The notes under the pieces were generated by a model that had not been told where the DNA came from, made no database searches, and saw only the letters and a program-made list of their open reading frames with translations. Source: Arthrobacter sp. zg-Y238 (GTDB lineage: Bacteria; Actinomycetota; Actinomycetes; Actinomycetales; Micrococcaceae). From it: DNA of 64,000 bases. Position 1 is the first letter of the stretch. Each line of letters begins with the position of its first letter. The stretch lies in assembly GCF_024385525.1 (NCBI RefSeq), contig NZ_JANFLU010000001.1, forward strand, positions 372,001 to 436,000, read 5' to 3'. Position numbers and translations under genes: made by a program. This document shows, piece by piece, positions 1 through 64,000 of this stretch.

Positions 1-29
1 ACCCCCGTCTGCCTTTCCTGGAGCCTCAA

Positions 30-2891
<2,862 letters not shown>

Positions 2892-2903
2892 AAGGAACAT
2901 TCC

Positions 2904-4034
2904 ATGACTGAGAAGTACACAGCGCTGTATGAGGCGCACAAACAGCTGGGCGCTTCCTTCACCGACTTCGGCGGCTGGCAGATGCCCCTCAAATACAGCT
3001 CCGAGCTGGCTGAACATAAGGCCGTACGCAGCGCAGCCGGGCTGTTCGACCTCTCCCACATGGGCGAAGTGGAGGTCTCCGGGCCCGACGCCGGGGCGTT
3101 CCTGGACTACGCACTGGCAGGCAAGCTTTCCGTTGTGAAGGTGGGACGCGCCAAGTATTCGCTGATCACCACCAACGGCGGCGGGATCATCGATGACCTG
3201 ATCAGCTACCGCCTCGCCGACGACTCCTACCTGGTGGTGCCCAACGCGGGCAACGCGGACACCGTAGCCGCAGAACTGGCGTCCCGCGCCGAGGGCTTCG
3301 ACGTCGCGGTGAACAACGTCTCGGCGGAAACCTCGCTGGTGGCCGTGCAGGGACCGGCTGCCGAAGCCATCCTGCTGGACCTGGTCCCCGCAGATCAGGC
3401 TGAAGCTGTCACGGGGATGAAGTACTACGCTGCCGACACCGTGGGCATCCGGGCGGGGGAGCGGACCCTGGACCTGCTTGTGGCCCGCACCGGGTACACC
3501 GGCGAAGACGGGTTCGAGATCTACGTCCCCAACGATGACGCCGCGGACCTCTGGTCTGCCCTGCTCGCCGCCGGGGAGGGTCGGGGACTCATTCCGGCGG
3601 GCCTGGCCTGCCGCGATTCGCTCCGCCTGGAGGCCGGGATGCCGCTCTACGGCAACGAACTCACGCTGGACACGGACCCGTACGCCGCCGGCCTGGGACC
3701 CGTCGTCGCCCTGTCCAAGGAGGGGAACTTTGTGGGCCGTTCCGCCCTCGAAGCCCGTAAGGCCGCCGGACCTGCCCGCCGCCTCGTGGGCCTGAAGGGC
3801 TCCGGCCGTCGTTCGGCCCGCTCCCATTACCCGGTGCTCAGCAGCGACGGCGAAACGGTCATCGGTGAAGTTACTTCCGGCGCTCCCAGCCCGACCCTCG
3901 GCTTCCCTATCGCCCTCGCTTACGTGGATGCGGCATTCACGGAGCCCGGCACGGAACTTAAGGTCGACCTCCGGGGCAAGCCTGAATCCTTCACGGTTGT
4001 CGAGCTTCCGTTCTATAAGCGCAGCAAGCAGTAG
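2904..4034 (+). CDS. gcvT: Aminomethyltransferase, T protein of glycine cleavage system
   Basis: T protein, the tetrahydrofolate-dependent enzyme that releases ammonia from the aminomethyl-lipoyl group on GcvH and forms 5,10-methylene-THF. The 376 residues are the usual length. The N-terminus (TALYEAHKQLGASFTDFGGW, LFDLSHMGEVEVSG) and the ARTGYTGEDGFEIY and LACRDSLRLEAGMPLYGNEL segments are typical of GcvT rather than of the related YgfZ or sarcosine oxidase chains. ATG 2904 sits behind an AAGGAA at 2892-2897. A 258-bp gap separates it from gcvH, unlike the tight spacing of the rest of the cluster. Confidence 0.97.
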   Translation: MTEKYTALYEAHKQLGASFTDFGGWQMPLKYSSELAEHKAVRSAAGLFDLSHMGEVEVSGPDAGAFLDYALAGKLSVVKVGRAKYSLITTNGGGIIDDLISYRLADDSYLVVPNAGNADTVAAELASRAEGFDVAVNNVSAETSLVAVQGPAAEAILLDLVPADQAEAVTGMKYYAADTVGIRAGERTLDLLVARTGYTGEDGFEIYVPNDDAADLWSALLAAGEGRGLIPAGLACRDSLRLEAGMPLYGNELTLDTDPYAAGLGPVVALSKEGNFVGRSALEARKAAGPARRLVGLKGSGRRSARSHYPVLSSDGETVIGEVTSGAPSPTLGFPIALAYVDAAFTEPGTELKVDLRGKPESFTVVELPFYKRSKQ

Positions 4035-4292
4035 CGCCAAAAACAAAAAGATTCTCGTGACGGCGGCGCGGGGTGATGTGGTGGTGCGGTGCCCGGGCCG
4101 CTCACGTACGCAGGTGTGTGGGTCTCCTGAGGTACCCGGAACGTGCGCGCGGTGCGGCGTTCGTGTAGCCCCGCATCGCCGAGCGAGGAACGAGCGAGGT
4201 GTCTAAGGGGCGGCGAATGCCGCCCCGTGGGCACTCGGAACCTAAACTTTGAACCAGAGAACGAAACAACCAGACTTCCCGAGAGGCCCAAG
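4035..4292 (+). promoter_or_regulatory. gcvT-gcvH intergenic region with tandem 9-mer and hairpin
   Basis: This is the only long gap within the glycine cluster. It holds a direct repeat CGAGCGAGG at 4180-4188 and 4191-4199 (11-bp period, one helical turn). A perfect 8-bp hairpin follows at 4207-4214/4219-4226 with a GAAT loop and no T-run. gcvH begins 66 bp further on. I do not recognise a glycine riboswitch core here. A separate promoter, an activator site or an RNA control element for gcvH-glyA-sdaA are all possible. Confidence 0.5.
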
Positions 4293-4670
4293 ATGAGCAA
4301 AGTAAACGCAGGACTCCGTTATTCCGCCGAGCACGAGTGGGTAGACTCCTCGAGCCCCGTCCGCGTCGGCATTTCCGCCGTCGCAGCGGACGCACTCGGC
4401 GACGTCGTTTATGTTGACCTTCCCGCCGTCGGCGACACGGTGACAGCCGGTGAGACCTGCGGCGAGGTTGAGTCCACCAAGTCCGTCTCGGACCTCTACG
4501 CTCCGGTTTCCGGCGAAATCGTGGAGATCAACCAGGAGGCCATCGACAACCCGGCCCTGTTGAACGAAGACCCGTACGGCGCCGGCTGGCTGTTCACCGT
4601 GAACGCAACGAGTGAGGGTGCACTCCTCACCGCCGAGGAATACGCGGAAAAGAACGGCGGCGACCTGTGA
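4293..4670 (+). CDS. gcvH: Glycine cleavage system H protein
   Basis: Lipoyl carrier protein that shuttles the aminomethyl and hydride groups between P, T and L proteins. The 125 residues are the normal length. The motif [20 protein letters not shown] places the lipoylated lysine at K63. The frame is open upstream to 4143, but ATG 4293 gives the standard N-terminus ([17 protein letters not shown]), so the longer form is rejected. The TGA overlaps the GTG of glyA by 4 bp (GTGA), indicating translational coupling. No lpd (L protein) lies in the window. The cell presumably uses a lipoamide dehydrogenase encoded elsewhere. Confidence 0.97.
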
Positions 4671-5974
4671 GCGATTACCTCAACGATTCCCTCGCGGTAG
4701 TTGACCCCGAGGTCGCAGCGCAGATCGACAACGAGCTCCGCCGGCAGCAGCAGGGCCTGGAGATGATCGCCTCGGAGAACCACACCGCCGTTTCCGTCAT
4801 GGAAGCCCAGGGTTCGGTGCTCACCAACAAGTACGCCGAAGGCTACCCGGGACGCCGCTACTACGGCGGCTGCGAATTCGTGGACGTCATTGAGCAGTTG
4901 GCCATCGACCGCGCCAAGTCCCTCTTCGGAGCGAACTTCGCCAACGTGCAGCCGCACTCCGGCGCGCAGGCCAACGCCTCCGTCATGCACGCCCTGATCC
5001 GGCCCGGAGACACCATCCTGGGTCTGTCCCTGGCGCACGGCGGGCACCTGACCCACGGCATGAAGATCAACTTCTCCGGCCGGCTCTACAACGTGGTGCC
5101 CTACAACGTGTCCGAAGAGGACCACCGCGTGGACATGGCCGAAGTGGAGGCCCTGGCCAAGGAACACCAGCCCAAGCTGATCGTGGCCGGCTGGTCCGCC
5201 TACGCCCGCCAGCTGGACTTCGCCGAATTCCGCCGCATCGCGGACGAGGTGGGTGCTTTCCTGATGGTGGACATGGCCCACTTCGCCGGCCTGGTGGCCG
5301 CCGGACTGCACCCCAGCCCCGTCCCCCACGCCCACGTGGTCACCACCACCACGCACAAAACCCTTGCCGGTCCCCGCGGCGGCATCATCCTTTCCAATGA
5401 CGCCGACATTGCCAAGAAGATCAACTCCGCAGTGTTCCCCGGGCAGCAGGGCGGCCCGCTGGAACACGTGATTGCCGGCAAGGCCACCGCCTTCAAGATT
5501 GCCGCCACCCCCGAATTCAAGGAGCGGCAGGAGCGCACGCTCGCCGGCGCCCGGATTCTCGCCGATCGCCTGCTGGCCGACGACGTCGCTGCCGCCGGCA
5601 TCTCCGTCGTGTCCGGTGGAACGGACGTGCACCTGGTGCTGGTGGACCTGCGCAATGCGGCCCTCAACGGCCAGGAGGCCGAAGACCGGCTCGCGCAGAT
5701 CGACATCACCGTGAACCGCAACGCCGTACCGTTCGACCCGCGGCCGCCCATGGTGACCTCGGGCCTGCGCATCGGCACCCCCGCCCTGGCCACCCGCGGC
5801 TTCGGCGAAGATGCATTCCGGGAAGTCGCGGACATCATTGCCCAGGCCCTCATCGCCGGTGAGGACACTGACCTGGCACCCCTGCGCGAACGCGTTACCG
5901 CTCTCGCGCAGGCCCACCCGCTGTACCCGGAGGTGGCGGATCTCGCCGCTGCCCCCGCTGCGGCAAACCGTTAG
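4667..5974 (+). CDS. glyA: Serine hydroxymethyltransferase
   Basis: PLP enzyme interconverting glycine plus methylene-THF with serine plus THF. It consumes the methylene-THF made by the glycine cleavage system next door. The 435 residues are of normal length. [16 protein letters not shown] near residue 58 and [16 protein letters not shown], with PLP lysine K231, are diagnostic. The GTG start overlaps the gcvH stop by 4 bp. Together with sdaA, 11 bp downstream, it lets two glycines become one serine and then pyruvate. This may be a second, catabolic SHMT distinct from a housekeeping copy elsewhere, but the window cannot show that. Confidence 0.97.
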
Positions 5975-5985
5975 GAAGCACTACC

Positions 5986-7401
5986 TTGGCTGTCGGCGTT
6001 TTTGACCTGTTTACCGTGGGCATCGGCCCATCGAGCTCCCACACAGTGGGCCCGATGCGCGCCGCTGCCGTATTCGCGGCGGAGCTGGTCGACGCCGGCA
6101 GCCTGGCCGCCGTCACCGGCCTGAGAGTGGACCTGTACGGTTCCCTCGCGGCAACCGGCCGGGGCCACGGCACGATGACTGCAGTGCTGCTGGGGCTGGA
6201 GGGCTTCGCCCCCGAACTGATCCTGCCCGAGCAGGTGGAGCAGCGGCTGGCCGACATTGAGGCGACCCGGAAACTGCAGCTGTGCGCTCAGGTTCCCGGT
6301 GCCGTGGCCTGCCCGCTGGAATACGGCGAGGCGGACATTGTGCTGCACCCGCTCACGGTGCTGCCGCGGCACACCAACGGCATGAAATTCGCCGCCCTGG
6401 CCGCCGACGGATCCGTGCTGCAGGAGGCAACCTTCTTCTCCGTAGGCGGCGGCTTCATTGTCCGCGAGGGGGAAGAACGGGCGGATGCCCTGGAACTGGA
6501 GGCCAGCAAGTCCGACCTCCCCTACCCCTTCCGCACCGCCGTCGAGCTGCTGCAGCACTGCACCGGCAGCGGACTGAGCATCAGCGAAGTGATGCTGGCC
6601 AACGAAAAAATCTCCCGCACCGAAGCGGACATCCGCTCCGGCCTGCTGCACATCCGCGACGTGATGGAGGAGTGCAAGAACTCCGCCATCCGCCGCACCG
6701 GCCTCCTGCCGGGCGGGCTGAAGGTCCGCCGTCGGGCGCCGGCCTGGCACACCCGGCTGCGCGCCGAGGATCCAAACCGGGACCCGAAATTCTGGCAGGA
6801 ATGGGTGAACCTCGTGGCACTGGCCGTGAATGAGGAAAACGCGTCCGGCGGACGGGTGGTCACCGCCCCCACCAACGGTGCGGCCGGCATCATTCCCGCG
6901 GTGATGTTCTACGCCACCCATTACGGCCCCGGCATGGAGAACGCGACACCGGAGCAGCGGGACGACGTCGTGGTCCGCTTCCTGCTCGCAGCCGCCGCCG
7001 TGGGGGTGCTCTACAAGGAACAGGCCTCCATTTCGGGCGCCGAGGTGGGCTGCCAGGGCGAGGTGGGCTCGGCGTCGTCCATGGCCGCCGCCGGTCTGGC
7101 CGAGATCCTGGGCGGCACCCCGGAGCAGGTGGAAAACGCTGCCGAGATCGCCATGGAACACAACCTGGGCCTGACCTGCGATCCGATCGGCGGGCTCGTG
7201 CAGGTGCCCTGCATCGAGCGCAACGCCATCGGCGCCGCGAAGGCCGTGAACGCCGCGAAAATGGCGCTCTGGGGCGACGGCGAGCACCGCGTCTCGCTGG
7301 ATGAAGTCATTGTGACGATGCGGGAAACCGGGCGCGACATGAGCTCGAAGTACAAGGAAACCGCGCTCGGCGGGCTGGCTGTCAACGTGGTGGAGTGCTG
7401 A
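5986..7401 (+). CDS. sdaA: L-serine ammonia-lyase (deaminase), iron-sulfur, single chain
   Basis: Deaminates L-serine to pyruvate and ammonia with a [4Fe-4S] cluster. It is the single-chain bacterial type of 471 residues, with the beta-like domain first ([23 protein letters not shown]) and the alpha-like catalytic domain after. Likely cluster ligands are C356 ([12 protein letters not shown]), C398 (LTCDPIGG) and C409 (VQVPCIERN). The start is TTG at 5986, chosen because MAVGVFDLF is the normal N-terminus. It lies 11 bp after glyA, so the cluster ends in serine catabolism. A symporter of the alanine/glycine class follows after 106 bp. Confidence 0.96.
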
Positions 7402-7462
7402 CACCCCGTCTCACGTACGGCATGTGATTTGTGCAATACCACTGGGTTAAGCGAGGCTATGT

Positions 7463-7476
7463 TGTCGCATTCGACA
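7463..7476. promoter_or_regulatory. Short inverted repeat upstream of the AGCS symporter
   Basis: TGTCG-CATT-CGACA, a 5-bp inverted repeat 31 bp before the symporter start, in a 106-bp gap. It could be a regulator site that uncouples transporter expression from sdaA. No convincing -35/-10 pair was assigned here. Confidence 0.3.
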
Positions 7477-7507
7477 GCACGCTTACAGAAAACAGGGGTT
7501 CGATCCA

Positions 7508-9082
7508 GTGAACGCAGCACGGGCAGTTTCCATGGCACCGGCATCGGAGGACGGTGGGCTGCTCGGCACCATTGACGCCGCCGTCAACTCCTTCTTTGAA
7601 CCGATTACAGCTGTGTTCTCCGGGATCGTCTTCTTCCCGATCACCATCGGCGACTTCAGCTTCCCCGCGGTCGTCGCCTGGCTGATCATCGCCGGCATCG
7701 TTTTTACGTTCTACTTCGGTTTCATCCAGTTCCGCGGTCTGAAGGTGGCCACCCAGGTGGTCCGCGGCAAATTCTCCTCCCAGGATGATCCGGGCGAGGT
7801 GCCGCACTTCCAGGCCCTCACCTCCGCTCTTTCCGGCACCGTCGGCCTGGGCAACATTGCCGGTGTCGGCGCGGCCATGGCCCTCGGTGGACCCGGTGCG
7901 ACCTTCTGGATGATCCTGGCCGGGCTGCTGGGCATGGCCTCGAAGTTCGCGGAGTGCACGCTCGGGGTGAAGTACCGCGAGGTCCATGAGGACGGCTCGA
8001 TCAGCGGCGGTCCGTTCAAGTACCTGCCCGTGGCTTTTGCCCGCTTCGGCCGGTGGCCGGCGAAGATCCTCACCGGAATCTTCGCCGTCGCGATCCTGAT
8101 CTTCGGCGTGGCCGGCGGCAACATGTTCCAGGCCAACCAGACCTTCGCGCAGATCCAGAACGTCACCGGCGGCGACGACGGCCTCCTCGGCAGCGCGGGT
8201 GCGGCCCTGATCTTCGGCCTGGTCCTGGCTGTCCTGGTCGCCGTGGTGATCCTGGGCGGCATCAAGTCGATCGGCGCCACCACCTCCAAGCTGGTGCCCG
8301 CCATGGCAGGCATCTACATCGTGGCCTGCCTGTTCGTGATCATCGTCAACATCGAGAACGTGCCGGCAGCCTTCGGTGCCATCATCGAGGGCGCCTTCCG
8401 TCCCGAGGGCTTCGCCGGCGGCATCATCGGCGTCATGATCGTCGGCTTCCAGCGGGCATCCTTCTCGAATGAGGCCGGTGTCGGGTCCGCAGCCATCGCC
8501 CACTCCGCGGTCAAGACCCGCCGTCCGGTCAGTGAAGGCTTCGTGGCGCTCTTCGAGCCGCTCGTGGACACGGTGCTCATTTGCACCATGACCGCACTGG
8601 CCATCATCATGGCGTCCACTCCCAGCCTGCAGGCAGGAATTGACCAGGTCCAGGGCGGCGGAGCAGCGCCCGACGGCGTCATCCTCACCTCCGACGCCTT
8701 CGCCACCGTCCTGCCGTGGTTCCCGATTGTGCTCTCCATCGCGGTGGCGCTCTTCGCCTACTCCACCCTGATTACCTGGTCCTACTACGGCCTGAAGTCC
8801 TGGGAATACCTCTTCGGGCGGGGCCGGCGCCGGGAAATCGCCTACAAGGTCATCTTCCTGCTCTTCACCGTGGCCGGCTGCGTCCTGTCCTTCAGCCAGG
8901 TCATCAGCTTCGCCGACGCCGCGCTCTTTGTCTGCGCGTTCGTGAACCTGCTCGGCGTGTACCTGCTGCTGCCCGTGATCAAGAAGGAAATGAAGGAGTA
9001 CCTGGCGGACCGCAAGAGCGGAAAGCTGGAAGTGCTCGGCATTGACGACAACGACATCAAGGAGGCCGCCGCGACCGCCTAA
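7508..9082 (+). CDS. Alanine/glycine:cation symporter family protein (AGCS)
   Basis: Inner-membrane symporter taking up small neutral amino acids (alanine, glycine, sometimes glutamine) with Na+ or H+. The 524-residue chain has about ten or eleven hydrophobic segments. The family signature ALTSALSGTVGLGNIAGVGA lies near residue 103, and a GGIKSIGATTSKLVPAMAGIYI stretch follows in the middle. Its place straight after the glycine/serine catabolic genes suggests glycine or alanine as substrate, which is inference. GTG 7508 is the first start in frame, with a weak AGGGG upstream. A strong terminator follows at 9121-9163. Confidence 0.93.
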   Translation: MNAARAVSMAPASEDGGLLGTIDAAVNSFFEPITAVFSGIVFFPITIGDFSFPAVVAWLIIAGIVFTFYFGFIQFRGLKVATQVVRGKFSSQDDPGEVPHFQALTSALSGTVGLGNIAGVGAAMALGGPGATFWMILAGLLGMASKFAECTLGVKYREVHEDGSISGGPFKYLPVAFARFGRWPAKILTGIFAVAILIFGVAGGNMFQANQTFAQIQNVTGGDDGLLGSAGAALIFGLVLAVLVAVVILGGIKSIGATTSKLVPAMAGIYIVACLFVIIVNIENVPAAFGAIIEGAFRPEGFAGGIIGVMIVGFQRASFSNEAGVGSAAIAHSAVKTRRPVSEGFVALFEPLVDTVLICTMTALAIIMASTPSLQAGIDQVQGGGAAPDGVILTSDAFATVLPWFPIVLSIAVALFAYSTLITWSYYGLKSWEYLFGRGRRREIAYKVIFLLFTVAGCVLSFSQVISFADAALFVCAFVNLLGVYLLLPVIKKEMKEYLADRKSGKLEVLGIDDNDIKEAAATA

Positions 9083-9120
9083 CCAGCGTGTCGGGCACGT
9101 GCCCTCGCCACTAAGCTCCT

Positions 9121-9163
9121 CCGCCGCTTCCGGGCATTCCCCGGAAGCGGCGGGGGAGTTTTT
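9121..9163 (+). terminator. Rho-independent terminator after the AGCS symporter
   Basis: A perfect 14-bp stem at 9121-9134 and 9140-9153, loop CATTC, followed by GGGAG and a T5 run at 9159-9163. It closes the glycine/serine transcription unit 38 bp after the symporter stop. Confidence 0.92.
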
Positions 9164-9223
9164 GGTTGAGCCCGTGCCGCGAAGGGTGGTAGACCGTAGG
9201 GAAAACGACGGACAGGGAAGACG

Positions 9224-9646
9224 ATGCCTAAGACCGGCAAGAACGACCACGCATTGAAGAGCGAACTGCCTTCGACACTGCAGCGCTCGGATGCCAAGGC
9301 CCAGGACACGTTCGCCAAGACCTACGATTCAGCGGTGGAGGAATACGGCGACGGTGAGCGGGCCGCGCGGACGGCGTACGCCTCCCTCAAGCACACCCAC
9401 GAAAAGGTGGGCGACCACTGGGAGGAAAAGGAACAGAAGGGCCCCTCCGATGCCCGTGCCGCCGAAGGGCGCAGTTCGTCCAAGGACACGGCCGGGGGAG
9501 TGGACGCCAACGCGTCCAAGGACCACTTGTATGAACTCGCGTCCCGACTGGACATTTCCGGCCGCTCGAAGATGACCAAGGACGAGCTGGTGGAGGCGCT
9601 GCAGAAGGCCAGCGAGAAGCAGACCCGGAAGGCTCGGGAAAGCTAG
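9224..9646 (+). CDS. ChaB family protein with C-terminal Rho_N-like domain
   Basis: 140-residue soluble protein. Residues about 8-65 match the ChaB fold (LPSTLQRSDAKAQDTFAKTY, AARTAYASLKHTHEKVGDHW), once linked to cation transport regulation but of unclear function. Residues about 98-131 (DHLYELASRLDISGRSKMTKDELVEAL) form a Rho N-terminal/SAP-like helical module that often binds nucleic acid. The linker is charged and rich in Ser, Lys and Glu. The pairing is common in actinobacteria, and a stress or nucleoid role is only inference. It lies after the terminator and so has its own promoter. The stop is 10 bp from the convergent SDR. Confidence 0.85.
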   Translation: MPKTGKNDHALKSELPSTLQRSDAKAQDTFAKTYDSAVEEYGDGERAARTAYASLKHTHEKVGDHWEEKEQKGPSDARAAEGRSSSKDTAGGVDANASKDHLYELASRLDISGRSKMTKDELVEALQKASEKQTRKARES

Positions 9647-9656
9647 GGGCGGGGCC

Positions 9657-10433
9657 CTAGCCGCGGCCGCCGAAGGGCATCCCGGCCGCGGTGACCAGCA
9701 GTGAGCGGATATTGGCCGACGCCGGGGCGGAGGCCATAAACAGCACGGCGGCAGCGGCCTCCTCGGCCGGGAACGAGGGTTCCACCGCCCGGGTGCCGTT
9801 GGCCTGCAGCGCGCCCTGCCCGCCGCCGATCCCCGTGAGCAGGTCGGTGGCGGCGTTGCCGATGTCGATCTGCCCGCAGGTGATGCCGAAGGGGCGCCCG
9901 TCCAGATCTATGGCCTTGGTCAGGCCGGTGACCGCGTGCTTCGTCGCGGTATACGCCGCTGAAAGCGGACGGGGCGTGTGCGCGGAGACCGAACCGTTGT
10001 TGATGATCCGGCCGCCCTGCGGGGACTGGGCCTTCATGTGCCGCACGGCCGCAGCGGCACACAGCATGGTGCCGGTGACGTTGACCGCCAGGGTCCGGTT
10101 CCAGTCCTCGATGCTCAGCTCGTCAATGCTGCCCGTGGGCCCGAACGTCCCGGCATTGTTGAACAGTACGTCTATCCGCCCGAATGCGCCGACGGCCGCG
10201 GCGAAAAGCCGCTCGACGTCGTCGGGCACCGTTACGTCGGCGGGCACCACGAGTGCCGCGTCGGATCCGGCGGCGGTTTCCTGCAGTTCGGCCTCCCGGC
10301 GGCCGGCCAGGACCACTCGGAAGCCGGAGGACAGGAAAGCCCGGGCCGTGGCACGGCCGATCCCCGTACCTGCCCCGGTAATAACTGCGGTCCGGGGCGG
10401 AGGTGTTTCGGTCGAACGGGTCTGGTTGTCCAT
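9657..10433 (-). CDS. SDR family NAD(P)-dependent oxidoreductase
   Basis: Classical short-chain dehydrogenase/reductase, 258 residues. The Rossmann motif [12 protein letters not shown] is near residue 20, NNAGTFG follows, and the catalytic YTATK lies after a serine-bearing strand. The open frame continues upstream to 10874. ATG 10433 gives a normal SDR N-terminus and avoids overlap with the divergent ctaD, so the long form is rejected. Substrate is unknown. The region 10434-10613 would hold the divergent promoters of this gene and ctaD. Confidence 0.9.
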
Positions 10434-10613
10434 CCTTGCATTGTGCCTTGCCCTTCCTCCGGGCGGCACCGGTTCCGGAACGGAGCCGCCGCATCGCGTG
10501 CCACTGCCATTGGATTCTCTGAGGGGTCTGGCGGGCCGTCCGCCGCCGCCATACGATACCAACCACAGTCTTTCCTGACAGGGCAGTACCCTTCGGCGGA
10601 TCGGGATAGTTCC

Positions 10614-12368
10614 ATGTCGACAGTGAAATACACCGCGGAACCGGATGGAACTTTTGTTGCGCCCCGGGTGGTGCCGGTGTCCAGGGGGCGGATTGTCGTC
10701 AACTGGCTCACTTCCACGGACCACAAAACCATCGGGTTTATGTACCTGATCGCGTCCTTCGTCTTCTTCTCGCTGTCCGGTGTGATGGCACTGCTCATCC
10801 GGGCCGAACTGTTTGAGCCGGGAATGCAGATCCTGCAGACGCGGGAGCAGTACAACCAGCTCTTCACCATGCACGGCACAGCCATGCTGCTGATGTTCGC
10901 CACACCGCTTTTCGCCGGCTTCGCGAACGTGATCATGCCGCTGCAGATCGGGGCGCCCGACGTCGCGTTCCCGCGCCTGAATGCGCTGGCGTTCTGGTTC
11001 TTCCTGTTTGGCTCGCTGATTGCACTGTCCGGGTTTATCACCCCGCAGGGCACCGCGTCCTTCGGCTGGACTGCCTATACGCCACTGTCCAACGTTGCGT
11101 TCAGCCCCGGTCTCGGCGGTGACCTGTGGGTCTTCGGGCTGGCGTTATCCGGTTTCGGCACGATCCTGGGTTCGGTCAACTTTGTCACGACAATTGTCTG
11201 CCTGCGCGCTCCGGGCATGACCATGTGGCGGATGCCGATCTTCACCTGGAACACCCTGGTTACGGCGATCCTGGTGCTGATGGCCTTTCCGCCGCTGGCG
11301 GCCGCGCTGTTCGCGCTTGGCGCGGACCGGCGCTTCGGTGCGGACATCTTCAACCCGGAACGCGGCGGCTCCATCCTGTGGCAGCACCTGTTCTGGTTCT
11401 TCGGCCATCCCGAGGTGTACATCATCGCCCTGCCGTTCTTCGGCATCGTCTCCGAAATTTTCCCGGTCTTCAGCCGTAAATCCATTTTCGGCTACAAGGG
11501 TCTGGTATTCGCCACGATTGCCATCGCAGCCCTGTCGATGACGGTCTGGGCGCACCACATGTACGTGACCGGGGCGGTCATGCTGCCCTTCTTCTCCTTC
11601 ATGACCATGCTGATCGCGGTGCCCACCGGAGTGAAGTTCTTCAACTGGATCGGCACCCTGTGGCGGGGGTCCATCACCTTCGAGACCCCCATGCTGTGGA
11701 GCATCGGCTTCCTGATCACGTTCCTCTTCGGCGGTCTAACCGGGATCATCCTGTCCTCTCCGCCGCTGGACTTCCACGTTTCGGACACCTATTTCGTGGT
11801 GGCGCACTTCCACTACGTGGTGTTTGGAACCGTGGTGTTCGCAATGTTTGCGGGATTTTATTTCTGGTGGCCCAAATTCACCGGGAAAATGCTGAACGAA
11901 CGGCTCGGAAAAATCCACTTCTGGCTGCTTTTCCTGGGTTTCCACACCACCTTCCTGATCCAGCACTGGCTGGGCGTGCTGGGGATGCCCCGGCGGTATG
12001 CGGATTACCTGGTGGAGGACAACTTCACCTCAATGAACCAGCTGTCCACCATCGGGGCGGGAATTCTGGCGCTGTCCATGATTCCCTTCCTCTGGAACGT
12101 CTACGCCACCTGGCGGCACGGCAAGAAGGTCGAGGTGGATGACCCGTGGGGGTTCGGCGGATCCCTGGAATGGGCCACTTCCTGCCCGCCGCCGCGGCAC
12201 AACTTCACCTCGCTGCCGAAGATCCGCTCGGAACGCCCCGCGCTGGACCTTCACCATCCCGAGCTGATGGCGCGCGCGAACTCCGACACCGATTCGCCGG
12301 CCGAGAAACTCTTCGGTGCTGCGGATATGGGCAGCGAGCAGCCGCGCAATCCCGATCCGCGGCAATAG
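10614..12368 (+). CDS. ctaD: Cytochrome c oxidase subunit I (aa3 type), solitary copy
   Basis: Catalytic subunit of a heme-copper oxidase in the cytoplasmic membrane, reducing O2 and pumping protons. The 584 residues carry twelve expected membrane helices. The CuB/cross-link motif H265-P-E-V-Y269 ([15 protein letters not shown]), H314-H315 (WAHHMYVTG) and the heme ligands in HFHYVVFG are intact. The frame is open from 9978, but ATG 10614 gives the standard N-terminus ([13 protein letters not shown]). No ctaC, ctaE or ctaF lies near, so it either replaces the main subunit I under some condition or assembles with subunits encoded elsewhere. A terminator follows. Confidence 0.95.
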
Positions 12369-12380
12369 GTAACCACAGCA

Positions 12381-12436
12381 CCGCCGCCGCGGTTCCTGGC
12401 CCTTACCGGCAGGGAACCCCGGCGGCGATTGTGTTT
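12381..12436 (+). terminator. Probable terminator after ctaD
   Basis: GC-rich imperfect inverted repeat (12381-12396 with 12412-12427) followed by ATTGTGTTTT. It sits 12 bp after the ctaD stop. Confidence 0.7.
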
Positions 12437-12449
12437 TAACCCGGTTCCG

Positions 12450-12487
12450 TTTGACGGAGCCCATTTGTTTGACGGAGCCCGATTTTG
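12450..12487. repeat. 18-bp tandem repeat upstream of lactate genes
   Basis: TTTGACGGAGCCCATTTG at 12450-12467 is followed directly by a near copy (TTTGACGGAGCCCGATTTTG, 12468-12487). It lies just 5' of the promoter at 12508-12536, a position suited to an activator or to a repressor binding cooperatively. Confidence 0.6.
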
Positions 12488-12507
12488 TTCCGGGTGGGCA
12501 CCAACCG

Positions 12508-12536
12508 TTGACCCTGCCAAGGGGCGGGCCTAGGGT
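12508..12536 (+). promoter_or_regulatory. Promoter for the lactate permease-dehydrogenase operon
   Basis: TTGACC at 12508-12513 and TAGGGT at 12531-12536, 17 bp apart, fit an actinobacterial housekeeping promoter. The leader of about 40 nt carries AAAGGAG at 12573-12579, six bases before the GTG start. Confidence 0.7.
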
Positions 12537-12584
12537 CGAACGCATCATCACCGTGGATGTGGAAACAAAAACAAAGGAGTTTTT

Positions 12585-14417
12585 GTGACGACTGCTGCTG
12601 CGTTCCAACAGCCCCTCGACCCGATTGCCGGTTCCCTGGCCCTGTCCGCCATCCTGGCCGCCCTGCCGCTGCTGATTCTGTTTGTCCTGCTGGGCGTATT
12701 CCGGATGAAGGCCTACCAGGCGGCCCTGATCAGCCTGGCACTGTCCATCATCCTGGCCATAGTGGGCTGGCGGATGCCGGTGGGACAGGTTCTTTCAGCT
12801 ACGGGGCTTGGCGCCTTCTATGCCATCTTCCCCATCCTCTGGATCCTGATCAACGCCCTGTGGATCTATAAGTTGACCGTGGCAACGCCGTGGTTTGAGG
12901 TCCTGGGACGCACCATCCGCTCCATCTCGGACGATCTGCGCATCCTGTCCATCCTGATTGCCTTTTGCTTCGGTGCCCTGCTGGAATCCCTGGCCGGCTT
13001 CGGAGCGCCGGTAGCCATCGCGGCGGCCATGCTGATGGCCGCTGGCATGAAGCCGTTGAAATCCGCCGTTGTCGCCCTGCTGGCGAACACGGCTCCGGTG
13101 GCCTTCGGCGCCATGGCGGCACCGATCATCGCGCTGAACGGCGTCACGGGCATCCCGCTGCAGGAGCTGTCCTCCATGACCGGACGGCAGACGCCCTTCA
13201 TTGCGCTGGTGGTTCCGCTGATCCTGGTCTTCCTGGTGGACGGTAAACGCGGTCTGCGGCAGACGTGGCCGGTTGCGCTCGTCGCCGGAGCGGCCTTCGG
13301 GCTGGCACAGTTCGCTGCCTCGAACTTCTTCATTGTGGAACTGACCGACGTCGTTGCCGCCGTCGTGACAGTAGTGGCAGTACTCCTGATGCTTCGGGTC
13401 TGGCAGCCGGCCGAGATCATCGGCATGACCGGGGAAACCCGCGAGGCCGAGAAGGCAGGGGAAACCGCGCCGGTTTCTGAAACGGAATCCGTCGGAACGG
13501 ACACCCTCACCGGCTCGGGCCGCGGTTCAGCGCCAGGGGCCGGAGCCGGTGCCGGAACCGGAGGGGGCGCCGGGGCAACCGCCATGGGTGCCGGCGCCGA
13601 CAGCGGCCGCGCAGGAGACGGCGGGGAGGGAGATCGTGCCCCCAGCGGCAGCACATCCGCCACCGGCCGGCCCTCCGGACACGACGTCTGGATGGCCATT
13701 GCTCCCTACCTGGTGATCATCGTGGTGTTCTCCATTGCCCAGATTCCCGTGGTCAAGACCTGGCTGACCTCCATCGGCAGCACCACCTTCCTGTGGCCGG
13801 GACTCGACGTCACCGGAAACAACGGCAAACCGGCGGCCGCCCAGACACTGCGTTTTGACCACATCCGGGCGACCGGCACCCTGCTGCTTTTCTCCGGCAT
13901 CATCACCATGGTGCTGTACCGGATCGCGGCTAGCCGCGGAGTACGCGTCTACGGAGAAACGCTGAAGCAGCTGCGCTGGACCATCCTGACCGTCTGCTCC
14001 GTGCTGGCCCTGTCCTTCGTGATGAACCTTTCCGGCCAAACCACCACCCTCGGGGTTGCCCTGGCCTCCGCCGGCGGCTTCTTCGCCCTGCTCTCCCCGC
14101 TGCTGGGCTGGATCGGCGTGGCCCTGACCGGGTCCGACACCTCCTCGAACTCCCTGTTCGGTGCCCTGCAGGTGGCCGCGGCCAACGAAACCGGGCTGTC
14201 ACCCACGCTCATGGCCGCAGCCAACTCCTCCGCCGGCGTTATGGGCAAGATGCTTTCGCTGCAGAACCTGGCCATCGCCTCAGCCGCCGTCGGCCTGGAA
14301 GGGGCGGAAGGAACACTGCTGCGCAAACTCATCGGCTGGAGCCTTGGCCTGCTGGCGTTCATCACCGTGCTCATCTGGCTGCAGTCCACCTCTGTTCTTG
14401 GCTGGATGGTCCCCTGA
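12585..14417 (+). CDS. lldP: L-lactate permease (LctP family)
   Basis: Membrane permease for lactate and glycolate (lactate:H+ symport). The 610 residues have the family's many helices and motifs such as GALLESLAGFGAPVAIAAAM and GSDTSSNSLFGALQVAAANE. It is about 50-60 residues longer than usual because a Gly/Ala/Ser-rich hydrophilic segment (about residues 290-365) sits in a loop. The GTG start has a good Shine-Dalgarno six bases upstream. The next gene, 43 bp downstream, is an FAD hydroxyacid dehydrogenase, so this is a lactate or glycolate uptake and oxidation operon. Confidence 0.93.
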   Translation: MTTAAAFQQPLDPIAGSLALSAILAALPLLILFVLLGVFRMKAYQAALISLALSIILAIVGWRMPVGQVLSATGLGAFYAIFPILWILINALWIYKLTVATPWFEVLGRTIRSISDDLRILSILIAFCFGALLESLAGFGAPVAIAAAMLMAAGMKPLKSAVVALLANTAPVAFGAMAAPIIALNGVTGIPLQELSSMTGRQTPFIALVVPLILVFLVDGKRGLRQTWPVALVAGAAFGLAQFAASNFFIVELTDVVAAVVTVVAVLLMLRVWQPAEIIGMTGETREAEKAGETAPVSETESVGTDTLTGSGRGSAPGAGAGAGTGGGAGATAMGAGADSGRAGDGGEGDRAPSGSTSATGRPSGHDVWMAIAPYLVIIVVFSIAQIPVVKTWLTSIGSTTFLWPGLDVTGNNGKPAAAQTLRFDHIRATGTLLLFSGIITMVLYRIAASRGVRVYGETLKQLRWTILTVCSVLALSFVMNLSGQTTTLGVALASAGGFFALLSPLLGWIGVALTGSDTSSNSLFGALQVAAANETGLSPTLMAAANSSAGVMGKMLSLQNLAIASAAVGLEGAEGTLLRKLIGWSLGLLAFITVLIWLQSTSVLGWMVP

Positions 14418-14460
14418 CCCCTGCCCGACCTACCTCCACCGAACTACAAGGAGAAATCCC

Positions 14461-15849
14461 GTGAGCACGCACTCCCTCGACCCGGTTCCCGCTAACGCCG
14501 CCGGGTCCGGCAGCACCGTCCTAAGCGGCTTCCCCTCCGTTTCCGTCCTGGAAGCGGACCGGCAACGGGTGAGCACCGACAGGTCCGGATTCGTTCCGGA
14601 CTCGCTGCCGGACGGCGTGGTGTTCGCCCGCACCGCGGACGACGTCGTCGCCACCCTCCGGCTGGCCACCGAACACCGCATGCCCGTGGTTCCCCGCGGA
14701 GCCGGCACCGGGCTCGCCGCGGCGGCGTCCTCCCGGGCCGGGGAACTGGTGCTCGACGTTTCGGGCATGAACCGGATCCTGCGCATCGACCCCCAGGAGC
14801 AGCTGGCCGTGGTGGAACCCGGAGTCCTCAACGCGGACCTTAATGCGGCTGCCGCGGAATACGGACTCTTCTACGCACCCGACCCGGCAAGCACCGCCAT
14901 CTGCAGCATCGGCGGCAACATTGCCACGAATGCCGGCGGGATGCGCTGCGCCAAGTACGGTGTCACCCGCGAATCGGTGCTGGCCCTGCGCGTGATCCTG
15001 GCGGACGGACGGGAACTGCGGACCGGCCGCGAAACCATCAAGGGTGTCAGCGGCTACGACCTCAACGCCCTGATGATCGGTTCGGAGGGGACACTGGGTG
15101 TGGTGGTCGAAGCCACGCTGCGGCTACGCCCGCTTCCGGTGCATACCGCCACAGTGGCCGCGTTCTTCCCGGATGTCACCGCAGCTGCCCAAGCCGCGTC
15201 CGCCGTCGTAGCCGCCCGGATCCAGCCCTCCGTGATGGAGCTGATGGACGGACAAACGCTGGAAGCGGTGGACATGGCCATGGGAACGGACTACCGCTCA
15301 AAGGGCGGAGCGTTCCTGCTGGTGCAGACGGACGGGTACGGGGCGTTCCTTGAGCAGGACGTGGTGATGGACGTCCTGTCCACGCTGGGCAGCTGCGAAA
15401 GGGCCGTCGACGACGAGCATGCCGCCGCGCTGATCACCGCCCGCCGGGAAGCCATCCCCTCGCTGGAGAAACTGGGCCGGGTGTCCATCGGCGATATCGG
15501 CGTTCCCCGGGGACGGCTGGCCGAAGTGGTGAGCGGGCTCGAAGAAATCTCCGCCCGCACCGGGGTCCGCATCTTCACCATCGCGCATGCCTCGGACGGG
15601 AACCTGCATCCCATGATCGTGCTGGACCCGGAGGACTCGGTGACCACGGGCCCGGCGAAAGCGGCCCTGGGGGAGATGTTCTACCTCGCCCACCGGCTGG
15701 GCGGCACCCTGACCGGCGAACACGGCATCGGGCTCCTCAAGCGGGACTGGCTGGAGGAGGAGCTGGGCGGGGTGTCCCTGGAGGTCATGCACACCATCCG
15801 CACCGCGCTGGACCCGCTGGGCATCCTCAACCCGGGGAAGGCGCTCTAG
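14461..15849 (+). CDS. FAD-binding oxidase, D-lactate dehydrogenase/GlcD family
   Basis: Flavoprotein of the GlcD/D-lactate dehydrogenase family, oxidising a D-2-hydroxyacid and passing electrons to an acceptor. Of its 462 residues, the N-terminal FAD-binding (PCMH) domain shows VVPRGAGTGL and SIGGNIATNAGGMRCAKYG. The C-terminal cap shows HASDGNLHPMI and GTLTGEHGIGLLKRDWL, with the usual ending LDPLGILNPGKAL. GTG 14461 follows AAGGAG at 14448-14453. The frame is open back to 14161 inside lldP, but that part is not homologous. Neighbouring lldP makes D-lactate or glycolate the likely substrate. Confidence 0.92.
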   Translation: MSTHSLDPVPANAAGSGSTVLSGFPSVSVLEADRQRVSTDRSGFVPDSLPDGVVFARTADDVVATLRLATEHRMPVVPRGAGTGLAAAASSRAGELVLDVSGMNRILRIDPQEQLAVVEPGVLNADLNAAAAEYGLFYAPDPASTAICSIGGNIATNAGGMRCAKYGVTRESVLALRVILADGRELRTGRETIKGVSGYDLNALMIGSEGTLGVVVEATLRLRPLPVHTATVAAFFPDVTAAAQAASAVVAARIQPSVMELMDGQTLEAVDMAMGTDYRSKGGAFLLVQTDGYGAFLEQDVVMDVLSTLGSCERAVDDEHAAALITARREAIPSLEKLGRVSIGDIGVPRGRLAEVVSGLEEISARTGVRIFTIAHASDGNLHPMIVLDPEDSVTTGPAKAALGEMFYLAHRLGGTLTGEHGIGLLKRDWLEEELGGVSLEVMHTIRTALDPLGILNPGKAL

Positions 15850-15862
15850 GCCGTTATGGTCC

Positions 15863-15904
15863 CCGAGCCGGGGGCCGGCGCAACAGTGCCCGGCGGCGGC
15901 TCGG
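15863..15904 (+). terminator. Hairpin after the lactate operon
   Basis: CCGAGCCG at 15863-15870 pairs with CGGCTCGG at 15897-15904 around a second inner GC-rich pairing. There is no T-run, so termination is tentative. Confidence 0.45.
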
Positions 15905-15986
15905 TGCCGCGGTTTCGGTGGCGCACGACCTCGGCGGGGCCTACCCTGTGCAGTCCACCAGCTGATTATCCCCATGAGGAGAGGCC

Positions 15987-16871
15987 ATGCGCCGACTGCC
16001 CGTAGTTACTGTTGCCGACAAACTGGAAAACGCGGGCTGGCTGGATCCTGCAGCCGGATGGGTGGCAAAGGCCGTGAAGGCGGTAATACCCTGGCCTGCC
16101 GTGAGGGACGTCCTGCACGGCGTCCCCCTTGGACATCCCCTGCACCCACTGATGATCGTGGTGCCGCTGGGAGCGTGGGTGTCCGCCGCCGTGCTGGACG
16201 TGCTGCCCGGTAATGAGCGGGCCGCGCGGACCTTGGTGGGCGTGGGCGTAGCTGCGGCGGGTCCCACGGCGCTCGCCGGCGCCGCGGACTTCTCCCAGCT
16301 GGATACCGAGCAGCAGCGCACCGGGATTGTGCACCAGGGCGCCAACGTGCTCGCCGTCGGCCTGTACTCCGCCTCCTGGCTGGCGCGCGGGAGGGGACGG
16401 ACGGGACTGGGCCGGGCCCTGGCCTTCACCGGCCTGGCGGTCACCGGAGCGGGCGGCTTCCTGGGCGGACACCTGTCCTACCGGCAGGGTGCGGGGGTCA
16501 ACCGCAATGAGGATTTCGCGGAGAAGGTGCCGGAGGGGTGGCACTCGCTGGGGCCCGTGGGCGCATTCGCGTCAGGAGTTCCCCAGCCTGCCCGGCTCGG
16601 AGCGGTGCGCCTCATGGTGCTCAAACGGACCGACGGCGCCGCGGACGGAGCGGTCTCCGTCCTGGCTGACACCTGCAGCCACCTCGGCGGCCCCCTGCAC
16701 GAGGGTGAACTGCGGGAGGTGAAAAACGAGCTGTGTATCGTCTGCCCCTGGCACGGCAGCACCTTCTCCGTTGATTCGGGGGAGCCGATCCATGGCCCGG
16801 CAACTGCCCCGCAACCGTCCTTTTCCACCCGCATCCGGGACGGTCTGCTGGAAGTAAGCGTTAAGCCTTAA
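15987..16871 (+). CDS. DUF2231 membrane protein fused to Rieske [2Fe-2S] domain
   Basis: 294 residues. The N-terminal half (about 40-165) is a DUF2231 membrane domain with GHPLHPLMIVVPLGAWVSA and about four helices. The C-terminal half (about 185-290) is a Rieske ferredoxin domain. Its cluster ligands are C230-x-H232 (CSHLGG) and C253-x2-H256 (CPWHG). An electron-transfer role at the membrane is likely, but no partner oxygenase is adjacent. The ATG follows GAGGAG. The aldo-keto reductase starts 31 bp downstream and may be co-transcribed. This fusion is widespread in actinobacteria and of unknown physiological role. Confidence 0.9.
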   Translation: MRRLPVVTVADKLENAGWLDPAAGWVAKAVKAVIPWPAVRDVLHGVPLGHPLHPLMIVVPLGAWVSAAVLDVLPGNERAARTLVGVGVAAAGPTALAGAADFSQLDTEQQRTGIVHQGANVLAVGLYSASWLARGRGRTGLGRALAFTGLAVTGAGGFLGGHLSYRQGAGVNRNEDFAEKVPEGWHSLGPVGAFASGVPQPARLGAVRLMVLKRTDGAADGAVSVLADTCSHLGGPLHEGELREVKNELCIVCPWHGSTFSVDSGEPIHGPATAPQPSFSTRIRDGLLEVSVKP

Positions 16872-16902
16872 ACCTGTCCGCTCCGCCACGAAGGAGACTG
16901 CA

Positions 16903-17880
16903 ATGCGCACAACTTCCCTAGGAACCAACGGACCCGAGGTCGGCGTCATCGGCCTGGGCTGCATGGGCATGAGCTACGCCTATGACATGGACGCGGAACG
17001 CGACGAAGAAACCTCCATCTCGGTAATCCGCGGAGCGGTCGAACTGGGCACCACCCTGATTGACACCGCCGACGTGTACGGCCCCTACACCAACGAGGAA
17101 CTCGTGGGCCGGGCCCTGAAGGACGGCTACCGGGAACGGGTGGTCCTGTCCACCAAGGTCGGGCTGGAGGTCAGCACCGAGGCCCCGGCCGCCGGGACCA
17201 TGCCCGGACTGAAGAAGGACGGCCGCCCCGAGCACATCCGCGCCTCCATTGATGCGAGCCTGCGCCGGCTCGGCACCGATCACGTGGACTTGTACATCCT
17301 GCACCGGGTGGACCCGCAGGTGCCGCTGGAGGAATCCTGGGGCGCCATGGCCCAGGTGGTCCGTGACGGCAAGGCCCGCGCCGTCGGCCTGTCCGAGGCC
17401 AGCGTGGAACAGATCCGGCTGGCACAGACGGTGCATCCGGTAACCGCTGTCCAGTCCGAGCTCTCGCTCTGGACCCGGGACCGGCTTGCCGACGTCGTAC
17501 CCTACTGCGAGGAACAGGGCCTCGCGTTCCTGCCCTTCTCACCGCTGGGCCGCGGGTTCCTCACCGGCCGCTTCACCTCTTTCGACCAGCTGCCGGCTGA
17601 TGACATGCGCCGCAGGCTTCCGCGGTTCCAGCAGGAGAACCTCAAGGCAAACCTGGCCATCGTGCAACGGGTGCACGACGTCGCCGAACGGGTGGGGGCG
17701 ACGCCCGCCCAGGTGGCGCTGGCGTGGGTGGTGGCGCAGGGCCGGTGGGTAATTCCGATCCCGGGCACCAAAACCCCCAAATACCTGCGTGAAAACGTGG
17801 CTGCCGGGGACTTGGTGCTCAGCAACGAGGACCTGGCAATGCTCAACAACGCACCGCAGCCCGAGGGCGCCCGGTACTGA
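16903..17880 (+). CDS. Aldo/keto reductase
   Basis: NADPH-dependent oxidoreductase with a TIM barrel, 325 residues. Catalytic elements are visible: D and Y in DTADVYGPYTNEELVGRAL, K in STKVGLE, H in YILHRVD. FLPFSPLGRGFLTGRF and IPIPGTKTPKYLREN are typical of the YakC/AKR13-like group that reduces aldehydes and ketones. ATG 16903 follows GAAGGAG. It lies 31 bp behind the Rieske protein and converges on the reductase at 17895 with only 14 bp between the stops. Physiological substrate unknown. Confidence 0.92.
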   Translation: MRTTSLGTNGPEVGVIGLGCMGMSYAYDMDAERDEETSISVIRGAVELGTTLIDTADVYGPYTNEELVGRALKDGYRERVVLSTKVGLEVSTEAPAAGTMPGLKKDGRPEHIRASIDASLRRLGTDHVDLYILHRVDPQVPLEESWGAMAQVVRDGKARAVGLSEASVEQIRLAQTVHPVTAVQSELSLWTRDRLADVVPYCEEQGLAFLPFSPLGRGFLTGRFTSFDQLPADDMRRRLPRFQQENLKANLAIVQRVHDVAERVGATPAQVALAWVVAQGRWVIPIPGTKTPKYLRENVAAGDLVLSNEDLAMLNNAPQPEGARY

Positions 17881-17894
17881 CCAGACACTTCGCG

Positions 17895-18662
17895 TCAGGC
17901 CCCGCCCACCGCCGCCAGATCGGCCCGCACCTGCTCGGGTTCCTGTGCCAGGGGCATGTTCTCCTCGTCCCGCACCCCGTCCAGGGAGCCTGACCGGTCC
18001 GGTGCCAGCGGAGCGAAGAATTCATCGAAGTCCTCGGTGGCCGGGCCCTTCTCGGCAACCAGCTCGAAGGTCTTGCCCACGGCCGCGTCGGAGGAGAGTG
18101 CGTGGACGAGTACCTGGGCGATCTGGCGGCGGGCGACGGCGCCGTCGGCCGGGGTTCCGGTGCGCCGGGTATCACCCTGCAGGGCAACCAGGCGGTGCTC
18201 GTCGGGGCCCGCGTAGTCGAACCAGCCGGGCCGCACGATCGTATAGGGCAGGCCGCTGGCGCGGACCAGCCTCTCGGAACGGCGTTTCCAGTCCAGAAGA
18301 TGGCCGTATCCTGCGGCCCGGCTGGTGTCGCCGATGGCTGTCATCAGCACCACGCGGACCCGGCGCCCGGCCAGGGCTTCGAGGAGGTTGCGCACTCCTC
18401 CGTAGTCCACGTCCTCGGGGCTTGAGCCTCCGGCATCGGAACCCAGCGTCAGGATGATCGCGTCCGCTCCCTCCACTGCTGCGGGCAGGGTCTGCGGTCG
18501 GGTTACGTCCCCAACCGCGATCTCCGTTGCCGGAGGGAGTATCCGGGCTGCCTTGGCGGGATCGCGGACCAGGGCACGAACGGTGTAACCCTCGCTCAGG
18601 GCCTCTTCAACAACCAGGTGCCCGATGCTGCCGGTGGCGCCTGCAACCAAGATTGTGCTCAT
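17895..18662 (-). CDS. NAD(P)H-binding protein, atypical SDR (NmrA-like)
   Basis: 255-residue Rossmann protein with GATGSIGHLVVEEAL at the N-terminus and VGDVTRPQTLPAAVEGADAI, the pattern of atypical SDRs that reduce quinones or sense NADPH. ATG 18662 has AGGAG just upstream. The frame remains open to 19124, but that extension runs over the divergent tetR and is rejected. It shares a 133-bp intergenic region with the TetR gene at 18796, so the TetR may control it too. Confidence 0.85.
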   Translation of the reverse strand: MSTILVAGATGSIGHLVVEEALSEGYTVRALVRDPAKAARILPPATEIAVGDVTRPQTLPAAVEGADAIILTLGSDAGGSSPEDVDYGGVRNLLEALAGRRVRVVLMTAIGDTSRAAGYGHLLDWKRRSERLVRASGLPYTIVRPGWFDYAGPDEHRLVALQGDTRRTGTPADGAVARRQIAQVLVHALSSDAAVGKTFELVAEKGPATEDFDEFFAPLAPDRSGSLDGVRDEENMPLAQEPEQVRADLAAVGGA

Positions 18663-18759
18663 GGGGTCTCCTCCGTGGGATGTCGGTGCAGTCTTAATGG
18701 AACAGGGTGACGGGGTGTTTGTGGAGGCCGGAAGGGTAGCTGATGCCTTCCGGAACCGT

Positions 18760-18789
18760 TTGCACCCAGTGCAATGATGCACGTAGTGT
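18760..18789 (+). promoter_or_regulatory. Leaderless tetR promoter with overlapping operator
   Basis: TTGCAC (18760-18765) and TAGTGT (18784-18789) are 18 bp apart. The start codon at 18796 is six bases past the -10, with no Shine-Dalgarno. A perfect palindrome TTGCAC-CCA-GTGCAA (18760-18774) covers the -35, a good position for TetR autorepression. Confidence 0.65.
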
Positions 18790-18795
18790 AGAAGC

Positions 18796-19506
18796 GTGCT
18801 TACCATCCTCCCGGTTGAAGACCGCCGCAAAGCGCTGAAAAGCCGCCACCGGCAGGATATTGTGGCTGCCGCGGCCGCGCTGATGGACGAGCGCCAGGCC
18901 ACGGACTTCACCGTGGACGAGTTGGCACAACGCGCGGATGTTTCCCGCCGCACGGTGTTCAACCACTTTGCCTCCGTCAACGACATTGTGTCGGAGGTCT
19001 GCAGCGACATACTCAGCGCTGCCGTCGCCAGCCTGACGGCCGTCCCGACCTCCGACGTCGGCCGCCCGGCAGTGCTGGATGAGATCGCCGAGGCGTTCCG
19101 CAACGCGGATCTGGTGGCACCCATGGCTTACCTGAACCGCGTGCTTGGCGACGGGGGCCCGGCGGTGACGGCACATCCCATGGCCCTGCGGGCGTTCACC
19201 GAGCTCAGTGAACGGCTTTCGGCCGTAATGCTTAGCCGCCACCCCGAGGCCGACAAACTCAGCGTGCACCTTCTGGTGGGCGCCCTGACCAGCGGACTGG
19301 GGGTGCTCTACCACCACTGGCATTGCGCCACCGGCGCCGTTGACACCCCGCAGTCCCGGCGCAGCTGGGCGACGATGCTGGACCAGCTCCTTGATACCGT
19401 CCGGTCCGGCCATGCCGCCGGACCGGCCGGCCAAGCCGGCCAACCCTGCCCTAGTTCCGTAGTTTCCTCCAACCATCCCTCTAAAGGACAGACTCTCAAT
19501 GGCTGA
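18796..19506 (+). CDS. TetR/AcrR family transcriptional regulator
   Basis: 236-residue repressor. The N-terminal HTH (residues about 15-60: RQDIVAAAAALMDER, FTVDELAQRADVSRRTVFNHF) is classic. The C-terminal ligand domain is unassigned. The GTG start is probably leaderless. The gene overlaps the MMPL transporter by 8 bp, so the two form one unit, and the repressor likely senses a compound that the transporter exports. Its candidate operator is the palindrome at 18760-18774. Confidence 0.93.
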   Translation: MLTILPVEDRRKALKSRHRQDIVAAAAALMDERQATDFTVDELAQRADVSRRTVFNHFASVNDIVSEVCSDILSAAVASLTAVPTSDVGRPAVLDEIAEAFRNADLVAPMAYLNRVLGDGGPAVTAHPMALRAFTELSERLSAVMLSRHPEADKLSVHLLVGALTSGLGVLYHHWHCATGAVDTPQSRRSWATMLDQLLDTVRSGHAAGPAGQAGQPCPSSVVSSNHPSKGQTLNG

Positions 19507-22018
19507 ATTCCTCTACCGCCTCGGAGCAGCGGCAGCCCGCCGTGCACGCTCCGTGCTGGCGGCGTGGTTCGCTGTGCTCGTGGTGGCCGGTGTGGCCTAC
19601 ACGCTCTTCAGTGGCACCCTCACCACCGCCTTCTCCATTCCCGACACGCCCACCACCCAGGTCACCGAACGCCTACAGGAGAAGCTTCCGCAGGCATCGG
19701 GCGGCTCTGGTTCCGTGATGGTCCAGACGGAGGACGGCTCCCGCTTCACCGATACCCAGCAGCAGGAAATCTCTGAGTGGGTCACCAAGGCCGCCGAGAT
19801 GGACGGCGTGGAAGCCGTCATTGATCCGTTTGCCACCGAGGCGGACCGTGCCAAGCAGGGCCAGGAGCTCGAGGCAGGCCTGGCGCAGGTTGAGGCGGGC
19901 CGCGCCCAGATCGAGGACGGCCGCGCCCAGCTGGAGGCCGGGCAGGCCCAGCTCGACGCCGCACGGCAGCAGGCCGAAGCAGCCGGCACCCCCGCCGAAA
20001 TGATGGCCGCACTGGACGCGCAGCAGGCCGAGCTGGATGCCAAGCGCGCGGAACTGGACGCCGGCAGTGAAGAGCTGGAAGCCGGCGCGGTGCAGGCCGA
20101 ACAGGGTGCAGCCCTGCTGGACATGGCCGAGGAGATCCGCATGGTTTCCGAGGACGGCAGCGCCGCCATCCTGAACGTGACCTTCACTGATACGCAGATG
20201 GAAGTGACGGAGGAAACCAAGGACGCCCTAGTGGCCGTCTTTGAAGACGAGCCTATCGACGGGGTGAAAGTCGATTACTCCGCCGAGATCTCTGCCGCGG
20301 TGCCTGCACTCTTCGGCATCGGTGAAGTAGTTGGCCTCGTCATCGCAGGAATTGTCCTGTTTGTGATGCTGGGGACCCTGATCGGGGCCGGCCTGCCGCT
20401 GCTGACCGCCCTGATCGGTGTCGGCATCGGCGCCCTCGGCGCACTGGCCTTCTCCGGCGTGGTTGAAATGGCGTCGGTGACCCCCGTACTCGGCCTGATG
20501 CTTGGCCTGGCAGTGGGCATTGATTACGCACTGTTCATCGTCAACCGGCACCGCCGGCAGCTCAAGACCGGCCTCTCCCTGCAGGAATCCATTGCGCTGG
20601 CCAACGGCACCTCCGGCAATGCCGTGGTGTTCGCCGGTGCCACCGTGTTCATCGCCCTGCTCGCCCTGAACATCACGGGGATCCCGTTCCTGGGCCTCAT
20701 GGGAACCGTGGGGGCAGCCTGTGTTGCCATCGCTGTCCTGGTTGCGGTCACCCTGACCCCGGCACTGCTGAAGCTTGTCGGCATGCGCATCCTCAGCCGC
20801 AAGGAACGCGCTGCCATCACCCCGGCCGAGGGCGCCGACTCCAAGGAAGGCCGCCCCCAGCTCGCGGAGGCCAAGCCCATGTCGACCGGCCGTGCAGTGA
20901 TCACGGTTGTTGCCTCCATTGCCGCGCTGCTGCTGCTGGCGGTGCCTTCCATGGACCTCCGGCTGAACCTTCCCGACGGTTCTTCCGAATCCCACGACAC
21001 CACCCAGTACCGGGCTTATGCCGCCGTCTCCGAGAAGTTCGGGGAAGGTCAGAACGGCCCGCTGCTGCTGGTGGCGGAGCTGCCCGGCGAGCCCAGCGAA
21101 GAGGAAGCACTGGTAGCCCAGAACGAGATTGCCAGCGCCATCTTCGACCAGGACGATGTGGCGGCAGTCGCCCCCATCGGCACCTCCGAGGACCGCAGCG
21201 TGGCCGCCTTCCAGGTCATCCCGGAAGAAGGCCCCACGAGTGAATCCACCGAGGCGCTGGTGAACTCGCTGCGCGGCATGTCCCCGATTGAGGGCGAGAA
21301 CGGCGACTATGAGATCGGCGTGGCCGGCTCCGCCAGCGGCAACATCGACATCTCCGAGAAGTTGGGCGAAGCCCTGCCGCTCTACCTCGGCGTGGTGGTG
21401 GGACTGTCCCTGCTGATCCTGATCCTGGTGTTCCGGTCCATCTTTGTTCCGATCATCGCCACGCTCGGCTTCATCCTGTCCTACTTCGCCGCGCTCGGTG
21501 GCGTGGTGGCCATCTACCAGTGGGGCTGGATGTCCGGCATCTTCGGCGTGGAAACCCCCGGCCCGATCCTGAGCTTCCTGCCGACCATCCTGGCGGGCAT
21601 CCTCTTCGGACTCGCCATGGACTACATGCTCTTCCTCGGTTCGGGCATGCGGGAGGCCTACGTCCACGGAGCCCCTGCACGCCTCGCCGTGGCCCAGGGC
21701 TTCCGCGCCGGCCGCTCGGTGGTTGCCGCGGCCGCCATCATCATGGCGTCCGTGTTCGGCGGGTTCATCTTCTCGCACAGCACGATGATCCGGCCGATCG
21801 GTTTCGCCTTGGCCTTCGGCGTCCTCGTTGATGCCTTCGTGGTGCGGATGCTGCTGATCCCGGCCCTGATGCATCTTGCCGGCGACAAGGCCTGGTGGCT
21901 GCCGAAGTGGGTGGACAAGATCCTGCCGGACGTCGACGTCGAGGGCGCGTCCCTGGAGCGCCGCCATCCGCACGTCGATGAGAAGCACTCAGAGGTGGAA
22001 GAACCGGTCCGGAGCTAG
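19499..22018 (+). CDS. MMPL/RND family transporter with long coiled coil
   Basis: 839-residue membrane transporter of the MMPL class, with two sets of helices and GLMLGLAVGIDYALFIVNRHR and AGILFGLAMDYMLFLGSGMR as paired proton-relay helices. Between the first helix and the second (residues about 122-210) the extracytoplasmic domain holds a heptad-like Ala/Glu/Gln region (QVEAGRAQIEDGRAQLEAG). This predicts a long helical hairpin. Such proteins export lipids or drugs. ATG 19499 lies inside the tetR 3' end, giving translational coupling. A bidirectional terminator follows. Confidence 0.92.
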   Translation: MAEFLYRLGAAAARRARSVLAAWFAVLVVAGVAYTLFSGTLTTAFSIPDTPTTQVTERLQEKLPQASGGSGSVMVQTEDGSRFTDTQQQEISEWVTKAAEMDGVEAVIDPFATEADRAKQGQELEAGLAQVEAGRAQIEDGRAQLEAGQAQLDAARQQAEAAGTPAEMMAALDAQQAELDAKRAELDAGSEELEAGAVQAEQGAALLDMAEEIRMVSEDGSAAILNVTFTDTQMEVTEETKDALVAVFEDEPIDGVKVDYSAEISAAVPALFGIGEVVGLVIAGIVLFVMLGTLIGAGLPLLTALIGVGIGALGALAFSGVVEMASVTPVLGLMLGLAVGIDYALFIVNRHRRQLKTGLSLQESIALANGTSGNAVVFAGATVFIALLALNITGIPFLGLMGTVGAACVAIAVLVAVTLTPALLKLVGMRILSRKERAAITPAEGADSKEGRPQLAEAKPMSTGRAVITVVASIAALLLLAVPSMDLRLNLPDGSSESHDTTQYRAYAAVSEKFGEGQNGPLLLVAELPGEPSEEEALVAQNEIASAIFDQDDVAAVAPIGTSEDRSVAAFQVIPEEGPTSESTEALVNSLRGMSPIEGENGDYEIGVAGSASGNIDISEKLGEALPLYLGVVVGLSLLILILVFRSIFVPIIATLGFILSYFAALGGVVAIYQWGWMSGIFGVETPGPILSFLPTILAGILFGLAMDYMLFLGSGMREAYVHGAPARLAVAQGFRAGRSVVAAAAIIMASVFGGFIFSHSTMIRPIGFALAFGVLVDAFVVRMLLIPALMHLAGDKAWWLPKWVDKILPDVDVEGASLERRHPHVDEKHSEVEEPVRS

Positions 22019-22040
22019 GCTCCGGCCCTCCCTGAGAATA

Positions 22041-22084
22041 AAAGAACGTGCCGCCATTCCTTCGGGAGGGGCGGCACGTTCTTT
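22041..22084. terminator. Bidirectional terminator between MMPL and MFS genes
   Basis: Perfect 15-bp inverted repeat, 22041-22055 and 22070-22084. It has A-rich left and T-rich right ends (AAAGAACG / CGTTCTTT), so it can serve both convergent genes. Confidence 0.88.
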
Positions 22085-22102
22085 GTTACGGGAAGAGCAT
22101 GC

Positions 22103-23350
22103 CTAGACTACTGCGGCCTCTTCGGCCGGAGCTTCCACGGACGTGTTCCTGCGCGTCAGCAGCAGGAAGGACGCGGCGGCCAGGACCAGGAAGCCGACCA
22201 TGGCAACGCCCATCGGCACGCCGGTCTCTTCGCCCCACAGGCCAACCAGCGGGGACACAAGGGCTGCCAGGACGAACTGCAGGGAGCCCAGGAACGCGGA
22301 ACCGGTGCCGGCGTGGTGCCCGGCCTCTTCGAGGGCCAGCGCCGTGGCGTTGCCGAAGATCAGGCCCAGGGAGCCCTGGAACACGGCGAACAGCACCAGG
22401 GTGGGGACCAGCGGAGTGCCGTTGGACACCGAAATCAGCATGCCGGCGGCAGCCAGGACGGCCACAGCCAGGCCGATGCCGATCATCAGGCGGTAAGGCG
22501 CCTTGCCCGCAAGGGCGGCTGCCACGGCACTGACGATGGTGATGGCGACGGCGTTCATGGCGAACACCAGCGAGAACCGGGTCTCGGACATCCCGAGGAC
22601 ATTCTGGATAACGAACGGGGAGGCGGCGATGTACGCGAAGAGACCGGCAAACGAGAAGCAGAAGGTCAGCAGGTAGCCGGTGTAGTTGCGGTTGCGCAGC
22701 ACCTCGCCCGCCACTCGGAAGGTGGTCTTGAGGCCGCCGCGGTTGCGGTCGGCGTCGGGCAGTGTTTCCTTCACGCCGAACAGTGCGCCCAGGAACATCA
22801 GCAGGACCAGAACCGCGAGGACCCAGAACACCATCCGCCAGCCGCCGGCGGCAATGATGGCGCCGCCGGCCAGCGGGCCGACCACGGGGGCAATGACGCT
22901 GATCATGGTCAGCACGCCCAGGAGCTTGGCGGCTGTTGCTCCGCGGGAGGTGTCGGAGACAATGGCGCGGGCCAGCACAATGCCGGCGGCGCCGCCAAGG
23001 CCCTGCAGGAAGCGGGCGGTGGCCAGGATTTCAACGTTCGGTGCAACAGCGCAGAGCACGGTGGCCAGCAGGGCGACGAAGGAGCCGATCAGCAGCGGCT
23101 TGCGGCGGCCGATGCCGTCGGAGAGCGGGCCGATAACCAGCTGGCCGAGGGCCAGGCCCACCAGGAACGCCGTCATGGTGAGCTGGATGCCGGTGGCGCT
23201 CGTGTTCAAGTCATGCGCCATGTGGGGGAAGGCCGGCAGGTACATGTCGATGGACAGCGGGGCCACTGCGGTGAGCAGGGCCAGGATGCCTGTCAGCATG
23301 CCGGCGTTGGGCCGCTTGGTGGGCGGTGCGGGGAGCGTGGTGCTCGTCAT
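22103..23350 (-). CDS. MFS multidrug transporter, Bcr/CflA (DHA1) type
   Basis: Twelve-helix drug:H+ antiporter, 415 residues. APLSIDMYLPAFPHMAHDL in helix 1 and LVIGPLSDGIGRRKPLLIG (motif A) identify the Bcr/CflA branch. It lies divergent to a MarR gene 90 bp away, with an AT-rich dyad between them, the common layout for a pump and its repressor. ATG 23350 is chosen since the upstream extension of the frame (to 24052) runs antisense through the marR gene. Confidence 0.93.
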   Translation of the reverse strand: MTSTTLPAPPTKRPNAGMLTGILALLTAVAPLSIDMYLPAFPHMAHDLNTSATGIQLTMTAFLVGLALGQLVIGPLSDGIGRRKPLLIGSFVALLATVLCAVAPNVEILATARFLQGLGGAAGIVLARAIVSDTSRGATAAKLLGVLTMISVIAPVVGPLAGGAIIAAGGWRMVFWVLAVLVLLMFLGALFGVKETLPDADRNRGGLKTTFRVAGEVLRNRNYTGYLLTFCFSFAGLFAYIAASPFVIQNVLGMSETRFSLVFAMNAVAITIVSAVAAALAGKAPYRLMIGIGLAVAVLAAAGMLISVSNGTPLVPTLVLFAVFQGSLGLIFGNATALALEEAGHHAGTGSAFLGSLQFVLAALVSPLVGLWGEETGVPMGVAMVGFLVLAAASFLLLTRRNTSVEAPAEEAAVV

Positions 23351-23390
23351 GAAAAACCTTCTTCTAAAACCGTTTAAGTGCCGAGCGAGC

Positions 23391-23433
23391 ATAGCATATG
23401 TGGACATATATATACTAAGATATGCGCTAGGAT
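23391..23433. promoter_or_regulatory. AT-rich MFS/marR divergent promoter region
   Basis: An AT-rich island in GC-rich DNA. GCATAT (23394-23399) and ATATGC (23420-23425) form a spaced dyad around ACATATATATACT. TAGGAT (23428-23433) is a -10 seven bases before the marR ATG. A MarR dimer bound here could block both genes. Confidence 0.55.
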
Positions 23434-23440
23434 CGTTGGC

Positions 23441-23896
23441 ATGACGAACGACGGCGTACCGGCGGCAACGCGCGAAATTGCGGACCTGCTGCGCGATCTT
23501 TCCTGGAACATCCACCGGAAGGCGCCCGAGATCACCGGGATCGAGCCGCTGCCGAACACCGAGCTGGCCGTGCTCAAGCATGTACTGGACAACCCCGGCC
23601 TGACGGTCACGGAGCTGGCCCGGCTGATGGGGCTCAAGCAGAGCAATGCCAGTGCCGCCGTCCGTACATTGGCCGAGCGCGGGCTGGTGACGCGGTCGAG
23701 CAGCCCGACGGACCGGCGGGTCAGCCTTCTGTTGCCCACCGAGGAGGCGCGGGCGCAGAACGAGGTCATTGCCCACGCGTGGGCGGGTCCTATCCGTGCC
23801 GGCATCGAGCGGCTGAATGCGGAACAGCGGGCAGCGCTGGAGGCGGCGTCGGGGGCGCTGGTTGCCCTTAACCGCGCGATGCAGACCCGGGGCTAG
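23441..23896 (+). CDS. MarR family transcriptional regulator
   Basis: 151-residue winged-helix regulator. The recognition region is LTVTELARLMGLKQSNASAAVRTLAERGLVTRSSSPTDRRVSLL, with the wing residues D-R-R conserved. The frame extends to 23378, but ATG 23441 is preferred. It lies seven bases after a TAGGAT -10 and leaves the operator region free. It is divergent to the Bcr/CflA pump, its likely target. The effector is unknown. Confidence 0.9.
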   Translation: MTNDGVPAATREIADLLRDLSWNIHRKAPEITGIEPLPNTELAVLKHVLDNPGLTVTELARLMGLKQSNASAAVRTLAERGLVTRSSSPTDRRVSLLLPTEEARAQNEVIAHAWAGPIRAGIERLNAEQRAALEAASGALVALNRAMQTRG

Positions 23897-23913
23897 GCGA
23901 CGGCTGCCACATG

Positions 23914-23949
23914 AAACCGGCAGCAGAAATGTAAACCGGCAGCCGAAAT
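23914..23949. repeat. Tandem 17-mer related to repeats near ynfA
   Basis: AAACCGGCAGCAGAAAT (23914-23930) and AAACCGGCAGCCGAAAT (23933-23949), period 19 bp. The same word, inverted, occurs around 51056-51075 and 51635-51652, so it belongs to a dispersed repeat family. Confidence 0.6.
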
Positions 23950-24784
23950 TCCCGTGACAGCCGGCGGCAGAGGGTCCTAAGCTTCCCGCCATGGCTATCG
24001 CGCGAGTTCCCAACACTGTCATCGACTGCCCGGACCCCGAGGCACTCGCCACCTTCTACGGTGCCCTCCTGGACTGGAAGGTGAGCGTGGACGACGACGG
24101 CTGGGCCGACATCACCGACGTCGCCGGCCAACGCTTCGCTTTCCAGAAGGTGGAGAACTACACGCCGCCGGCCTGGCCCGGCCAGGACGTTCCCCAGCAG
24201 ATGCATATCGACGTCGATGTGGACGATCTGGACGAAGGGGAAGCGGCGGTCCTCGCCCTTGGCGCAACCAAGCACGAGTACCAGCCGGGGGAGACCTTCC
24301 GGGTGTTCCTTGACCCGGCCGGCCATCCGTTCTGCCTCTGCGTCGGCTGGAAGGATGACTGAAGCCCGGCGCCGGCGAGCAAAAATTCCCGTGACAGCCG
24401 GCGGCAGGGTGCTCTAAGGTTCCAGCCATGGCTATCGCACGAGTACCCAGCACAGTTATCGACTGCCCGGACCCCGAGGCACTCGCCATCTTCTACGGCG
24501 CCCTCCTGGACTGGAAGGTGGACCTGGACGGGTACGACGGCGACTGGACCGAAATCTCCGACGTCACCGGCCAGCGCTTCGCTTTCCAGAAGGTGGAAAA
24601 CTACACTCCGCCGGTCTGGCCGGGCCAGCATATTCCCCAGCAGATGCATATCGATGTCGATGTGGACGATCTGGACGAAGGGGAAGCCGCGGTTCTCGCG
24701 CTTGGGGCAACCAAGCACGAGCAGCAACTGGGGAGGACCTTCCGCGTGTTCCTGGATCCGGCAGGCCATCCGTTCTGCCTCTGC
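23946..24784. repeat. Tandem duplication of promoter plus VOC gene
   Basis: Units 23946-24341 and 24383-24784. The first 25 bases of both (23946-23970, 24383-24407) are identical. The offset grows from 437 to 443 bp owing to a 6-bp insertion. Homology ends sharply in codons for FCLC. Confidence 0.85.
23991..24362 (+). CDS. VOC family (glyoxalase-like) protein, copy 1
   Basis: 123-residue VOC-fold protein related to glyoxalase I and bleomycin-resistance proteins. Substrate unknown. It starts MAIARVPNTVIDCPDPEALATFY and ends with DPAGHPFCLC, typical of small actinobacterial glyoxalase-like domains. GTGACA (23954-23959) and TAAGCT (23978-23983), 18 bp apart, form a promoter seven bases before the ATG, so the mRNA is probably leaderless. 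The next gene is a close paralogue copied together with this promoter. Confidence 0.88.
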   Translation: MAIARVPNTVIDCPDPEALATFYGALLDWKVSVDDDGWADITDVAGQRFAFQKVENYTPPAWPGQDVPQQMHIDVDVDDLDEGEAAVLALGATKHEYQPGETFRVFLDPAGHPFCLCVGWKDD

Positions 24785-24832
24785 CAGGCCTCGCCGGCCG
24801 GGGCGGCCGGCGCCGCGCAGATTAGCGGCTGA
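24428..24832 (+). CDS. VOC family protein, copy 2 of tandem duplication
   Basis: 134-residue near copy of the preceding protein, roughly 85% identical by eye. It has a two-residue insertion near residue 35. Homology stops at FCLC (nucleotide 24784), after which the reading frame runs into unrelated sequence (QASPAGAAGAAQISG) and overlaps the 3' end of the ABC gene by 11 bp. The copied segment includes the promoter (GTGACA 24391-24396, TAAGGT 24415-24420), so it should be expressed. The new tail may be neutral. Confidence 0.85.
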   Translation: MAIARVPSTVIDCPDPEALAIFYGALLDWKVDLDGYDGDWTEISDVTGQRFAFQKVENYTPPVWPGQHIPQQMHIDVDVDDLDEGEAAVLALGATKHEQQLGRTFRVFLDPAGHPFCLCQASPAGAAGAAQISG

Positions 24833-26684
24833 GGTTGTCCTCCAGTGTGGCGGTATGCGCGGCAAGCCGGGCGAACGCGCCGTCGGCAGCCCGCAGCTCG
24901 GCCGGCGTGCCCGCTTCGATGACCCGCCCGGCGTCGAGCACCACCACCTGATCTGCGTTCTCCACGGTGGAGAGCCGGTGCGCGATGGTCAGTGTGGTGC
25001 GCCCGGCGGACAGCCGCTCCAGAGCCAGCTGCACCTGCGCTTCGGTGGTGTTGTCCAGCGCCGAGGTGGCCTCGTCCAGGACGAGCACCGGCGGGTTGCG
25101 CAGGATGGTGCGGGCAATGGCGAGCCGCTGCTGTTCCCCGCCGGAGAAGCGGTGGCCGCGCGCACCCACCAGGGTGTCCAGGCCGTCCGGCAGGGCGCCG
25201 ACGGTGTCGGCCATCTGCGCGGCGGCAAGCGCGGACCAGAGCTGCTCATCTGTGGCATCCGGATCCGCCAGCAGCAGGTTCTCGCGGATGGAGGCGTGGA
25301 TCAGGTAGGTCTCCTGCGAGACGACGCCGACAATCCGGGCGAGGTCTTCGGGTGCCAGCTCGCGCACGTCCACGCCGTCGATCGTCACGCGGCCGGAGCC
25401 GGTGTCGTTGAGCCGCGGCAGCAGGGATGCCAGAGTGCTCTTGCCGGAGCCGGTGGGTCCGACGACGGCGGTGGCGGTCCCTGCGGGCAGCGCCAGGTTG
25501 ATGCCGTGCAGGACTTCGGTGCCGTCGTCGTACGCAAAGTGAACGTCCTCGAACCGCACGTCGCCGCGGACGGTTGCCGGGTCCAGCCGAACCGGGTTTT
25601 CCGCGGGACGGATCTGCGGCTCGAGGTCCAGGTATTCGAAGATCCGGCTGAAGAACGCCAGGGCGGTCACCCACTGCACGCCGATGTTCAGCAGGCCCAT
25701 GACCGGCCGGAAAATGCCGGCCTGCAGTCCGGTGAAGGCCACCAGGGTGCCGATGGTCATGCCGCCGCTGGTGGCGGGGAAGCCGGCGGCCAGGTAGATG
25801 ACGGCCGGAATGGCTGCGAAGACAATCTGCATGGTGGCCATCCGCCAGCGTCCTGCGAGCTGGCTGCGCAGTTCCAGTCCCACGAGGGTTTCGGAGCGGG
25901 CGCGGAACCGGTCGGCGTCGCGCGGAACGGTGCCCAGCGTTTTGGCCAGGCGGACGCCCGAGACCGAGAGGCCTTCTTCCACCTGGGTGTGCAGGGCGGC
26001 GAGCTCGCGCTGGCGTTCGTCGGTGACGTCGCGGCGGATCATCGCCACCCGCCGGGAGAGCCAGATGGCCGGCGGAAGCACCACCAGCGAGATCAGGCTC
26101 AGCCCGGGGGAGAGGGCCACCATCGCGACGGCGGTGGCGACCGCCGTCGTGAGGTTGGAGGCCACGCCCGTGGCGGTGGTGGTGACCACGGACTGCATGC
26201 CGGAGATGTCGTGCGTGAGCCGGGACTGCACCTCCCCGCCGCGGGTGCGGGTGAAGAAGCCGAGCGACTGGGCCTGCAGGTGAGTGAAAAGATCAACGCG
26301 CAGGGTGTGCATAACGCGCTGGCCCATGCTGGTGGCCAGCCAGGTCTGGATGACGCCGATGGCGGCGGTCAGTGCTGCCACGCCCACCATGGAAGCGGTG
26401 AGGAACAGCAGCAGCCGGGTGTTGCCGTGCGGCAGTGCGTCGTCAATCACGGCGCGGACCAGGAACGGCTGTGCAAGGCCGACCACCGACGAGGCAGAGA
26501 TGAGCAGCACGACGACGGCGATGGTCCCCTTGTGCGGGGCGAATAGTGCGGCGATGCGCCGCAGGTGAACCGGGTGTCGGTTCAGTTGCTTTTGGTCGGC
26601 GGGATTCAGCTTTGCGGGGCCGCGGCCGCCGCCTGGTCCTCTGCCGCTTCCGGGGCCTTCGGGGGCCGCTTCGGGAATAGCCAT
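24822..26684 (-). CDS. ABC transporter, fused permease and ATPase (exporter)
   Basis: 620-residue half-transporter working as a dimer. Six membrane helices span residues about 45-330. The nucleotide-binding domain carries Walker A GPTGSGKST, a Q-loop in VVSQETYLIHASIREN, signature FSGGEQQRLAIA, Walker B VLVLDEATSALD and H-loop IAHRLST. This is the multidrug/lipid exporter type. The N-terminus is Gly/Pro/Arg-rich and cytoplasmic. The ATG has AGGAGG four bases upstream. It is divergent to the MarR gene at 26778, its likely regulator. Confidence 0.94.
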   Translation of the reverse strand: MAIPEAAPEGPGSGRGPGGGRGPAKLNPADQKQLNRHPVHLRRIAALFAPHKGTIAVVVLLISASSVVGLAQPFLVRAVIDDALPHGNTRLLLFLTASMVGVAALTAAIGVIQTWLATSMGQRVMHTLRVDLFTHLQAQSLGFFTRTRGGEVQSRLTHDISGMQSVVTTTATGVASNLTTAVATAVAMVALSPGLSLISLVVLPPAIWLSRRVAMIRRDVTDERQRELAALHTQVEEGLSVSGVRLAKTLGTVPRDADRFRARSETLVGLELRSQLAGRWRMATMQIVFAAIPAVIYLAAGFPATSGGMTIGTLVAFTGLQAGIFRPVMGLLNIGVQWVTALAFFSRIFEYLDLEPQIRPAENPVRLDPATVRGDVRFEDVHFAYDDGTEVLHGINLALPAGTATAVVGPTGSGKSTLASLLPRLNDTGSGRVTIDGVDVRELAPEDLARIVGVVSQETYLIHASIRENLLLADPDATDEQLWSALAAAQMADTVGALPDGLDTLVGARGHRFSGGEQQRLAIARTILRNPPVLVLDEATSALDNTTEAQVQLALERLSAGRTTLTIAHRLSTVENADQVVVLDAGRVIEAGTPAELRAADGAFARLAAHTATLEDNLSR

Positions 26685-26742
26685 GGTTCCTCCTGTTGCT
26701 GCCGCGAGATGCGATTCGGCAGCTAATGCAGAGGTTACCTCA

Positions 26743-26771
26743 TTATGTGGTTACCACGAAATGGGTAGACT
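26743..26771 (+). promoter_or_regulatory. Leaderless marR promoter with palindromic operator
   Basis: TTATGT (26743-26748) and TAGACT (26766-26771), 17 bp apart, lie six bases before the ATG. The palindrome GTGGT-T-ACCAC (26747-26757) lies in the spacer, and a second GGTTACC is at 26733-26739, 16 bp upstream. Both halves could bind the MarR and silence the ABC gene as well. Confidence 0.6.
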
Positions 26772-26777
26772 GTTTTC

Positions 26778-27314
26778 ATGACTGATGCTTCTGCCGATCC
26801 GGCGGCCCTGGGGGAACTGATGCATACGGCGTTCCGCGGACTGCGGAAGCGGTGGATGCAGCAGCTGGCCCCGTATGACCTGACGCCGCACCAGTTCCGG
26901 GCGCTGAGTGCAGTGGCCCGGGCAGCGGGGCACGGGCCCGAGGCGCACGGAGTGGCGCACGACGGCGCGCAGGACTCCGCCGACGCCGCGCGTGAGCCCG
27001 GGCTGCGGCTGAAGGAACTGGCGGAGCGGCTGCGCATTGCCCCGCGCTCGGCGACGGAGGTGGTGGACCAGTTGACCGCCAAGGGGCTGGTGGAGCGTCG
27101 GGCGCATCCCTCCGACCGCCGGGCTACGCTGCTCACGCTTACCGAAGCGGGGGAGGGGCTGCGGGAAACCGTGCTGGCGGACCGGAAGCGCGAGGCGGAC
27201 GAGTTCTTTTCCGTCCTGGAGCCGGGGGACCGGGCGGAGTTGGCGCGGATTCTGGGGGAACTCGGCGGTAGCGGGGATGGATATTCCCGGAACGCAAACA
27301 CAATGGAAAGCTAA
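26778..27314 (+). CDS. MarR family transcriptional regulator
   Basis: 178-residue winged-helix regulator. RLKELAERLRIAPRSATEVVDQLTAKGLVERRAHPSDRRATLLTLT is the DNA-binding part. A 25-30-residue Ala/Gly/His-rich insertion (about residues 50-75) separates helices 2 and 3, longer than in most MarR proteins. The start is leaderless, with the -10 ending six bases before the ATG. Divergence from an ABC exporter and the palindrome between them suggest it represses the pump and itself. Confidence 0.9.
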   Translation: MTDASADPAALGELMHTAFRGLRKRWMQQLAPYDLTPHQFRALSAVARAAGHGPEAHGVAHDGAQDSADAAREPGLRLKELAERLRIAPRSATEVVDQLTAKGLVERRAHPSDRRATLLTLTEAGEGLRETVLADRKREADEFFSVLEPGDRAELARILGELGGSGDGYSRNANTMES

Positions 27315-27748
27315 GCAGCCTGATTTTCTCCTGTGGCGGTCATTCTGTTAGATTTCGAACGGGGAATTTCACGCGTTGCTGCGTGCCTTCCTTGGCAGCA
27401 ATTTGCTGGTGATTGAACAAAGTCTCGATATAAGGTCTCTACTTCATGTGTAAAACGAGCGGTAAGCCCCTCGCCCGGGCTGGTTTCGCAGCTCCGGCAC
27501 GGCCCGCAGTCAGTTCCCCGCCGCCCCCGGAAGAATCCGCCTGGACCTTGTAGGGAAAACGGCGTAGAACTCCCGCGCAGAACCACTAGCGGCCCGTGTC
27601 GCTCCAATTCTCCGCCGGATGTCCGTGAACTTCCCGATCTCTTCCGTCCGCTGACCGCGCCGCCCATTAGCAACGTTGGCAGCGGGCTGCAGTCCGCTGC
27701 CAAGCCCTCAGGTCGGCATCGAATAAACCAACCGAAAGCAGGTGCAGG
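27315..27748 (+). other. 434-bp gene-free region with leader hairpin
   Basis: No gene is supported here. The first 150 bp are notably AT-richer than the surroundings, and the minus-strand open frame across it looks like a shadow. A perfect 10-bp stem, TTGGCAGCGG (27676-27685) with CCGCTGCCAA (27694-27703) and an 8-base loop, lies 45 bp before the RsbQ-like gene. It is the probable promoter and 5' leader of the hydrolase-kinase operon. Confidence 0.55.
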
Positions 27749-28564
27749 ATGAATGCGCAGGCAGTAATTGAGCGCAACAATGTCCGGGTGCTTGGACGTC
27801 CAGATGGCCCTGTACTGCTGCTGGTACAGGGATTTGGCTGTGACCAGGTGATCTGGGATCGGATCCTGCCGTTCTTTACGGACACCTACAAAGTGGTGCT
27901 GTTTGATCATGTAGGAACCGGCGGTGCCGATCCGGAGGCTTACGACGCCGCCAAATACGCTGCCTTGGAAGGTTATTTGACGGACCTGACCGAGATTCTT
28001 GAGGTCCTGGAGCTGAAGGACGCCACCGTCGTCGGGCACAGCATCGCCGGGACTATGGCCCTGGCGGTCGCGGCCCGCAACCCGCGGATTGCGCGTCTCG
28101 TTTTGCTCTGCACCTCGCCCCGCTACATCAATGACGACGGGTATATCGGCGGGTTCCGAGCGGAGGATATTGAGGGTGTCCTGAAGGCCGTGGAGGCCAA
28201 CTACCCCCTATGGGCAAGGGCGATGGCTCCGGAGATAGCGGGCGACGATTCTGACTCCGAGGTCAGTGTGGAGCTGGCGGACAAGATGTGCCGCCTGCAC
28301 CCAGAGTATGTTCGGAACTTCCTGCAGATGTCCTTTGCCACGGATGTTCGGAAGGTGCTCCCCGACGTGTCTGTCCCGGCCTTGATCCTGCAGTCGAGGG
28401 CGGACCCGCTGACCCCGGAACCGGCGTCGCTGTTCCTGCACAACCATCTTCCTGACAGTACCCGCGTGGAACTCGAAGCCCGCGGAAACATGCCACACCT
28501 CAGCGCACCCCGGGAGACGGCGGAGGCCATTCTCAAGTACCTGTTGGTGACTGCCCGTGCCTAG
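27749..28564 (+). CDS. RsbQ-like alpha/beta hydrolase
   Basis: 271-residue alpha/beta hydrolase of the RsbQ/KAI2/D14 group. The triad is visible as S98 (VVGHSIAGTM), D219 (SRADPL) and H250 (NMPHLSAP), closely matching RsbQ spacing. RsbQ of Bacillus is not a metabolic enzyme. It processes a small ligand for the PAS domain of RsbP. Here the gene overlaps a PAS-containing histidine kinase by 8 bp, so the pair is probably a bipartite sensor. The ATG follows AGGTGCAGG. A leader hairpin at 27676-27703 precedes it. Confidence 0.9.
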   Translation: MNAQAVIERNNVRVLGRPDGPVLLLVQGFGCDQVIWDRILPFFTDTYKVVLFDHVGTGGADPEAYDAAKYAALEGYLTDLTEILEVLELKDATVVGHSIAGTMALAVAARNPRIARLVLLCTSPRYINDDGYIGGFRAEDIEGVLKAVEANYPLWARAMAPEIAGDDSDSEVSVELADKMCRLHPEYVRNFLQMSFATDVRKVLPDVSVPALILQSRADPLTPEPASLFLHNHLPDSTRVELEARGNMPHLSAPRETAEAILKYLLVTARA

Positions 28565-30176
28565 CTCTGCCGGTAAGGACATGGGCGCCGCCGGGGGCGC
28601 CGACTATGAGGAACACTTCCATTCGGCTGCCTCCGGATATCTCGTCCTCACCACGGACGGAACGATCCTGGATGTCAACCGGACTCTGGCCTCATGGACC
28701 GGGCGCTCCAGGGAGGGGCTGCTCGGCGGCAACATCATTGACCTGATGCCCGTGGGGGACCGGGTGGTATTCGCTTCCTATGCAGTTCCTCAGCTGGCCG
28801 TGGCGGGATGCTTTAACGAAATGGCGGCGGAGCTGGTGTCCGCAGACGGGGAGCTGATTCCGGTTCTCCTCTCCGGGGTGCGCTCGGAAGAAAAAGACGC
28901 CCGAGACGGCGCCGGCGTGGACCGGATCGCCGTCTTTAACGCCTCCGAACGCAGGCTCTACGAGCGGGAACTGGTGGCTGCCCTGCGCAAAGCTGAGGCG
29001 GCTGAAGCAGCGCGGGCCGCAGCGGAAGAAGAAACCCGGGAAAAGCAGAAGGCACTGGAGGAGAAAGACCGCGTCCTGCAGGCGAACCTGACGAAGAGCA
29101 GGGAGCGCGAAGCCTTGCTGGAAACGGTGCTGAACACGATCGACGTCGGCCTGCTTGTGGTGGACGCGCAGGGCAAGACCGTGCTGACAAACGCCCATCT
29201 CCAGTCCGCCTGGAACAGGGTTCAAGGGGAAGTCGCCCCGGGCGGGGAACGGCCGATTTTTGGTCCGGACCGCGTCACGCCCCTGTCCGACGCCGAGAGT
29301 CCGGTGAGACGGGCCGTCGCGGGCGAGTCCTTCTCGAACCGGTTGGTATGGTTCGGTTCCTTGGACTGTGGAAACCAGATAGCCCTCAACGTCTCTGCCC
29401 GGCCCATCAGGACGGAAGGAGCGTTTTCCGGCTCGGTGATCGCCTACAGCGACGTCAGCCGGTTGGTCCATGCCGTCGCGGCCCAGGAGGAATTCGTGGC
29501 GAGCGTGTCCCACGAACTGCGGACCCCGCTGACCTCGATCATGGGTTACCTTGACCTCGCACTGGACGAGGAGGGGCTGTCGCCGGAGGTGACCTCAGCG
29601 CTGAATGTTGCGCTGCGCAACTCGGAACGGCTGTTGGCGCTGGTGTCCGATCTGCTGTCCGTAGCGTCCGGAGCCACCAAAATGGACCGCCGGCCGGTGA
29701 ACCTGGCCGAAATCGTGCGGGCAGGCGTGGTGTCCGTATCCCCGAAGGCCGCTGCGGGACGGGTGGACCTGGTGTCGGAGGTTCCGGCGTCGCTCACTGT
29801 TGACGCGGATCCGCAGCGCCTGGCCCAGGTGGTCGATAACCTGCTGTCCAACGCCGTGAAGTACTCCCCTGACGGGGGGACAGTGACAATCCGCCTCCGG
29901 CAGGACGAGTACGCGGTCCGCCTTTCCGTTGCAGACACCGGGATCGGAATGACCAAGGCCGAACAGGAAAAGGTATTTACCAAGTTCTTCCGGTCCCGCC
30001 GTGCTGTCGCCTCGGCTGTGCCCGGGGTCGGCCTGGGCCTGGTGATCACCAAGAACATTGTGGAATCGCACGGGGGAAAGCTGAGTTTCGTCAGCAGCCC
30101 GGGGCAGGGAAGCGAATTCACGGTGTCCCTGCCGCTGGCAGCGGAAACGGCGGCCGGAATCAGTCCCGCTCGTTGA
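28557..30176 (+). CDS. PAS-domain sensor histidine kinase paired with RsbQ-like hydrolase
   Basis: 539-residue cytoplasmic kinase without membrane helices. The order is PAS 1 (about 17-130), coiled coil (about 138-190, Ala/Glu/Lys-rich), PAS 2 (about 192-305), HisKA with phosphoacceptor H319 (SVSHELRTPLTS), and HATPase with N-box NLLSNAVKYSPDG (428-440), DTGIG (460-464) and GVGLGL (490-495). The GTG start overlaps the hydrolase by 8 bp. No response regulator is adjacent, so its partner is elsewhere. PAS 1 is the likely receiver of the hydrolase product. It converges on a MarR gene with a 17-bp overlap. Confidence 0.92.
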   Translation: MPSSAGKDMGAAGGADYEEHFHSAASGYLVLTTDGTILDVNRTLASWTGRSREGLLGGNIIDLMPVGDRVVFASYAVPQLAVAGCFNEMAAELVSADGELIPVLLSGVRSEEKDARDGAGVDRIAVFNASERRLYERELVAALRKAEAAEAARAAAEEETREKQKALEEKDRVLQANLTKSREREALLETVLNTIDVGLLVVDAQGKTVLTNAHLQSAWNRVQGEVAPGGERPIFGPDRVTPLSDAESPVRRAVAGESFSNRLVWFGSLDCGNQIALNVSARPIRTEGAFSGSVIAYSDVSRLVHAVAAQEEFVASVSHELRTPLTSIMGYLDLALDEEGLSPEVTSALNVALRNSERLLALVSDLLSVASGATKMDRRPVNLAEIVRAGVVSVSPKAAAGRVDLVSEVPASLTVDADPQRLAQVVDNLLSNAVKYSPDGGTVTIRLRQDEYAVRLSVADTGIGMTKAEQEKVFTKFFRSRRAVASAVPGVGLGLVITKNIVESHGGKLSFVSSPGQGSEFTVSLPLAAETAAGISPAR

Positions 30177-30624
30177 GCTTCTTCAACAGGTCCGTAAGGT
30201 TCTGGAGCTCGGCCCGAGTCCAGCTGCCGAGCCGGTCCCGCAGGAGGGCCCGCTTCGCAGAATGTGCATTCTCGAAGCGGACCCGACCCTCCGGAGTAAG
30301 GTCCAGCAGCTGGACCCGCCCGTCGGAAGGGTTCGCCCGGCGGACCACCAGGCCCAGGGTTTCCAGCTGGGACACCGTCCGGCTGAGCAGCGCTTTGTCC
30401 ACCTGAAGGGCCTCGGCCACGCTGCCCTGCGGGCATTCGCCGCCGCGGTACAGGGTCATCAGTACCGTGAACCCCAGCGGCTGCAGGCCCGGATGGACCG
30501 CCGCGGCGGCGTCCTTGAACGTCCCCCGCGCGGCGGCAAGCATCATCGAGAACTCGCGTTCCACTTCCAGGACGGCGGACTCGAAGGCGATGTTGTCAGC
30601 GTCCCCGGCTGCCGACGTCGTCAC
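30160..30624 (-). CDS. MarR family transcriptional regulator
   Basis: 154-residue winged-helix regulator (SVAEALQVDKALLSRTVSQLETLGLVVRRANPSDGRVQLLDLT). The usual D-R-R of the wing is D-G-R here. I chose GTG 30624, one base after the stop of the upstream DHA2 pump gene. The alternative ATG 30654 lies inside that gene with its purine run too close to act as a ribosome site. It is the second gene of a pump-regulator operon, and its 3' end overlaps the kinase gene by 17 bp. Confidence 0.85.
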   Translation of the reverse strand: MTTSAAGDADNIAFESAVLEVEREFSMMLAAARGTFKDAAAAVHPGLQPLGFTVLMTLYRGGECPQGSVAEALQVDKALLSRTVSQLETLGLVVRRANPSDGRVQLLDLTPEGRVRFENAHSAKRALLRDRLGSWTRAELQNLTDLLKKLNERD

Positions 30625-30625
30625 C

Positions 30626-32386
30626 CTATGCGTTGTTCTTTCCGGCCGGAACATCCTTTCCGGGCGTTACGTCCGGATTCTGCCCGGCGGCTTCTTCGGA
30701 CACGGCGGCTACCGTCTCTGCGGCAGTCCCGGAATCAGCCGCCTTCCCGGAATCCTCGCCGGACGCCGCAGCAGCTTCTTCGGCCTGCATCTTCTCGTGC
30801 CGGGTCAGGCTGCCCAGCGGCAGGTTCGGAAGGAAGAGCACGGCCAGCAGGGTCAGGACGCCCAGCGGAGCGGCAATCATGAAGATGTGCGCCACCGACG
30901 AGCCGTACACAGATTCCACAATGAGACGCACGGATTCGGGCAGGGAATTCACGTCCGGGATGCTGCCGGAGGCCAGCGATGCGGCGACCGCCTTGCCCTC
31001 CTCGCCCAGCGCGCCGATGGCCGCCATCAGTTCGCCCTGCTTCTCGGCCAGCCGGTCGGTCACCTGGGTGGCCAGCACCGCACCCAGCGCGGAAACACCG
31101 ACGGTGCCGCCGATAGTGCGGAAGAAGTTGATGCTGGAGCTGGCGACGCCGAGATCCCGGGTTGAAACATCGTTCTGCACCACGAGCACCAGGTTCTGCA
31201 TCACCATGCCCACACCGGCGCCGAGCAGGAACATGTACAGGGAGACAAGCCCGAAGTTCGTGTCGTATTCGATGGTGCCCATGAGGACCAAACCCACCGT
31301 CAGCAGCACGGACCCGATCACCACGTAGGCCTTCCACTTGCCGCTCTTGGTGATCATCCTGCCCACGATCGTGGAGATGATCAGCAGGCCGGCCATCATC
31401 GGGATGGTCATCAACCCGGACATGGTCGCGGATGCGCCGCGGGCCAGCTGCATGTACTGGGACAGGAACACGGTGGTGCCGAACATGGCGACGCCGACGG
31501 CGAGTGACCCGACCACCGCGAAGGTGAAGGTCCGGTTGCGGAACAGGGTCAACGGGATCAGCGGCTCCGGGGCCTTCAGCTCCACGGCAACGAACGCCGC
31601 CAGGCCCAGCAGTGAACCGCCCACCATCCATGCGGTGGCAGCACTGGCCCAGCCGAAGTCGGTGCCGACCAGGGAAACCCAGATGAGCAGGCAGGACACG
31701 GAGGCCGAAAGCAGCACGATGCCGGCATAGTCGATCTGCACCTTCCGCTTCTTCAGCGGAGGCAGGTGCAGGGTCTTCTGGATCATCACCAGTGCGACGG
31801 CGGCCAGCGGCACCGCGACGTAGAAGTTCCAACGCCAGTTGACGGTGTCCGTGATGACACCGCCGATCAGCGGCCCGCCCACCGTGGACAGGGCCATCAC
31901 GGCGCCGAACAGGCCCATGTACCGGCCGCGTTCCCGCGGCGAGACAATGTCCGCCATGACAATCTGGGTCAGCGCGCCGAGGCCGCCGGCACCGATGCCC
32001 TGCACCACGCGCATGGCGATCAGCCAGTCGGTGTTATGCGCGAAACCTGCCGCGGCGCTGGCGACAATGAAGATGATCAGGGCCAGCTGGATCAGGACCT
32101 TGCGGTTAAGCAGGTCTGCGAGCTTGCCCCAGATCGGGGTCGAAACCGCGGTGGCCAGCAGGGTGGCGGTGACCACCCAGGTGAAGGCGGCCTGGTCGCC
32201 GTCGAGGTCCGAAATGATTACCGGCAGCGAGGTGCTTACCACCGTGTTCGCCAGCATTGAGACGAACATGCCGAGCAACAGGCCGGTCAGGGCCTGGAGA
32301 ACGGCGCGGTGCTTGCGTTTTGCTTCAGCCCGCGCCTCGGCTCGGGTTGCGGGGACAGCGCCCTGCGGGGCAGGGGAAACGGGCAT
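30626..32386 (-). CDS. MFS drug exporter, DHA2 (EmrB/QacA) family
   Basis: 586-residue, 14-helix drug:H+ antiporter. LDGDQAAFTWVVTATLLATAVSTPIWGKLADLLNRK carries motif A and the GALTQIVMADIVSPRERGRYMGLFG segment is typical of DHA2. The C-terminal tail is Ala/Glu-rich and hydrophilic. ATG 32386 has GGAG six bases upstream, and the TTG 32398 start is less likely. The MarR downstream is co-transcribed, so autoregulated efflux is expected. Confidence 0.93.
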   Translation of the reverse strand: MPVSPAPQGAVPATRAEARAEAKRKHRAVLQALTGLLLGMFVSMLANTVVSTSLPVIISDLDGDQAAFTWVVTATLLATAVSTPIWGKLADLLNRKVLIQLALIIFIVASAAAGFAHNTDWLIAMRVVQGIGAGGLGALTQIVMADIVSPRERGRYMGLFGAVMALSTVGGPLIGGVITDTVNWRWNFYVAVPLAAVALVMIQKTLHLPPLKKRKVQIDYAGIVLLSASVSCLLIWVSLVGTDFGWASAATAWMVGGSLLGLAAFVAVELKAPEPLIPLTLFRNRTFTFAVVGSLAVGVAMFGTTVFLSQYMQLARGASATMSGLMTIPMMAGLLIISTIVGRMITKSGKWKAYVVIGSVLLTVGLVLMGTIEYDTNFGLVSLYMFLLGAGVGMVMQNLVLVVQNDVSTRDLGVASSSINFFRTIGGTVGVSALGAVLATQVTDRLAEKQGELMAAIGALGEEGKAVAASLASGSIPDVNSLPESVRLIVESVYGSSVAHIFMIAAPLGVLTLLAVLFLPNLPLGSLTRHEKMQAEEAAAASGEDSGKAADSGTAAETVAAVSEEAAGQNPDVTPGKDVPAGKNNA

Positions 32387-32598
32387 GGGGTACTCCAAAA
32401 AGCCGAACGACGGTCAAAAGTTGATTTAAATCAACGGTACGTCCGGGGTTTTTGCCGTCCTGACCATATGCGCCTTCCGGTGACTGATCTCATGGGGAAA
32501 GGTGACGAGGTCCTCGTCCAGCTGCGGAATCGGAGCACGCCACCCTGAAGCCGGGCACAATGAAGGGTGGCTGAGATTCCGTTTTCCAAGGGGCACTG

Positions 32599-33981
32599 AT
32601 GAGCAATACCGTGCATGGTTCGTCCACTTTTCCGCCGCACCACCCGGTTCCGGAGCCACGCTTCCGGGTGTCCCGGGACGCGCTGCGTGCCTCCCTCTGG
32701 TTCTGGCCCACCTGCGCCTCGCTCGCGGCGGTGCTGTTGACCCTGCTGCTGCTGCAGGTCCGCCCGGACGACGACGTCGCGTGGGCACGCTGGATCTGGC
32801 CGACCGGTGTCGACGCCGCGAGCAGCCTGCTGCAGACGGTGGCCACCAGCGTGATGACGGCGGCCACCGTGACCTTCTCGCTGACCGTGGTGGCGCTGCA
32901 GCTGGCCTCGCAGCAGTTTTCGCCCCGGCTGCTGCGCGAGTTTGCCCGGGATGCCCGCACCCAGACTATTTTGGGTGTGCTGATGGGAACCTTCATGGTG
33001 TCCATCACCGGCCTGCACGGCATGGATGCGGACCGGCCCGTCCCCGTGCTGGTGGTGGGTCTGGTCTACATTCTGGGTATTGCCAGCGGCGTGGTGCTGC
33101 TGCTGTTCATCGGACATATCACCCGGTCGCTGCGGGTGGACACCATGATGCTCAACGCGCATCAGGGCTGCCTGGCGGTCCTGCGCGAAACCTATCCCGC
33201 GTCCGATATCGGCGAGGTACAGGACTTTCCCCGGCCCGACGGCGGCACTCCCGTTCCGGTCGGCCGCAGCGGCATCGTGCAGGCAGTGCACGCGAAGCCC
33301 CTGGTCCAGACGCTGCACGAACACGGACTGACTATGCGGATGGAGGTGCAGCCCGGCGACCACGTCACCATCGGAACGCCGGTGGCCCGGGTCTGGAGCG
33401 ACGACGGCGGCCCGGTCCCGCTGGGTGCCGTGCGCGAGTCCCTGGCGGGTGCACTGGAGATCGGCTACGAACGGACTCCGGAGCAGGACGCCGCGCTGGG
33501 GCTGCGCCAGCTGACCGACATTGCGGTCAAGGCCATTTCCCCGAGCATCAATGATCCGATCACGGCCGCCCACGCGCTGGGCTACTGCGCGGATTTGTTG
33601 GTGGATATCTCGCACCGGCGGCTCGGCCCCGAGGGGCAACAGGATAACGACGGCGTGCTGCGGCTGGTTACCGTGGGCCGCGACTACCGCTACTTCATGG
33701 ACCTGGTCTGCGGTCCGGTCCGGCGCTTCGCCGATTCCGAACCGATTGTGCTCACCGCCGTGCAGCGTCTGCTGCGTGACTGTGCGGCCAATGCCGTCAA
33801 TGATGACCAGCGCGAGGAGATCCGCCGGCAATCCTCGCTGGTGCTCGAGAACACGTCGCGGAACCTGGCGGTGGCAGACGAGCAGGAGGTCCGCGATATG
33901 GCCCGCCGGGTGGAGGAAGCCCTGGTGGGGGACCTGGAGTCCGCCTTTGCGGACCGGGCGGGGGAGACCCGGTCCGTCTAG
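32599..33981 (+). CDS. DUF2254 family membrane protein
   Basis: 460-residue membrane protein of unknown function. Four helices lie in the first half, with FSLTVVALQLASQQFSPRLL between helices 2 and 3, the DUF2254 hallmark. The cytoplasmic C-terminal half contains AVKAISPSINDPITAAHAL. The ATG follows AAGGGG. Its stop overlaps that of the convergent TauE gene by 4 bp. Nothing in the sequence ties it to the sulfur locus that follows on the other strand. Confidence 0.9.
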   Translation: MSNTVHGSSTFPPHHPVPEPRFRVSRDALRASLWFWPTCASLAAVLLTLLLLQVRPDDDVAWARWIWPTGVDAASSLLQTVATSVMTAATVTFSLTVVALQLASQQFSPRLLREFARDARTQTILGVLMGTFMVSITGLHGMDADRPVPVLVVGLVYILGIASGVVLLLFIGHITRSLRVDTMMLNAHQGCLAVLRETYPASDIGEVQDFPRPDGGTPVPVGRSGIVQAVHAKPLVQTLHEHGLTMRMEVQPGDHVTIGTPVARVWSDDGGPVPLGAVRESLAGALEIGYERTPEQDAALGLRQLTDIAVKAISPSINDPITAAHALGYCADLLVDISHRRLGPEGQQDNDGVLRLVTVGRDYRYFMDLVCGPVRRFADSEPIVLTAVQRLLRDCAANAVNDDQREEIRRQSSLVLENTSRNLAVADEQEVRDMARRVEEALVGDLESAFADRAGETRSV

Positions 33982-34736
33982 GGAAGCAGTTCCATGGCTA
34001 GGACGAAAATGCCCATGCCCAGTACGAAGAACCCAAAGCCACGGCGCAGCGCGGCCTCCGGAATACGTCCTACCAGCCGGGCGCCGATCAGTGACCCGAC
34101 GATGGCCGCCGCGGTCACACTGCCCACCAGAGCCCAGTCCAGAGACACAGTGGTGAGGTAACCGGACAGTCCCGCGAAGGACTTCAGGGAAATGACCACC
34201 AGCGAAGTTCCCACCGCCACGGGCATGGAAAGCCCGCCCAGCAGGGCCAGCGCCGGGACCACGAGGAAGCCGCCGCCGGCTCCCACCAGGCCGGTCACCA
34301 GACCCACGGCAAGGCCTTCGACAATGACCTTCCCTACCGGGAGCTCTTTGCTATGGGATTCCACGGCTCCGCCCCTGCGCCCGCGGATCATCGCCACCGA
34401 AGTTGCGATCATCATCAGGGCGAAGGCGACCATCAGCACCGCTCCCGGTATCCGTCCGCCAAGCAGGCCGCCACCAAACGCGCCTGCCATCCCGGCCGCG
34501 CCGAAGAGCAGCCCGGTGCGCCACTTCACCCGGCCCCGGCGGGCGTGCCTGACGGCGCTGAAGGCCGAGGTCACGCCGACCACGAACAGCGAAGAAGCAA
34601 TGGCCTCGCGGGGGCTCATGCCGGCCACGTAGGTCAGGATCGGGACGGTGAGGATGGACCCGCCGCCGCCGAGCAGGCCCAGCGAGAGCCCGATCAGCAC
34701 GGAAAGCAGGAGGGTTGCGGCGAGGGTGACGGTCAT
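33978..34736 (-). CDS. TauE/SafE-type sulfite exporter family protein
   Basis: 252-residue membrane protein with about seven or eight helices and paired Gly-rich motifs (GLLGGGGSILTVPIL and GLVGAGGGFLVVPALALLGG) that define TauE/SafE permeases. Members move sulfite, sulfoacetate or thiosulfate. It lies 42 bp downstream of the rhodanese gene on the same strand, in the locus with CstR-like and persulfide dioxygenase genes, so export of sulfite or thiosulfate made from persulfide is likely. Confidence 0.92.
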   Translation of the reverse strand: MTVTLAATLLLSVLIGLSLGLLGGGGSILTVPILTYVAGMSPREAIASSLFVVGVTSAFSAVRHARRGRVKWRTGLLFGAAGMAGAFGGGLLGGRIPGAVLMVAFALMMIATSVAMIRGRRGGAVESHSKELPVGKVIVEGLAVGLVTGLVGAGGGFLVVPALALLGGLSMPVAVGTSLVVISLKSFAGLSGYLTTVSLDWALVGSVTAAAIVGSLIGARLVGRIPEAALRRGFGFFVLGMGIFVLAMELLP

Positions 34737-34778
34737 GGATGGTGTCCTTGGAAGCGGGGGGAGCGGTAGGCAGGCGGG

Positions 34779-35728
<950 letters not shown>

Positions 35729-35730
35729 GC

Positions 35731-35762
35731 GGCAGGGGCGGCGGTAGCCCGCCGCTCCTGCC
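35731..35762. terminator. Bidirectional hairpin between CstR-like and dioxygenase genes
   Basis: A 14-bp stem (35731-35744 with 35749-35762, one G-T pair) and TAGC loop in the 43-bp convergent gap. No T-run on either side. Confidence 0.65.
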
Positions 35763-35771
35763 ATCCGGAAA

Positions 35772-37169
35772 TCAGCTGTTAATGCGGGCCTGCATACTGG
35801 ACCAGCCGGCGTAGCTGCCATCCAGTTCGACGACGTCGTACCCGGCCCGGCGCAGGGCGCTGGCGGCCACGGAATTACGCACCCCGCTCTGGCAGTACGT
35901 CACGATGGTGCCCTCGTCCGGCAGCCGCTCCAGGTTCCAGAGCACCCGGCCGGCGCTGAGCTGCTCCGATCCGGGAATGTGTCCGGCGGTGTGCTCGGTG
36001 CGGTTGCGGACATCAAGGACCAGAGCTGCGTCAAAGCCGTCCAGCTCCTCCGGCTGGATTAGCCGCGGCGTGGTCTGCGGCAGCCCGTCGATGGTGGTGG
36101 TGAATCCGGCCACCCGGTCAATGCCGACCCGGACCAAGTGGTCCCACATTTCCTGCGCGGACTCCTGATCGGCGGCGAACAGCACCAGCGGCAGGCTGTC
36201 GGTTTCGGGGTCCACGGCCCAGGCGCCAAAGCTGGCGGTCTTGGTGCCTGCGGGGATGTTCACTGATCCGGTGACGGTTCCCTCGTGGACCTGTCCGTGT
36301 GGACGGGTGTCTACGAAGGTGAGGGTGTCCTGTGCCAGTCCGCGGGCGACGTCGTCGGCCGGGAGTTCCTGCAGCGGGGCGCGTTCGCCCATCACAGCCG
36401 GCCCCTGCCGGTTTTCGCGCTTCATCCGGGCGAAGTAGGCATGGGCATCGGGCTGGCCGTCGAGCAGTTCATCCACGAAGCCCTGCTCGTCATTGGCGGC
36501 AAGGTACTGGCCCCACCATGCGTAAAGACGTTCGTAGCCCACGGTGGTGGAGGGGAGCGCGCCCAGCGCCTTGCCGCAGGCGCTGCCCGAGCCGTGGCCG
36601 GGGTAGACCTGAACGTGGTCAGGCAGGGTCAGGAACTTCTCCTGCAGGCTGCGGAAAATCTGCCGGGCGCCTTCGAAGCGGGTGTCCACGCCCCCGGCGG
36701 CTTCATCCAGCAGGTCGGGCCGGCCCAGGTCTCCGGAAAAGACAAAGTCACCGGAGAGCAGGTAGCCGGGTTCACTGCTGAAGGCGCCGTCGGTCACCAG
36801 GAAGGAAAGGTGTTCCGGCGTGTGGCCAGGGGTGTGCAGGGCCTTGAGGGTGATGTTGCCGAGGGAAACGGTGTCGCCGTCGTGCAGGCGGGCTGCCTCG
36901 AAGCGGTACTGCCAGTCCGTGCCGCCTTCGCCGGAAACGTACATGTCGGCGCCGGTGGCGGCCGCGAGCTCGCGGGTGCCGGAGAGGTAGTCGGCATGGA
37001 TGTGCGTCTCGGTCACCGCGACAATACGCATGCCGTTGGCGGCGGCGAGCTCCAGGTAGGTGTTGATGTCGCGGCGGGCGTCCACCACCACGGCCTCCCC
37101 CTGACGCTGGCAGCCGATGAAGTAGCTTGCCTGGGCCAGGTCCTCGTCATAGATGCGTTCGAGCAGCAT
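35772..37169 (-). CDS. Persulfide dioxygenase-rhodanese fusion (CstB-like)
   Basis: 465 residues. An N-terminal metallo-beta-lactamase/ETHE1-type dioxygenase (about 1-240) has iron ligands in THIHADYLSG, HTPGHTPEH and SGDFVFSGDLGRPDL. A first rhodanese-like domain (about 275-355) lacks a cysteine. A second rhodanese (about 370-465) has active Cys in VTYCQSGVRNS. This is the CstB order. It oxidises persulfide to sulfite and can make thiosulfate. ATG 37169 has AAGGAG upstream. Three CsoR/CstR-type palindromes lie in the 171-bp gap before it, shared with the small Cys-rich gene. Confidence 0.92.
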   Translation of the reverse strand: MLLERIYDEDLAQASYFIGCQRQGEAVVVDARRDINTYLELAAANGMRIVAVTETHIHADYLSGTRELAAATGADMYVSGEGGTDWQYRFEAARLHDGDTVSLGNITLKALHTPGHTPEHLSFLVTDGAFSSEPGYLLSGDFVFSGDLGRPDLLDEAAGGVDTRFEGARQIFRSLQEKFLTLPDHVQVYPGHGSGSACGKALGALPSTTVGYERLYAWWGQYLAANDEQGFVDELLDGQPDAHAYFARMKRENRQGPAVMGERAPLQELPADDVARGLAQDTLTFVDTRPHGQVHEGTVTGSVNIPAGTKTASFGAWAVDPETDSLPLVLFAADQESAQEMWDHLVRVGIDRVAGFTTTIDGLPQTTPRLIQPEELDGFDAALVLDVRNRTEHTAGHIPGSEQLSAGRVLWNLERLPDEGTIVTYCQSGVRNSVAASALRRAGYDVVELDGSYAGWSSMQARINS

Positions 37170-37188
37170 GGAATCTCCTTTTCTAGAC

Positions 37189-37200
37189 ACCCCCGGGGGT
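37189..37200. promoter_or_regulatory. CsoR/CstR-type operator 1
   Basis: ACCCCCGGGGGT, a perfect 12-bp palindrome followed by ATCC, 20 bp before the CstB-like start and inside its leader. Confidence 0.75.
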
Positions 37201-37221
37201 ATCCGTTCTGCTTCGACCGTA

Positions 37222-37236
37222 ATACCTAGGGGGTAT
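37222..37236. promoter_or_regulatory. CsoR/CstR-type operator 2
   Basis: ATACCTAGGGGGTAT, near-palindrome with the ATACC/GGTAT edges of CsoR-family sites. It lies 42 bp from operator 3 (centre to centre about 44 bp). Confidence 0.75.
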
Positions 37237-37264
37237 GCAGGCAACTCAGCGGTTGCTCTTTTGC

Positions 37265-37280
37265 ATACCCTAGGGGGTAT
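37265..37280. promoter_or_regulatory. CsoR/CstR-type operator 3
   Basis: ATACCC-TAGG-GGGTAT, the best match to the family consensus. It lies 61 bp before the small Cys-rich gene, placing that gene under the same regulator. Confidence 0.8.
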
Positions 37281-37340
37281 CTGCCACGATAGTGGAGGGG
37301 CGCAGTGTCCCGTAGGAATTCGAGCCAAGGAACAAGCAGA

Positions 37341-37529
37341 ATGTGCCGAGCAGTAACGTGCCGCAAATGCGGCAAAACCACGTGGGCCGGGTGCGGGAAC
37401 CACGTTGACCAGGTGATGCGCGGGGTGCCGAAGGCGGACCGTTGCAGCTGCGGCACGGGCACCGGCAAAACGCCGGCCGGCGCGCAGCCCGCCGGCGGAT
37501 GGCTGGGGAGACTGTTCGGCAGGAAGTAA
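37341..37529 (+). CDS. Small Cys-rich protein (CxxC-CxC) in the sulfur locus
   Basis: 62 residues starting MCRAVTCRKCGKTTWAGCGN, with cysteines at 2, 7, 10 and 18 and a later CSC, then a Gly/Ala-rich tail ending WLGRLFGRK. The pattern suggests a zinc ribbon or a thiol carrier. Similar short proteins (MCRAVTCxxCGKTTWAGCGxHVDxVM) are common in actinobacteria and have no known role. ATG 37341 has AAGGA ten bases upstream. It is divergent from the CstB-like gene across three CsoR/CstR-type palindromes, so it is likely persulfide- or metal-responsive. Inference only. Confidence 0.8.
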   Translation: MCRAVTCRKCGKTTWAGCGNHVDQVMRGVPKADRCSCGTGTGKTPAGAQPAGGWLGRLFGRK

Positions 37530-37542
37530 GAGCAGGGCCGGC

Positions 37543-38163
37543 CTAGTGGCCGTCGGGCTGTATCCCGTGCCTGATGGTCAGGACGGCTTCGGGGGTCACA
37601 GCGATGCCGGCGAAATCCTGCAGCGCCAGGCAGACCTCTTTACTGCGCCCTCGGCGGTCGGCGAGGTCCGCTGCGTCCTTCGCGGCTTGCTCACGCTCGT
37701 CCGCACCGTAGCAGTAGGCGGTGTCCTCGACAGGGGAGTTGGCGTTGCAGTTCGCCAGTATGGTGGTGCCGCGCTCACCGTCCGCCCTGGAGTCGATGAT
37801 CTCGTAGTAGGGCTCACCGATCTTCTTCCAGACGGTGCCGGCGATCACGAGGAACTCATCCGCGGCACTGCGGGCGGCTTCCTCTGCCGCTGACTGGTCC
37901 TTCGTCCGGAAGAGTCCGTGGATGTGGGCGGAAAGGTCTATGACCTCCCGGGCGTCCTGGCCCAGGCTAACGAACCAGTCCCCGCCTCGGATGCGGAGCG
38001 ATTCGCCGGAGTATTCGCTTCCAGGCTCATAAACGCCCGCGACCGGAGCTTCGGAGATGTCCACGGATTCCACGTCCATTCGGGTTTTGAAGACTGTATC
38101 CGGGCGCTGCCAGGGCAGCAGCTTCTTCCGCTGAATGCTGACGCTGAGACTGACGGTGGTCAT
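37543..38163 (-). CDS. Conserved hypothetical protein
   Basis: 206-residue acidic, soluble protein with no family I recognise. It starts MTTVSLSVSIQRKKLLPWQ and has an Ala/Glu-rich helix in the middle (SAAEEAARSAADEFLV). Its single WKKIGEPYYEIIDS segment might be a beta-rich core. The frame extends to 38358, but ATG 38163 is preferred because the upstream part overlaps the divergent GNAT gene and is Arg/Pro-rich. Three cysteines occur in the C-terminal third. Nothing links it to the sulfur genes except proximity. Confidence 0.75.
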   Translation of the reverse strand: MTTVSLSVSIQRKKLLPWQRPDTVFKTRMDVESVDISEAPVAGVYEPGSEYSGESLRIRGGDWFVSLGQDAREVIDLSAHIHGLFRTKDQSAAEEAARSAADEFLVIAGTVWKKIGEPYYEIIDSRADGERGTTILANCNANSPVEDTAYCYGADEREQAAKDAADLADRRGRSKEVCLALQDFAGIAVTPEAVLTIRHGIQPDGH

Positions 38164-38264
38164 GCTTCCTCGATTCCGTGCGGGGCAGGTATCCGTACAT
38201 TGTCTCCGAGAGATCCCAAGCCGCGCCTTCGGACACCGGGGTGCGGCTGTGGCAGGCTGTCGCC

Positions 38265-38831
38265 ATGGAAACCAGCACCGGCATGCCCTCCTGGCCGTCC
38301 GTCGACCCGCAGCACGGAAACGTGCGCCTCCGTGCCTTCCGGGATGAAGACGTGGCAACGGTCATGGAGATGTCCCGGGACGAGTATTTCCCCGCCATCG
38401 GCACCCTGGCCGGGAACGCCAGCGCTGCACAGGCGCTGGAGTGGGTGGAGCGGCAGCGGAACCGGTACGCGGAGGGCGCCGGCTTTTCCTTTGCGGTGGC
38501 CGACGCCGGCACCGACCGTTGCGTGGGACAGCTGGGGCTGTGGGTCCGGGAGCTGGAGAAAGGCCGTGCCCAGGCCGGCTACGGGATTACGCCGTCGGCC
38601 CGCGGCCGCCGGTTCGCGGCCTCGGCGCTCCTGGCCGCGTTGGAGTTCGCTTGGACCATGCCGGAACTGCACCGTGTAGAGCTGTACATCGAGCCGTGGA
38701 ATACCGCCTCGATCCGCACCGCGGAACTCGCGGGTTTTGAGCAGGAAGGACTATTGCGCAGCTACATGGAGATTTCCGGACAGCGGCGGGACCTGCTCAT
38801 CTATGGGGCGGTCAGGGGACACGAAAGCTAG
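38265..38831 (+). CDS. GNAT family N-acetyltransferase (RimJ/RimL-like)
   Basis: 188 residues, acetyl-CoA dependent. The acetyl-CoA site is in QAGYGITPSARGRRFAASAL, and the C-terminal ELHRVELYIEPWNTASIRTAELAGFEQEG is the hallmark of the RimJ/RimL/Acetyltransf_3 group, which acetylates protein N-termini, ribosomal proteins or small amines. The frame extends to 38178. ATG 38265 is chosen because METSTG starts the domain and a CAGGCT -10-like hexamer ends six bases earlier, suggesting a leaderless start. Substrate unknown. Confidence 0.88.
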   Translation: METSTGMPSWPSVDPQHGNVRLRAFRDEDVATVMEMSRDEYFPAIGTLAGNASAAQALEWVERQRNRYAEGAGFSFAVADAGTDRCVGQLGLWVRELEKGRAQAGYGITPSARGRRFAASALLAALEFAWTMPELHRVELYIEPWNTASIRTAELAGFEQEGLLRSYMEISGQRRDLLIYGAVRGHES

Positions 38832-38928
38832 CCGGCGCCCGGGACGGTGTGTCCGCAATCATCCGTTCGGGTGCACCTGAGGCCCTCGTCCGTTGACGCC
38901 CCGCCCCGCGGAAGCGGACAGTTGAGGC

Positions 38929-40071
38929 ATGCCAGGCATCGCCGCACCCCTCTGGGATTCTCTGACCGAGACCGTCCAATCGGGCTGGTGCCCGGGACTG
39001 GTGGCAGGGGTCCGGATCAACGGGCAGACCGAAATCTTCGCCACCGGTTCGCTGGGACTCGACCAGTCCGAGTCGATGGAAGAGGACACCCCGTTCCGCA
39101 TCTCCTCGTTGAGCAAGCTGATCGGCGGCGCCCTGGCCATGAGCCTGGTGGCCGACGGCACGCTCGGGTTGAGTGACGAGGCCGGCCGCTGGCTGCCGGG
39201 GCTTGCGAACCTGCGGGTGCTGGCCACCCCTGATGCCCCTCTGACGCTGACCGTCCCGGCCCGCGGCCCCGTAACGGTGCGCCACCTGCTGACCTTCACC
39301 GCCGGGCTCGGCGTCGACTTAGATCCGACACCCTATGTGGCTGCTACCCAGGATTTCCTCTGGGGACCCAACCCGCCGGACATGACCCCCGAGGAGTATC
39401 TGACTCGGCTCGGCAGCCTGCCCCTGGCATATCAGCCGGGGGAGCGCTGGATGTACCACTCCAGCGCGGACGTGCTCTCGGTCCTGCTCCCGGCAGCCAC
39501 GGTCACGCCCCTAGATCAGCTGGTGCAGGAGCGGATCAGCGAACCGTTCGGGCTGACCGGCACCGGGTTCCCGACGGGCACCGAACATTTCCCGGTGGTG
39601 TACGCAGCCAACGACGAAGGCGGGTTGTTCGAGGCGGTGTCCTACCGGGATGCACTGGCAGGGCCGCCGAAGTTTGCCTCCCTGGCTGGCGGGATGGTCT
39701 CCACCGTGCCGGACTTCCTGCGCTTCCTCAGCGGGCTCGCGGATGACACGGTGCTGCCGGCCGAGCTGCGGCACCAGATGACTGCGGACCAGCTGACCTC
39801 CCTGCAGCAGGTCGGCGTGGCGGAACTGGCAGGCCCGGACGAGTCCTGGGGATTCATGACCGCCGTACAGACCGGACTGGGCGCGCCTTGGTCCGAGCCG
39901 GGCATGTGGGGATGGCTCGGCGGATCCGGGACCAGCGCCGCTGTCTATCCCAACGGAGACATCGGCGTCGTGTTCACCCAGCGGTTCCTGAGCGGCCCGC
40001 AGGATCATTTCGATTTCTTCTGGAAACCGTTCGGGGAGCTGCGGGGGAGTATTCGGGACACCGCTACATAG
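38929..40071 (+). CDS. Serine hydrolase, class C beta-lactamase/esterase family
   Basis: 380 residues of the beta-lactamase (class C)/EstB/PBP4* fold. The catalytic S60-x-x-K63 is in FRISSLSKLIGG and the second motif is Y176-H-S178 (RWMYHSSADVLS). A Gly-rich WGWLGGSGTS near the C-terminus fills the third position. No signal peptide, so it is probably cytoplasmic, fitting an esterase or D-aminopeptidase rather than a penicillinase. The ATG follows GAGG. The stop is 24 bp from the convergent GAF-ANTAR gene. Confidence 0.88.
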   Translation: MPGIAAPLWDSLTETVQSGWCPGLVAGVRINGQTEIFATGSLGLDQSESMEEDTPFRISSLSKLIGGALAMSLVADGTLGLSDEAGRWLPGLANLRVLATPDAPLTLTVPARGPVTVRHLLTFTAGLGVDLDPTPYVAATQDFLWGPNPPDMTPEEYLTRLGSLPLAYQPGERWMYHSSADVLSVLLPAATVTPLDQLVQERISEPFGLTGTGFPTGTEHFPVVYAANDEGGLFEAVSYRDALAGPPKFASLAGGMVSTVPDFLRFLSGLADDTVLPAELRHQMTADQLTSLQQVGVAELAGPDESWGFMTAVQTGLGAPWSEPGMWGWLGGSGTSAAVYPNGDIGVVFTQRFLSGPQDHFDFFWKPFGELRGSIRDTAT

Positions 40072-40095
40072 CTGGCCGCGGTCAGGTAAGTCTGC

Positions 40096-40824
40096 CTAGG
40101 CGAAGTGGGTTGCTACCTTGGCAGCGGTCACCGACTCGACCAGCCGTTCAGCCAGCTCGCGTAGCTTGATGTTCTGGTGGCTGGACGCCCGCCGGAGGAT
40201 GCCAAAGGCCTCTTCCTGGCTGCAGCGGTTCTGTCCGGCAACGATCCCGACGGCTACGTCGATGGCGGTGCGGGATTCCATGGCCTTGCGCAGATCGTCG
40301 CTGACTTCCTTGTGGTTCGCGATCTGAACGGCAACCTGCAGCGTGACCGCCGCTTCCTCCGCGTATTCCTCAACTGCACGCACGAAGTCATCGGTGAAGA
40401 TGCCCGTGCTCTTGCCGTAGAGGTTCAGCGCCGCGCCGCCGTCGTCACCAATGAGCAGGGGTACGGCGAGCATGGAATAACAACCCAGGCCGTGGATAGC
40501 CTCGAAATACTCGATCCAGCGTGAACCGGTGCGGGTATCGGCCACCAGGGTCAGCTCTCCGCTCTCCGCCGCGTAGAGGCACGGACCGTCACCGTACCCG
40601 TACTGGAGTTCATCGAGCTTATTGGCCTCGGTGCTGCTGCTGGCCACGGTCTGGGCGCGTTTGTCCCGTTTCAGGGTGATGCTGCTGAGCAGCTGGTTTG
40701 GGTCGCTGAAGAGTTCGGCAGCCTGCCCGGCGAAGGCTTCAAGAAAAAGCTCCATGCCCGGGTTGTCCAGAATGAGTTGCTGGAGCTGTGCCGCAACTGA
40801 GGTTCCACGAGTGAGGGCTGTCAT
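40096..40824 (-). CDS. GAF and ANTAR domain RNA-binding regulator
   Basis: 242 residues. A GAF domain (about 15-165) is followed by an ANTAR domain (about 178-235: AMESRTAIDVAVGIVAGQNRCSQEEAFGILRRASSHQNIKLRELAERLV). ANTAR proteins bind paired hexaloop hairpins in nascent RNA and prevent termination. GAF supplies signal input. TAAGCT at 40831-40836 (minus strand) ends six bases before the ATG, so the mRNA is likely leaderless. Its RNA targets are not evident in the window. Confidence 0.9.
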   Translation of the reverse strand: MTALTRGTSVAAQLQQLILDNPGMELFLEAFAGQAAELFSDPNQLLSSITLKRDKRAQTVASSSTEANKLDELQYGYGDGPCLYAAESGELTLVADTRTGSRWIEYFEAIHGLGCYSMLAVPLLIGDDGGAALNLYGKSTGIFTDDFVRAVEEYAEEAAVTLQVAVQIANHKEVSDDLRKAMESRTAIDVAVGIVAGQNRCSQEEAFGILRRASSHQNIKLRELAERLVESVTAAKVATHFA

Positions 40825-41007
40825 TGCACCAGCTTACCCAAAAGGCATATCCGGGCCACGGCGCGCATCGGGGCCTTGCGGACGACGGCGCGCGGCGGCA
40901 ACGCTGCCTGAGGCCTAGGGCGTTACGCTCCGGAAGGGCGGAAGAGCCCTAGGATAAACGCAATCCCGCAGCGCAGTAGAAACGCAGCTCAGTAGAAACG
41001 AGGCCCC

Positions 41008-41397
41008 GTGTCCACGCCCCGCTCCGACCCGCAGAATGCCCAGTACCCCTACCCTTCGACAACGGAAGCGGGGGATCAGCCCCCGACGTCGTCGACTCAG
41101 TTCCCGCCCTACCCGATGTCTGCCCAGCGGCCCAGCGGGCGTGCAGCGGGGGAGAATTTCAAGAACCAGTCGCTCTTCTGCGGCGTGCTTGGTTTGGTTG
41201 CTGCTGGCTTCGTACTCGGTCCTATGGCGATTTACTATGCCCAAAAAGCCGAAGCACTGAATGTCCCGGCAACCGGGGGCAAGGTGCTCGGCTGGGTCAA
41301 CGTGGTCCTCTGCGCCATCGCTGTGGCCTTCTTCCAAGCGATGATTTACTTCCTCGTGTTCGCTGCGTTGACCGGTTTCGGGGACCCCTACTTCTAA
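41008..41397 (+). CDS. DUF4190-like small membrane protein
   Basis: 129 residues. The first 50 are Pro/Ser/Gln-rich and disordered. Two hydrophobic segments follow (LFCGVLGLVAAGFVLGPMAIYYA and VLGWVNVVLCAIAVAFFQAMIYF), separated by a QKAEAL motif, the DUF4190 pattern. GTG 41008 follows GAGG. The upstream gap has a direct repeat CAGTAGAAACG (40974-40984, 40990-41000) and a TAGGAT hexamer at 40950. Function unknown. It lies 41 bp before the MerR gene on the same strand. Confidence 0.8.
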   Translation: MSTPRSDPQNAQYPYPSTTEAGDQPPTSSTQFPPYPMSAQRPSGRAAGENFKNQSLFCGVLGLVAAGFVLGPMAIYYAQKAEALNVPATGGKVLGWVNVVLCAIAVAFFQAMIYFLVFAALTGFGDPYF

Positions 41398-41438
41398 ATG
41401 CTTGACCCTGACACAGTGGCAGGCAGGAGAACTGAGAC

Positions 41439-42242
41439 ATGTTATCCATCGGAGCCTTCGCGCAGATCGGCCAAGTGACCCACCGCATGCTGCGGCACTG
41501 GGACACCGCCGGGCTGCTCGTACCGGCCCACGTGAACGAGTTCAGCGGCTACCGCTCCTACGATCCCTCCCAGCTCGAACGGCTGCACCGGATCGTCGCC
41601 CTCCGCCAGCTCGGCTTCGGCCTGGAGGAAGTTGCCTCCATTCTCGATGCCGGAGTCGACGCCGACCGGATCGCCCGGATGCTCCGCATCCGGCGGGCCG
41701 AGGTGGAGAGCGAACAGCGGACGGCCGCCGCGAGGCTCCTCGACGTGGAACGGCGGCTCCACCTCATTGAAAAGGAAAATGCCATGTCCCAGATAGAAAT
41801 CGTGCAGAAGTCCCTGCCCGCAGTCCGGCTGGCCGCCCGCACCGCCGTCGTCTCCGAACAGCACGAGGTGGCCGGCGTCGTCGGGCCGTTGTTCGACGCC
41901 GTGGCGGAGGCCTTGGCGCCCACAGGTGCTTCCCTGGATAAGCCGATCGCCCAGTATGAGGTGAGCGAAAACGGCATGCACATCGTTGCCGGGTACGCCG
42001 TTGCCTCTGCCGGTCCCGACGGCGTGGAGATGGTGGATCTGCCGTCCGTCCCGACGGCCATTTGCGGTGTCCACCTCGGTGCCATGGACCGCATAGGGGA
42101 AAGCTGGCAGGCGGTGCATACGGAGACCATTGCCCGCGGCTTTGTTCTCTCGGGCCCGTGCCGCGAGGTGTATCTCCGCGCAGTGTCCGATGACCAGGCG
42201 GACTGGGTCACGGAGCTGCAGCAGCCCGTCCAGCCGGCATAA
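41439..42242 (+). CDS. MerR family regulator with GyrI-like effector domain
   Basis: 267 residues. The N-terminal winged HTH (MLSIGAFAQIGQVTHRMLRHWDTAGLLVPAHV) and coiled-coil dimer helix (about 80-110) are followed by a GyrI-like ligand domain (about 120-265), as in BmrR and related multidrug sensors. No obvious pump is adjacent. GGAG at 41427-41430 precedes the ATG. A strong hairpin lies just after the stop. Confidence 0.9.
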   Translation: MLSIGAFAQIGQVTHRMLRHWDTAGLLVPAHVNEFSGYRSYDPSQLERLHRIVALRQLGFGLEEVASILDAGVDADRIARMLRIRRAEVESEQRTAAARLLDVERRLHLIEKENAMSQIEIVQKSLPAVRLAARTAVVSEQHEVAGVVGPLFDAVAEALAPTGASLDKPIAQYEVSENGMHIVAGYAVASAGPDGVEMVDLPSVPTAICGVHLGAMDRIGESWQAVHTETIARGFVLSGPCREVYLRAVSDDQADWVTELQQPVQPA

Positions 42243-42247
42243 GGCGA

Positions 42248-42280
42248 CCGCGGACCGGCACGCCTTGTGCCGGTCCGCGG
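42248..42280. terminator. Bidirectional hairpin between MerR and SDR genes
   Basis: Perfect 14-bp stem, 42248-42261 with 42267-42280, loop GCCTT, in the 50-bp convergent gap. No T-run. Confidence 0.75.
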
Positions 42281-42292
42281 AACACCGCGGGT

Positions 42293-43045
42293 TTAGACGT
42301 TGTAGATCTTCCCGGCGGTGATCCCGCCGTCCACTACGAACTCCGCACCGGTGGAGAAGCTGGACTCGTCGCTGGCCAGGAAAACGACCACGCTGGTGAC
42401 CTCTTCCGGAGCAGCCGGCCGGGTGAGGGTGGTTTCCGAGAAATCGATGGGCTTCTGCCGGCCCATCACGGCGGTCATCGGGGTCTGGATGGACCCCGGG
42501 TGCACCGAGTTGACCCGGACGTGGGACGCGGCGAGTTCCAGTGCGGTGGACTTTGTCAGCCCGCGCAGGCCGAACTTCGACGCCGTGTAGCCGTGCATTC
42601 CGGCGATGCCCTCCAGCCCGGCGGTGGAGGAAATGTTGATGACCGACGACGGCGCGGACGCCTTGAGCGCCTCGACCGCTGCGGACATGCCGAGGAAGGG
42701 GCCGGTCAGGTTGATGTCCAGGGCCCGCTGCCAGCGCTCCGCCGGGTATTGACCGAGGGGGCCGCCGTCAAGGATGCCGGCGTTGTTCACCAGGATGTTG
42801 AGCTTGCCGAAGGTGTCCACTGTGGCTGCCACGGCGGCGGCCCAGTCCTCGGCGCTGGTGACGTTCAGATGTACGTAGCGGGCGGCGTCGCCCAGTTCCG
42901 CGGCCAGGGCGGCACCGGCGTCGTCGTTAATGTCGGCAATCATCACCTTGGCGCCTTCACGCACGAAAGCCCGCGCGTGGGAGGCGCCCATACCGCTGGC
43001 TGCGCCGGTAATCAGGGCTACTTTGTCTTTGAGTCGTTCGCTCAC
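42293..43045 (-). CDS. SDR family oxidoreductase (hydroxysteroid dehydrogenase-like)
   Basis: 250-residue classical SDR. TGAASGMGASHA binds the dinucleotide, LVNNAG follows, and YTASK is catalytic. LGDAARYVHLNVTSAEDW and a VDGGITAG-type C-terminus resemble 3-alpha(20-beta)-hydroxysteroid dehydrogenases, though the true substrate is unknown. GTG 43045 has AGGAGG nine bases upstream, which decides the start against the longer open frame (to 43417). Confidence 0.9.
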   Translation of the reverse strand: MSERLKDKVALITGAASGMGASHARAFVREGAKVMIADINDDAGAALAAELGDAARYVHLNVTSAEDWAAAVAATVDTFGKLNILVNNAGILDGGPLGQYPAERWQRALDINLTGPFLGMSAAVEALKASAPSSVINISSTAGLEGIAGMHGYTASKFGLRGLTKSTALELAASHVRVNSVHPGSIQTPMTAVMGRQKPIDFSETTLTRPAAPEEVTSVVVFLASDESSFSTGAEFVVDGGITAGKIYNV

Positions 43046-43207
43046 GGGTGGATCCTCCTGGTTGAATTGCCGGTTTGCACGGCACGTTCCCGCTGGGTGG
43101 GGCGGGGCCCATTTCGATCGTACGGCGGCAGAATCGGGCGGAATCCGGCGGAGGGGCCCCGTTGTGGGCAGTGTCATATCCGCGGTAAACCCTTTAGGCT
43201 CCTGCTC

Positions 43208-43609
43208 ATGGCATCCCTGATCTCCCACACATCCTTCGACAGTCTCGACGCCTACGGCCAGTCCGTATTCTGGGGCCGGATCCTCGGCTTCCGGGAAGAC
43301 CCGGAGGAACCGAACCGGCCGGGCGAAGAGGAATGCATGATCTTCTCCGAGGACGGCACGCAGCGGCTGCTGTTCATCGAGGTTCCCGACGCCAAGCAGA
43401 TCAAGAACCGCGTCCATCTGGACCTGAAGCCCGCAGAAGGTACCCGCGACCAGGAACTCGAGCGCCTCCTGGGGCTTGGGGCCCGCGAAGTTGATGACCG
43501 GCGCAACGCGGACGGCACCGGGTGGGTGGTGCTCGCCGATCCCGAGGGCAACGAATTCTGCATCCTGCGCAGCGATGAGGAGCGCCGGATGTCCGCGGCA
43601 GCAGTTTAG
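43208..43609 (+). CDS. VOC family protein (glyoxalase/bleomycin resistance-like)
   Basis: 133-residue small-molecule-binding protein. RVHLDLKPAEGTRDQELERLLGLGA and VVLADPEGNEFCILRS are typical of the actinobacterial Glyoxalase_6 subgroup. The upstream open frame to 42500 is antisense to the SDR and rejected. TAGGCT (43195-43200) ends seven bases before ATG 43208, again a probable leaderless start. Function unknown. Confidence 0.87.
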   Translation: MASLISHTSFDSLDAYGQSVFWGRILGFREDPEEPNRPGEEECMIFSEDGTQRLLFIEVPDAKQIKNRVHLDLKPAEGTRDQELERLLGLGAREVDDRRNADGTGWVVLADPEGNEFCILRSDEERRMSAAAV

Positions 43610-43809
43610 GACCGCTGATCAGAAGCGCCCGTGCCTGAGCGGAACTGCCGGAACATAATCTCACCGTCCGGTGCCGAGTCCGCGCGGAGACCCTCCCGCC
43701 TGCGGCTCACCGCTTGTAGTCTCGAAAGGCCGACGGCAGCTCCGGACAAGCGCCGCGCCCCGGCATCCACCCGGGCACCCCGCCAAGCCCGTCCGTCCAG
43801 GGAGGCATC

Positions 43810-44214
43810 ATGCAACTGGAACCGCGCAGGCCCAGCACCAAGGGACCGGCACACATGTTCACCGGCGACGTTTGGTTCGAAGTCATTGCCGCGCCTCAGC
43901 CGGCACCGTCCCGGATGCGGGTCAACGCCGTGCACTTTGCTCCCGGTGCCCGCACCGCCTGGCACGTCCACGCCGTCGGGCAGACCCTGCACGTCACCGA
44001 AGGCTACGGCCTGATCCAGTCCCGCGGCGGGGACGTCCTGACGATGCGCCCCGGCGACACCGTCTACACCCCGCCGGGGGAGTGGCACTGGCACGGCGCC
44101 GCCCCGGACAACCTCATGACCCACCTGGCCATGTGGGAGGCCCCGCCCGACGACGGCGCGGAGTCCGACTGGGGCGAGCTCGTCACCGACGAGGAATACG
44201 GTGCCCGGCCCTGA
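43810..44214 (+). CDS. Cupin domain protein
   Basis: 134-residue single cupin. Metal ligands are visible in [24 protein letters not shown] (H-x-H, with Gln-Thr-Leu-His following) and in the second motif [16 protein letters not shown]. Homologues are often annotated as quercetinase-like or RmlC-like cupins next to carboxymuconolactone decarboxylases. GGGAGG precedes the ATG. The aldo-keto reductase starts 28 bp downstream, so the two are co-transcribed. Confidence 0.87.
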
Positions 44215-44242
44215 TCCCGGAAGACCACCGAAAGGAAAGCCG

Positions 44243-45088
44243 ATGGAAAATGTCACCCTGAACAACGGCGTCGAAATGCCGATCCTGGGCTTCGGCGTGT
44301 ACCAGGTCCCGCCGGGCGAGACCGAAGAGGCCGTCAGCAACGCGCTGGCCGCCGGCTACCGCTCGCTGGACACGGCAGCGGCCTACCAAAACGAAGACGC
44401 GGTGGGGCGTGCCGTGCAGAAGAGCGGTCTGGCGCGCAATGAACTGTTCATCACCACCAAGCTCTGGATCCAGGACAACGGCGAGGCCACCACCACGCGC
44501 GCCTTCGAGACTTCGCTGCAGAACCTGGGCACGGAATATGTGGACCTGTACCTAATCCATCAACCCTTCGGCGACGTCTACGGCGAGTGGCGGGTGATGG
44601 AACAGCTTTACAGCGACGGCGCCGCGCGGGCCATCGGAGTTTCGAACTTCACCCCGGACCGGCTGATCGATCTGATCATGCACCACGACGTGGTTCCTGC
44701 CGTGAACCAGATTGAAACCAACCCGTTCTACCAGCGGGCCGTCGAAAACCAGCTGATGAGCGACCGCGGCGTCCGGCACGAATCCTGGGCGCCCTTCGCG
44801 GAGGGGAAGAACAATCTCTTCTCCGATCCCACGCTCTCGGCCGTCGGCGAGGCCCATGGGAAATCCATTCCCCAGGTAGTGCTTCGCTGGCTGATTCAAC
44901 GCGGGATAGTGGTGATCCCGAAATCGGTCCGGCCGGACCGGATGGCGGAGAACTTCGACGTGTTCGACTTCGAGCTCAGCCCACAGGAAATGGCCTCCAT
45001 CGCGGACCTCGACACGGGGAAGTCTCTGTTCTTCGACCACCGGGACCCCGAGGCCGTGGCCCGCTTGAGCGGGGTCACTTTGGACTAG
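44243..45088 (+). CDS. Aldo/keto reductase (AKR5-like)
   Basis: 281-residue NADPH-dependent reductase. The tetrad is seen in DTAAAYQNE (D, Y), ITTKLW (K) and YLIHQP (H), with [14 protein letters not shown] binding the cofactor. It resembles 2,5-diketo-D-gluconate reductase and prostaglandin F synthase-type AKRs. ATG 44243 has AAAGGAAAG upstream. Its open frame to 44201 overlaps the cupin and is not used. The stop overlaps the convergent HTH gene by 14 bp. Confidence 0.92.
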
Positions 45089-45620
45089 TTTCGGGCGCCC
45101 GGTGCAGGTCCCGCACGAGGTAGAGCCACGGGAAGGACCGGCTCCCCACCTCCCAGCCGTCTGTTTCGTAGTGGGAGGACGGCCTGGTCCAGAGCACGCG
45201 GCGGTGTTCCCACTGGGTATCCGTCTGCAGCATCCGGTGCCGGAGCATGTCGACGCCGATGGTGCGCCAGCCCAGCCGTCCGGCCAGTTCCAGCTCGGGC
45301 AATTCATCGAAGGCCGTAACCGGACCGAGCCAGCGCTCGCGGGAACCGGGGGCCTGCTCGTCAGGCCGTGCACCGAAACGCTGCTGCACCGCCTGCCGGG
45401 TCATCCCCAGCTCCCGGCCCAGCGCGGCCCAGCTGACTCCCGCGCTCCGGGCCGCCGCGACTGCCCGGTGCTGCAGCTGCTGGCTTGCCTGCTCGGCGGC
45501 CCCTGCCCTGGCCACCAGGGCGAGATGGTCCGCCGCGGTGAGGGTCCCGGCGTCGTCGTAGTCACCGAGAATCAGCGCGCCGATCTGTTCCTGCAGATCC
45601 GTGACCGGACCGCCGGTCAC
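45075..45620 (-). CDS. Helix-turn-helix protein, putative regulator
   Basis: 181 residues. An N-terminal helical part leads to a clear HTH (about 58-83: [22 protein letters not shown]). The C-terminal half ([42 protein letters not shown]) is a Trp/Arg-rich domain I do not recognise. GTG 45620 overlaps the stop of the small membrane gene by 4 bp (GTGA), so the pair is translationally coupled. Its likely operator is the GTGTCAA inverted repeat at 45864-45884. Related HTH proteins occur in actinobacteria without assigned function. Confidence 0.8.
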
Positions 45621-45862
45621 GGCTGTTCCCCTGCATCGCGGCTGGGCAGCCAGTACTCCCTGCCGCTGCTGTCCTTGTTTCCCCGCCGGACCAGCGTGAC
45701 GGCAAGGTACACGCTGAGCACGATCAGGGCGCCGCCGCCGCCCTGGCAGAGTCCCTTTGGGAAGCCGTGCAGATCGAGTAGCAGCCAGGTCGCAAATAGT
45801 GCGACCCCAACCAGAAACATGAGTGCGGAGTAAACGGCGGTGAAGATGCGGAAAGTTCTCAT
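45617..45862 (-). CDS. Small two-helix membrane protein
   Basis: 81 residues with two predicted helices (IFTAVYSALMFLVGVALFATW and GALIVLSVYLAVTLV) and a charged C-terminal tail. No family recognised. The ATG at 45862 lies seven bases after TTTGAT (45870-45875, minus strand). TTGACG (45893-45898) lies 17 bp upstream of that, a good leaderless promoter. The GTGTCAA dyad overlaps this -10. It is the first gene of a coupled pair with the HTH protein, an arrangement that suggests the HTH protein controls its own operon. Confidence 0.75.
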   Translation of the reverse strand: MRTFRIFTAVYSALMFLVGVALFATWLLLDLHGFPKGLCQGGGGALIVLSVYLAVTLVRRGNKDSSGREYWLPSRDAGEQP

Positions 45863-45863
45863 G

Positions 45864-45912
45864 GTGTCAATCAAAGCTTGACACCATCGGAACGTCAAGT
45901 GTTTGTTGACAC
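45864..45912. promoter_or_regulatory. GTGTCAA operator cluster between divergent genes
   Basis: GTGTCAA (45864-45870) and TTGACAC (45878-45884) form an inverted repeat, extended to TGGTGTCAA/TTGACACCA. A third half-site TTGACAC is at 45906-45912. The first pair covers the -10 of the membrane protein gene. The third overlaps a TTGACA that could be a -35 for the repeat-protein gene on the other strand. Confidence 0.7.
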
Positions 45913-46017
45913 TTTCTTTTCATGGCTCCCGGTACTCGCGAATTCGGGGTCCGCGGCGGCTAGGGTGCGGGCATTGGTGCGCCACGAACGGCACACCGCC
46001 AGGAAAAGGAGTGGAAC

Positions 46018-46260
46018 ATGGGACATTCAAGGCTGTCGTTGTGGTCATCCGGGTCGGTGCTGTCCATCGGGTCGAAGAACTCGGTGCTGTCGATCGGCAG
46101 CGTGGGGTCGGCGTGTTCGATCGGTTCGATCGGATCGTTTGGGTCGGTGCTGTCCATCGGATCCGCGCTATCCGCCGTGGCGGTGATGTCCTGGCTGTCC
46201 GTCGGGTCGATCATGTCGTCGCGGTCGAAGGCGGGGGTCATGGCCGCGGGCAAGGCCTAG
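46018..46260 (+). CDS. Serine triplet-repeat protein (xxS)n
   Basis: 80 residues with serine at every third position from S4 to S70, broken only by A55 (22 of 23 positions). The intervening residues are mostly hydrophobic plus Gly or Leu, often VLSIGS. AAAAGGAG at 46004-46011 precedes the ATG by six bases and settles the strand. The antisense frame is a mirror image rich in Asp/Pro. No signal peptide or charged core. A beta-solenoid or fibril-forming structure is possible. I recognise no family. Its stop overlaps the convergent DUF4232 gene by 4 bp. Confidence 0.8.
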   Translation: MGHSRLSLWSSGSVLSIGSKNSVLSIGSVGSACSIGSIGSFGSVLSIGSALSAVAVMSWLSVGSIMSSRSKAGVMAAGKA

Positions 46261-47423
46261 CCTGCGGGCGTCCAAGCTGTGACCGTCAGATAGCCGGGTT
46301 CCGCCAGATCGATGTCTGCCTCCAGTTCCTGCCGCTGGGTCCCGGAGTAGGGGGCCACCAGCAAGGTGCCTACCCGGACCATGCCCGCCCCGGCCGTACC
46401 GCGCCAGCCGATCGAGGCCGTGGCTGCTTCCCCCGGGGCCAGCGTCACCGGCTGCACCGGAGGATCCTCGGTCATATGGGAGCCGCCGTGCACCGCGGTG
46501 ATGCCCATGACCCAGCCATCGCTGCTCTCGAAGTCCAGATCCGGGTAGCCCTGCACCGTGCAGGACCGTGTTCCTGTGTTTCGCACGGTGATCTGCGCTG
46601 CCCGGTGGCCCGTGGCCGCATCCCACCCGCCGATCGAGGACTCGACTTCTTCACCGGTGCACCACAGCGGATCCGGCTCGGAGAGGGCGGCACCCACCGG
46701 GGCGGCACCGTAAACCGTTGGCTCCGGAGTAGGCGTCGCGGCAGGCTCCGGGGCCGGTTGCGAGGGATCGCGGGCGGTGAGCGGAAGCGCAACCATCACG
46801 GCTGCGGAGAAAAGGGCGAATGCCCCCAAGGCCCAGCCACGCTGCCGAACCCGGGCGGTGGGGGCGGGTTCCTCCGGAACCCGGGCTGCGTGACGTTTCT
46901 CCGGCAGATGGGAACCCGCCCCGTCGGAGGCGGGGGCGGAAAGGAAGGTGGCCACGAGGGCCGGCACCCAGCCCCAGGCAACCCCCCAATACGCTCCGGT
47001 GAGCAGTGAGGGCCCAAGCAGGTCAAAAATCCACTGTGCCCGGCCCAGGGGCCATTGGGCCAGGACCGAAGCCACGGCCAGCACCGCTGAACCGGCCACG
47101 GCCGCCAGCGTCACGCTCATCCAGTTGGCCAGGAAGAGCGCGCCCCGGGTACCGGTCTTCCTGCTATCGGGCAGGAGCACCAAGGTGATCGCGGCCACGG
47201 CCAGGGCTGTTAACCCGGCCACCAGCACCAGGCCGGAACCGTCCAGGAGAGATTTGATGCGGACAGGCATAGTGTCCGGGGAGACCAGTGAAGCCAGGTA
47301 GATCGGTATCCGGCCGTTCCCTGCGGTCAGCAGCGCTTCGAAGGCCCAGCCGGAAATCAGCCAGAGGACAGCCACGACAGCGGGTAGAAGGAGCGGCTTG
47401 AGTTTTTCTGCAGTGTTCCCCAT
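46257..47423 (-). CDS. Membrane protein with C-terminal DUF4232 domain
   Basis: 388 residues. About five helices (1-200) are followed by a Pro/Thr/Ala-rich linker (about 230-250) and an extracytoplasmic DUF4232 domain (about 255-388). This last has the paired cysteines WCTGEEVE and SCTVQGYPDLDF expected of the family. Such domains are usually in lipoproteins and are thought to be beta-sandwich. Here the anchor is polytopic. It converges on the triplet-repeat gene with a 4-bp overlap. Confidence 0.85.
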   Translation of the reverse strand: MGNTAEKLKPLLLPAVVAVLWLISGWAFEALLTAGNGRIPIYLASLVSPDTMPVRIKSLLDGSGLVLVAGLTALAVAAITLVLLPDSRKTGTRGALFLANWMSVTLAAVAGSAVLAVASVLAQWPLGRAQWIFDLLGPSLLTGAYWGVAWGWVPALVATFLSAPASDGAGSHLPEKRHAARVPEEPAPTARVRQRGWALGAFALFSAAVMVALPLTARDPSQPAPEPAATPTPEPTVYGAAPVGAALSEPDPLWCTGEEVESSIGGWDAATGHRAAQITVRNTGTRSCTVQGYPDLDFESSDGWVMGITAVHGGSHMTEDPPVQPVTLAPGEAATASIGWRGTAGAGMVRVGTLLVAPYSGTQRQELEADIDLAEPGYLTVTAWTPAG

Positions 47424-47479
47424 GCAGCGAGGGTACCCCGTCGTCCTCTATCCGGATCCGGCAGCGGTGCGTGCGGGAA

Positions 47480-48442
47480 TTAACGCACCGTTGCGGGCGG
47501 GAGCTGCCGCCGCAGCTCCGCGCACAGTTCCGCCAGCGCCTGCGGAGCGCTGCGGCACAGCCGCGGGAAGGCCAGGTAACCGTGCGGCATCCCTACATAG
47601 GTGGTGACGCGGACGGGAACGCCGGCCTTGCGCAGGGCTTCGGCGTAGCGCAGCCCGTCGTCGCGGATGGGATCGTGTTCGGCCACCTGGATCAGTGCCG
47701 GCGGCAGCCCGGTGTGGTCCAACGCCAGCAGCGGCGAGGCGTACGGGTTGCTGCGGTCCTCCAGATTGGGGACGTAGAGGCTGCCGTAACGGAGAACGTC
47801 CTCCTTGGTGAGGATGGGTGCGTTGGCGTTTTCCTCGATGGACGGGCTGCCCAAGGTCATGTCGGTGGCGGGATAAATCAGTCCCTGGAACGCGATGGCG
47901 GGGCCGGACCGGTCCCGCGACATCAGCGTCAGCACCGCTGCCAGGTTGCCGCCGGCGCTGTCGCCCACGACGGCGAGCCGGCCGGCGTCGGCCTCCCATT
48001 CATCGGCCCGGGCGGCTACCTCGAGCAGTGCGGCATAGCAGTCCTCCGCCGCGGCGGGCCAGGGATGCGTCGGCGCCAGCCGGTACTCGAGGGAAACGAC
48101 GACGGCGCGTGCGTCCCGGGCAATGGTGCTGGCCAGCGAGTCATAGATGTCCAGGTTGCCGACCGTCCAGCCGCCGCCGTGGGCCAGGACCACCAGCGGC
48201 AACGTTCCATCGGCGTCCTTGGGGCGGTACACCCGCACGGGGATCCGGCCCTCCGCACCCGCGGCGGTGTCGTCCTTCAGTTTTACGCCGGAAGCGACGC
48301 CGCCCAGCACCCAGTCGACCACCGGGTTGTGCTTGATGGTGCGCTGCTGGTCGGCGAGAATCTGTTCCTCGCTCTTGCGGGCCACGGAGGTCCGCGCCAG
48401 CACCTTGCCCACCAGCCGTACCCGCAGATCCAGCTTTGCCAT
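47480..48442 (-). CDS. Alpha/beta hydrolase, HSL-type esterase
   Basis: 320-residue carboxylesterase of the hormone-sensitive lipase group. The oxyanion motif HGGG is in LAHGGGWTVGN, the nucleophile in VVGDSAGGNLAAVL, and the C-terminal Asp and His in EHDPIRDDGL and GMPHGYLAFP. These enzymes cleave short acyl esters. ATG 48442 is used because the upstream open frame (to 48706) is Arg-rich and overlaps the divergent uvrA-like gene. Confidence 0.92.
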   Translation of the reverse strand: MAKLDLRVRLVGKVLARTSVARKSEEQILADQQRTIKHNPVVDWVLGGVASGVKLKDDTAAGAEGRIPVRVYRPKDADGTLPLVVLAHGGGWTVGNLDIYDSLASTIARDARAVVVSLEYRLAPTHPWPAAAEDCYAALLEVAARADEWEADAGRLAVVGDSAGGNLAAVLTLMSRDRSGPAIAFQGLIYPATDMTLGSPSIEENANAPILTKEDVLRYGSLYVPNLEDRSNPYASPLLALDHTGLPPALIQVAEHDPIRDDGLRYAEALRKAGVPVRVTTYVGMPHGYLAFPRLCRSAPQALAELCAELRRQLPPATVR

Positions 48443-48643
48443 GTTCGTGCCTTTCCATCGGTCCTGCCGAGCTAGGCCTGAATATAGTCCTCCACAGCCT
48501 GCCCCGCTCGGCGGCGGCCGAGCCGGCGCCGTCGTCGTTCCCGTTAGCCGTTGCCGCGCCCGGAGTGACCGGGCAGAATCGGACCGACGACGAAGGCACG
48601 GGGCAGCGAGCCCCGGGCGGAGTCCCGGGCGGATGGAGCGGCA

Positions 48644-51040
48644 ATGAGCGCGGACACCACAACGAGCACCGGCACCGGCGGAGCGTCGCACGCGGCGGAC
48701 AGCCATGATGTGATCCGGGTGCAGGGTGCGCGGGTGAACAACCTGCGGGACATCAGCATCGAGATTCCCAAGCGGCGTCTGACGGTGTTCACCGGGGTGT
48801 CCGGCTCCGGCAAGAGCTCGCTGGTGTTCGGCACCGTGGCCGCCGAATCCCAGCGGCTAATCAATGAGACTTACAGTGCTTTTGTGCAGGGTTTTATGCC
48901 CTCCTTGGCCCGGCCGGAGGTGGACCTGCTGGAGGGACTGACCACCGCCATCATTGTTGACCAGGAACGGATGGGTGCGAATCCGCGCTCCACGGTGGGC
49001 ACCGCCACGGACGCCAACGCGATGCTGCGGATCCTGTTCAGCCGATTGGGGCAGCCGAACATCGGCCCGCCCAACGCGTATTCCTTCAATGTCCCGTCCG
49101 TGAAGGCCTCCGGCGCCATCACGGTGGAGCGGGGCGACGGCAAGACCCGGGCGGAAAAGGCGGTGTACAACCGGCTCGGCGGCATGTGTCCCCGCTGTGA
49201 GGGGACGGGAGCGGTCACCGACTTTGACCTGACGGCACTGTTCGACGGCGCGAAGTCGCTGTCCGAAGGGGCGATCACGGTGCCGGGCTACAGCATGGAG
49301 GGATGGTTCGGGCGGATCTACGCCGGTTCCGGGTTCTTCAATATGGACAAGCCGATTGCAAAGTTCAACAAGCGCGAGCTGCATGACCTGCTCTATAAGG
49401 AACCCACCAAGATCAAGGTGGAGGGCATCAACCTCACCTATGAAGGACTGATCCCCAAAATACAGAAGTCGATGCTGTCCAAGGATCCCGAAGGGATGCA
49501 GCCGCACATCCGCGCCTTCGTGGAACGGGCCATCACCTTCAGCACCTGCCCGGAGTGCGACGGGACCCGGATCAGCCCGGAGGCACGGTCCTCGAAGATC
49601 GGCGGCCTCAACATCGCCGACGTCTGCGCCATGCAGATCAGCGACCTGGCCGGCTGGGTGCGCGGGCTGAAGGAACCCTCGGTGGCGCCGCTGTTGGCCG
49701 GGCTGCAGCACCTGCTGGACGCGTTTGCGGAAATCGGGCTGGGCTACCTGTCCCTGGACCGGCCGTCGGGCACCCTGTCCGGCGGGGAGTCGCAGCGGAC
49801 CAAGATGATCCGTCATCTGGGCTCCTCGCTGACGGACGTCACCTACGTCTTCGACGAACCGACCATTGGCCTGCACCCGCATGACATTGCCAGGATGAAC
49901 CAGCTGCTGCTGCAGCTGCGGGACAAGGGCAACACCGTGCTGGTGGTGGAACACAAACCCGAAACCATCGCGATTGCGGACCACGTGGTGGACCTGGGCC
50001 CAGGCGCCGGCACCGGGGGCGGCACCGTCACCTTCGAGGGGCCGCTGGACGGACTGCGGAAAAGCGGCACCCTGACCGGCCGGCACCTCGGGGACCGGGC
50101 CCGGCTCAAGGACTCGGTGCGGCCGGCGTCGTCGGCCCTGGAAGTGCGCGGTGCCGCCACCAACAACCTGCGCGACGTCGACGTCGACATTCCGCTGGGT
50201 GTGCTGGTGGTCCTCACCGGGGTGGCCGGCTCCGGCAAAAGCTCACTGATTACCGGGTCGGTGTCCGGGCGGGAGGGTGTGGTGACCGTGGACCAGGGCG
50301 CCATCCGCGGCTCGCGGCGCAGCAACCCGGCCACCTACACCGGTCTGCTGGAACCGATCCGCAAGGCGTTCGCGAAGGCCAACGGGGTGAAACCGGCACT
50401 GTTTTCCTCCAACTCCGAGGGAGCCTGCCCGGCCTGCAACGGCGCCGGGGTGATCTACACCGAGCTGGGCGTGATGGCCACTGTGGAATCGGTGTGTGAG
50501 GACTGCGAGGGCCGCCGCTTCCAGGCCTCGGTGCTGGAATATCGGCTGGGCGGGAAGGACATTGCGGAGGTGCTGGCCCTGTCAGTGGGCGAGGCGCAGG
50601 AGTTCTTCGGCGACGGCGAAGCCCGCACCCCTGCCGCACATAAGATCCTGAGCCAGCTGGCCGACGTCGGGCTCGGCTACCTGCATCTGGGGCAACCGCT
50701 GACCACGCTTTCCGGCGGGGAGCGGCAGCGGCTGAAGCTGGCCACGCACATGGGCGGCAAGGAAGCGGTTTTTGTGCTGGACGAGCCGACCACCGGCCTG
50801 CACCTGGCCGACGTCGAACAGCTGCTGGCCCTGCTGGACCGGCTGGTGGATTCCGGGAAGTCGGTGATCGTGATCGAGCACCACCAGGCCGTGATGGCGC
50901 ATGCGGACTGGATCATCGACCTGGGCCCTGGTGCCGGACGGGACGGCGGGCGCATCGTGTTCGAGGGGACACCGGCGGATCTGGTGGCGGACGCGTCCAC
51001 GCTGACCGGAGAGCATCTGGCGGCCTACGTGGCGGGGTGA
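48644..51040 (+). CDS. UvrA-like ABC ATPase (short paralogue, drug-resistance type)
   Basis: 798 residues, about 150-200 shorter than housekeeping UvrA. The order is Walker A (GVSGSGKSSLVF, near 50), a reduced insertion region with a CPRCEGTG pair, signature LSGGESQR near 378, Walker B FDEPTIGLHPHD, second Walker A GVAGSGKSSLI near 526, a C-x2-C...C-x2-C zinc module (CPACNGAG, CEDCEGRRF), and LSGGERQRLKLATH near 690 with LDEPTTGLHLAD. This is the UvrA2/DrrC-like group, linked to removal of DNA-binding drugs. No UvrB or export partner is adjacent. The ATG follows GGAG. Confidence 0.92.
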   Translation: MSADTTTSTGTGGASHAADSHDVIRVQGARVNNLRDISIEIPKRRLTVFTGVSGSGKSSLVFGTVAAESQRLINETYSAFVQGFMPSLARPEVDLLEGLTTAIIVDQERMGANPRSTVGTATDANAMLRILFSRLGQPNIGPPNAYSFNVPSVKASGAITVERGDGKTRAEKAVYNRLGGMCPRCEGTGAVTDFDLTALFDGAKSLSEGAITVPGYSMEGWFGRIYAGSGFFNMDKPIAKFNKRELHDLLYKEPTKIKVEGINLTYEGLIPKIQKSMLSKDPEGMQPHIRAFVERAITFSTCPECDGTRISPEARSSKIGGLNIADVCAMQISDLAGWVRGLKEPSVAPLLAGLQHLLDAFAEIGLGYLSLDRPSGTLSGGESQRTKMIRHLGSSLTDVTYVFDEPTIGLHPHDIARMNQLLLQLRDKGNTVLVVEHKPETIAIADHVVDLGPGAGTGGGTVTFEGPLDGLRKSGTLTGRHLGDRARLKDSVRPASSALEVRGAATNNLRDVDVDIPLGVLVVLTGVAGSGKSSLITGSVSGREGVVTVDQGAIRGSRRSNPATYTGLLEPIRKAFAKANGVKPALFSSNSEGACPACNGAGVIYTELGVMATVESVCEDCEGRRFQASVLEYRLGGKDIAEVLALSVGEAQEFFGDGEARTPAAHKILSQLADVGLGYLHLGQPLTTLSGGERQRLKLATHMGGKEAVFVLDEPTTGLHLADVEQLLALLDRLVDSGKSVIVIEHHQAVMAHADWIIDLGPGAGRDGGRIVFEGTPADLVADASTLTGEHLAAYVAG

Positions 51041-51185
51041 AGTTTGCTGCCGGTGGCAGGATTCTGCTGCCGGTTCGGGAAATCCCTCCGCTGCGCAGTG
51101 GCAGGGATTTCCCCTCTGGCAGGGAATTACCAAAGTGGCAGGATTTCCTAGCGGACCCTGGGAAGGGAGGCGGGCCAGCGCCGGG
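51041..51185. repeat. Palindromic repeat cluster downstream of ynfA
   Basis: GGGAAATCCCT (51077-51087) and AGGGATTTCCC (51103-51113) make a perfect 11-bp stem whose loop carries CTGCGCAG. Extra half-copies GGCAGGGAATT and GTGGCAGGATTTCC follow within 40 bp. Two GCTGCCGGT words precede. No coding potential. Confidence 0.7.
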
Positions 51186-51536
51186 TTACGACACCGGGCT
51201 GCGGTGCGCAAACATGATCACGGCGACCCCCGCCAAGCAGATCAGCGACCCGAGGATGTCCCAGCGGTCGGGCCGGAAACCGTCGAAGACCATGCCCCAG
51301 GCCAGCGAGCCGGCCACGAAGACTCCGCCGTACGCGGCCAGGATCCGGCCGAAGTGCGCGTCCGGCTGCAGTGTGGCCACGAAACCATAGGCGCCCAGGG
51401 CCATCACGCCCAGGCCCGCCCACCACCAGGCCCGGTCCTCCCGCACGGACTGCCACACCAGCCAGGCTCCGCCGATTTCGGCGGCAGCGGCCAGGAGGAA
51501 CAGCAGGATGGTTTTTGCAATGGTCATGGCATCCAT
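51186..51536 (-). CDS. ynfA: YnfA family four-helix membrane protein
   Basis: 116 residues (113 if ATG 51527 is used), the YnfA/UPF0060 size. Four helices are present, with [18 protein letters not shown] in helix 1, [24 protein letters not shown] in the third region and [17 protein letters not shown] at the end. The family is related to SMR transporters and may export cations or drugs. Both flanks are filled with palindromic repeats. It may form a loose unit with ltrA upstream on the same strand, but 417 bp separate them. Confidence 0.9.
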
Positions 51537-51953
51537 CCTGCCGCAGGTTCGGAGGGGAGCGGGGGTGCGGGCAAGCGGGGTCGGCGGGCGTGCGGCCAGC
51601 CGGCGAGCGTAGTCGGAGTTTGTGCTGCCGGCATGGGAATTTGCTGCCGGTTCAATCTGGCAGCAAAACGTCAAAGTGACAGCGTAAGTGCAAAACGGAC
51701 GGTTAGACGGCTGGTCCAGACGGAGAACCGACGCCGGAGTCTGGGAACCGCCGGATTTCCTGCACATTGTCGGAATCCCTGCAGTTTGTGACAATCCCCG
51801 CTCCGCGCAGCGCAGGGATTGTCACAAACTGCAGGGATTTGCCCAAAACGCAGGGAATCCAACTGCGTCAGGGGTGGTCCGCCCCGGCCCCGCCCGTCCG
51901 GCCCGGCCCGGCCCCGGGCTACATGCACCCGGACCGGCCCGGTCATCAGCAAG
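51537..51953. repeat. 417-bp repeat-rich gap with perfect 25-bp inverted repeat
   Basis: No gene. Arms 51774-51798 and 51815-51839 are perfect reverse complements (25 bp, 16-base loop containing GCGCAGCGC). Outlying half-copies are GGATTTCCTGC near 51754 and CGCAGGGAATCC near 51850. A separate 9-bp hairpin TTTGCTGCC/GGCAGCAAA lies at 51640-51648 and 51659-51667. The element shares arm ends and loop words with 51077-51113. Confidence 0.75.
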
Positions 51954-53153
51954 TCATGTCGCCTGCGCGCCACGCACCCGGCGCCGGACCTCTCGGTACA
52001 ACAGGGCTTCCACGGCAACCAACCCCGCAATTAGGGCGGTAACGAGGAGAAGCGCCGCCAACGAGGTCAACGGCAGACCGAAGGCTATCAACGCCAGCAG
52101 CAGTGCAGCCGTTCCCAGCCGCCACTTCTTCCAGCCCCCGCCCATCCTCCGCCAGAAGGCCGCGGTGCCCAGCAGGTACAGTGCCGGGCCGCCGAACAAC
52201 GCGAAGACCCCGAGGCTGCTCAGCTCCTTCCCCTCGTCCACATGCGCCAGCACGTCCTCTACCCCCAAGGCCGCGAGGACAATGCCGGCCACGAGGGGCA
52301 GGTGCAGGTAGGTGTAAGCGACGACGGCGGCTGAAGACCGGGCGGATCCGCGCAGTGCGGCGAAGCGGTGTTCGGCCGCGACTGCCGTGACGTCGAAGTA
52401 GAGCCACCAAAGCCCGATGGACAAACAAATTCCCGCCGCCGCACCGGCAAGCACCGGTACGCTCACGGGCAGTTCGGAGGCACCGACGCCGATGGACACG
52501 ATGGATTCGCCGAGTGCGAGGATGACCACGAGTGCGTACCGTTCGGTCCAGTGCGCCGCCGAGTGGATCCGCCAGTTGCCGTGCCAGGAGATGAGGAAGG
52601 TGATCCCGGTGTCCAGCGCCATGCCGGCCAGCCAGAACCACGTCTGAGCGGTTCCGCCCAGCAGCGCCCCGGTGACGACCAGCGCCGCCCCCAGGACGGC
52701 GGTGAAGGTCAGCTTGGCTATCTGGCGCCGCAGCGGCCGGTCGTTCCCGGACGCATACACGTACAGAACCAGGTGCAGGATCCGGACCGCAGAATAGGCC
52801 AGGGCAAGTACCAGCGGGCCGTGCAGGCCGCCGTCGAGGTCTTCGAACGCTTCTGGAATGGCCAGTGCGGCAATAAAGGCCGCCACCATGACGGCGGACA
52901 GGCCGAACCGCATCAACCCTTCATCGACGTGTGCCTGGTTGGCGAGCCAGGAAAAGGGCGCCCAGGACCGCCACAGCAGGACCAGGATGACCATCCCCTG
53001 CAGCACACCCAGGAATGAATGCTCGTGCACCATGAACCCGGTGACCTGGGTAAAGGCGAACACGAACACCAGATCAAAGAACAATTCAAAGGTGGTGACC
53101 CGGTGCGTTTCGTCCGAAATGCGGGCATGGGGCGGGCGCGGCAGCTGCGGCAT
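51954..53153 (-). CDS. ltrA: Low temperature requirement protein A (LtrA family)
   Basis: 399-residue membrane protein with about eleven helices. TTFELFFDLVFVFAFTQVT in helix 1 is the hallmark of the LtrA family, first found as a gene needed for cold growth in Listeria. ALGESIVSIGVG and WWLYFD in the second half are also conserved. Biochemical function is unknown. ATG 53153 is the first in-frame start and fits the family. The repeat-rich gap lies downstream. Confidence 0.92.
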   Translation of the reverse strand: MPQLPRPPHARISDETHRVTTFELFFDLVFVFAFTQVTGFMVHEHSFLGVLQGMVILVLLWRSWAPFSWLANQAHVDEGLMRFGLSAVMVAAFIAALAIPEAFEDLDGGLHGPLVLALAYSAVRILHLVLYVYASGNDRPLRRQIAKLTFTAVLGAALVVTGALLGGTAQTWFWLAGMALDTGITFLISWHGNWRIHSAAHWTERYALVVILALGESIVSIGVGASELPVSVPVLAGAAAGICLSIGLWWLYFDVTAVAAEHRFAALRGSARSSAAVVAYTYLHLPLVAGIVLAALGVEDVLAHVDEGKELSSLGVFALFGGPALYLLGTAAFWRRMGGGWKKWRLGTAALLLALIAFGLPLTSLAALLLVTALIAGLVAVEALLYREVRRRVRGAQAT

Positions 53154-53225
53154 GGCACAAAGAATAGGAGTCCACGGCCCCGCCCAGAAGATGATGCGGG
53201 CTGAAAGCCGGGCGGCCCGCGGCAG

Positions 53226-54182
53226 CTACAGCGTCCGGATCGGGGTCCCGGCCAGGAAAGCCGAGATGTCCTCCACCACCTGCGGAAAGAACGTGCGGTA
53301 GTTCCCCTCGGTGACGTACCCGAGGTGCGGCGTCGCCAGGACGTTGGGCAGGTCCCGGAACGGGGAATCTGCCGGCAGCGGCTCTTCGGCAAACACGTCC
53401 AATCCGGCGCCGGCAATCGCCTGCCGCCGAAGGGCATCGAGCAGGGCGGCCTGGTCCACGATCCCGGCCCGCGAGGTGTTGATCAGGTAGGCGCCCGGTT
53501 TCATCAGCGTCAGCTCCCCTGCCCCGAGCAGCCCGTGTGTACGGTCGCTCAGCATCAGATGGATGGAGACGACGTCGGACGCCGCCAGCAGCGCCTCCAT
53601 GGAGGGAGCCAGTCGGGCGCCGGCCGCCTCGGCCCGTTCGGCAGTGAGATTTTGGCTCCAGGCCAGGACGTCCATCCCGAACGCCGCCCCCACCCGGGCC
53701 ACCTGCATCCCGATTTTCCCCAATCCCAGCAGCCCGAGCGTGGCTCCGTGCAGATCGGTGCCGATGGTCTGCTGCCAGGGTCCGCCGTCCCGCAGGGCAG
53801 TGGCTTCGGGCACCAGGTGCCGGCCCAGTCCCAGGATCAGAGCCCAGGTGAGCTCGGCGGGCGGCGTCGAGTTGCTCGCAGTGCCGCAGACGGTCACGCC
53901 CCGCTCCCGGGCCGCGGCGAGATCAATCGAGGCATTGCGCGCGCCCGTCGTGACCAGCAGCTTCAGGCGGGGCAACCGGGCGAGCAGGCTCGCCGGAAAC
54001 GGGGTGCGCTCGCGCATGACGACGACGACGTCGAACCCGGCCAGGCGCGCGGCGACGTCGTCCTCGGCCGCCAGATGGTCGGAGAAGACGGTCAGCTCCA
54101 CCTGACCCTGCAGCGAAGCCCAGTCGGCGAACCGGGTGGCGGCGTGCTGATAGTCGTCGATCACTGCGCATGTAACGGTCAT
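53226..54182 (-). CDS. D-2-hydroxyacid dehydrogenase family protein
   Basis: 318-residue NAD-dependent dehydrogenase. The N-terminal part has TTGARNASIDLAAARERGVTV. LGLLGLGKIGMQVARVGAAFGM is the Rossmann motif. The catalytic Arg is in NTSRAGIVDQAAL, Glu in DVFAEEPLP, and His in ATPHLGYVT. It resembles phosphoglycerate/glyoxylate-type dehydrogenases of actinobacteria. ATG 54182 is used because the upstream extension (to 54329) is Arg/Gly-rich and covers the neighbour's promoter. Confidence 0.92.
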   Translation of the reverse strand: MTVTCAVIDDYQHAATRFADWASLQGQVELTVFSDHLAAEDDVAARLAGFDVVVVMRERTPFPASLLARLPRLKLLVTTGARNASIDLAAARERGVTVCGTASNSTPPAELTWALILGLGRHLVPEATALRDGGPWQQTIGTDLHGATLGLLGLGKIGMQVARVGAAFGMDVLAWSQNLTAERAEAAGARLAPSMEALLAASDVVSIHLMLSDRTHGLLGAGELTLMKPGAYLINTSRAGIVDQAALLDALRRQAIAGAGLDVFAEEPLPADSPFRDLPNVLATPHLGYVTEGNYRTFFPQVVEDISAFLAGTPIRTL

Positions 54183-54313
54183 GGACTCTTCCCTGCTGGC
54201 GGTTCGCGGCTGGGAACAAGGTACCGCGGCCGGCGCTATACTGCTCCCGGCTCCGGCGGGCCGACCGGAAGTGAGGCGGAAAGTGAAGCCGGAAGTTACA
54301 CAGACCGTTCCGC

Positions 54314-54374
54314 TTGTGACCCACGTCATGTCTCCGGTACGGTGACTACACCGCCTGCGGTTCGACTATCGAAC
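54314..54374 (+). promoter_or_regulatory. Promoter and IclR-like palindrome for the hydroxylase gene
   Basis: TTGTGA (54314-54319) and TACGGT (54338-54343), 18 bp apart, are a tentative promoter. A perfect palindrome GTTCGA-CTA-TCGAAC is at 54360-54374, followed by another half-site GTTCAA. Sites of this form bind IclR-type regulators of aromatic catabolism, but no iclR gene is in the window. Confidence 0.5.
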
Positions 54375-54437
54375 TTAGTGTTCAAATAACGAGCACCGCC
54401 GGGCGGGCACCTACGGCACAACGAAGTGAGGACCCCC

Positions 54438-56333
54438 GTGCAGTTCCACCACCACGGCTACGTATCCGGTGACCCCCGCATCCAGCCCGCCGCCGGCACC
54501 GGCGTCGACCGCCCCGCCGACCTGCCCGACGAAGTGGACGTGTTGATCGTCGGCTCCGGTCCCGCCGGGATGCTCACCGCCGCACAGCTTTCGCAGTTCC
54601 CCGGCGTCACCACCCGGATCGTGGAGCGCCGGGACAGCCGCCTCGCCATCGGCCAGGCGGACGGCATCCAGGCCCGCAGCGTGGAAACCTTCCAGGCCTT
54701 CGGCTTCGCCGAGGAAATCACCGCCGAGGCCTACCGCATCACGGAGATGTGCTTCTGGCGCCCGGACCCGGAAAACCCGGAGAATATCGTCCGCTCCGGC
54801 CGCGCACTGGATGATCCGGCGGGAATCAGCGAATTCCCGCACCTGATCGTCAACCAGGCCCGCGTGCTGGACTACTTCGCCCGCTTCATGGCGAACTCGC
54901 CCACCCGCATGCGGCCCGACTACGGGTTCGAATTCCGCAGCCTCGAGGTCGACGACGACGCCGAGTACCCGGTCACCGTCACCCTCCTGTCCACGTCCGG
55001 TCCGGACGAAGGCACCGAGCGCACGGTTAAGGCCAAGTACGTGGTGGGCTCCGACGGCGCCCGCAGCAAGGTCCGCGAATCCATCGGCTGCACCATGGCC
55101 GGAGACAAGGCGAACCACGCCTGGGGCGTGATGGACGTGCTGGCCAACACCGACTTCCCCGACATCCGCACCAAGTGCGCCATCCAGTCCTCCAACGGCG
55201 GCAGCATCCTGCTCATCCCGCGCGAGGGCGGCCACCTGTTCCGCATGTACGTGGACCTCGGCGTTGTGCCCGAAGGCGACAACGGCGCCGTCCGCAAGAC
55301 CTCCATTGACCAGATCATCGCCAAGGCCAACGGCATCATGGCCCCCTACACGCTCGACGTCCGCAACGTCGCCTGGCACAGCGTGTACGAAGTGGGCCAC
55401 CGGCTCACCGACCGGTTCGACGACGTCCGGCCCGAGGACCTCGGCACCCGCACCCCGCGCGTCTTTATCACCGGTGACGCCTGCCACACGCACAGCGCCA
55501 AGGCCGGCCAGGGCATGAACGTCTCCATGCAGGACGGCTTCAACCTGGGCTGGAAACTCGGGCACGTGCTGGACGGCCGCAGCCCGGAAAGCCTGCTCTC
55601 CACCTACTCGGCCGAACGCCAGGTGGTGGCGAAGAACCTCATCGACTTCGACAAAGAGTGGTCCACGCTCATGGCGAAGAAGCCCGAAGAGTTCGAGAAC
55701 CCCTCGGACCTGGAGGACTTCTACGTCCGTACCGCCGAGTTCCCGGCCGGGTTCATGACCGAGTACACCCCCTCCATGCTTATTGCCGAGCCTCTGCACC
55801 AGGATCTGGCCGCCGGCTTCCCGCTCGGCAAGCGCTTCAAGTCCGCACCCGTGCTGCGCGTCTGCGACACCAACCCGGTGCAGCTGGGCCACCAGGCGCG
55901 GGCGGACGGCAAGTGGCGGATCTACGTCTTCGCCGATGCCGCGGCCGCCGGCACCCCCTCGCCGGTCACCGAGCTGGCCGAATGGCTGGGCACCGCGCCG
56001 GATTCCCCGTTGGCGGCCACGCCGGAAGGCGCGGACCGGGATGCCTGGTTCGACGTCAAGGTGATCTACCAGCAGGACCACACGGGCATCGACCTCGGCG
56101 CCGTGCCGGCGGTGTTCAAGCCGCAGGTCGGACCGTTCCAGCTTGACGATCTGGCGAAGGTCTACGGGGCGGACCCGACCGCCGACATCTTCGAGCAGCG
56201 CGGGATTTCCCGGAACGGCGCCGTGGTGGTGGTCCGCCCGGACCAGTACGTGGCCAACGTGCTGCCGCTGACTGCCACGGCGGAGCTCGCAGAGTTCTTC
56301 GCACCCCTGCTTCCGGCCCGCCAGCAGGCGTAA
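54438..56333 (+). CDS. FAD-dependent aromatic hydroxylase (phenol 2-monooxygenase/3-hydroxybenzoate 4-monooxygenase type)
   Basis: 631-residue flavoprotein hydroxylase adding one oxygen to a phenolic ring with NAD(P)H. The FAD site IVGSGPAGMLTAAQL is near residue 37, DGARSKVRESIG in the middle, GDACHTHSAKAGQGMNVSMQD near 350, and a thioredoxin-like C-terminal domain (about 460-625) as in phenol hydroxylase and MhbM. Start GTG 54438 gives the family N-terminus (QFHHHGYVSGDPR) with GAGG nine bases upstream; GTG 54426 is less likely. No ring-cleavage genes are nearby, so the product is handled elsewhere. Confidence 0.9.
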   Translation: MQFHHHGYVSGDPRIQPAAGTGVDRPADLPDEVDVLIVGSGPAGMLTAAQLSQFPGVTTRIVERRDSRLAIGQADGIQARSVETFQAFGFAEEITAEAYRITEMCFWRPDPENPENIVRSGRALDDPAGISEFPHLIVNQARVLDYFARFMANSPTRMRPDYGFEFRSLEVDDDAEYPVTVTLLSTSGPDEGTERTVKAKYVVGSDGARSKVRESIGCTMAGDKANHAWGVMDVLANTDFPDIRTKCAIQSSNGGSILLIPREGGHLFRMYVDLGVVPEGDNGAVRKTSIDQIIAKANGIMAPYTLDVRNVAWHSVYEVGHRLTDRFDDVRPEDLGTRTPRVFITGDACHTHSAKAGQGMNVSMQDGFNLGWKLGHVLDGRSPESLLSTYSAERQVVAKNLIDFDKEWSTLMAKKPEEFENPSDLEDFYVRTAEFPAGFMTEYTPSMLIAEPLHQDLAAGFPLGKRFKSAPVLRVCDTNPVQLGHQARADGKWRIYVFADAAAAGTPSPVTELAEWLGTAPDSPLAATPEGADRDAWFDVKVIYQQDHTGIDLGAVPAVFKPQVGPFQLDDLAKVYGADPTADIFEQRGISRNGAVVVVRPDQYVANVLPLTATAELAEFFAPLLPARQQA

Positions 56334-56350
56334 CCGGTTTCCCAACGTAC

Positions 56351-56383
56351 GACGACGGCGGCACCCGGTGTGCCGCCGTCGTC
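56351..56383. terminator. Hairpin after the hydroxylase gene
   Basis: Perfect 14-bp stem 56351-56364 with 56370-56383, loop CCGGT, 18 bp after the stop. No T-run. Confidence 0.7.
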
Positions 56384-56394
56384 CCGCGTTAACG

Positions 56395-56426
56395 GCGGCA
56401 GGGCTGGCAGAGTGACCCGTATGGAC
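56395..56426 (+). repeat. 32-bp repeat, copy 1 (promoter-start duplicate)
   Basis: 30 of 32 bases match 57173-57204, the region around the ASCH start codon. Copy 1 retains the ATG (56421), which opens an eight-codon ORF ending in TGA at 56445-56447. That stop overlaps the ATG (56444) of the next gene. Confidence 0.75.
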
Positions 56427-56443
56427 CCATCCGAAAGGCACCA

Positions 56444-57148
56444 ATGAGCTATACGCAGTACCCCATGCCCAGTCCTCCCAAGATGGCGTCTACACTCGGA
56501 CCGGTTGGAAAGACGGCCATTGCAGTAACCGCTTTCCTGCTGGTTATGGCCGTAGTGGCGGTAGGAGTCTTCATCGCGAGGGGTGGAGCCGGGTATCAGG
56601 ACCGTGATTGGGAAGACAAGGTGGACTCCATTGTCGACTCCCTGCTCCCGATGGCGTCCGGCGAGGTGGACGACCCCCACGCCGACGAGTTCGATGAGTT
56701 CTGGAAAGACCCGGCGATGAATACCCCGGAGGCCACCGCCCTCATGGCCGCGGTGACAGCTCAGTGGGAATCTCACTTCCGCACCTACCAGCTTCAGGCG
56801 CAGGGATACCTGTCCAAGATCGAGGACGCGGACGCCAAGGCGAGGGCCCAAGAGAAGATGGACCAGCTTGACCGTGCGTTTGCCGACGACCGACCGGCGC
56901 GTGGAAGGGTGGTCATCTTCGAGGACCTGTCCCCGTTCCTCTCTGCGAGTTGCGACCCGGACGACAGTGACAAAGACCTGATCAAGTTCGACTCCTCCGG
57001 GAACCCCCAGCCACAGTTCACCACTCGCAACACGCGGGCCGGTACTTGGCCTTCGGACCCCGATTTTGAAGCGCGGGTTAAGCCCCTGATCGTGAAGGCG
57101 TACCCGGAAATGTATGACGCTTGGCTCTCCGAGCGTTGTAGCAAGTAA
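56444..57148 (+). CDS. Hypothetical protein with single membrane helix
   Basis: 234 residues, no recognised family. A 25-residue N-terminal part is followed by a helix (TAIAVTAFLLVMAVVAVGVFIA, about 24-45) and an acidic extracytoplasmic region with two or three cysteines (CDPDDSDK, ERCSK). Start ATG 56444 has GAAAGG six bases upstream. It overlaps the stop of an eight-codon ORF, suggesting coupled translation. Codon use is a little less GC-biased than the neighbours', and a 32-bp repeat flanks the gene, so insertion beside the ASCH gene is plausible. Confidence 0.75.
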   Translation: MSYTQYPMPSPPKMASTLGPVGKTAIAVTAFLLVMAVVAVGVFIARGGAGYQDRDWEDKVDSIVDSLLPMASGEVDDPHADEFDEFWKDPAMNTPEATALMAAVTAQWESHFRTYQLQAQGYLSKIEDADAKARAQEKMDQLDRAFADDRPARGRVVIFEDLSPFLSASCDPDDSDKDLIKFDSSGNPQPQFTTRNTRAGTWPSDPDFEARVKPLIVKAYPEMYDAWLSERCSK

Positions 57149-57172
57149 CCCTGGGCCGAATGGCTGCTGGAC

Positions 57173-57204
57173 GCGGCAGGGCTGGCAGACTGACCCCTAT
57201 GGAC
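57173..57204 (+). repeat. 32-bp repeat, copy 2 (ASCH promoter and start)
   Basis: Matches 56395-56426 at 30 of 32 positions. CAGACT at 57186-57191 lies seven bases before the ATG (57199) and may be the -10 of a leaderless ASCH mRNA. Confidence 0.75.
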
Positions 57205-57705
57205 AGCTCCGACCCTTCCAAAATTACGCTCGACTTCGACGCCGCCGCGCTCCTTTGGGACGCCTACGCCGCGGCATTCCCCAAGCAGGTCGCGGCCGCC
57301 GGGGAATACACCGTGGAAACGTTCGGCGACTCCCCGGCGATGGCCGACGAACTGCTGGCGCTGGTTCTGGATGGCCGCAAGCAGGCCACCTCCTCGCACG
57401 TCGCTGACTATGTCCCCGACGGCGAACCGCTCCCGCGCATCGGCTGCCACTGGATTGTCTGCGACGGCACCGGTGCGCCGAAAGCGATCCTCCGCACGGT
57501 CGAACTGAGGCTCGGAACCTTTGCCGACGCGGATGAGGCTTTCGCCTACGACGAGGGTGAAGATGACAGGAGCCTGGCGTCCTGGCAGCGCGAGCACCGG
57601 AAGTTCTGGGAACGCACGGCCGAAGCCCGGGGCGGCAGCTGGTCCGAGGAGGATGAGCTGGTGTTCGAACGCTTCGACGTGGTCTGGCCCGCCGGGGCGC
57701 GGTAA
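57199..57705 (+). CDS. ASCH domain protein
   Basis: 168 residues with an ASCH fold (about 35-165), related to PUA domains and thought to bind RNA or modified nucleotides. Some bacterial members are nucleosidases or amidohydrolases. LLALVLDGRKQATSSHVADY, IGCHWIVCDGTGAPKAIL and WQREHRKFWE are typical. ATG 57199 is preferred to the upstream GTG-type starts because the domain begins there and a promoter-like hexamer precedes it. Confidence 0.88.
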   Translation: MDSSDPSKITLDFDAAALLWDAYAAAFPKQVAAAGEYTVETFGDSPAMADELLALVLDGRKQATSSHVADYVPDGEPLPRIGCHWIVCDGTGAPKAILRTVELRLGTFADADEAFAYDEGEDDRSLASWQREHRKFWERTAEARGGSWSEEDELVFERFDVVWPAGAR

Positions 57706-57713
57706 ACGCTTCC

Positions 57714-58523
57714 TCAGCCCCGCCGGAAACCACCCTCGGTGCTGATCGTCTGGCCCACCACCCAGCGGCCCTCGTCGGACACCAGCCAGGCAATGAGCCG
57801 GGCCGGATCATCGGGGGCGCCGATGCGTCCGCCCGGGAAACGGGACCCGACGTCGTCGAGGACTTCCAGCGGGCGGTCCGCCGTTTCCGGATCAAGGTAA
57901 CCGGTGTTGACCGGGCCCGGATTGACGGTGTTGAGCAGGATCCCGCGGTCGGCAAGGTCCGCTGCGACCGAGGGAGTGATGCTGGCGAGGGCGGCCTTCG
58001 AGGTGCAATAGGCAATTTCACCGGGCATCGGGCCCAGCAGCTGTCCGCTGGTGAACCAGATGACCCGCCCGCCGGCACGTCCGTCGTGCTGGTCGGCGAA
58101 GCGAGCGGTGGCGAGCAGCACGGAGCGGGCGTTGACGGCCCAGTGCATGTCCAGCATGGCGGCGTCCAGCGCCTGCAACCGCCCGTCGCCCCCGTTGCGG
58201 GCATGGTTGCAGATGAGGATGTCCAGGTGCCCCAGGGCTGCGTGGGCATCGGAAATCAAAGCATCGGGTGCCTCCGGTGCAGCGAAATCGTGTTCGCCGT
58301 GGGCAAGCCGGGCCCCGGGCTGCAGCCGTTCCCGCAGCAGGTCCATCACCTCGTCAACGTCCTCGGCGCCCCAGGGCTGTTCGGCGTCGTGCGGCGCGAA
58401 GTGCTGCAGGTAGAGGCTGGCGCCCATGTCGGCCAGACGCGCGGCAACGGCGAAGCCAATGCCCCGGCGGCGGCTCACGCCGGTGACGACGGCGGTGCGT
58501 CCGGTCAGGGGAGGGGGAGTCAT
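57714..58523 (-). CDS. SDR family oxidoreductase
   Basis: 269 residues. The dinucleotide motif is TGVSRRRGIGFAVAARL, with an extra basic residue run compared with the usual TGxxxGIG. The NNAG position reads NHARN. YCTSKAAL is catalytic and ISTEGGF the C-terminal motif. The variant glycine motif resembles Rv0547c/YkvO-type SDRs that act on unusual substrates. The ATG at 58523 is nine bases from the lipoprotein stop, which suggests one transcript. Confidence 0.88.
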   Translation of the reverse strand: MTPPPLTGRTAVVTGVSRRRGIGFAVAARLADMGASLYLQHFAPHDAEQPWGAEDVDEVMDLLRERLQPGARLAHGEHDFAAPEAPDALISDAHAALGHLDILICNHARNGGDGRLQALDAAMLDMHWAVNARSVLLATARFADQHDGRAGGRVIWFTSGQLLGPMPGEIAYCTSKAALASITPSVAADLADRGILLNTVNPGPVNTGYLDPETADRPLEVLDDVGSRFPGGRIGAPDDPARLIAWLVSDEGRWVVGQTISTEGGFRRG

Positions 58524-58532
58524 CGGGCCATG

Positions 58533-59174
58533 CTAGCGGGAGGAATCCGCGCTCCGGAGGAAGGACGAGCAGTCTCCCTTGAAAAACTCCCGCAGCTGAG
58601 CGGGATCTCCGGCCTGTGCTGGGGCAATGACGGAGGCATCAAAGACTTCGGGGTTGACCATGTTCTCCTGTATTGCGGGCAGGGACGTGTACTTGGCCAG
58701 GTACTCCATGCTGTGTTCCTGGCCGGTAGCGTCTCCGCTGTCGAGGGCCTGGAGGTAGGAATCCATCCAAGCGCAGAGCCAATAGCCGGCGACGGTGGTG
58801 TCCTGGACTCCGTCCGCGATGCTGATGTCCCCCTGCTTCGACCGGACTTCGGGATCGCTGAAATCGGTGGTTTCGAGCAGCCACGAGGTGCCGGCGGGCA
58901 GCGGCTCCGGGAACTCCGCGATGGCCTCCGCAACCGCCTGGTCGAAGCAATCGGGTTTGATGCTGGTGGTCCCGGCCGGGTCCATCCGCATAATTTCGCC
59001 GCCCGGGCAGGGCTGCAGGGTCATGGTGGGTTCCGGGGCGGGCCGGGCACTGGCCTCGGCGCGTGCCAGAGCCTCGTTTCTTTCCGCGTCGGTGGTTCCG
59101 CAACCGGCGAGTACGCCGGTGAATAGGGCGCCGGCTGCGGCAATGCCCATGGCTGCTGTCACTCGCGTGTTCAT
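58533..59174 (-). CDS. Putative lipoprotein
   Basis: 213 residues. A signal peptide with lipobox (FTGVLAGC, lipid Cys at about 25) is followed by a Thr/Ala/Glu-rich linker and a domain with several cysteines (QPCPGGEI, KPDCFDQ, LCAWMDS, KGDCSSF), probably disulfide-bonded outside the membrane. I do not recognise the family. The ATG 59174 start gives a normal signal peptide. It lies upstream of the SDR gene on the same strand and may be co-transcribed. Confidence 0.85.
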   Translation of the reverse strand: MNTRVTAAMGIAAAGALFTGVLAGCGTTDAERNEALARAEASARPAPEPTMTLQPCPGGEIMRMDPAGTTSIKPDCFDQAVAEAIAEFPEPLPAGTSWLLETTDFSDPEVRSKQGDISIADGVQDTTVAGYWLCAWMDSYLQALDSGDATGQEHSMEYLAKYTSLPAIQENMVNPEVFDASVIAPAQAGDPAQLREFFKGDCSSFLRSADSSR

Positions 59175-59282
59175 GTGTGTCCCCCCGGTCCTACGCAGAC
59201 AATAGCCGAGCAGTGGCCGGGGGGATAGCGGCATTGTTGGCTAACCCTGCCGGGGCTAAGCCGCCCGGGATGCGGGTTCGCG

Positions 59283-60020
59283 CTACCAGGGCAGGGGGCC
59301 GTCCTCGTCACTGAAGGTGCCGCTGGGTCCGTTGGCCGGGATGGTGGCCATCCGGACGGCGGCCCTGGCGCCCTGCTCCGGTGTTCGTGTTCCCCGGAAA
59401 CCGTTCAGATCCGTGGCAACAAAGCCCGGGCAAACCGCATTGACCAGGATGCCCTCCGGCGCCAGCCCCTTCGCATACTGCAGCGTCAGGGAGGTCAGGG
59501 CCGTTTTGGAGGGAGCGTATCCGGCTGCGATGGGGTCCGTATTGGCTGGATCGGATACTGCGGCCAGGGACCCGGCCACGCTGGAGACGTTTACAATCCG
59601 AGGGGCGTCGGACAGGCGCAGCAGCGGCAGGAAGGCCGCAGTCACGGAAATGACTCCGAAGAAGTTGGTCTCGAAAACCGAGCGGATTTCGTTCACGTCC
59701 GCCGATCCCGGCTGCTGGGCGGCAAAGCTGACACCCGGCGTCGCCGCAATGCCGGCGTTGTTTATCAGGGCATCCAGCCGCCCAAAGCGGGTCTTAACGC
59801 TGTCCGCCGCGGCCGACGCGGAGGCCGGATCGGTTACGTCGAGAACCACGGCGACGGCGTCTCCGCCCTCCGCGCGCAGCTCCGCGGCGGCCCGCTCGCC
59901 GGCGTCGGCGCTTCGTGCGGCTACCACCACGGTGTGGCCGAGTGCGGCCAGCTGGCCGGCAATCTGCCGGCCGATGCCCTTGTTGGCTCCCGTGACGAGG
60001 GAAATCATGCTGTCATTCAT
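59283..60020 (-). CDS. SDR family oxidoreductase
   Basis: 245-residue classical SDR. TGANKGIGRQIA binds NADP(H), NNAGIA follows, and the active Tyr/Lys are in AGYAPSKTAL. The TGANKGIG form is typical of carbonyl reductase-like and plant menthone reductase-like SDRs. It is divergent from an AraC-type regulator 115 bp away, its probable controller. The ATG at 60020 follows AAGGAG. Confidence 0.92.
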   Translation of the reverse strand: MNDSMISLVTGANKGIGRQIAGQLAALGHTVVVAARSADAGERAAAELRAEGGDAVAVVLDVTDPASASAAADSVKTRFGRLDALINNAGIAATPGVSFAAQQPGSADVNEIRSVFETNFFGVISVTAAFLPLLRLSDAPRIVNVSSVAGSLAAVSDPANTDPIAAGYAPSKTALTSLTLQYAKGLAPEGILVNAVCPGFVATDLNGFRGTRTPEQGARAAVRMATIPANGPSGTFSDEDGPLPW

Positions 60021-60135
60021 GGCACTCCTTGGAAAAGCGGTTTCTTTCCGGTTGTGGAAGGTACCTCCACTCTGTGCCCAATATTCGGGACTAGGAATAA
60101 GGAAAAGTCCGCATTTCTTGCTCTAGAGTACAGAT

Positions 60136-61068
60136 ATGGTTTCCGACCGTTTATCCGAAGTCCTCGATTTCATCCAAGTCCGGGGCGTCATCTCCGGGAG
60201 CATCGCTGTGCACGGCCGCTGGGAAACGGAGGCAAGGATTGACGACGACGTGAAGTTCTTCGCCGTGGTGCAGGGCAGCATGAAACTGGCGACCGACGGC
60301 CTTGAAGAACCTCTGCTTCTGGAGGCGGGCGACGTCGTCGTCCTCAACGGCCGCACCTGGCTGCGGCTCCACGGCGGCAGCGGAGATGCAGTGCCCGCCC
60401 GCGTCGATCCGCCCGCCAGCGGCACCTTTGTCCGGGCAGGGGAGGGCGAGGCCGGAACCGAGGACATCATCATTGGCGGCCGGGTGGCGGTGAATACCGT
60501 GGGCCGGGACCTGCTGCTGCAGGCGCTGCCGTCCGTGGCCCACGTCCGGTCCGGCACGGAAGCCGCACCCCACCTGCACATGCTGATGCGGCGTCTTTTC
60601 GACGAAGTTTCCCGGCAGCAGATGGGCTCCGGGTTTGCGGTCCGCCAATATGCTCAGCTCCTGTTGCTGGACGTACTACGGTCCTTCATCACCGATGCCG
60701 AACTGCCGCAGGGATGGCTGAAGCTGATAGCCGATGAACGGCTCCGCCCGGCCCTGGCACTGATACATGCCCCAGGGGTGCCGCCTCCGAGCCTGGCGGA
60801 ACTCGCGAACGCAGCCGCCATGTCCCGCACCGCCTTCGCGGAGCGGTTTCGGGACGTTGCCGGCACTCCGCCCCGCGCGTACCTGAACAACTGGCGCATG
60901 CTCGTGGCGCAGCGGGAACTGCGTTCCGGGGATACCCGGATCCGGTCCCTGGCGCTGGAGCTGGGCTTTTCTTCCGAAAGCGCGTTCAGTACGGCCTTCA
61001 AACGCAGCGTCGGCGAGTCCCCCCTGCATTACCGGTCCCGGGTGCGCACGCTGCAGCCGGCGGACTAG
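60136..61068 (+). CDS. AraC family transcriptional regulator
   Basis: 310 residues. An N-terminal cupin-like sensor (about 20-185, AraC_binding_2/cupin_6) is followed by the C-terminal double HTH (about 212-300: SLAELANAAAMSRTAFAERFRDV, LALELGFSSESAFSTAFKRSVGESPLHYR). It is divergent from the SDR gene, an arrangement common for reductases induced by reactive aldehydes or ketones. TAGAGT (60124-60129) ends six bases before the ATG with no Shine-Dalgarno, so a leaderless start is likely. The stop overlaps the next convergent gene by 4 bp. Confidence 0.92.
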   Translation: MVSDRLSEVLDFIQVRGVISGSIAVHGRWETEARIDDDVKFFAVVQGSMKLATDGLEEPLLLEAGDVVVLNGRTWLRLHGGSGDAVPARVDPPASGTFVRAGEGEAGTEDIIIGGRVAVNTVGRDLLLQALPSVAHVRSGTEAAPHLHMLMRRLFDEVSRQQMGSGFAVRQYAQLLLLDVLRSFITDAELPQGWLKLIADERLRPALALIHAPGVPPPSLAELANAAAMSRTAFAERFRDVAGTPPRAYLNNWRMLVAQRELRSGDTRIRSLALELGFSSESAFSTAFKRSVGESPLHYRSRVRTLQPAD

Positions 61069-62441
61069 CGGGGCGGACCGGTGGCACCCGCGCTCCGGAC
61101 AGGGGCCGGCGGACGACGACGGCGGGAGCGCACGCGGCGGCGGTGGGCGCGCGCGCGGCTGCGGGAGCGGGCGTAGATCCGAGCCCGGTCGCTGGACAGG
61201 GCAAGGATCAGCAGGACGTCGAAGGCGTAGCCGAACAGGTTGGTCCGCAGCGCGGTCTCGGGACCGGCGGACGCGGCTGCTACCTGCACGGCGATGGCGA
61301 CTGAGCTCAGGGACATCGCAGTAATCCGGGCAGAGTTGCTGCCGCGAAGAATGAGCACGGCCAGCACCGCCTCCACGCCGGCGAACACGGTCAGGGAGAC
61401 GCTGGTGGGGGCGTAGGCGCTGCCCAGCTCGGCGAGGCCACGGCTCTGCGTACCCAGCAGGTTGATCACCAGGGAGATATCGGTCAAATGCACCAGAAAG
61501 GGTGCCGCCACCGCCAGGGCGGCAAGTCCGCGCAGCAACACCAGGACCGTGCCGAAAACAACGGGTGCCGGCGGCCGCTCCCGGCGGGCGGCTGCCGCCC
61601 CCGTCGGCACGGCGGGGCCGGTCTCCGGCAGATTGCTCAGGTCCGCCACCGGCAAGTCCCCGTCGGTGACAATCGAATCCCCGCCGCCGTTGCGGGAGTG
61701 GTATCCGGTGGAGAAGTTCTTGATGACCTCCACGGACACTGCGGGGGAGGAGCCCCGGAGGGAATCGATCAGGTAGTCCCGTTCGGCGTCGATATTCTCT
61801 CCGACCCGGTGCGTGACCTGCAGGGTGAACAGGGATAAACCGACGGCACGGTCAAAGGACGCGGCACCCAGCCAGTCCGCGGCAATGCCGCCGGGAAGCA
61901 TCCATCCCTCGGGGCAGCGCCAGAACCGGACGTGGTGACGCTGCCGGGGATTGCCGTGCACTTCCTGCTCGTAGGCGAAATCCTGCTGCCGGTCGAACAG
62001 GAGCAGGGGGCTCACCGGGGCCTGGACGTAGCTGCGGTGCAGCAGGGTTGAGGAGACAATGTGCCAGCTGCTGGACAGGGTCACCGGGTCAGCGAGCTTC
62101 CAGCCCGCCTTTTCCAGTGCGCCCCGCAGCTGTCCCTCGCTGCCCAGGAAGGCCAGGTTGACGGCGTCGCCGAACAGGCCGGCACTGGTGCGGGTGCGGC
62201 CCATGAAGTAGTTCGGGATGAAAATCTGGGTCAGGACCCGGTCCAGGCGCGGCAGCACCAGATACGCCAGCGCCGCCCAGAACACCACCAGAAACCAGAC
62301 GTGCCGTTGCTGAAGGCTTTCCTCCAGCAGGAACACGGCAAACCAAGCCGCCCCGATGGCGCTGAACGTGAAGAAAGCCCAGTCGACGGCGGTTGCCGCC
62401 GGTCCGCCGTCGGACTCCTCCACGGGGCCCGGCCGGATCAT
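61065..62441 (-). CDS. Membrane protein with LssY_C domain
   Basis: 458 residues. Two N-terminal helices (about 20-70) precede a soluble LssY_C domain (about 90-250: DAVNLAFLGSEGQLRGALEKAGWKL, HHVRFWRC, RVGENIDAERDYLIDSL), and five or so helices fill the C-terminal half. LssY was named from a Legionella secretion locus, and its activity is unknown. The tail is Arg-rich. ATG 62441 is used, and the extension to 62531 overlaps the small upstream gene. It may be coupled to that 79-residue gene, 7 bp apart. Confidence 0.85.
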   Translation of the reverse strand: MIRPGPVEESDGGPAATAVDWAFFTFSAIGAAWFAVFLLEESLQQRHVWFLVVFWAALAYLVLPRLDRVLTQIFIPNYFMGRTRTSAGLFGDAVNLAFLGSEGQLRGALEKAGWKLADPVTLSSSWHIVSSTLLHRSYVQAPVSPLLLFDRQQDFAYEQEVHGNPRQRHHVRFWRCPEGWMLPGGIAADWLGAASFDRAVGLSLFTLQVTHRVGENIDAERDYLIDSLRGSSPAVSVEVIKNFSTGYHSRNGGGDSIVTDGDLPVADLSNLPETGPAVPTGAAAARRERPPAPVVFGTVLVLLRGLAALAVAAPFLVHLTDISLVINLLGTQSRGLAELGSAYAPTSVSLTVFAGVEAVLAVLILRGSNSARITAMSLSSVAIAVQVAAASAGPETALRTNLFGYAFDVLLILALSSDRARIYARSRSRARAHRRRVRSRRRRPPAPVRSAGATGPPR

Positions 62442-62448
62442 CCGGAAG

Positions 62449-62688
62449 TCAGAGCCCCGGTATTTCGCCGTTGGACTTGGCTTCGATCCAGTCCACGGCG
62501 GCATCCGGCAGATAGTAGGACCCGCTGCCATCGGAAGCCATGCCTCGGCTGCGGGAGATGTCCTCCACCACCCACGCCTCCACCGCGTCGCCGTTATTGG
62601 CGGTCAGCCACTCGCGGGACTCAGAGGTGAGCATCGGCCACCAGAGGGCAATGCCCAGGTCATCGCGCTCAAACTGTTCATCAGTCAT
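62449..62688 (-). CDS. Hypothetical protein, 79 residues
   Basis: Small acidic soluble protein (MTDEQFERDDLGIALWWPML, AVDWIEAKSNGEIPGL). No family recognised. The longer open frame to 62847 is Arg/Pro-rich and rejected. It is seven bases upstream of the LssY_C gene on the same strand, so the two probably form an operon. Confidence 0.7.
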   Translation of the reverse strand: MTDEQFERDDLGIALWWPMLTSESREWLTANNGDAVEAWVVEDISRSRGMASDGSGSYYLPDAAVDWIEAKSNGEIPGL

Positions 62689-62835
62689 GGCTAAAACTCT
62701 GGCACTAACGGGCCGGCGGGTCGACGGTCTGCGCTTCCCGGTTACCGGCCGGCCGTGAATTCCGGTGCAGGCGCAGCGGTGAGCCAGCAGTGGTGTACCG
62801 GGCCGTCGCGGGGAGGGCGTGGAGGGTCTGCTGCA

Positions 62836-62929
62836 TCGAAAGAGCACAAATTACCGATTTTCAGCCGAAAAACGGTAACTATTGCCCTTTCGATTCGCGA
62901 AACGGTAACTATTGCCCTTTCGATTCGCG
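62836..62929. repeat. 30-bp tandem repeat with inverted third copy
   Basis: Two identical 30-bp units lie at 62870-62899 and 62900-62929 (AAACGGTAACTATTG... CGATTCGCG). An inverted degenerate copy occupies 62836-62861 (TCGAAAGAGCACAAATTACCGATTTT), so 62836-62899 can fold into a long imperfect hairpin. The rest of the 393-bp gap 62689-63081 shows no gene except the riboswitch that follows. Confidence 0.8.
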
Positions 62930-63026
62930 CCAGGACCACGGCATCAGCCGGTTCACCCGCCGCGAAGCCAGGTTGCCCCGGAAAACCGGACGTGCGACCG
63001 TGGAAGGGAGGCCGCGACACGGTCTC

Positions 63027-63068
63027 CCGGACGAGGGGTGCCGTACCCGGTGTGCGACAAGACGGCCC
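63027..63068 (+). ncRNA. Guanidine-III riboswitch (mini-ykkC RNA)
   Basis: CCGGACGAGG at 63027, CCGTACCCGG at 63041-63050 and GACAAGACGGC at 63056-63066 match the mini-ykkC consensus in order and spacing. CCGG (63027-63030) pairs with CCGG (63047-63050), and GCCGT (63040-63044) with ACGGC (63062-63066), the class III pseudoknot. GGGAG (63071-63075) starts three bases after the second stem, so guanidine binding probably opens or blocks translation of the SMR gene. The aptamer class is known to regulate guanidinium exporters. Confidence 0.92.
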
Positions 63069-63081
63069 AAGGGAGACTCTC

Positions 63082-63396
63082 ATGTCATGGATTGTTCTGG
63101 TGCTGTCCGGCGTCCTGGAAGCAGTGTGGGCCACCGCCCTGGACAAATCACAGGGCTTCAGCCGGTTCTGGCCCTCCGCCATCTTCGTTACCGCCCTGCT
63201 GGCGAGCATGGCCGGACTCGCTTATGCCATGCGGGAACTGCCGCTTGGCACCTCATACGCTGTCTGGGTGGGCATCGGCGCCACGCTGACCGTCATCTAC
63301 GCCATGGCCACGGGCGCGGAATCGGTGTCCCTGCTGAAGATCCTGTTCCTCGCCATGATCGTCGGCGGCGTCATCGGACTGAAGACACTCCACTAA
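63082..63396 (+). CDS. gdx: SMR family guanidinium exporter (Gdx/SugE-like)
   Basis: 104-residue, four-helix small multidrug resistance protein exporting guanidinium against protons as an antiparallel dimer. Essential Glu is E13 (MSWIVLVLSGVLEAVWATAL). GTSYAVWVGIGATLTVIY and the C-terminal GAESVSLLKILFLAMIVGGVIGL are typical. ATG 63082 follows GGGAG by six bases. A guanidine-III riboswitch directly upstream identifies the substrate as guanidinium rather than quaternary drugs. The single-gene form implies a homodimer. Confidence 0.95.
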   Translation: MSWIVLVLSGVLEAVWATALDKSQGFSRFWPSAIFVTALLASMAGLAYAMRELPLGTSYAVWVGIGATLTVIYAMATGAESVSLLKILFLAMIVGGVIGLKTLH

Positions 63397-63427
63397 AAAG
63401 GCGCCCACGCCCGCTAGATTGGACGGC

Positions 63428-64000
63428 ATGACTGCTGCGGGGGCCGTGCTCGAGATTTCCAACCTACTGGTGGGCTACGCCGGTGCACCCGTCTGCGGCG
63501 CCATCACCGCCTCGGCGGACGTCGGCGAGATCCTCGGCGTCGTGGGCTTCAACGGCGCCGGCAAATCCACCGCCGCCCGCACCATCGCCGGGAAACAGCT
63601 GATGCTCGACGGCGAGGTACGCGTACACGGGCTGCCCGCCAACGAGGACGCCATCCCGTTCCGCCGGCAGGTGGCCGCACTCTTCGACGAGGATGCGTTC
63701 TTCCCTTCCCTGTCACTGCGGGAACACCTGCAGCTGGTCGCCCGCGGGCACGGGGTCGCGGACCCGGACGCCGCCGTCGACGCGGAACTGGACTTTTTCG
63801 GCCTGCAGGACCGCGCCGACGCCGTCCCGGAGTCGGTCTCCTCCGGCCAGCGACGGCGGCTGCTGCTCGCCTCGGCCCTGATCCGGCCGTCCTCCCTGCT
63901 GATCCTCGACGAACCGGAACAGCGCCTGGACCCGGTGATGCGCGAACGGGTGGGGAAGCGGATCCGCCGGTACGCCGACGACGGCGGGACGGTGCTGCTC
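63428..64000 (+). CDS. ABC transporter ATP-binding protein (partial, cut by window end)
   Basis: The first 191 residues of an ABC ATPase, open to the window edge. Walker A GFNGAGKST, signature SSGQRRRLLLASAL (with S-S-G-Q in place of LSGGQ) and Walker B LLILDEPEQRLDP are present. It begins MTAAGAVLEISNLLVGYAG. TAGATT (63415-63420) ends seven bases before the ATG, so a leaderless start is likely. The permease partner would lie to the right. Unrelated to the SMR gene apart from strand. Confidence 0.9.
   Translation, partial: MTAAGAVLEISNLLVGYAGAPVCGAITASADVGEILGVVGFNGAGKSTAARTIAGKQLMLDGEVRVHGLPANEDAIPFRRQVAALFDEDAFFPSLSLREHLQLVARGHGVADPDAAVDAELDFFGLQDRADAVPESVSSGQRRRLLLASALIRPSSLLILDEPEQRLDPVMRERVGKRIRRYADDGGTVLL

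Follow-up and report, generated by a model that had tools for sequence, protein, structure and literature searches.

A small actinobacterial repeat protein with serine at every third residue

Does a reading frame that places serine at every third residue encode a genuine protein, and if so, what might such a protein build? The question is raised by a short open frame in Arthrobacter sp. zg-Y238, within the 64,000-nucleotide stretch of DNA analysed here (hereafter the window). The frame translates to MGHSRLSLWSSGSVLSIGSKNSVLSIGSVGSACSIGSIGSFGSVLSIGSALSAVAVMSWLSVGSIMSSRSKAGVMAAGKA, in which, as the first-pass annotation had described, serine occupies 22 of the 23 positions from residue 4 to residue 70 in steps of three, the sole gap being residue 55 (Ala). 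Of its 80 residues, 24 are serine, distributed 22, 2 and 0 over the three registers, and in 20000 composition-preserving shuffles the best in-register count was 16, short of the 22 observed. The Shine–Dalgarno sequence noted in that annotation is likewise in place.

46018–46260, + strand: coding sequence for the 80 aa of the serine-triplet protein (evidence from the open frame, dN/dS, homologues and variation by codon position)
46006–46011, + strand: Shine–Dalgarno sequence AAGGAG, 6 nt upstream of the ATG, read directly

Coding status of the serine frame

The serine gene is no clean DNA tandem repeat, as Tandem Repeats Finder reported two short imperfect arrays only. Across 11 loci of the genus, the variable columns of a 73-codon core fall 25/12/54 on codon positions 1/2/3, and the serine frame gives a mean pairwise protein difference of 0.093 per residue, as against 0.215–0.360 in the other five frames, a pattern which indicates that selection acts on this reading frame. 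Median dN/dS is 0.078 and the maximum 0.215 (55 pairs, 11 genus genomes), and GGAG stands 5–8 nt 5′ of the start codon at 10 of the 11 genus loci (the exception is L009). On these comparisons the frame is a real protein-coding gene under strong purifying selection in the window's genus. An antisense ORF at 45960–46253 (− strand) does span most of the gene, which might suggest that the serine frame is an artefact of antisense coding or of simple-repeat DNA. We give this almost no credence, as even the slowest antisense frame, in which this ORF falls, changes more than twice as fast as the serine frame (0.215 vs 0.093), dN/dS is far below 1 and start-site signals are present. We read the antisense ORF as a by-product.

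Members, gene neighbourhoods and start sites

The annotation had proposed a search for homologues, counting their absence against its own reading, and many were found. Against 59 relatives the serine protein gave 15 matches, one of which (L015) is a simple GSV repeat, while the reversed protein, which retains both composition and serine spacing, matched 0 of 59, a blank result whose only positive control is that these genomes do answer to the forward query. At a threshold of 1e-6 there are matches in 75 of the 394 genomes sampled from the class, representing 35 of 138 genera, with a best E below 1e-10 in 67 and weaker in eight; the ORF is visible in all 29 class loci fetched (L030–L058). A phylum sample, in which no genome had more than 11 candidates scored, yielded matches in 28 of 396 genomes. 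By tblastn, whose E-values here are relative to candidates only, at least 465 of 593 matched stretches of genome contigs encode relatives; 80 of these were kept for reading, and all show the serine ORF. Their titles name Arthrobacter, Microbacterium, Streptomyces, Kitasatospora, Micromonospora, Salinispora and Paractinoplanes, as well as Nocardioides, Blastococcus, Janibacter, Brevibacterium and Acidimicrobiales. Members are also present on Streptomyces plasmids, where they are annotated as 'hypothetical protein' or not at all; one of these (WP_164369710.1, L094, 121 aa) differs from the window protein in an extra C-terminal hydrophobic stretch. No phage record matched, and 19 pattern matches among viral contigs held no confirmed relative. 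None of 57 members matches Pfam (E 0.01) and none of three matches PHROGs. Taken together, these searches indicate that the serine protein is a widespread, strongly conserved actinobacterial single-gene family that matches no Pfam model.

Some matches were set aside. Simple GSV/GST runs, namely L015/L191 (G056), L069 and L070, were rejected as members, and part of the 75 class and 28 phylum matches may also be low-complexity false relatives. L069 and L070 (G008, G018) contain open frames of 749 and 684 aa, from positions 696 and 348, respectively, made of near-pure GSV/GST triplets; this is simple-repeat DNA unlike that of the family, possibly in a wrong-strand reading. Weak plasmid matches outside Streptomyces were inspected in Tritonibacter, Brasilonema, Gloeothece and Nocardia; those in Tritonibacter and Brasilonema look like unrelated low-complexity sequence. 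Two distant loci encode a like repeat in other settings: in L192 (G652) it follows an N-terminal hydrophobic segment and precedes further C-terminal residues, and in L193 (G788) a Gly-rich stretch comes after it, then a hydrophobic segment at the C-terminus. On the plasmid stretch L092 (7736–8321), the plasmid's own annotation has a hypothetical gene running antisense to part of the serine gene, and starts the latter at 8085, compared with 7977 as chosen here.

Within the genus, 12 of 29 genomes carry the serine gene. The layout was read in 16 kb from each of 11 of these carriers (the same-species genome G441 was left out), and in all of them, the window genome and 10 others, the gene occupies a single common locus that adjoins aldo/keto reductase, alpha/beta hydrolase and UvrA-like genes. 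Its immediate neighbours in the window are as follows.

45617–45868, − strand: 83-aa hydrophobic (TM) ORF, divergent; not found at the G012 locus
45075–45620, − strand: HTH-like protein, with weak Pfam HTH matches only; no match in G012
46257–47423, − strand: DUF4232 protein, convergent; not found at the G008 and G002 loci

As the serine gene is kept in G012 and in G008 and G002, these layouts indicate that the 83-aa ORF and the HTH-like gene are not required for it and that all three neighbours vary independently of it. Eight genus genomes without the serine gene complete the comparison. In four of them (L212, L213, L215, L217) the TM and hydrolase matches are separated by 83–187 bases that contain no serine gene, in two the spacing is 1.6 and 3.9 kb, and in two the TM match is missing; from its absence between these flanking genes, the serine gene appears to be gained or lost as a single gene. 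The UvrA-like gene of the window (48644–51040) encodes an ABC ATPase of 798 aa which matches the PADLOC model mad3 (E 4.6e-67) and other ATPase models also. An inverted repeat at 51753–51860 (54 nt, arms adjoining, 80% complementary) sits at the 5′ end of an ORF at 51186–51794 (− strand), and could be either a mobile palindromic element or a regulatory hairpin.

Across genera, where neighbouring genes were called by a simple GC rule, the attempt to read a function from the neighbours failed, only large common families (ABC ATPases, SDRs, methyltransferases) being recurrent. A surface-protein-like gene ('GGLKTYGEAVIHDTDGDLPVPAGLF', probably a TQXA thioester domain) lies at most 2 kb upstream in 14 of the 80 named loci. 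Streptomyces and Kitasatospora loci number 43 by hand count; the two loci with this gene that were inspected closely (L145, L154) are Streptomyces, and since six other Streptomyces loci have different neighbours, we claim no link to it.

The start sites were compared in the 75 of 80 named loci with a rule-chosen ATG, five GTG starts being excluded. A at −11 combined with T at −7 from the ATG occurs in 59 of the 75, as against an average of 1.2 and a maximum of 5 at 41 other offsets. This is the place of the −10 box in leaderless mRNAs, and a leaderless-type −10 box is predicted for these 59 genes; the first base of the candidate box is usually C and not the usual T, and no −35 element stands out among the 75 loci. 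C occupies position −1 in 65 of these genes, and a Shine–Dalgarno-like tetramer was found in 28. The window's genus uses a Shine–Dalgarno sequence.

The nonapeptide, its length steps and its codons

Members are laid out as a short N-terminus, a triplet core, a C-terminal landmark and then, often, a hydrophobic tail. The core has a median of 23 triplet slots in 108 proteins, and its 99% filling with serine is by construction, as the core is defined by its serine run; position 2 is mostly V, I, A or L, and position 3 is Gly in 39% and Leu in 30%. The serine period of three is nested inside a deeper repeat of nine residues, S-V-L-S-I-G-S-V-G: across the same 108 proteins, the occurrence of Gly in the third triplet position shows positive correlations 3 and 6 triplets apart (0.36 and 0.29), and negative ones at lags of 1, 2, 4, 5 and 7. 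In the window protein, the repeat and the landmark are placed as follows.

46054–46134, + strand: three clear nonapeptide units, SVLSIGSKN, SVLSIGSVG and SACSIGSIG (residues 13–39; block split)
46189–46230, + strand: conserved C-terminal landmark SWLSVGSIMSSRSK (residues 58–71; 34-sequence alignment)

In the C-terminal half of the window protein serine recurs at nearly every third residue and the strict nine-residue phase is lost. The landmark is comparable with SWLSTGSLLSAQSRWSVLSWRS of Streptomyces members; S64 and S67 are invariant and S58 and S61 nearly so among 34 sequences, and the family form is S-W-L-S-x-G-S-[LIV]-[LMF]-S, followed in many by W-R-S. Serine triplets, S-x-L-S-[IV]-G-S-x-G units, an anchored length divisible by nine and the landmark C-terminus together mark the family; the window protein has them all and can be aligned with the family over its whole length.

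Repeat number varies, a point that the annotation had proposed to check among strains, and does so in length classes nine residues apart. Of 126 proteins, 59 measure 54 residues and another 63 measure 63 residues between anchors at S13 and S67, so that 122 lengths are multiples of nine, and the four misses measure 28/29, 50, 53 and 59; the count is alignment-based, with three MAFFT settings in agreement, and the 54 of the window protein (S13 to S67) is set by the construction of the anchors. Gaps in the core are nine residues long in 17 of 17 cases in one alignment (A2) and in 27 of 29 in another (A4). An earlier regular-expression test placed 59 of 59 and 110 of 112 proteins in one class modulo nine, but it left 21 of 80 and 15 of 127 unmatched and can slip by whole nonapeptides, and it is the alignment count on which we rely. 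The alignments may themselves slip by one nonapeptide (the same proteins measure 45 in A2 and 54 or 63 in the larger alignment), which leaves the class modulo nine unchanged, and because the 126 proteins are related, the independent length changes are fewer than these counts. Most Streptomyces members align with one extra nonapeptide. The steps of nine could reflect mutational bias, through recombination or slippage of 27-bp units, and not a structural need.

The serine codons carry a record of their own. TCN makes up 91% of them in the 80 actinobacterial members vs 70% in neighbouring ORFs (those of at least 150 aa by a simple rule, of which some frames may be wrong), and AGY is rarer in the serine gene than in its neighbours at 80 of 80 loci. 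As TCN and AGY are two changes apart, the excess is consistent with a TCN-coded ancestral repeat that seldom lost its serines; both codon families occur in 13 of 19 near-invariant serine columns, so some switches between them have happened. In alignment A4, AGY clusters at few positions (19 of 57 at S28, 23 of 56 serines at S40), and several other serine positions show zero AGY in 56 or 57; this clustering may be due to shared ancestry.

A similar nonapeptide occurs in a cyanobacterium. The hypothetical protein WP_013334591.1 (98 aa), encoded in 38% GC DNA on a plasmid of Gloeothece verrucosa PCC 7822 and found at E 4e-4 among the plasmid matches listed, contains the units SILSLASVG, SLLSIGSVG, SILSIGSVG, SILSIASAG and SILSVASAG, and codes 20 of its 22 serines as AGY. 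A return search with this protein, with the BLAST low-complexity filter on, brought back no plasmid match other than the protein itself, and no phage match. We read this one case as probable convergence of the Gloeothece protein and the actinobacterial family onto the same nonapeptide, while transfer followed by recoding is possible.

What the repeat might build

The annotation had pictured a solenoid or fibre with one polar face, such as a beta-helix, an amyloid-like fibril or an ice-binding surface, and structure prediction lends this no support. Two AlphaFold2 models, built on 57 and 37 aligned sequences, have mean pLDDT values of 52.9 and 55.3 and a pTM of 0.26 in both; they contain no strands, only low-confidence alpha-helix mostly towards the C-terminus, and pLDDT is lowest in the N-terminal core. 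Foldseek found no match in the PDB to the second of these models, a result of little weight given the model's low confidence, and sequence matches in the PDB (kinesin light chain and similar) were dismissed as GS/TGS-type linkers or weak low-complexity similarity. An amyloid-like assembly may still suit a chain rich in V, I, S and G and uncharged over residues 21–67.

A signal-peptide-like start was found in 0 of 126 proteins by a simple hydropathy rule with no dedicated predictor (L192, outside the 126, is an exception in having an N-terminal hydrophobic segment), which argues against a secreted ice-binding protein or a surface fibre. In this Streptomyces-rich sample, a similarly simple hydropathy criterion (KD over 19 residues ≥1.4) calls a C-terminal TM-like tail in 77 of the 126 proteins; an earlier set gave 69 of 108. 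As the net charge is positive on both sides of the tail (+2.40 before, +1.96 after), its direction is unreadable from charge. The window protein has no tail, and one 19-residue stretch reaches a KD of 1.83; in the cores at large, a KD19 of 1.6 is reached in only 38 of 126 proteins, and 80 of 123 have zero charged or His residues within 45. The hydrophobic moment peaks at 120 degrees (0.91, next 0.37), trivially so because serine stands at every third residue. Membrane association is predicted for most of the sample.

Known repeat systems resemble the family in part. The RTX beta-roll shares a glycine-rich repeat of nine residues and variable number; its motif, however, is GGxGxDxUx with a Ca-binding Asp, whereas the window protein has no Asp, Pfam matched 0 of 57 members and AlphaFold2 shows no beta-roll. 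For the other known beta-solenoid classes (pentapeptide, hexapeptide and others), the same Pfam search and the modelling gave neither a match nor a confident solenoid, though models of such low confidence leave room for one, and bacterial ice-binding proteins (DUF3494) and secreted antifreezes likewise find no counterpart in the Pfam result or in the start regions of the 126 proteins. The chaplins and rodlins of Streptomyces are also small, hydrophobic and actinobacterial, and the serine protein might assemble as they do; but they are exported and developmental, while this family lacks a signal-like start and a Pfam match and extends to Microbacterium, Arthrobacter and other genera. The snow flea antifreeze, a Gly-x-x polyproline-II bundle, has a similarly strict three-residue repeat of small residues, but the invariant residue here is Ser and not Gly, and with Gly at 39% and Leu at 30% of position 3 (108 proteins), the Gly at every third residue of a collagen-like repeat is not found either.

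We favour, at a probability of about 0.4, a membrane-associated, self-packing repeat, and weigh it against four other readings. In a serious though unlikely one, the protein would be disordered low-complexity sequence rich in Ser, and the spacing would serve either an enzyme that modifies the serines, for instance by phosphorylation, or a binding partner, and not a fold of its own. The low pLDDT, lowest in the N-terminal core, and the 22 of 23 serines in register would suit it; a V/I/L-rich core so long and so poor in charge (80 of 123 proteins) is unlike usual disorder, though, the hydrophobic positions are conserved too, and no modifying enzyme recurs at the loci examined. Somewhat less probable, in our estimate, is that this small protein inserts into the membrane as a helix bundle lined with Ser and conducts across, disturbs or regulates it, toxin-like roles included. 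The hydrophobic core and TM-like tail, the patchy presence in the genus (12 of 29), the shifting gene neighbourhoods and the Streptomyces plasmid copies are what such a protein might show, against which stand the borderline hydrophobicity of the core, the strong purifying selection, PADLOC searches that returned nothing for the two members tried, and the lack of any phage match or confirmed viral-contig relative.

We give little weight to a RiPP-like precursor peptide, comparable to the His-Xaa-Ser repeat proteins, with the serines as the modified residues. HxsA4 (NF038313) is itself small with a Ser-rich repeat, and among NCBIfam models it matches 37 of 57 members below cut-off (best E 5.7e-6; one further match is to YdhT); lanthionine synthetase genes lie within ~8 kb at two of three annotated plasmid loci. 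Yet the window protein has a single His, hence no His-x-Ser run, and scores 19.3 bits against a cut-off of 55; neither HxsA4 nor the radical SAM partner HxsC (TIGR03977) exceeds its cut-off in any of 25 serine-gene genomes, sub-cut-off HxsC matches being found in 24 of these 25 and also in 13 of 14 control genomes, and no maturase recurs across loci. Very improbable, finally, is a codon sensor, a leader ORF whose run of TCN serines senses serine tRNA without making a working protein: the TCN excess and its consistency at 80 of 80 loci might be taken that way, as might the leaderless-type start, but no downstream gene recurs across genera, the non-serine positions and the landmark are conserved, the cyanobacterial copy uses AGY, Rfam gave no match at gathering score within 45000–47500, and the excess is simply explained by TCN-coded ancestry with serine seldom lost.

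The self-packing repeat would work as follows. Made in the cytoplasm, the serine protein would act as a scaffold on the cytoplasmic side of the membrane, attached to it by the tail or, where this is missing, as in the window protein, by the uncharged Ser/Val/Ile/Leu/Gly core, and copies would pack together. If the chain had about three residues per turn (3-10 or polyproline-II-like), its faces would be all Ser, all V/I/A and Gly-Gly-Leu; such a three-faced helix is geometry, not evidence. The Leu bump, recurring every nine residues, would have to stay aligned with the chain beside it, and this would account for lengths that step by nine residues instead of three. The likeliest role would be a membrane-bound structural scaffold or small rod, which is a guess from sequence. 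Against the self-packing reading count the lack of a confident AlphaFold2 fold, with alpha-helix predicted instead, and the lack of any neighbour that recurs across genera other than large common families; so do the borderline hydrophobicity of the cores, the tail of unreadable direction, the loose phase in the C-terminal half of the window protein and the chance that mutational bias underlies the steps of nine. A bolder version, which we think unlikely, is that S-phi-L-S-phi-G-S-phi-G is a new structural repeat, a three-faced membrane rod that arose independently in actinobacteria (TCN) and a cyanobacterium (AGY) and is missed by current structure predictors.

In kind, this is a small repeat protein whose repeat unit is new as far as the searched libraries show; to our knowledge, its serine repeat is among the most regular in natural bacterial proteins not encoded by microsatellites. 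The family occupies 75 of 394 class genomes and at least 465 candidate contig stretches, and our searches found no Pfam model, solved structure or paper for it; AlphaFold2 cannot place its repeat. As a small single gene present in many Streptomyces, it makes structural and knock-out work cheap, and if the apparent convergence with the cyanobacterial protein holds, the nonapeptide would have a physical use.
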